Shown here: positions 1 through 12,288 of the stretch, one piece after another
Layout: each line of letters starts with the position of its first letter
Numbering within the stretch: position 1 is the stretch's first letter
From: Bacteroidota bacterium
GTDB lineage: Bacteria; Bacteroidota; Ignavibacteria; UBA10030
Length of the DNA: 12,288 bases
Assembly: GCA_003453835.1 (NCBI GenBank)
Contig: DMMN01000290.1
Coordinates: 923-13,210, forward strand
Direction: 5' to 3'
Translations under genes and position numbers: made by a program
The notes under the pieces: model-generated
What the model was told of the DNA's origin: nothing
Seen by the model: only the letters and a program-made list of their open reading frames with translations
Databases searched by the model: none

Positions 1-641
1 TGCAGCTTGCCGACCTCGTCTATTCGACTTGAGTTGAATCTTGTATTCAGATCCGCGTTGTCAATACTTTGTTGAACCGCTTTGATGTCACGTATCAATA
101 CTCTCGAGATAAATACCACAAGGTTGAAACCAATGACAAGAAAGAGAAGGCTGACGATGGAGGATACGATGATCTCTGTGTTGATTCTTGATTTGACGGG
201 ATCAAGGGAGACGCTCAGCATCGTTGTACCGAACCATTTGCCTTTGTAGATGATCGGAGAGTTAGCCAAAATCATTCCGGCGATCTGTTTGATTTCCGAT
301 CTCTTCGAGATGTGCGTCGTGTCCAGGGAGATCTTGTTGGGGTTGTGCTCGATGATGACGTTATTGGACTCATCCAGGACAAGAATACATGCAATTGAGC
401 TATCGTTGCGCACCCAACTGAAGGCGGTCTTCACGAGATCGAAATTATTGTCGCTGAGTCCGGCCCCAACCGAAAAGGAGAGCATTTCGGAGAGGAGTTG
501 TGCGTTTCGCTGCGCAGTTTCAAAGCCGGCTGCTCGTTGGTTCAAGGGATAATAGATCGCACCAAAGAGCACCGCCAGGATGGGAACTGCGAACGATGCG
601 ATCAGGCGAGCTTTCAACGACCGTTGGAACAGGTTTCTCAT
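1..641 (-). CDS. Membrane sensor with HAMP domain, N-terminal part (runs off the window)
   Basis: Reading the minus strand from ATG at 641 gives 213 complete codons with no stop before the window edge, so the C-terminus is missing. A perfect AGGAGG ribosome site (650-655) lies 8 bases upstream of the ATG and fixes the start. Layout: a short basic N-terminus, TM1 at about residues 11-31, an outside domain of about 120 residues, TM2 at about 156-178, then a HAMP-like segment from 180 with the typical ending DEVGKL. The outside domain contains CILVLDESNNVIIEHNP, the strand-turn-strand pattern of small Cache/CHASE-type sensors (residues ~85-101). Such proteins continue into a histidine kinase, a chemoreceptor signalling domain or a cyclic-di-GMP enzyme; which one cannot be told here. 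It is divergent from an exported sugar-type binding protein, which suggests that protein as its ligand-carrying partner (inference). Confidence 0.85.
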   Translation of the reverse strand, partial: MRNLFQRSLKARLIASFAVPILAVLFGAIYYPLNQRAAGFETAQRNAQLLSEMLSFSVGAGLSDNNFDLVKTAFSWVRNDSSIACILVLDESNNVIIEHNPNKISLDTTHISKRSEIKQIAGMILANSPIIYKGKWFGTTMLSVSLDPVKSRINTEIIVSSIVSLLFLVIGFNLVVFISRVLIRDIKAVQQSIDNADLNTRFNSSRIDEVGKL

Positions 642-800
642 GATTCAATCCTCCTGGGATTTCTCTCCAACTGTATGTCGTCGTGTTGCATAGGCGGACT
701 TCGGACGAGAGTGAATGCAGAGGGCGGCCGAGACTTTGTCGCTACGCTCAAGGTAGCCTAACCGGAGTGATTTGAGTATAGGTACTCTTCGCAATTCTTG

Positions 801-814
801 TAGGAAATTTCCTA
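801..814. promoter_or_regulatory. Perfect 14-bp palindrome, candidate operator
   Basis: TAGGAAATTTCCTA equals its own reverse complement. It lies about midway between the divergent sensor and binding-protein genes, 128 bases before the ATG at 942. Two-fold sites with TTTCCTA/TAGGAAA arms are known for LuxR/FixJ-type response regulators such as BvgA, so a dimeric regulator site is plausible. The regulator is not identified, and neither OmpR-type regulator in this window would be expected to favour such a symmetric site. Function is inferred from symmetry and position only. Confidence 0.45.
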
Positions 815-819
815 TGGTG

Positions 820-872
820 CCGGAGATTCAGCTCCCCCGGCGCACCGGTCCGGCGGAGCCGGAATCTTCCGG
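820..872. repeat. Long imperfect inverted repeat (strong hairpin) in the leader of the binding-protein gene
   Basis: Three nested stems are visible: 820-829 with 862-872 (10 bp, one bulged T at 867), 831-835 with 855-859 (GCTCC/GGAGC), and 837-840 with 850-853 (CCGG/CCGG). The loop is 841-849. That makes 19 base pairs in 53 bases, mostly G-C. There is no T-run on either side, so it is not a standard intrinsic terminator. It ends 69 bases before the ATG at 942. GGTG at 816-819 could instead pair with CACC at 843-846, giving a competing fold. It could be an mRNA leader structure, a REP-like element or a DNA cruciform site; the sequence does not decide. Confidence 0.65.
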
Positions 873-941
873 GTCCAGGTGGCATCTCTGATATGCGATA
901 ACTATCTTTGGCTAGCGATCACACACTGAAAGGCTACTTGC

Positions 942-1943
942 ATGAAGATCTGGCGGCTTATCGGAACGGCACTCGTCATCCTGGGCATCTGTTCTCCTTC
1001 CGCAACGACAGGAATGCTCCAACAAGGAGGGTCCAAGAAGATTATCATTGGGATGATCGGGAAGATTGAAGCGAATCCTGTCTTTCAGGCGGCCTACGCG
1101 GGGGCAAGAGTGGCAGCGAGAGAGCTGGGCCCGAAGTACAATGTTGAAGTCGAGATCGAATATCAGAGCCCTCGCGTTCAGAGTGCACGAGAGCAAGCTG
1201 AGACGATCGATCGACTCTCACGATCCGGAGTGGCAGGCATTGCCATTTCCGTCAGCGATGCATCTGTATTGGCCCCGGCTATAGACCGGGCGATCGGCCT
1301 CGGCACCGAGGTTCTCTGTTTCGATTCGGACGCGCCTTTGAGCAAACGGTTTGCGTACTACGGTCCCAACGACCTCGATTTCGGCCGTCAACTCGCAAAG
1401 GAGTTGGCTGAGGAATTGAAAGGGAAAGGGACAATTGCAGTCCTGGCTGGAACGCGGACCGCTCTGAATCTCCAGCGCCGGCTCCAGGGAATGAGAGAGG
1501 AGCTGAAACAATATCCCGGCATCACGATAATGCCGAATGGGATCTTCAATCACCTGGAAGAAGCGCAATCGGCCGTTGATATCGTCAAGCGAGTGCAGAA
1601 GGAGAATCCTGGAATCAACGGCTGGGCATTCATCGGTTCCTGGCCTCTTCAGATGAAGAACAGTCTACCGTGGGAGCCGGGAACGGTGAAGGCCGTTGCC
1701 GGAAACGCCGTGCCTGTCGAGCTGGCTTTCGTTGAGAGCGGACATGTGCAGGCGCTTGTTGGTGTGAACTGTTTCCAAATGGGTTACAGGTCCGTCGAAT
1801 TGCTCCTCGACAAAATCGTCAAGCATCAGAAACCGGTTGATCCGCTTCTCTATACTCCCCTGACCCCCGTCGATCAAAGCAACGTGAAAGAGTGGACGTT
1901 GAACTGGAGGAAGTGGCTGCTGAAAGAGGCTCTGAGCAAGTAG
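942..1943 (+). CDS. Periplasmic sugar-type substrate-binding protein (ribose/D-sugar family)
   Basis: 333 residues, the usual length for type I periplasmic binding proteins of the RbsB group (Peripla_BP_4). Residues 1 to about 23 form a signal peptide (basic start, hydrophobic run). LGIC at 14-17 has isoleucine before the cysteine, so it is a poor lipobox and a soluble protein is more likely. Family marks: IIIGMIGKIEANPVF at the first strand (34-48), GVAGIAISVSDASVLAPAI (96-114), FDSDAPLSKRFAYYG (127-141) and AGTRTALNLQRRLQGM (169-184), the hinge and ligand-pocket region. The ligand cannot be told. GAAAGG (928-933) sits 8 bases before the ATG. No permease or ATPase follows: the next gene is convergent. 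With the divergent HAMP sensor at 1-641, a signalling role like LuxP-LuxQ, ChvE-VirA or RbsB-Trg is plausible, but transport genes could be elsewhere. Confidence 0.9.
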   Translation: MKIWRLIGTALVILGICSPSATTGMLQQGGSKKIIIGMIGKIEANPVFQAAYAGARVAARELGPKYNVEVEIEYQSPRVQSAREQAETIDRLSRSGVAGIAISVSDASVLAPAIDRAIGLGTEVLCFDSDAPLSKRFAYYGPNDLDFGRQLAKELAEELKGKGTIAVLAGTRTALNLQRRLQGMREELKQYPGITIMPNGIFNHLEEAQSAVDIVKRVQKENPGINGWAFIGSWPLQMKNSLPWEPGTVKAVAGNAVPVELAFVESGHVQALVGVNCFQMGYRSVELLLDKIVKHQKPVDPLLYTPLTPVDQSNVKEWTLNWRKWLLKEALSK

Positions 1944-1989
1944 CTGACGCAAGGAGCATTCCCGCGTGGCCACTCTGGTACGCTGACGA

Positions 1990-2028
1990 GAAATCTGGAA
2001 TTACGCTCGCCCGGATTCCGCCGATTTC
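1990..2028. terminator. Inverted repeat between convergent genes, possible bidirectional terminator
   Basis: GAAATC (1990-1995) pairs with GATTTC (2023-2028), and GGAAT (1997-2001) pairs with ATTCC (2015-2019), with a small internal loop and a 13-base hairpin loop. It lies in the 83-base gap between the stop at 1943 and the stop of the convergent gene, and overlaps that gene's stop codon (2027-2029). A weaker bulged stem lies at 1964-1983. Neither has a clear T-run, so factor-independent termination is uncertain. Confidence 0.35.
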
Positions 2029-5000
2029 ACTTCTTATCGGTCGGAAGGAAGTTCTCCACCAGCCAGAATTCATACCCTTGTCCTATCCGCCTTGAATAAG
2101 CAATCTTCTTTCCGTCAGGGGAGAACACAGGACTTCTCCCTTTGATGTTCAGTTTCTCAGGCGTTCCCCCTTCCGCCGAAATCCTGTACAGGTCAAAATC
2201 CATCCCCCTGAGTCTTCTCTCGAAAATGATGCTCTTGCCATCGGGAGACCAGCAGCCCTTATATCCGTCAACACCTTTCACGATCAGTTTGGAGTCTCCC
2301 GTTTTCAAGTCTCTCACCCAAATGCCGGTACCCTCTTCTTTTCGTCCTCCCTTCACCCACTCCTCGTAATGAAAACTCCCATAGGCAATCCGTTTTCCAT
2401 CAGGAGACCAGACGCAAGAAGCGTACGTAAGCCCTTTTCTTTCAGCTGGAATGATCGTCTTCACGTCTCCGCCACCGGCCGAGATCAGAGAAATTCCACC
2501 GATGCGTCCTTTCATATATTCATCAGCATCTGCGTAGGCGGACGGACTCAGACTATGAGAAAGAATGATCTCTTTACCATCGGGAGACCAGTCAAGATTC
2601 CCTATCTCTTTGTCGAATGACAGAAGCTCTTTTGGCTCTCCCCCTTCTGCCGGCAACAATCTGACCAGCGATCTATTGGACTGAGATTCGTAGTCAACAA
2701 AAGCTATCATCTTCCCATCTGGGGACCAGCAGTATGCACCCCCAAATTCTCTCTTTTCTCCAAGATTAAGAAGTTTTGCTTCTCCGCCTGTTGATGGGGC
2801 TATCCACATTCTGAACTTGTTCAATTGTTGACCATAGTCAGATTTGAAAGCAATCTTCTTCCCGTCACGAAACCACGTAGGAGAGCCACTAAATGCGGGG
2901 AAATGAGTCACCTGAGTTTCTTCACTGCCGTCGGGATTAGCTGTGAAAATGTGATCGGTACGATAGGCTGTGCAGTATCCGATTCTTCCATCCTCCGTCC
3001 AGTTTCCACCCCAGTAGCCACCGCGGCTGACTTGAAACTCCGGGCCCTCTGGCGTGCCCTCCGGAGATATCTTGACGACCCAGATTTCGGGGCTTTCTGT
3101 TCTCTTGGAAAGGAATGAAACTAGTTTGCCATCGTACGACCAGCGCGGGCTGCTATCGTCTATGGGACTTTTTGTGATCTGGATAGCTTCTTGGCCCTTC
3201 ACAGGCATCACATAAATATCTTTGTTTCCGCTTTTCGATGAGACGTAAGCTACCAGCTTCCCATTAGGAGATAGTGTCATCTCTTCATACTCCTTGGCTT
3301 TTCCTGGATCCTGAAAGACAAGGATTTCTTCGTGCTCTTCTCCTGAAACAGAAACAGTGAAGAGGCCTTTGGCTGGGACGTGCAGGACGACCTTCTTGCT
3401 GTCGGATGTCCAGCCTTTGGGGGTTATCGCTTCTCCGGCTTTTGCTGAGTCAGACTTGACGAGCATAGTCACTGGACCTCCCGCTGAAGGCACAACATTC
3501 AGGCTGTTCAACTTGTCCACGTAGGCGATCATCTTGCCATCTGGTGACCAGAGAAGTTGTCCTTGTGTTCGGCTCACTTCGATTGCCAGCGGAGTCTCCT
3601 TCCCGGACTCAATATCTTTGACAGTGATCTGAGAAGGAGAGGATAGGATCAACTTCTTGCCGTCAGGGGAGATGCAATAGACATAGACTCCCGTGTGAAT
3701 CTTTGTCAGTTTAAAATCTTTTTGTGAGGCATCGTCCTTCTGGTCCGCTGTTCGGAGTCCCGTGATGCCGGGCAGGAAATTCTCCATTGCCCACACATCC
3801 CACCTATTCTCCCCCGTGGAGAAGAAGATTCTCTTTCCATCGGGGTGAGCTGCCAAGTCCCTCACTCGCCGTGACAATAGCCCCAGTCTCTCCGCTATCC
3901 CATCTGAGACCGCAACACGCCAGAGGTCTGTTGTTTCCTTTGCTTGTGTTCTCCTTGCGAACAATACATACCGACCATTTGGCGTCCAGGAGAGTCCGCC
4001 GGGTGTCCTATCCATCTCAGGAGGTATTTTCTCTTTTACCTGTAGCAATTCGCGCAGTTCACCGCTGCCGGCAGAAATCAATACTATCCATAACGAATCC
4101 GTTCTTAGATTTCTCCGCCATGCGGCGAACTGCTTTCCATCTGGAGAAAGTGTCGCAAACCGCAGGTCGAATTCGTCAGGTCTCCAAGTGAAGATCTTCT
4201 TTTTCTCTCCGCTCGCGAGATAGTGACGTGCAATAGCACGTCCGGCCCTGCCATCCCTATCCTTTCCGGTGATTCCGATGAAATAGGTAGATTTCCCATC
4301 CGGGAACCAACCCTTCGTGAAACTCCCGCCCTTGGCAGTCCCTACCCGGGCGTCCAAACGCGTTGATTCACCCGTCTGAGCATCGATCTGGTAGAGGTCC
4401 GAACGCCCGCTATCCATTCCAACAATCATGAATGAGCGGCTATCGGGTGCCCATGCAATCTCGAAGCCCAGTCCAAAGCTCATACGGAACTCACGCTCTT
4501 CCCCGGTTTTGAGGGATTGAACTACCAGTCTCCTTGCTTCAGGTGCCAACTGAGCCATAAGCCCCCCACGGAAAGAGATGTATGCAAGGAATTGGCCGTT
4601 TGGCGAGCATGCAGGTGTCGAGTTCCTTCCGACAAACCGTTTGGAAGCAGCTACAGGAGCGGATAAGAGTTTTCCGCTGGTTGTATCGATATCGACTGCG
4701 TACACATCATCCCCACCTACAGACAGTCCATAGTACAGCGTGCCGTTTGATGTTATGTCAAACGGCCGAATGTCTCCAACGTCCGCTTTGACCAGGCGAG
4801 GCGAGCCCTGTGCTTTGCCATCGAGGACGGAGATCGACCAAAACCCAGGCGTACCACCACGATCGCTTGTAAAAAGAATGCTTTTCCCATCGGGAGCCCA
4901 GACCGGAAAAACATCATTGGCCGGATGTTCGATCAAATGAACTTCTCGGGTTCCATCCGTAGCGAGAAGAAAAATATCACGCTCCAGGTTATTCCCGCCC

Positions 5001-5872
5001 TGAGCATAGTCGAATGCAATCCACCTATCGTCAGGAGAGATGGCCGCTTTCCAAAGCCCTCTGCCAACTAATGACTTCAGAACTCGTACCGAGCCATCTA
5101 TTGTGGAGATCAACGTGATCTCCCTCACCTTTTGTCCCATGCGAATTGTGAGGATGTATTTTCCGTCGTGGGACCAAGCCTCCGGCCGAAGGTATTCGAC
5201 TCCAGCATAGAGGATGCGTGGCTCTGAGCCATCTATACGGACGACCCGCAAACTATAGTCGTAATTCTTGTCCGACCAGGCATATGCCACCTGCTTTCCG
5301 TCAGGCGATACAGTAGAGAAGTCTGCTTGTTCATTCGATGACCATGAGCCCTTGTTTGTCAGTCGCCGGATTTCCCCCGTGGTCATATCCCGAACTGCCA
5401 GATCACCGGTACTCCAATCTGTGAAGGAGAGGTATCGGCCGTCGTGTGAAATCCCCCCTTCGATGTCGACGCCTGGGCCTGTCCATACTTGGCGGGTGCT
5501 TAACTCCGGCATCTTCTTGGCCTGTGAAGCGTTTTCGAGCGCGAGCAATCGGCTCCGCGCCTCCGCCACCACCTCCCGCTGATCCGCAAAGTCCTTCACG
5601 ATCCTTTCGTATGCCTTCATTGCCTCCTTCTTGCCCAGTTTCTCGTAGCAACGCCCGATGTGTAGCAACGCCTTCGCGGTAAGGGATTTGTTCGCTGTGC
5701 TTTTGTTGACAACATCGGAATACAACTCTATGGCCTTCGCCAGTTCTCCCTTTACTTCTTCAAGCTGCATCCCTTTCTGAAAAAGCTCTTCCGCCTTCTG
5801 CGCCAGTCCATGGTGGCTGGCCAGAATCAGAGCTGCAATTGTGCAGCACATGCAAATCAAAATCTTTTTCAT
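2027..5872 (-). CDS. Exported TPR plus PD40/WD40-like beta-propeller protein A, 1281 aa with 24 propeller repeats
   Basis: A signal peptide (about residues 1-24, cut likely after GLAQ) is followed by TPR-type helices (about 26-112, with IGRCYEKLGKKEAMKAYERI at 72-91). Then come 24 copies of the W/F/I-S-P-D-G-K-x-(I/V)-A-(Y/F) motif of TolB-like propellers (PD40). Twelve lie at about 141-676 and twelve at about 734-1250, which would make four six-bladed propellers. The first set closes with WAMENFLPGITGLRTA (693-708), the same tail that ends protein B, and the whole protein ends with WLVENFLPTDKK. It therefore looks like a B-like protein plus a second, TPR-free module of about 570 residues. 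No catalytic motif was seen, so binding or scaffolding in the periplasm or at the cell surface is the likely role. GAGGAGG (5877-5883) supports the start. It lies 117 bases downstream of RR1, same strand. The precise function is unknown. Confidence 0.9.
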   Translation of the reverse strand: MKKILICMCCTIAALILASHHGLAQKAEELFQKGMQLEEVKGELAKAIELYSDVVNKSTANKSLTAKALLHIGRCYEKLGKKEAMKAYERIVKDFADQREVVAEARSRLLALENASQAKKMPELSTRQVWTGPGVDIEGGISHDGRYLSFTDWSTGDLAVRDMTTGEIRRLTNKGSWSSNEQADFSTVSPDGKQVAYAWSDKNYDYSLRVVRIDGSEPRILYAGVEYLRPEAWSHDGKYILTIRMGQKVREITLISTIDGSVRVLKSLVGRGLWKAAISPDDRWIAFDYAQGGNNLERDIFLLATDGTREVHLIEHPANDVFPVWAPDGKSILFTSDRGGTPGFWSISVLDGKAQGSPRLVKADVGDIRPFDITSNGTLYYGLSVGGDDVYAVDIDTTSGKLLSAPVAASKRFVGRNSTPACSPNGQFLAYISFRGGLMAQLAPEARRLVVQSLKTGEEREFRMSFGLGFEIAWAPDSRSFMIVGMDSGRSDLYQIDAQTGESTRLDARVGTAKGGSFTKGWFPDGKSTYFIGITGKDRDGRAGRAIARHYLASGEKKKIFTWRPDEFDLRFATLSPDGKQFAAWRRNLRTDSLWIVLISAGSGELRELLQVKEKIPPEMDRTPGGLSWTPNGRYVLFARRTQAKETTDLWRVAVSDGIAERLGLLSRRVRDLAAHPDGKRIFFSTGENRWDVWAMENFLPGITGLRTADQKDDASQKDFKLTKIHTGVYVYCISPDGKKLILSSPSQITVKDIESGKETPLAIEVSRTQGQLLWSPDGKMIAYVDKLNSLNVVPSAGGPVTMLVKSDSAKAGEAITPKGWTSDSKKVVLHVPAKGLFTVSVSGEEHEEILVFQDPGKAKEYEEMTLSPNGKLVAYVSSKSGNKDIYVMPVKGQEAIQITKSPIDDSSPRWSYDGKLVSFLSKRTESPEIWVVKISPEGTPEGPEFQVSRGGYWGGNWTEDGRIGYCTAYRTDHIFTANPDGSEETQVTHFPAFSGSPTWFRDGKKIAFKSDYGQQLNKFRMWIAPSTGGEAKLLNLGEKREFGGAYCWSPDGKMIAFVDYESQSNRSLVRLLPAEGGEPKELLSFDKEIGNLDWSPDGKEIILSHSLSPSAYADADEYMKGRIGGISLISAGGGDVKTIIPAERKGLTYASCVWSPDGKRIAYGSFHYEEWVKGGRKEEGTGIWVRDLKTGDSKLIVKGVDGYKGCWSPDGKSIIFERRLRGMDFDLYRISAEGGTPEKLNIKGRSPVFSPDGKKIAYSRRIGQGYEFWLVENFLPTDKK

Positions 5873-5947
5873 AGATCCTCCTCATTGCGAGATGAAAAAC
5901 GATTCATCCCAAATGTGCAGGAACTACTTTCAATTGTCGCAACGGGA

Positions 5948-5966
5948 ATGCAAAAAAATGTCAAAC
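5948..5966 (-). promoter_or_regulatory. Candidate regulatory box upstream of propeller A
   Basis: The plus-strand reading ATGCAAAAAAATGTCAAAC matches the box upstream of propeller B (11561-11579) at 13 of 19 positions and lies at nearly the same distance from its start codon (75 versus 71 bases). It holds two TGC/TGT half-sites with a 10-base period, one helical turn, as expected for tandem binding of OmpR/PhoB-type regulators. On the minus strand it contains TTGACA (5959-5964), a perfect -35 word, but no good -10 follows at normal spacing. Inferred by comparison within the window only. Confidence 0.4.
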
Positions 5967-5989
5967 CATTGAAAATACTTGTGGGTTCA

Positions 5990-6670
5990 CTATCCAAGGA
6001 ACTTGTAGCCGATGCCGTGCATGGTGACTATAAGAGTTGGCTGTTCAGGATCGTCTTCGATCTTCTGGCGGAGCTTGGCGATATGCGTGTCGACGGTTCT
6101 GGTGTTCGGAAAGGTCTCGTACCCCCACACGTGATTGAGGAGGTCCTCTCTCGATACAATTTCTCCGCGGCGCTCGATGAAGTACTTCAGGATCTCAAAC
6201 TCCCGTGGCGAAAGCGAAAGGGGCTTCCGTCGCTTGAGTGCATTGTACTTCCTGAAGTTGATTTCAAGGTCGCCGATATGATAGGTTTCGGGAATCCTCG
6301 TCCCGGTTTTTACCCGGCGCAACACCGCCTTGATACGCGCTAGAAGTTCCAGGAGGCCAAAGGGTTTGGTCACGTAATCATCGGCTCCCAGCTCGAGCCC
6401 GGTCACAATTTCTGCCTCTTGGCTCTTTGCTGTCAGCATAATGATGGGAATCGCCGGCGATTCTTCTTTCAGGCATCTGCACACTTCGTATCCGTTCTTT
6501 TTCGGTAACATCAAGTCCAGAATCACGAGATCAGGCTGCTCATCTAACGCTTTGCGACAGCCCGCCTCACCATCGTAGGCTGCAGTGACGTGATATCCCC
6601 GCGCCTCCAGGTTGAACTTCAGCCCCGTGACCATATCTCGTTCATCTTCGATGATCAGGATCTTTTCCAT
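5990..6670 (-). CDS. OmpR/PhoB-family response regulator RR1
   Basis: 226 residues, standard length. The receiver domain (about 1-118) has acidic pocket E8/D9, phospho-acceptor D52 in LVILDLMLP, switch T80 in IIMLTAKS and K102 in YVTKPF. The C-terminal winged-helix domain (about 128-226) has the VWGYE turn and recognition helix RTVDTHIAKLRQK (191-203), ending HGIGYKFLG. It should be phosphorylated by the kinase encoded just upstream (gap of 89 bases) and act as a DNA-binding transcription regulator. GGAAGG (6674-6679) precedes the ATG. The next gene on the same strand is propeller A, a likely target. It aligns without gaps to RR2 over all 226 residues, pointing to common ancestry of the two cassettes. 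Confidence 0.95.
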   Translation of the reverse strand: MEKILIIEDERDMVTGLKFNLEARGYHVTAAYDGEAGCRKALDEQPDLVILDLMLPKKNGYEVCRCLKEESPAIPIIMLTAKSQEAEIVTGLELGADDYVTKPFGLLELLARIKAVLRRVKTGTRIPETYHIGDLEINFRKYNALKRRKPLSLSPREFEILKYFIERRGEIVSREDLLNHVWGYETFPNTRTVDTHIAKLRQKIEDDPEQPTLIVTMHGIGYKFLG

Positions 6671-6759
6671 ACGCCTTCCATTTCAGATTGAGGGGGCGTG
6701 ACGTCGCACTCCGTACAGATGGACTCGATAACGCTAGTTGATGTGTGACTGCCGGCGAA

Positions 6760-8853
6760 TCAATCCTTCCCAGCAAGCGGAATTCTCATCGTGAACGTGC
6801 TTCCCTTTCCGACTTCGCTCTCGACTTCAATCGTCCCCCCGTGCGCTTCGACGATGTGCTTCGTGAGCGTCAAGCCAATGCCTGTTCCCCGCGTTTCTTT
6901 TGTCTTCCTGTCGTGTACTCGGTAGAACTTCTCAAAGATCTTTCCCAACGCCTCCTTGGGAATTCCAACCCCTTCATCCTCCACAGAGACAGTGGCGAAA
7001 CCGACATCCCTTCCGACCCAAATCCGAATGACCTTACGCTCATCCGAATACTTCGTAGCATTGCTGAGCAGGTTCAGCGTTGCCTGCGAGATCGCATCCG
7101 TATCGAATCGCACAATCAGCGGCTCGTCGGGATAGCGTCGTTCCACAACAAATCCCATGTCCCGGATATGGAACATGTACGCCTCAACGGTGTTACGCAC
7201 AACTTCAACCACGTCCGCCTCTTCACGGTGGTACTCCTTGCCCCCAGCATCCATCTTCGAAAAGTCGAGCACATTGTCAATCAGGTGAGTCAGACGCTCA
7301 CTCTCCTTTCGGATGATGCCGTAGAACTCCTTTCGTGCCGCCTCATTCACCACCAACCCCGACTCCAGCGTCTCGCCAAACATCCGAATCAAGGCAAGCG
7401 GAGTCTTCAGCTCGTGTGACACGTTTGAAACGAACTCTGCTTTCAGTTGTGAAACTTCCACTTCATGTGCTGCGGCCCGGACCGTGAGGAAGATTCCCAC
7501 GGCCATCACCAGAACAATCCCCACGAACAACGACAAATAGAGCGTGCGCTCGCTGCCGACCAGCCTTTCCTCTGATCGTCCCTGGCGGTCGAAGAGAACC
7601 ACTTTCCAGGAAGGCAACAGTTCGGAAAAACTGTCTGCCGCTAGCCGGTGTACCGGTGGAAGGCCATCCTGAGCATACAGAACGCTGTCCCGTTCATCGA
7701 GCACCGCCACTGCAATGTTCGGTTCAAGGCCGGCAGATTTGAAAATGCCCGGAAGAAGCTCGGCCGTGAGATATGCCGGCCGAAATCTATATCCCAAAGC
7801 GACGACTCCCATTTGCTGAAGCACAGCCGGCGGCTTGAGGAATCCGGCCTGATGTGGAACACGGTTCGACGAGATGAAGAGGTGTTGCGGTTGCAGATCT
7901 GGTCGTGCGCTGAACTCCGGGTCAGAACGAATCTTCGGAACGAGCTTCTCCGCAAACAGGATCAACGCTTCCGCCTGATCGAGTATACCCCTTTCCCGAT
8001 CCGCCGACTCTCCTTTCTGTGGATAGTCTTTCGTGAGAAAGAACATCGCGTCGTGAGCTTTTCTTAGGTAGTAAAGGTATTCACCGCTTTCAATGTCCCA
8101 CGGAAACCGTACAAGGAATTGGTACAGTTCGAACGTCCTCCTCCCGCAATTAAGAGAGTCGCCGAGGGCTTGATAACCATCGGCAATTTGCGACAAGGCG
8201 ACGACGCTCGCCGGAAGAGATCCAATGAGAAGGCGCTCATCCTTGAGAGAAAGAATCTGTCTGTACTCGCTGATCCCCTCCTGGAATCGACGCAGCTTGA
8301 AGTCACAGCGGCCAATTCTGGAATAGAGGAGGGCCCGATCTTCGGCGAATGGGGTGGCTTCGAGCGAGCCCTGGTACTGTCTGATGGCTTCGGTTAGATC
8401 CTGCTTTGTGAGCTCAGCTTCTTCGGCCGACTGGAACAATCGCGCGGCTGCGGAGCTTCTCGGGGAGACGACCGGTGTCGCACTCGTCCACCCTTTGGAG
8501 AGCATGGTGGAAAGGATTCCGCCACGTTCATTCACCACGAACGGACAGTCCAGGAACACATTTGCTGATTGAAGATCCCTCAGCCATTTTTGCACGTCGT
8601 TCGTCGCTTCAGATTGAGGTTGAGATTTCAGAATGAACGTCCGAACGCCATCTTCAATGCGGAGCAATTCCAGCTCCATTTTATCCCTGACAAGTCCAAC
8701 GGTGCTCTTATAGTGTGCACGGAGGTTTTCGATTTTCTCATTGACCGACTGAAGGCCAAGGTAACTGAGAAAAGCGCTGGGAAGAAAGATGAGCAGAGAG
8801 GCAAAAAAGAGGATCTTAGTTTTCGGTGAGATACGTCCGAGCCAGTCAAACAT
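6760..8853 (-). CDS. Sensor histidine kinase HK1 with extracytoplasmic TPR and PAS/Cache-like domains
   Basis: 697 residues from ATG at 8853. The open frame extends to an ATG at 8964, but neither start has a ribosome site. I prefer 8853 because the protein then begins with a short amphipathic stretch and one clear TM (about residues 13-35), and a possible promoter lies just upstream. Between TM1 and TM2 (about 438-458) lie some 400 residues outside the membrane: a coiled-coil start, TPR-like repeats (about 136-203, with LFQ 139-141 and IGRC 180-183), then a PAS/Cache-like part with VAVLDERDSVLYAQDG (about 382-397). Cytoplasmic part: no HAMP; HisKA with H480 in SHELKTPLALI, N-box NLLSNATKYS (594-603), G1 DEGVGIP (626-632), F-box FEKFY, G2 GTGIGL (656-661). 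All catalytic motifs are present, so it should be active. Its partner is RR1 directly downstream. The TPR part resembles that of propellers A and B. Confidence 0.92.
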   Translation of the reverse strand: MFDWLGRISPKTKILFFASLLIFLPSAFLSYLGLQSVNEKIENLRAHYKSTVGLVRDKMELELLRIEDGVRTFILKSQPQSEATNDVQKWLRDLQSANVFLDCPFVVNERGGILSTMLSKGWTSATPVVSPRSSAAARLFQSAEEAELTKQDLTEAIRQYQGSLEATPFAEDRALLYSRIGRCDFKLRRFQEGISEYRQILSLKDERLLIGSLPASVVALSQIADGYQALGDSLNCGRRTFELYQFLVRFPWDIESGEYLYYLRKAHDAMFFLTKDYPQKGESADRERGILDQAEALILFAEKLVPKIRSDPEFSARPDLQPQHLFISSNRVPHQAGFLKPPAVLQQMGVVALGYRFRPAYLTAELLPGIFKSAGLEPNIAVAVLDERDSVLYAQDGLPPVHRLAADSFSELLPSWKVVLFDRQGRSEERLVGSERTLYLSLFVGIVLVMAVGIFLTVRAAAHEVEVSQLKAEFVSNVSHELKTPLALIRMFGETLESGLVVNEAARKEFYGIIRKESERLTHLIDNVLDFSKMDAGGKEYHREEADVVEVVRNTVEAYMFHIRDMGFVVERRYPDEPLIVRFDTDAISQATLNLLSNATKYSDERKVIRIWVGRDVGFATVSVEDEGVGIPKEALGKIFEKFYRVHDRKTKETRGTGIGLTLTKHIVEAHGGTIEVESEVGKGSTFTMRIPLAGKD

Positions 8854-8861
8854 ATTGCAAT

Positions 8862-8890
8862 ATAACAACTGGGAGTGTAAAACAATCCAA
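8862..8890 (-). promoter_or_regulatory. Possible promoter of HK1
   Basis: On the minus strand TTGGAT (8885-8890) and TGTTAT (8862-8867) are separated by 17 bases, a weak sigma-70-like pair. Transcription would begin only a few bases before the ATG at 8853, giving an almost leaderless mRNA, which would fit the lack of a ribosome site there. TATATT (8859-8864) is an alternative -10. Confidence 0.25.
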
Positions 8891-8894
8891 AAGC

Positions 8895-8913
8895 TTGTTA
8901 AGAATTGTAACGC
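8895..8913 (-). promoter_or_regulatory. Candidate tandem half-site box upstream of HK1
   Basis: Plus-strand TTGTTAAGAATTGTAACGC has two TTGT(T/A)A half-sites 10 bases apart, the spacing used by OmpR/PhoB-type regulators. It shares the word ATTGTAAC with the box before propeller B (8904-8911 and 11560-11567). It lies 41 bases above the preferred HK1 start, close to the possible promoter, which would fit autoregulation of the kinase-regulator pair. Weak evidence by itself. Confidence 0.3.
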
Positions 8914-9074
8914 TCCCAAAACCGAGAATCCGGAGCCTGCGACAACAAAAATGGAGGCCTTCATTCCAGCGAAACGAACCCGGACTTAAGAGTCAGATGA
9001 AGCGAAGCCGTGGTATTTAGCCCACCTGGTACAGCATTCCCAGCCCTCTCTGATTCCCCGATCTCATGGAAAAG

Positions 9075-9317
9075 TCACCTGCAAGGAAAGATCTCTTGGA
9101 CGACCAGTTGAGACCGTACCAACTCCCTTTTTGCTTTTTCACGGTTGCAAGTACATCCAGCATCGGCGCCATCCCTGTACACGCTCAAGGCAATATGAAT
9201 TGAAATCACCATCGCGCCCACTGCGATCAGCAAAGCTCCAACAGTAGCAGCAAGACCGACAAGGATGAGCACTCGTGCAAGCTCCGGGTCGATGCCAATG
9301 ACAAAATTGGGTGCCAT
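9075..9317 (-). CDS. Small predicted membrane protein, 80 aa, function unknown
   Basis: I do not recognise this gene. From ATG at 9317 the frame gives a short N-terminus, one long hydrophobic stretch (about residues 15-45, enough for one long or two short membrane helices), then a polar tail with CTCNREKAKRELVRSQ (55-70). Upstream GGAA is only a weak ribosome site. It lies on the same strand between propeller B (stop at 9411, 93-base gap) and HK1. The minus-strand word GTGACATTCT (9379-9388), upstream of it, also occurs upstream of propeller B, which supports it being expressed with that group. An overlapping frame from ATG at 9333 reads into a Cys/Trp-rich, unlikely protein and was not chosen. 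It could be spurious. Confidence 0.45.
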   Translation of the reverse strand: MAPNFVIGIDPELARVLILVGLAATVGALLIAVGAMVISIHIALSVYRDGADAGCTCNREKAKRELVRSQLVVQEIFPCR

Positions 9318-9378
9318 CGTCGTTCCATTTCATGACTCACGCATATCACTTCATATAACGAGCTGGTCCCACCAAGCG

Positions 9379-9388
9379 AGAATGTCAC
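9379..9388 (-). promoter_or_regulatory. Copy of the upstream element before the small membrane protein
   Basis: GTGACATTCT on the minus strand is identical in 10 of 10 bases to the element before propeller B (11568-11577). It lies 61 bases above the ATG at 9317. A second tandem half-site is not clear here, so it may be a partial site or chance. Confidence 0.3.
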
Positions 9389-9410
9389 GTACTGCTCGTC
9401 ACTTGTCTCA

Positions 9411-11489
9411 CTATTTTTCTCGAACCTCCTTCGGCTCCGCTGTACGGAGTCCCGTAAAGCCGGACAAGAAGTTCTCCATCAGCCACAACTCGTTCTTGGA
9501 CCCCTCATTGACGCTGAACGCGAAGCGGCGGTTGTCCGGGTGCAGCGCGAAGAACTCCATCTTGGGAACGGAGAGGTCGAGCTTCAGCGGCGTGCCGCCC
9601 TGCACCGGAATCCGCCAGATCTCGCTGGTCGCAGTGTACCATCCCGTCGAGGTGTCGAGTGCCTGGGCAATGATGTAACGACCGTCCCTTGTCCACCGCA
9701 GCACGTAGTACGACGAACCGCGAAACAGCTCCCGCGGCTCCCCTCCGTCGAGGGACATGGTCCTGACAGCGCCGTCCGCGTTGAACGCCACTTCCCGGCC
9801 GTCGGGCGAGACATCGTCGAAGCTCTTGAGTACTTCCGTCCCGATTTTGGGACCGGGCGACTCCTCACCGGTGTCGAGGTTACGCCTTCTGATCCCGCCC
9901 CCAGCCATGAACACCATGATCTTGCCATCCTGGGAGATCCTGGGGGCCCAGCGTCCCTCTGCCAGCTTGGTGATCTCGCCTGTTTCAGCGTCAACCCGGA
10001 ACTGGGCGTTTCCCCCCACCGTCATCCCCCAGGCAAGGAGAGTACGGCTGTCGGGCGCCCAGCAGATATCCCATACGTTGCGAAGACTGGTGGACAGGAA
10101 TCGCTCTTCCCCGGTTTCGGCGGACCGGATCGTGAGGTTGTTGTTTCCGTTGCCGATTGCACGTCCAAGCGAAACGTAGAGCAGCCTTTTGCCGTCGGGT
10201 GACCATGTTGTCCTTGACGGGGGACCGTTATACCTTGTCGTAACGGGCACGGGTGGCACGAGCACCTTGCCCGTTTCGAGGTCGATCTCACCGAAGTAGA
10301 GGCGACCTGAGGGAGTGATCGTCCTGTAATAGAGAGAACCGTCGGGTGCAAAGCCGAGAACCCGTGAATACCTGCCGAAGTCCTTCTTCAACAGTTCTGG
10401 TTCTCCTTGCTGTTTCCCCCCGGTGATGCGGACGGCCCAGACGTCCCACGTCCCCGAGCGGTCGCTGAGGAAGAGCAGGCTATTCCCGTCCGGCGTCCAG
10501 TCGAGCAACTGGTCTTCAGCGGGATGCCCGGCGACCACCACCTCATTGTGACCATCAGTGGTCATTACGTAGACGTCCCCGTGGGCCGGTCGGCCCTCTC
10601 CCACCAGGCTGAACGCGATGAATCGCCCGTCGGGCGAGAACCTTGCCCTCGGCAGCATGTACCAGGCCGCCGCGATGCTCCTCAGGACGCCCACCGAGCC
10701 GTCGGCTGTCGCGATCAGCACCAGTTCGTTGTTCGTCTCGCCGGACTTGTTGCGAAGCGCCAGGATGGAACCTGCGTCAGGCGACCAGTCGAACGGCTGG
10801 GCACCGGTCTCGGTGTAGAGGGTACGGAGGTTCGAGCCGTCCTGGTTTCTAATCCGCAGCTGATTGCCCAAACTCTTCGTAGTCGAGTCGAAGTTTTCGA
10901 TGTCGAATGCGATTTGTTTTCCGTCGCGCGAGAACGCGTAGCCCTCGACGTAATACAACCTCTCGCTTCGGGGCCCCTTGTTGCTGATGCGGCTCGTCTG
11001 TCCGCTCTCAACGTCGAACTGGACGACGTCACCCGTTCTCTGTTCCAGGCGCCTGATGTACTTGCCGTCCGCGCTCAGGACCCCGCCGACGCCGGAGGCA
11101 TCCGCGAGAATCCGGCGCGTGACGAGTCCCCCGGCGCTAACGGAACCGCCAAGTGCCGCCAGCCTCACCCGCGCTTGCGCCACAACCTCGGCCTGGTCTG
11201 CGTAGTCGCGCACGACGCGCTCGTAGGCCTTGCGGGCCTCGGCATTGCCCAATTTTTCGTTGCATACTCCAATCTGAAACTGTGACCGTGCACATGTTTG
11301 TCTGTTCCCTGGAAAATCCTTTATGATCTGGCCAAAGATTTCCAGAGCTTTGTTATAATTCCCCCTACCCTCCATTTGCATCAGAGCTTCTTGATACAAA
11401 TTCTCTGCTTTGTTCCTCTGTTGAGAAATTGCAGTTAAAGGGAGCAAGAGGATCGCGCCGATAAGCGAACAATAGATTCTGGTTTTCAT
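9411..11489 (-). CDS. Exported TPR plus PD40/WD40-like beta-propeller protein B, 692 aa with 12 propeller repeats
   Basis: A signal peptide (about 1-22) precedes TPR-like helices (about 26-113, IGVCNEKLGNAEARKAYERV at 73-92). Twelve S-P-D-G-K-type PD40 motifs follow (about 139, 185, 234, 284, 330, 380, 428, 476, 518, 560, 599, 649), enough for two six-bladed propellers. It ends with LWLMENFLSGFTGLRTAEPK. It corresponds repeat by repeat to the first 710 residues of protein A. AAGGAGG (11499-11505) sits 9 bases before the ATG. It follows RR2 by 94 bases, as A follows RR1. Composition is odd: by hand count the first ~80 codons are about 43% GC, while body windows are 65-72% GC, unlike the neighbours. 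This suggests a mosaic or imported body. No enzyme motif was seen; a ligand-binding or scaffold role outside the cytoplasm is inferred. Confidence 0.92.
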   Translation of the reverse strand: MKTRIYCSLIGAILLLPLTAISQQRNKAENLYQEALMQMEGRGNYNKALEIFGQIIKDFPGNRQTCARSQFQIGVCNEKLGNAEARKAYERVVRDYADQAEVVAQARVRLAALGGSVSAGGLVTRRILADASGVGGVLSADGKYIRRLEQRTGDVVQFDVESGQTSRISNKGPRSERLYYVEGYAFSRDGKQIAFDIENFDSTTKSLGNQLRIRNQDGSNLRTLYTETGAQPFDWSPDAGSILALRNKSGETNNELVLIATADGSVGVLRSIAAAWYMLPRARFSPDGRFIAFSLVGEGRPAHGDVYVMTTDGHNEVVVAGHPAEDQLLDWTPDGNSLLFLSDRSGTWDVWAVRITGGKQQGEPELLKKDFGRYSRVLGFAPDGSLYYRTITPSGRLYFGEIDLETGKVLVPPVPVTTRYNGPPSRTTWSPDGKRLLYVSLGRAIGNGNNNLTIRSAETGEERFLSTSLRNVWDICWAPDSRTLLAWGMTVGGNAQFRVDAETGEITKLAEGRWAPRISQDGKIMVFMAGGGIRRRNLDTGEESPGPKIGTEVLKSFDDVSPDGREVAFNADGAVRTMSLDGGEPRELFRGSSYYVLRWTRDGRYIIAQALDTSTGWYTATSEIWRIPVQGGTPLKLDLSVPKMEFFALHPDNRRFAFSVNEGSKNELWLMENFLSGFTGLRTAEPKEVREK

Positions 11490-11560
11490 GACTACATACC
11501 TCCTTTTTGCCTACAAGATAAAAAGGAGAGGTATCGGATGTGTCCTCTTCGAGTCAAAGA

Positions 11561-11579
11561 TTGTAACAGAATGTCACAA
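11561..11579 (-). promoter_or_regulatory. Candidate response-regulator box upstream of propeller B
   Basis: Plus-strand TTGTAACAGAATGTCACAA is both an imperfect inverted repeat (arms TTGTAACA/TGTCACAA, one mismatch) and, on the minus strand, a direct repeat TGTGACATTC-TGTTACAATC (8 of 10 equal, 10-base period). Such tandem TGT(N)ACA half-sites resemble PhoB-type boxes. It begins 4 bases before the end of the RR2-propeller B gap, 71 bases above the ATG at 11489. On the minus strand a TTGACT word (11552-11557) follows it and may be a -35; no good -10 was seen. Confidence 0.45.
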
Positions 11580-11583
11580 GCCC

Positions 11584-12264
11584 TCAATCAACAAACTTGT
11601 ACCCAAGACCGTGAACGGTGAGGATATGCACGGGATGGTTCGGATCGTCCTCTAACTTCTGGCGGAGGCGAAGGATATGATTATCCACTGTGCGGGATTG
11701 CGGGAAGAACTCGTACCCCCAGACTTTGTTGAGCAACTCCTCGCGCGTGACCACCTTTCCTTTCTGCGAGATCAGAAGATGCAGCAGGGAGAATTCCGTT
11801 GACGTAAGCCGGAGTGAATGATCACTCTTGTCGGCTCTGTAATGGACAAAGTCAAGAGCGACGTCGTCGAATCGGTAGGTGTCAAGTTCTGATGGATCGT
11901 GGGCCGCGCGTCGCAGAAGCGCCTTGATCCGCGCGAGTAATTCTCGATCTCCGAATGGTTTCGTCACATAGTCGTCGGCGCCAAGCTCCAGCCCGACGAC
12001 CTTGTCAACTTCCTGGCTGCGAGCAGTGAGCATGAGTATCGGCCTCATGAATCCACGATGACGCAATTGTTTGCACACTTCAAAGCCGTCCATCCCCGGT
12101 AGCATGACGTCAAGGATCACCAAATCCGGCTTCTTTTCTTCGGCCAGCTTCAATCCTGCCTCTCCGTCCGATGCACTTACAACTTCATAGCCGTAGTGCT
12201 TGAAAGCATCTTCGAGGGCAACCCGCATCGAATACTCATCTTCAACAAGGAGGATCGTCGGCAT
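11584..12264 (-). CDS. OmpR/PhoB-family response regulator RR2
   Basis: 226 residues. The receiver domain (about 1-118) shows E8/D9, phospho-acceptor D52 in LVILDVMLPGMDG, T80 in LMLTARS and K102 in YVTKPF. The winged-helix output domain (about 128-226) has VWGYEFFP and recognition helix RTVDNHILRLRQK (191-203), ending HGLGYKFVD. A modest GGTGGA ribosome site precedes the ATG at 12264. The stop codon of a probable upstream kinase lies only 3 bases before this ATG, so the two should be co-transcribed. Propeller B is the next gene downstream. The recognition helix differs from that of RR1 at only three of 13 positions (191-203), so overlapping DNA targets are possible. Confidence 0.95.
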   Translation of the reverse strand: MPTILLVEDEYSMRVALEDAFKHYGYEVVSASDGEAGLKLAEEKKPDLVILDVMLPGMDGFEVCKQLRHRGFMRPILMLTARSQEVDKVVGLELGADDYVTKPFGDRELLARIKALLRRAAHDPSELDTYRFDDVALDFVHYRADKSDHSLRLTSTEFSLLHLLISQKGKVVTREELLNKVWGYEFFPQSRTVDNHILRLRQKLEDDPNHPVHILTVHGLGYKFVD

Positions 12265-12267
12265 ACG

Positions 12268-12288
12268 TTATCCACCAATCGGTAGCAT
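12268..12288 (-). CDS. C-terminal tail of a probable histidine kinase HK2 (runs off the window)
   Basis: Only six codons and a TAA stop (12268-12270) are in the window, reading M-L-P-I-G-G-stop. This matches the usual last strand of the kinase ATP-binding domain, which often ends in xLPxGG or similar (compare HK1, ending MRIPLAGKD). The stop lies 3 bases before the RR2 start, the normal arrangement of a kinase-regulator operon. The reading is too short to be certain; context carries most of the weight. Confidence 0.45.
   Translation of the reverse strand: MLPIGG

Follow-up and report, generated by a model that had tools for sequence, protein, structure and literature searches.

Our analyses suggest that the paired signalling cassettes found in the window (the whole stretch of DNA analysed, 12,288 nucleotides) probably encode three-component sensors, in which a histidine kinase and an OmpR-type response regulator are accompanied by a predicted exported protein made up of a TPR adaptor plus a propeller head that can be exchanged.

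Two cassettes in tandem

The preliminary description read the window as a cassette of histidine kinase, OmpR-type regulator and exported propeller protein that occurs twice, and this layout was confirmed: HK2-RR2-PropB is followed by HK1-RR1-PropA, all on the minus strand. It also placed the propeller in a gene of its own next to the regulator, and kinase, regulator and propeller are indeed separate genes, with export of the last predicted. Both regulators are minus-strand, OmpR-type proteins of 226 amino acids, RR1 (5990..6670) identified by family match and RR2 (11584..12264) by Response_reg and Trans_reg_C domains, and they align without gaps, as described, with 119 of 225 residues identical. 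The kinase predicted upstream of RR2 is present. Extension of the contig places HK2, an ORF of ~700 residues with HisKA and HATPase_c domains (L015:222-2276), just right of the window, and its distance from RR2 is inexact because a 2-N assembly gap immediately follows the window's last base.

HK1 (6760..8964, minus strand) is a sensor histidine kinase with an ORF of 734 amino acids (HisKA 1.2e-17, HATPase_c 4.2e-28) that, by alignment, probably starts at 8853. Its ectodomain occupies 7561..8706 (minus strand). In the HK1 model (mean pLDDT 81.0), DSSP assigns a helical, TPR-like part of the ectodomain to HK1 residues 171-347 (7924..8454, minus strand), with strands on its flanks; this part has a below-cut-off match to TPR_12 (0.0035) and a profile match to the exported TPR. 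The ectodomain sequence gave no match below E 0.5 among solved structures, and the Foldseek matches listed for the HK1 model are mostly histidine-kinase cores that say little on the ectodomain.

PropB (9411..11489, minus strand) is a predicted exported TPR-propeller protein of 692 amino acids (PD40 2.8e-21, TPR_6 8.2e-9) with 12 PD40-type blade motifs. Its model has a mean pLDDT of 75.5, and the Foldseek matches listed for it include double propellers and TolB, with TM-scores <=0.44. Residues 1-120 (11130..11489, minus strand; GC 51.7%, GC3 57.5%) comprise a signal peptide, recognized by eye, and the TPR adaptor, and the exchangeable part is the propeller head (9411..11129, minus strand; GC 61.7%, GC3 78.0%). 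With a GC of 62% versus 52% in its own N-part, the head seems to have been acquired; the climb in GC starts already between 11300 and 11200.

PropA (2027..5872, minus strand; PD40 2.1e-60, TPR_6 2.2e-6) is a predicted exported TPR-propeller protein of 1281 amino acids. Its N-part (5513..5872) comprises the TPR adaptor (89% to G027) together with a signal peptide recognized by eye, and precedes a first propeller head (3734..5512; 69% to G027, 35% to PropB) and a second one (2027..3733; 24% to the first head, with L081 as best other match at 30%), all on the minus strand. The two propeller proteins were described as corresponding repeat by repeat, and the actual correspondence is looser: residues 9-713 of PropA align with PropB at 35%, with 75 gap positions in 731, and a further PropA propeller stretch of 568 residues has no counterpart in PropB (22% to PropB, 24% to the first PropA head). 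The prediction of export draws on signal-like N-termini seen by eye and on an N-terminal helix, of low confidence, in the PropB model.

Between the cassettes, the ORF list contains a putative gene of 80 amino acids (9075..9317, minus strand) with one hydrophobic stretch by eye and no family match in Pfam or NCBIfam. A search of 8700-9450 found no terminator-like site and one promoter-like site, which is near chance. Recent tandem duplication of one cassette within the window was rejected, as both cassettes have closer relatives elsewhere; because RR1 is matched at 92% in G027 and RR2 at 86% in G029, the repeat does not equate to a recent duplication.

Conservation of the gene order

Kinase-first and propeller-first searches both found the three-gene order to be kept in related and distant genomes. 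A search with the ectodomain alone identified 16 kinases. In each of the 12 that were assessable, a regulator comes next, together with a gene for a predicted exported TPR or TPR-propeller protein. The search profile had included six of these 12 kinases and not the six others (G011:C14, G027:C290, G029:C402, where only the TPR part is visible, G138:C100, G201:C33 and G400:C60). The propeller-first search identified 61 loci, 31 of which are unfused and assessable; the propeller gene stands behind a regulator and/or kinase in 27 of the 31. Among the 27, 23 have the plain HK-RR-Prop order, one has RR-Prop with the HK off the contig, two stand behind a second propeller gene and one follows an HK whose regulator is of NtrC type. 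Exceptions to the order are L037 and L081, where the kinase follows, L082, where the regulator is 1.1 kb upstream, and L083, which has none. The propeller comes directly after the regulator in 24 loci, and 21 of these have a spacing of <=155 bases. Further tandem arrays occur as well.

In five genomes, cassette regulators make up 9 of 25 Trans_reg_C matches. A Trans_reg_C match lies <=4 kb upstream of only 3 of the 60 PD40 clusters in the same genomes, all three being cassette genes. The PD40 threshold of this count left the propellers of the remaining six cassettes undetected, and clusters near contig ends were included. The cassette association is more than chance. Several regulators are overlapped by antisense ORFs, and profile searches were hence run on stop-to-stop frames; the phylum search scored four candidates per genome. 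The earlier proposal of a functional sensing module, a predicted function, is supported by this association and by like propellers fused to M56 (BlaR1-type) and Ser/Thr-kinase proteins.

Modularity of the predicted exported protein

Sequence comparison of 28 cassettes shows a modular protein, whose TPR part tracks the evolution of kinase and regulator and whose propeller hardly does so. Mantel r is 0.62 between TPR and RR (bootstrap interval 0.32-0.81) and 0.66 between TPR and kinase core, versus 0.10 between propeller and RR (p 0.10; bootstrap interval -0.08-0.30) and 0.11 between propeller and kinase core (p 0.04). The kinase+RR tree is rejected by the propeller data by 2472 lnL. Several results count against the model, among them that the TPR data reject this tree too (36 lnL, AU p 0.006) and that TPR and propeller are themselves correlated (Mantel 0.35, p 0.002). 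The 28 cassettes were hand-picked and include a propeller gene (L025) and two kinases (L031 and L015) that are truncated on one side; L042 and L047, which have two propeller genes each, are represented by the first. Left out were L043 (a copy of L041), L033, L045, L046, L049, L052, L059, L065, L068, L079 and L128, and also any locus that lacked a complete set.

Within the window's own phylum (nine cassettes), the propeller-RR correlation is 0.64 (p 0.0016); omitting G027a or W1 lowers it to 0.48-0.49, and omitting G029 raises it to 0.81. This, too, counts against the model: the head mostly tracks the regulator there, with G029 as the clear swap. That adaptor and kinase ectodomain co-evolve specifically was considered and rejected, the signal being weak once corrected for RR: the partial r is 0.17 (p 0.026), hardly beyond shared descent, and W1 and G027 share 89% in the adaptor and only 29% in the kinase ectodomain.

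Head exchange and fusion to other transducers

Pairwise comparisons reveal individual replacements. L036 and L044 have propellers that are 96% alike in amino acids, with 50% for RR and 34% for the kinase core, and W1 and G029 show the reverse (RR 73%, TPR 54%, propeller 21%). Two heads stand behind one regulator in L042 (adaptors 83%, heads 33%), L079 (81% and 27%) and L047 (56% and 34%). L040 combines an HK, RR and adaptor of 38-41% GC with a head of 57.5%, and the change falls inside one open frame. In the swap examples, DNA divergence between the shared heads is 5-18%.

Closely related propellers (<=88% DNA identity) also occur both behind kinases and as fusions to M56 (BlaR1-type) sensors, under different phylum names. 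Exported-type and M56-type heads were compared in 15 pairs, and in 13 of them the match begins 4-7 bases ahead of the point where TPR and propeller join. M56-propeller fusions account for 9 of the 61 loci, with BlaI directly upstream in eight (home-made profiles), and Ser/Thr-kinase-propeller fusions for another six. Pfam M56 was matched in L034, L063, L080 and L084, and Penicillinase_R in L034, L063 and L073. In the planctomycete loci, the ones compared with the BlaR1-BlaI type, an M56 domain is found together with an upstream BlaI-type repressor.

Ten pairs among five closely related heads have dN/dS values of 0.61-1.0, compared with 0.13-0.29 for HK (five pairs), 0.04-0.15 for RR (five) and 0.12 for the adaptor (two); the youngest swap, L036/L044, has 0.27. 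The dN/dS analysis covered twelve type-B heads. Raised dN/dS can be relaxed constraint. In one head type, 27 of 84 variable sites fall before the blade motif, where 12.7 are expected. Retroelement-type hypermutation was rejected, given the lack of adenine bias: singleton change rates in five heads are 0.191 for A, 0.181 for C, 0.154 for G and 0.148 for T, scattered along the head, unlike the target of a diversity-generating retroelement, where the changes hit adenines within one short variable repeat.

Proposed model and alternatives

In the proposed three-component sensor, the kinase would be an inner-membrane protein whose ectodomain contains TPRs, and on this ectodomain the TPR adaptor of its own exported partner would dock. 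The propeller head would bind an extracytoplasmic target, and binding would change kinase activity, leading to phosphorylation of the OmpR-type regulator and to altered transcription, perhaps including that of the cassette itself. Export, kinase contact and ligand are points that we infer. The gene order, the adaptor that is kept together with its kinase/regulator pair, the replaced heads, the heads on M56 and Ser/Thr-kinase proteins and the variability at the blade motif together argue that the exchangeable head sets specificity, while the chassis that docks and signals would stay constant. More tentatively, and with somewhat less than even confidence, the heads may form a multi-phylum pool of diversifying propeller receptors, which would travel as a DNA block the size of one domain from one signalling chassis to another, unrelated one; this polymorphic receptor system would gain its specificity through horizontal head exchange, with later tuning by selection on the blade loops. 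The chassis concerned would be M56/BlaI sensors, kinase/regulator pairs through their TPR adaptors and, at a greater distance, Ser/Thr kinases.

The exported propeller protein could instead be an output. It would then act as an effector in the envelope or in nutrient handling, its gene being under the control of the neighbouring two-component system, an arrangement found in many TCS-target operons. Its gene does stand last in the order, and the type IX secretion system includes a TPR-propeller envelope protein, PG1058, for which a scaffold role has been proposed (PMC5053529). We nevertheless consider an output role unlikely, as like heads are fused to M56 and Ser/Thr-kinase proteins where an input domain usually sits, every assessable kinase with this ectodomain has a gene for a predicted exported TPR protein behind it (12/12), and L042 and L079 have two heads on alike adaptors.

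The swaps themselves might be non-adaptive, with similar and common propeller genes recombining and relaxed constraint leading to high dN/dS. The abundance of PD40 genes (60 clusters in five genomes) and the dN/dS of the youngest swap would fit, but the match edge just before the TPR/propeller junction in 13 of 15 exported-type/M56-type pairs, the open frames that are kept and the many invariant residues, with variable ones enriched around the blade motif, make this somewhat unlikely. That contigs were joined across a repeated propeller, as an assembly or binning artefact, is hardly credible even though nearly all loci are metagenome assemblies and N gaps interrupt the contig from which the window comes: the exchanged heads are non-identical, similar edges recur in separate assemblies and the GC change of L040 lies within one open frame.

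The known accessory proteins of two-component systems are individual cases. The widespread family described here is a natural series of adaptors and heads, in which the docking part is constant, the sensing head varies and a like head occurs on different transducers, and docking versus sensing part is therefore directly testable. The three-component sensor may suggest a route by which bacteria gain new signal inputs without pathway rewiring.

Comparison with known systems

Bacteroidota hybrid two-component systems have propellers of Reg_prop repeats on the sensing side, in one polypeptide with kinase and regulator, whereas the cassettes consist of separate genes and PD40 repeats. Among the matches listed, open-licence literature contained no description of the cassette or of a head common to kinase and BlaR1-type systems.

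A similar layout is that of QseE-QseG-QseF, where kinase, regulator and exported accessory protein share one cluster and the exported QseG, an outer-membrane lipoprotein, binds and activates the kinase; propeller and head exchange are absent from the cited part of its description (PMC12691602). In ExoR-ExoS-ChvI, an EnvZ/OmpR-type kinase has its ectodomain acted on by an exported protein of helical Sel1 repeats (PMC4550343). ExoR differs in being an inhibitor under proteolytic control, and the passages cited describe neither a propeller nor a variable head. BlaR1/MecR1-BlaI systems pair an M56 transducer, bearing an extracytoplasmic C-terminal sensor domain, with the BlaI repressor (PMC7593790); BlaR1 senses beta-lactams by a beta-lactamase-like domain, and in the fusions reported here a PD40 propeller takes that place.

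The combination of TPR and TolB-like propeller recalls PG1058, which has TPR and propeller (PMC5053529), but the Pfam matches of PropB include no OmpA_C-type domain. PropB (86.9 bits) is far short of the TolB equivalog cut-off of 343.15 bits, and PropA (296.6 bits) does not reach it either. Retroelement-diversified putative antigen sensors are bacterial sensors with targeted diversification (PMC10907252); the main text of that source does not use the terms two-component or histidine kinase, and the heads described here lack adenine bias. Polymorphic toxins, whose C-terminal part is diversified by recombination (PMC3482391), offer a parallel for the possible pool of heads, which resembles their tip exchange. 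The toxins exchange the toxin part, whereas the part exchanged here is a predicted sensor head.

Two cassettes with a common layout

On the minus strand of the window the genes run RR2, PropB, a small ORF, HK1, RR1 and PropA, where HK denotes a sensor histidine kinase, RR an OmpR-type response regulator and PropA and PropB exported TPR-propeller proteins. The contig extends ~2.5 kb rightward, past a 2-N assembly gap immediately after the last base of the window, and there encodes the kinase that the preliminary description had predicted upstream of RR2 (HK2, ~700 residues with HisKA and HATPase_c domains). Both cassettes thus consist of a kinase, an OmpR-type regulator and an exported TPR-propeller protein. 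The gapless alignment proposed for RR1 and RR2 holds, at 53% identity. The propeller proteins also correspond (PropA 9-713 matches PropB at 35%), but with gaps and more loosely than the repeat-by-repeat match that had been claimed; an additional propeller stretch of 568 residues makes a second one in PropA.

A ten-residue insertion near the PropB end (9435-9464), absent in 16 aligned relatives, resembles the linker between PropA's two heads (3737-3766), as if the neighbours had recombined with each other. Beside the cassettes lie a gene for a Peripla_BP_4 sugar-type periplasmic binding protein (942-1943, plus strand) and a divergent neighbor (3-641, minus strand) that by eye appears to be the start of a methyl-accepting chemotaxis protein, running off the window into locus L016. 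The host itself resembles the Ignavibacteria (Bacteroidota), with 765 residues of its RNA polymerase beta subunit 88% identical to proteins labelled Ignavibacteriales and Bacteroidota, the best-named of at least 120 hits.

Conservation of the gene order

A single propeller-first scan across the genome collection gave 61 loci (identical over 13 kb, L041 and L043 entered this count as two), which were classified by profiles for kinase core, regulator, M56 (the BlaR1-type transducer), BlaI and propeller, with Ser/Thr-kinase fusions assigned by Pfam. They comprise 31 unfused, assessable loci, 9 M56-fused, 6 Ser/Thr-kinase-fused and 15 too near a contig end. HK-RR-Prop is the order in 23 of the 31; two more read HK-RR-Prop-Prop, one reads RR-Prop with the kinase off the contig, and one (L059) has an NtrC-type regulator and a kinase upstream of the propeller gene. 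The exceptions are L037 and L081, whose kinase comes after the propeller, L082, whose regulator is 1.1 kb away on the upstream side, and L083. As a control in five genomes, Trans_reg_C occurs at most 4 kb upstream of 3 of 60 PD40 clusters, and all three are cassettes.

A kinase-first profile, built from 25 ectodomains and run on 61 relatives and 395 phylum genomes (four candidates scored per genome in the latter), returned 16 kinases that reached E 1e-25, of which four at contig ends were set aside (G000:C361, G019:C71, G019:C8 and G138:C124). The three-gene order expected in related genomes was found for all 12 assessable kinases, each followed by a regulator and then an exported TPR or TPR-propeller gene. 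Six of these were members of the search profile; the six outside it (G011:C14, G027:C290, G029:C402, where the TPR part alone of the exported gene is visible, G138:C100, G201:C33 and G400:C60) were all positive. Propeller-less kinases of the same build could be under-sampled because the profile derives from propeller cassettes. Tandem arrays recur elsewhere: L058 has two complete cassettes, genome G400 has two sets with broken frames in the first, and L048 and L050 each show the end of a propeller gene followed by a full cassette.

Architecture of the exported protein and the kinase

The predicted PropB structure has a hydrophobic N-terminal helix, TPR helices up to residue 112 (the adaptor) and strands thereafter (the head). 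Its 12 blade motifs, spaced 39-50 residues apart, would fit two six-bladed propellers. The Foldseek matches listed, all at low TM-scores, were to TolB and to double propellers; identity of the propeller protein with TolB was rejected.

HK1 is predicted to pass from TM1 through a long helix, a pair of strands, TPR-like helices (171-347) and a mixed alpha/beta region to TM2. Pfam TPR models gave weak matches in kinase ectodomains, none above cut-off. A profile of 28 ectodomains matched the exported-TPR profile over 80 columns at a nominal 97% probability; when the ectodomain search profile was run on 61 genomes, its best hit to a cassette adaptor (1.4e-10) was only slightly stronger than that to any other TPR protein (3.6e-9). 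P0130, a 925-residue HK1 relative, carries receiver and Trans_reg_C in one protein, a kinase-regulator fusion.

Adaptors stay while heads move

Five parts were compared across 28 hand-picked cassettes: the ectodomain and core of the kinase, the regulator, and the TPR part and propeller of the exported protein. TPR distances correlate with those of the regulator (0.62; bootstrap interval 0.32-0.81) and kinase core (0.66), while the propeller gives 0.10 (p 0.10; interval -0.08-0.30) and 0.11 (p 0.04), respectively, and TPR with propeller 0.35. The TPR-regulator and propeller-regulator values are 0.66 and 0.27 when nine cassettes sharing one head group (type B) are excluded, and 0.81 and 0.17 among those nine. 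Restricting the comparison to the window's own phylum (nine cassettes) gives 0.82 and 0.64, the latter becoming 0.49 without W1 (the HK1-RR1-PropA cassette), 0.48 without G027a and 0.81 without G029; the head therefore mostly tracks the regulator there, with G029 the clear swap. The kinase-plus-regulator tree is rejected by the propeller data (2472 lnL) and also, by 36 lnL, by the TPR data, which reject the propeller tree by 452 lnL.

Single pairs provide the clearest evidence that the head moves and the adaptor stays. L036 and L044 have propellers 96% identical, regulators 50% and kinase cores 34%; their DNA matches at 95% along 1802 bases, starting 149 bases ahead of the adaptor/head junction and ending 3 bases past the stop codon. 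L041 and the first gene of L042 share 80-85% in mid-TPR and 84% in the regulator, and 25-52% in the propeller among the windows listed. Where two exported genes follow one regulator (L042, L079, L047), the adaptors are 83%, 81% and 56% alike and the heads 33%, 27% and 34%.

Heads may also be stacked, as suggested by a 1320-residue exported protein (L077:7845-11807) whose second head has 82% DNA identity to the single head of L056. At L047:5223-7901, an exported TPR-propeller protein with a terminal, lectin-like Laminin_G_3 domain precedes the second propeller gene.

By far the fastest-diverging part is the kinase ectodomain, as seen for that of HK1 (7561-8706) against L025. Between the window and G027, identity is 29% for the ectodomain, 86% for the kinase core, 92% for the regulator and 89% for the adaptor, and the 89% adaptor beside the 29% ectodomain counts against tight adaptor-ectodomain co-evolution.

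Heads shared with other transducers

Nearly all loci come from metagenome assemblies, and taxa are named here as in the record titles. In Phycisphaerae-, Planctomycetota-titled and similar loci the propeller forms the C-terminal portion of an M56 protein, with a BlaI-type repressor in front. Between the exported-type heads of L032 (titled Aminicenantes) and L033 (Phycisphaerae) and the M56-type heads of L034 and L039, DNA identity is 84-88%. Counting matches of at least 1200 bases and at least 74% identity, and leaving aside L043 as a copy and L035 because its N-part lies beyond the contig, 15 pairs join exported-type heads to L034 or L039, including PropB (74% to L034). The match begins 4-7 bases upstream of the junction in 13 pairs and 50 bases past it in the other two (both L051), and stops 6-48 bases short of the stop codon. 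Composition shifts as well: in L040 (Flavobacteriaceae) GC is 38-41% in kinase, regulator and adaptor and 57.5% in the head, dropping again past the stop, and in PropB it is 51.7% in the N-part (GC3 57.5) and 61.7% in the head (GC3 78.0), shifting near 11200-11300.

More distant sharing reaches Ser/Thr kinases (M56-type L063 against L069, L071 and L085, 44-47% identity). At L072:2966-5965, with a BlaI-type gene and a propeller gene close by, the C-part of an M56 protein carries leucine-rich repeats, seemingly a different kind of head on this transducer.

Diversification of heads

Ten head pairs among L032, L033, L034, L039 and L040 (dS 0.14-0.19) have dN/dS of 0.61-1.0; more diverged pairs, among those listed, have 0.28-0.52. 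Controls gave 0.13-0.29 for kinases (5 pairs), 0.04-0.15 for regulators (5 pairs), 0.12 for adaptors (2 pairs) and 0.21 for the PropA head against G027. For L036/L044, the youngest pair (dS 0.08), the value is 0.27, an argument against taking high dN/dS as the rule after recent swaps. An adenine bias was looked for in head substitutions and none was found.

Among PropB and its relatives (100 proteins; 114 before near-copies were removed), 27 of the 84 top 15% variable propeller residues lie 4-10 positions before the blade motif (12.7 expected; p 1e-5, optimistic because the interval was picked after inspecting the variability data). Another variable zone follows the motif.

A putative co-sensor with an exchangeable head

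The best-supported reading is that the propeller protein is an accessory co-sensor with an exchangeable sensing head: the TPR adaptor would couple to the kinase of its own cassette, with the propeller as the swappable head. Gene order, linkage, modular exchange, fusions and variability, all read from sequence, point this way; export, docking, a ligand and the direction of effect are presumed. An effector role, with the propeller protein as output of the two-component system, seems unlikely. The cassette as a hybrid two-component system was rejected, kinase, regulator and propeller being encoded by separate genes.

Sensor-domain shuffling among two-component systems is an established idea. As a co-sensor, the propeller protein would work much as in the QseG-QseE and ExoR-ExoS systems, from both of which the cassette differs by its exchanged propeller head.
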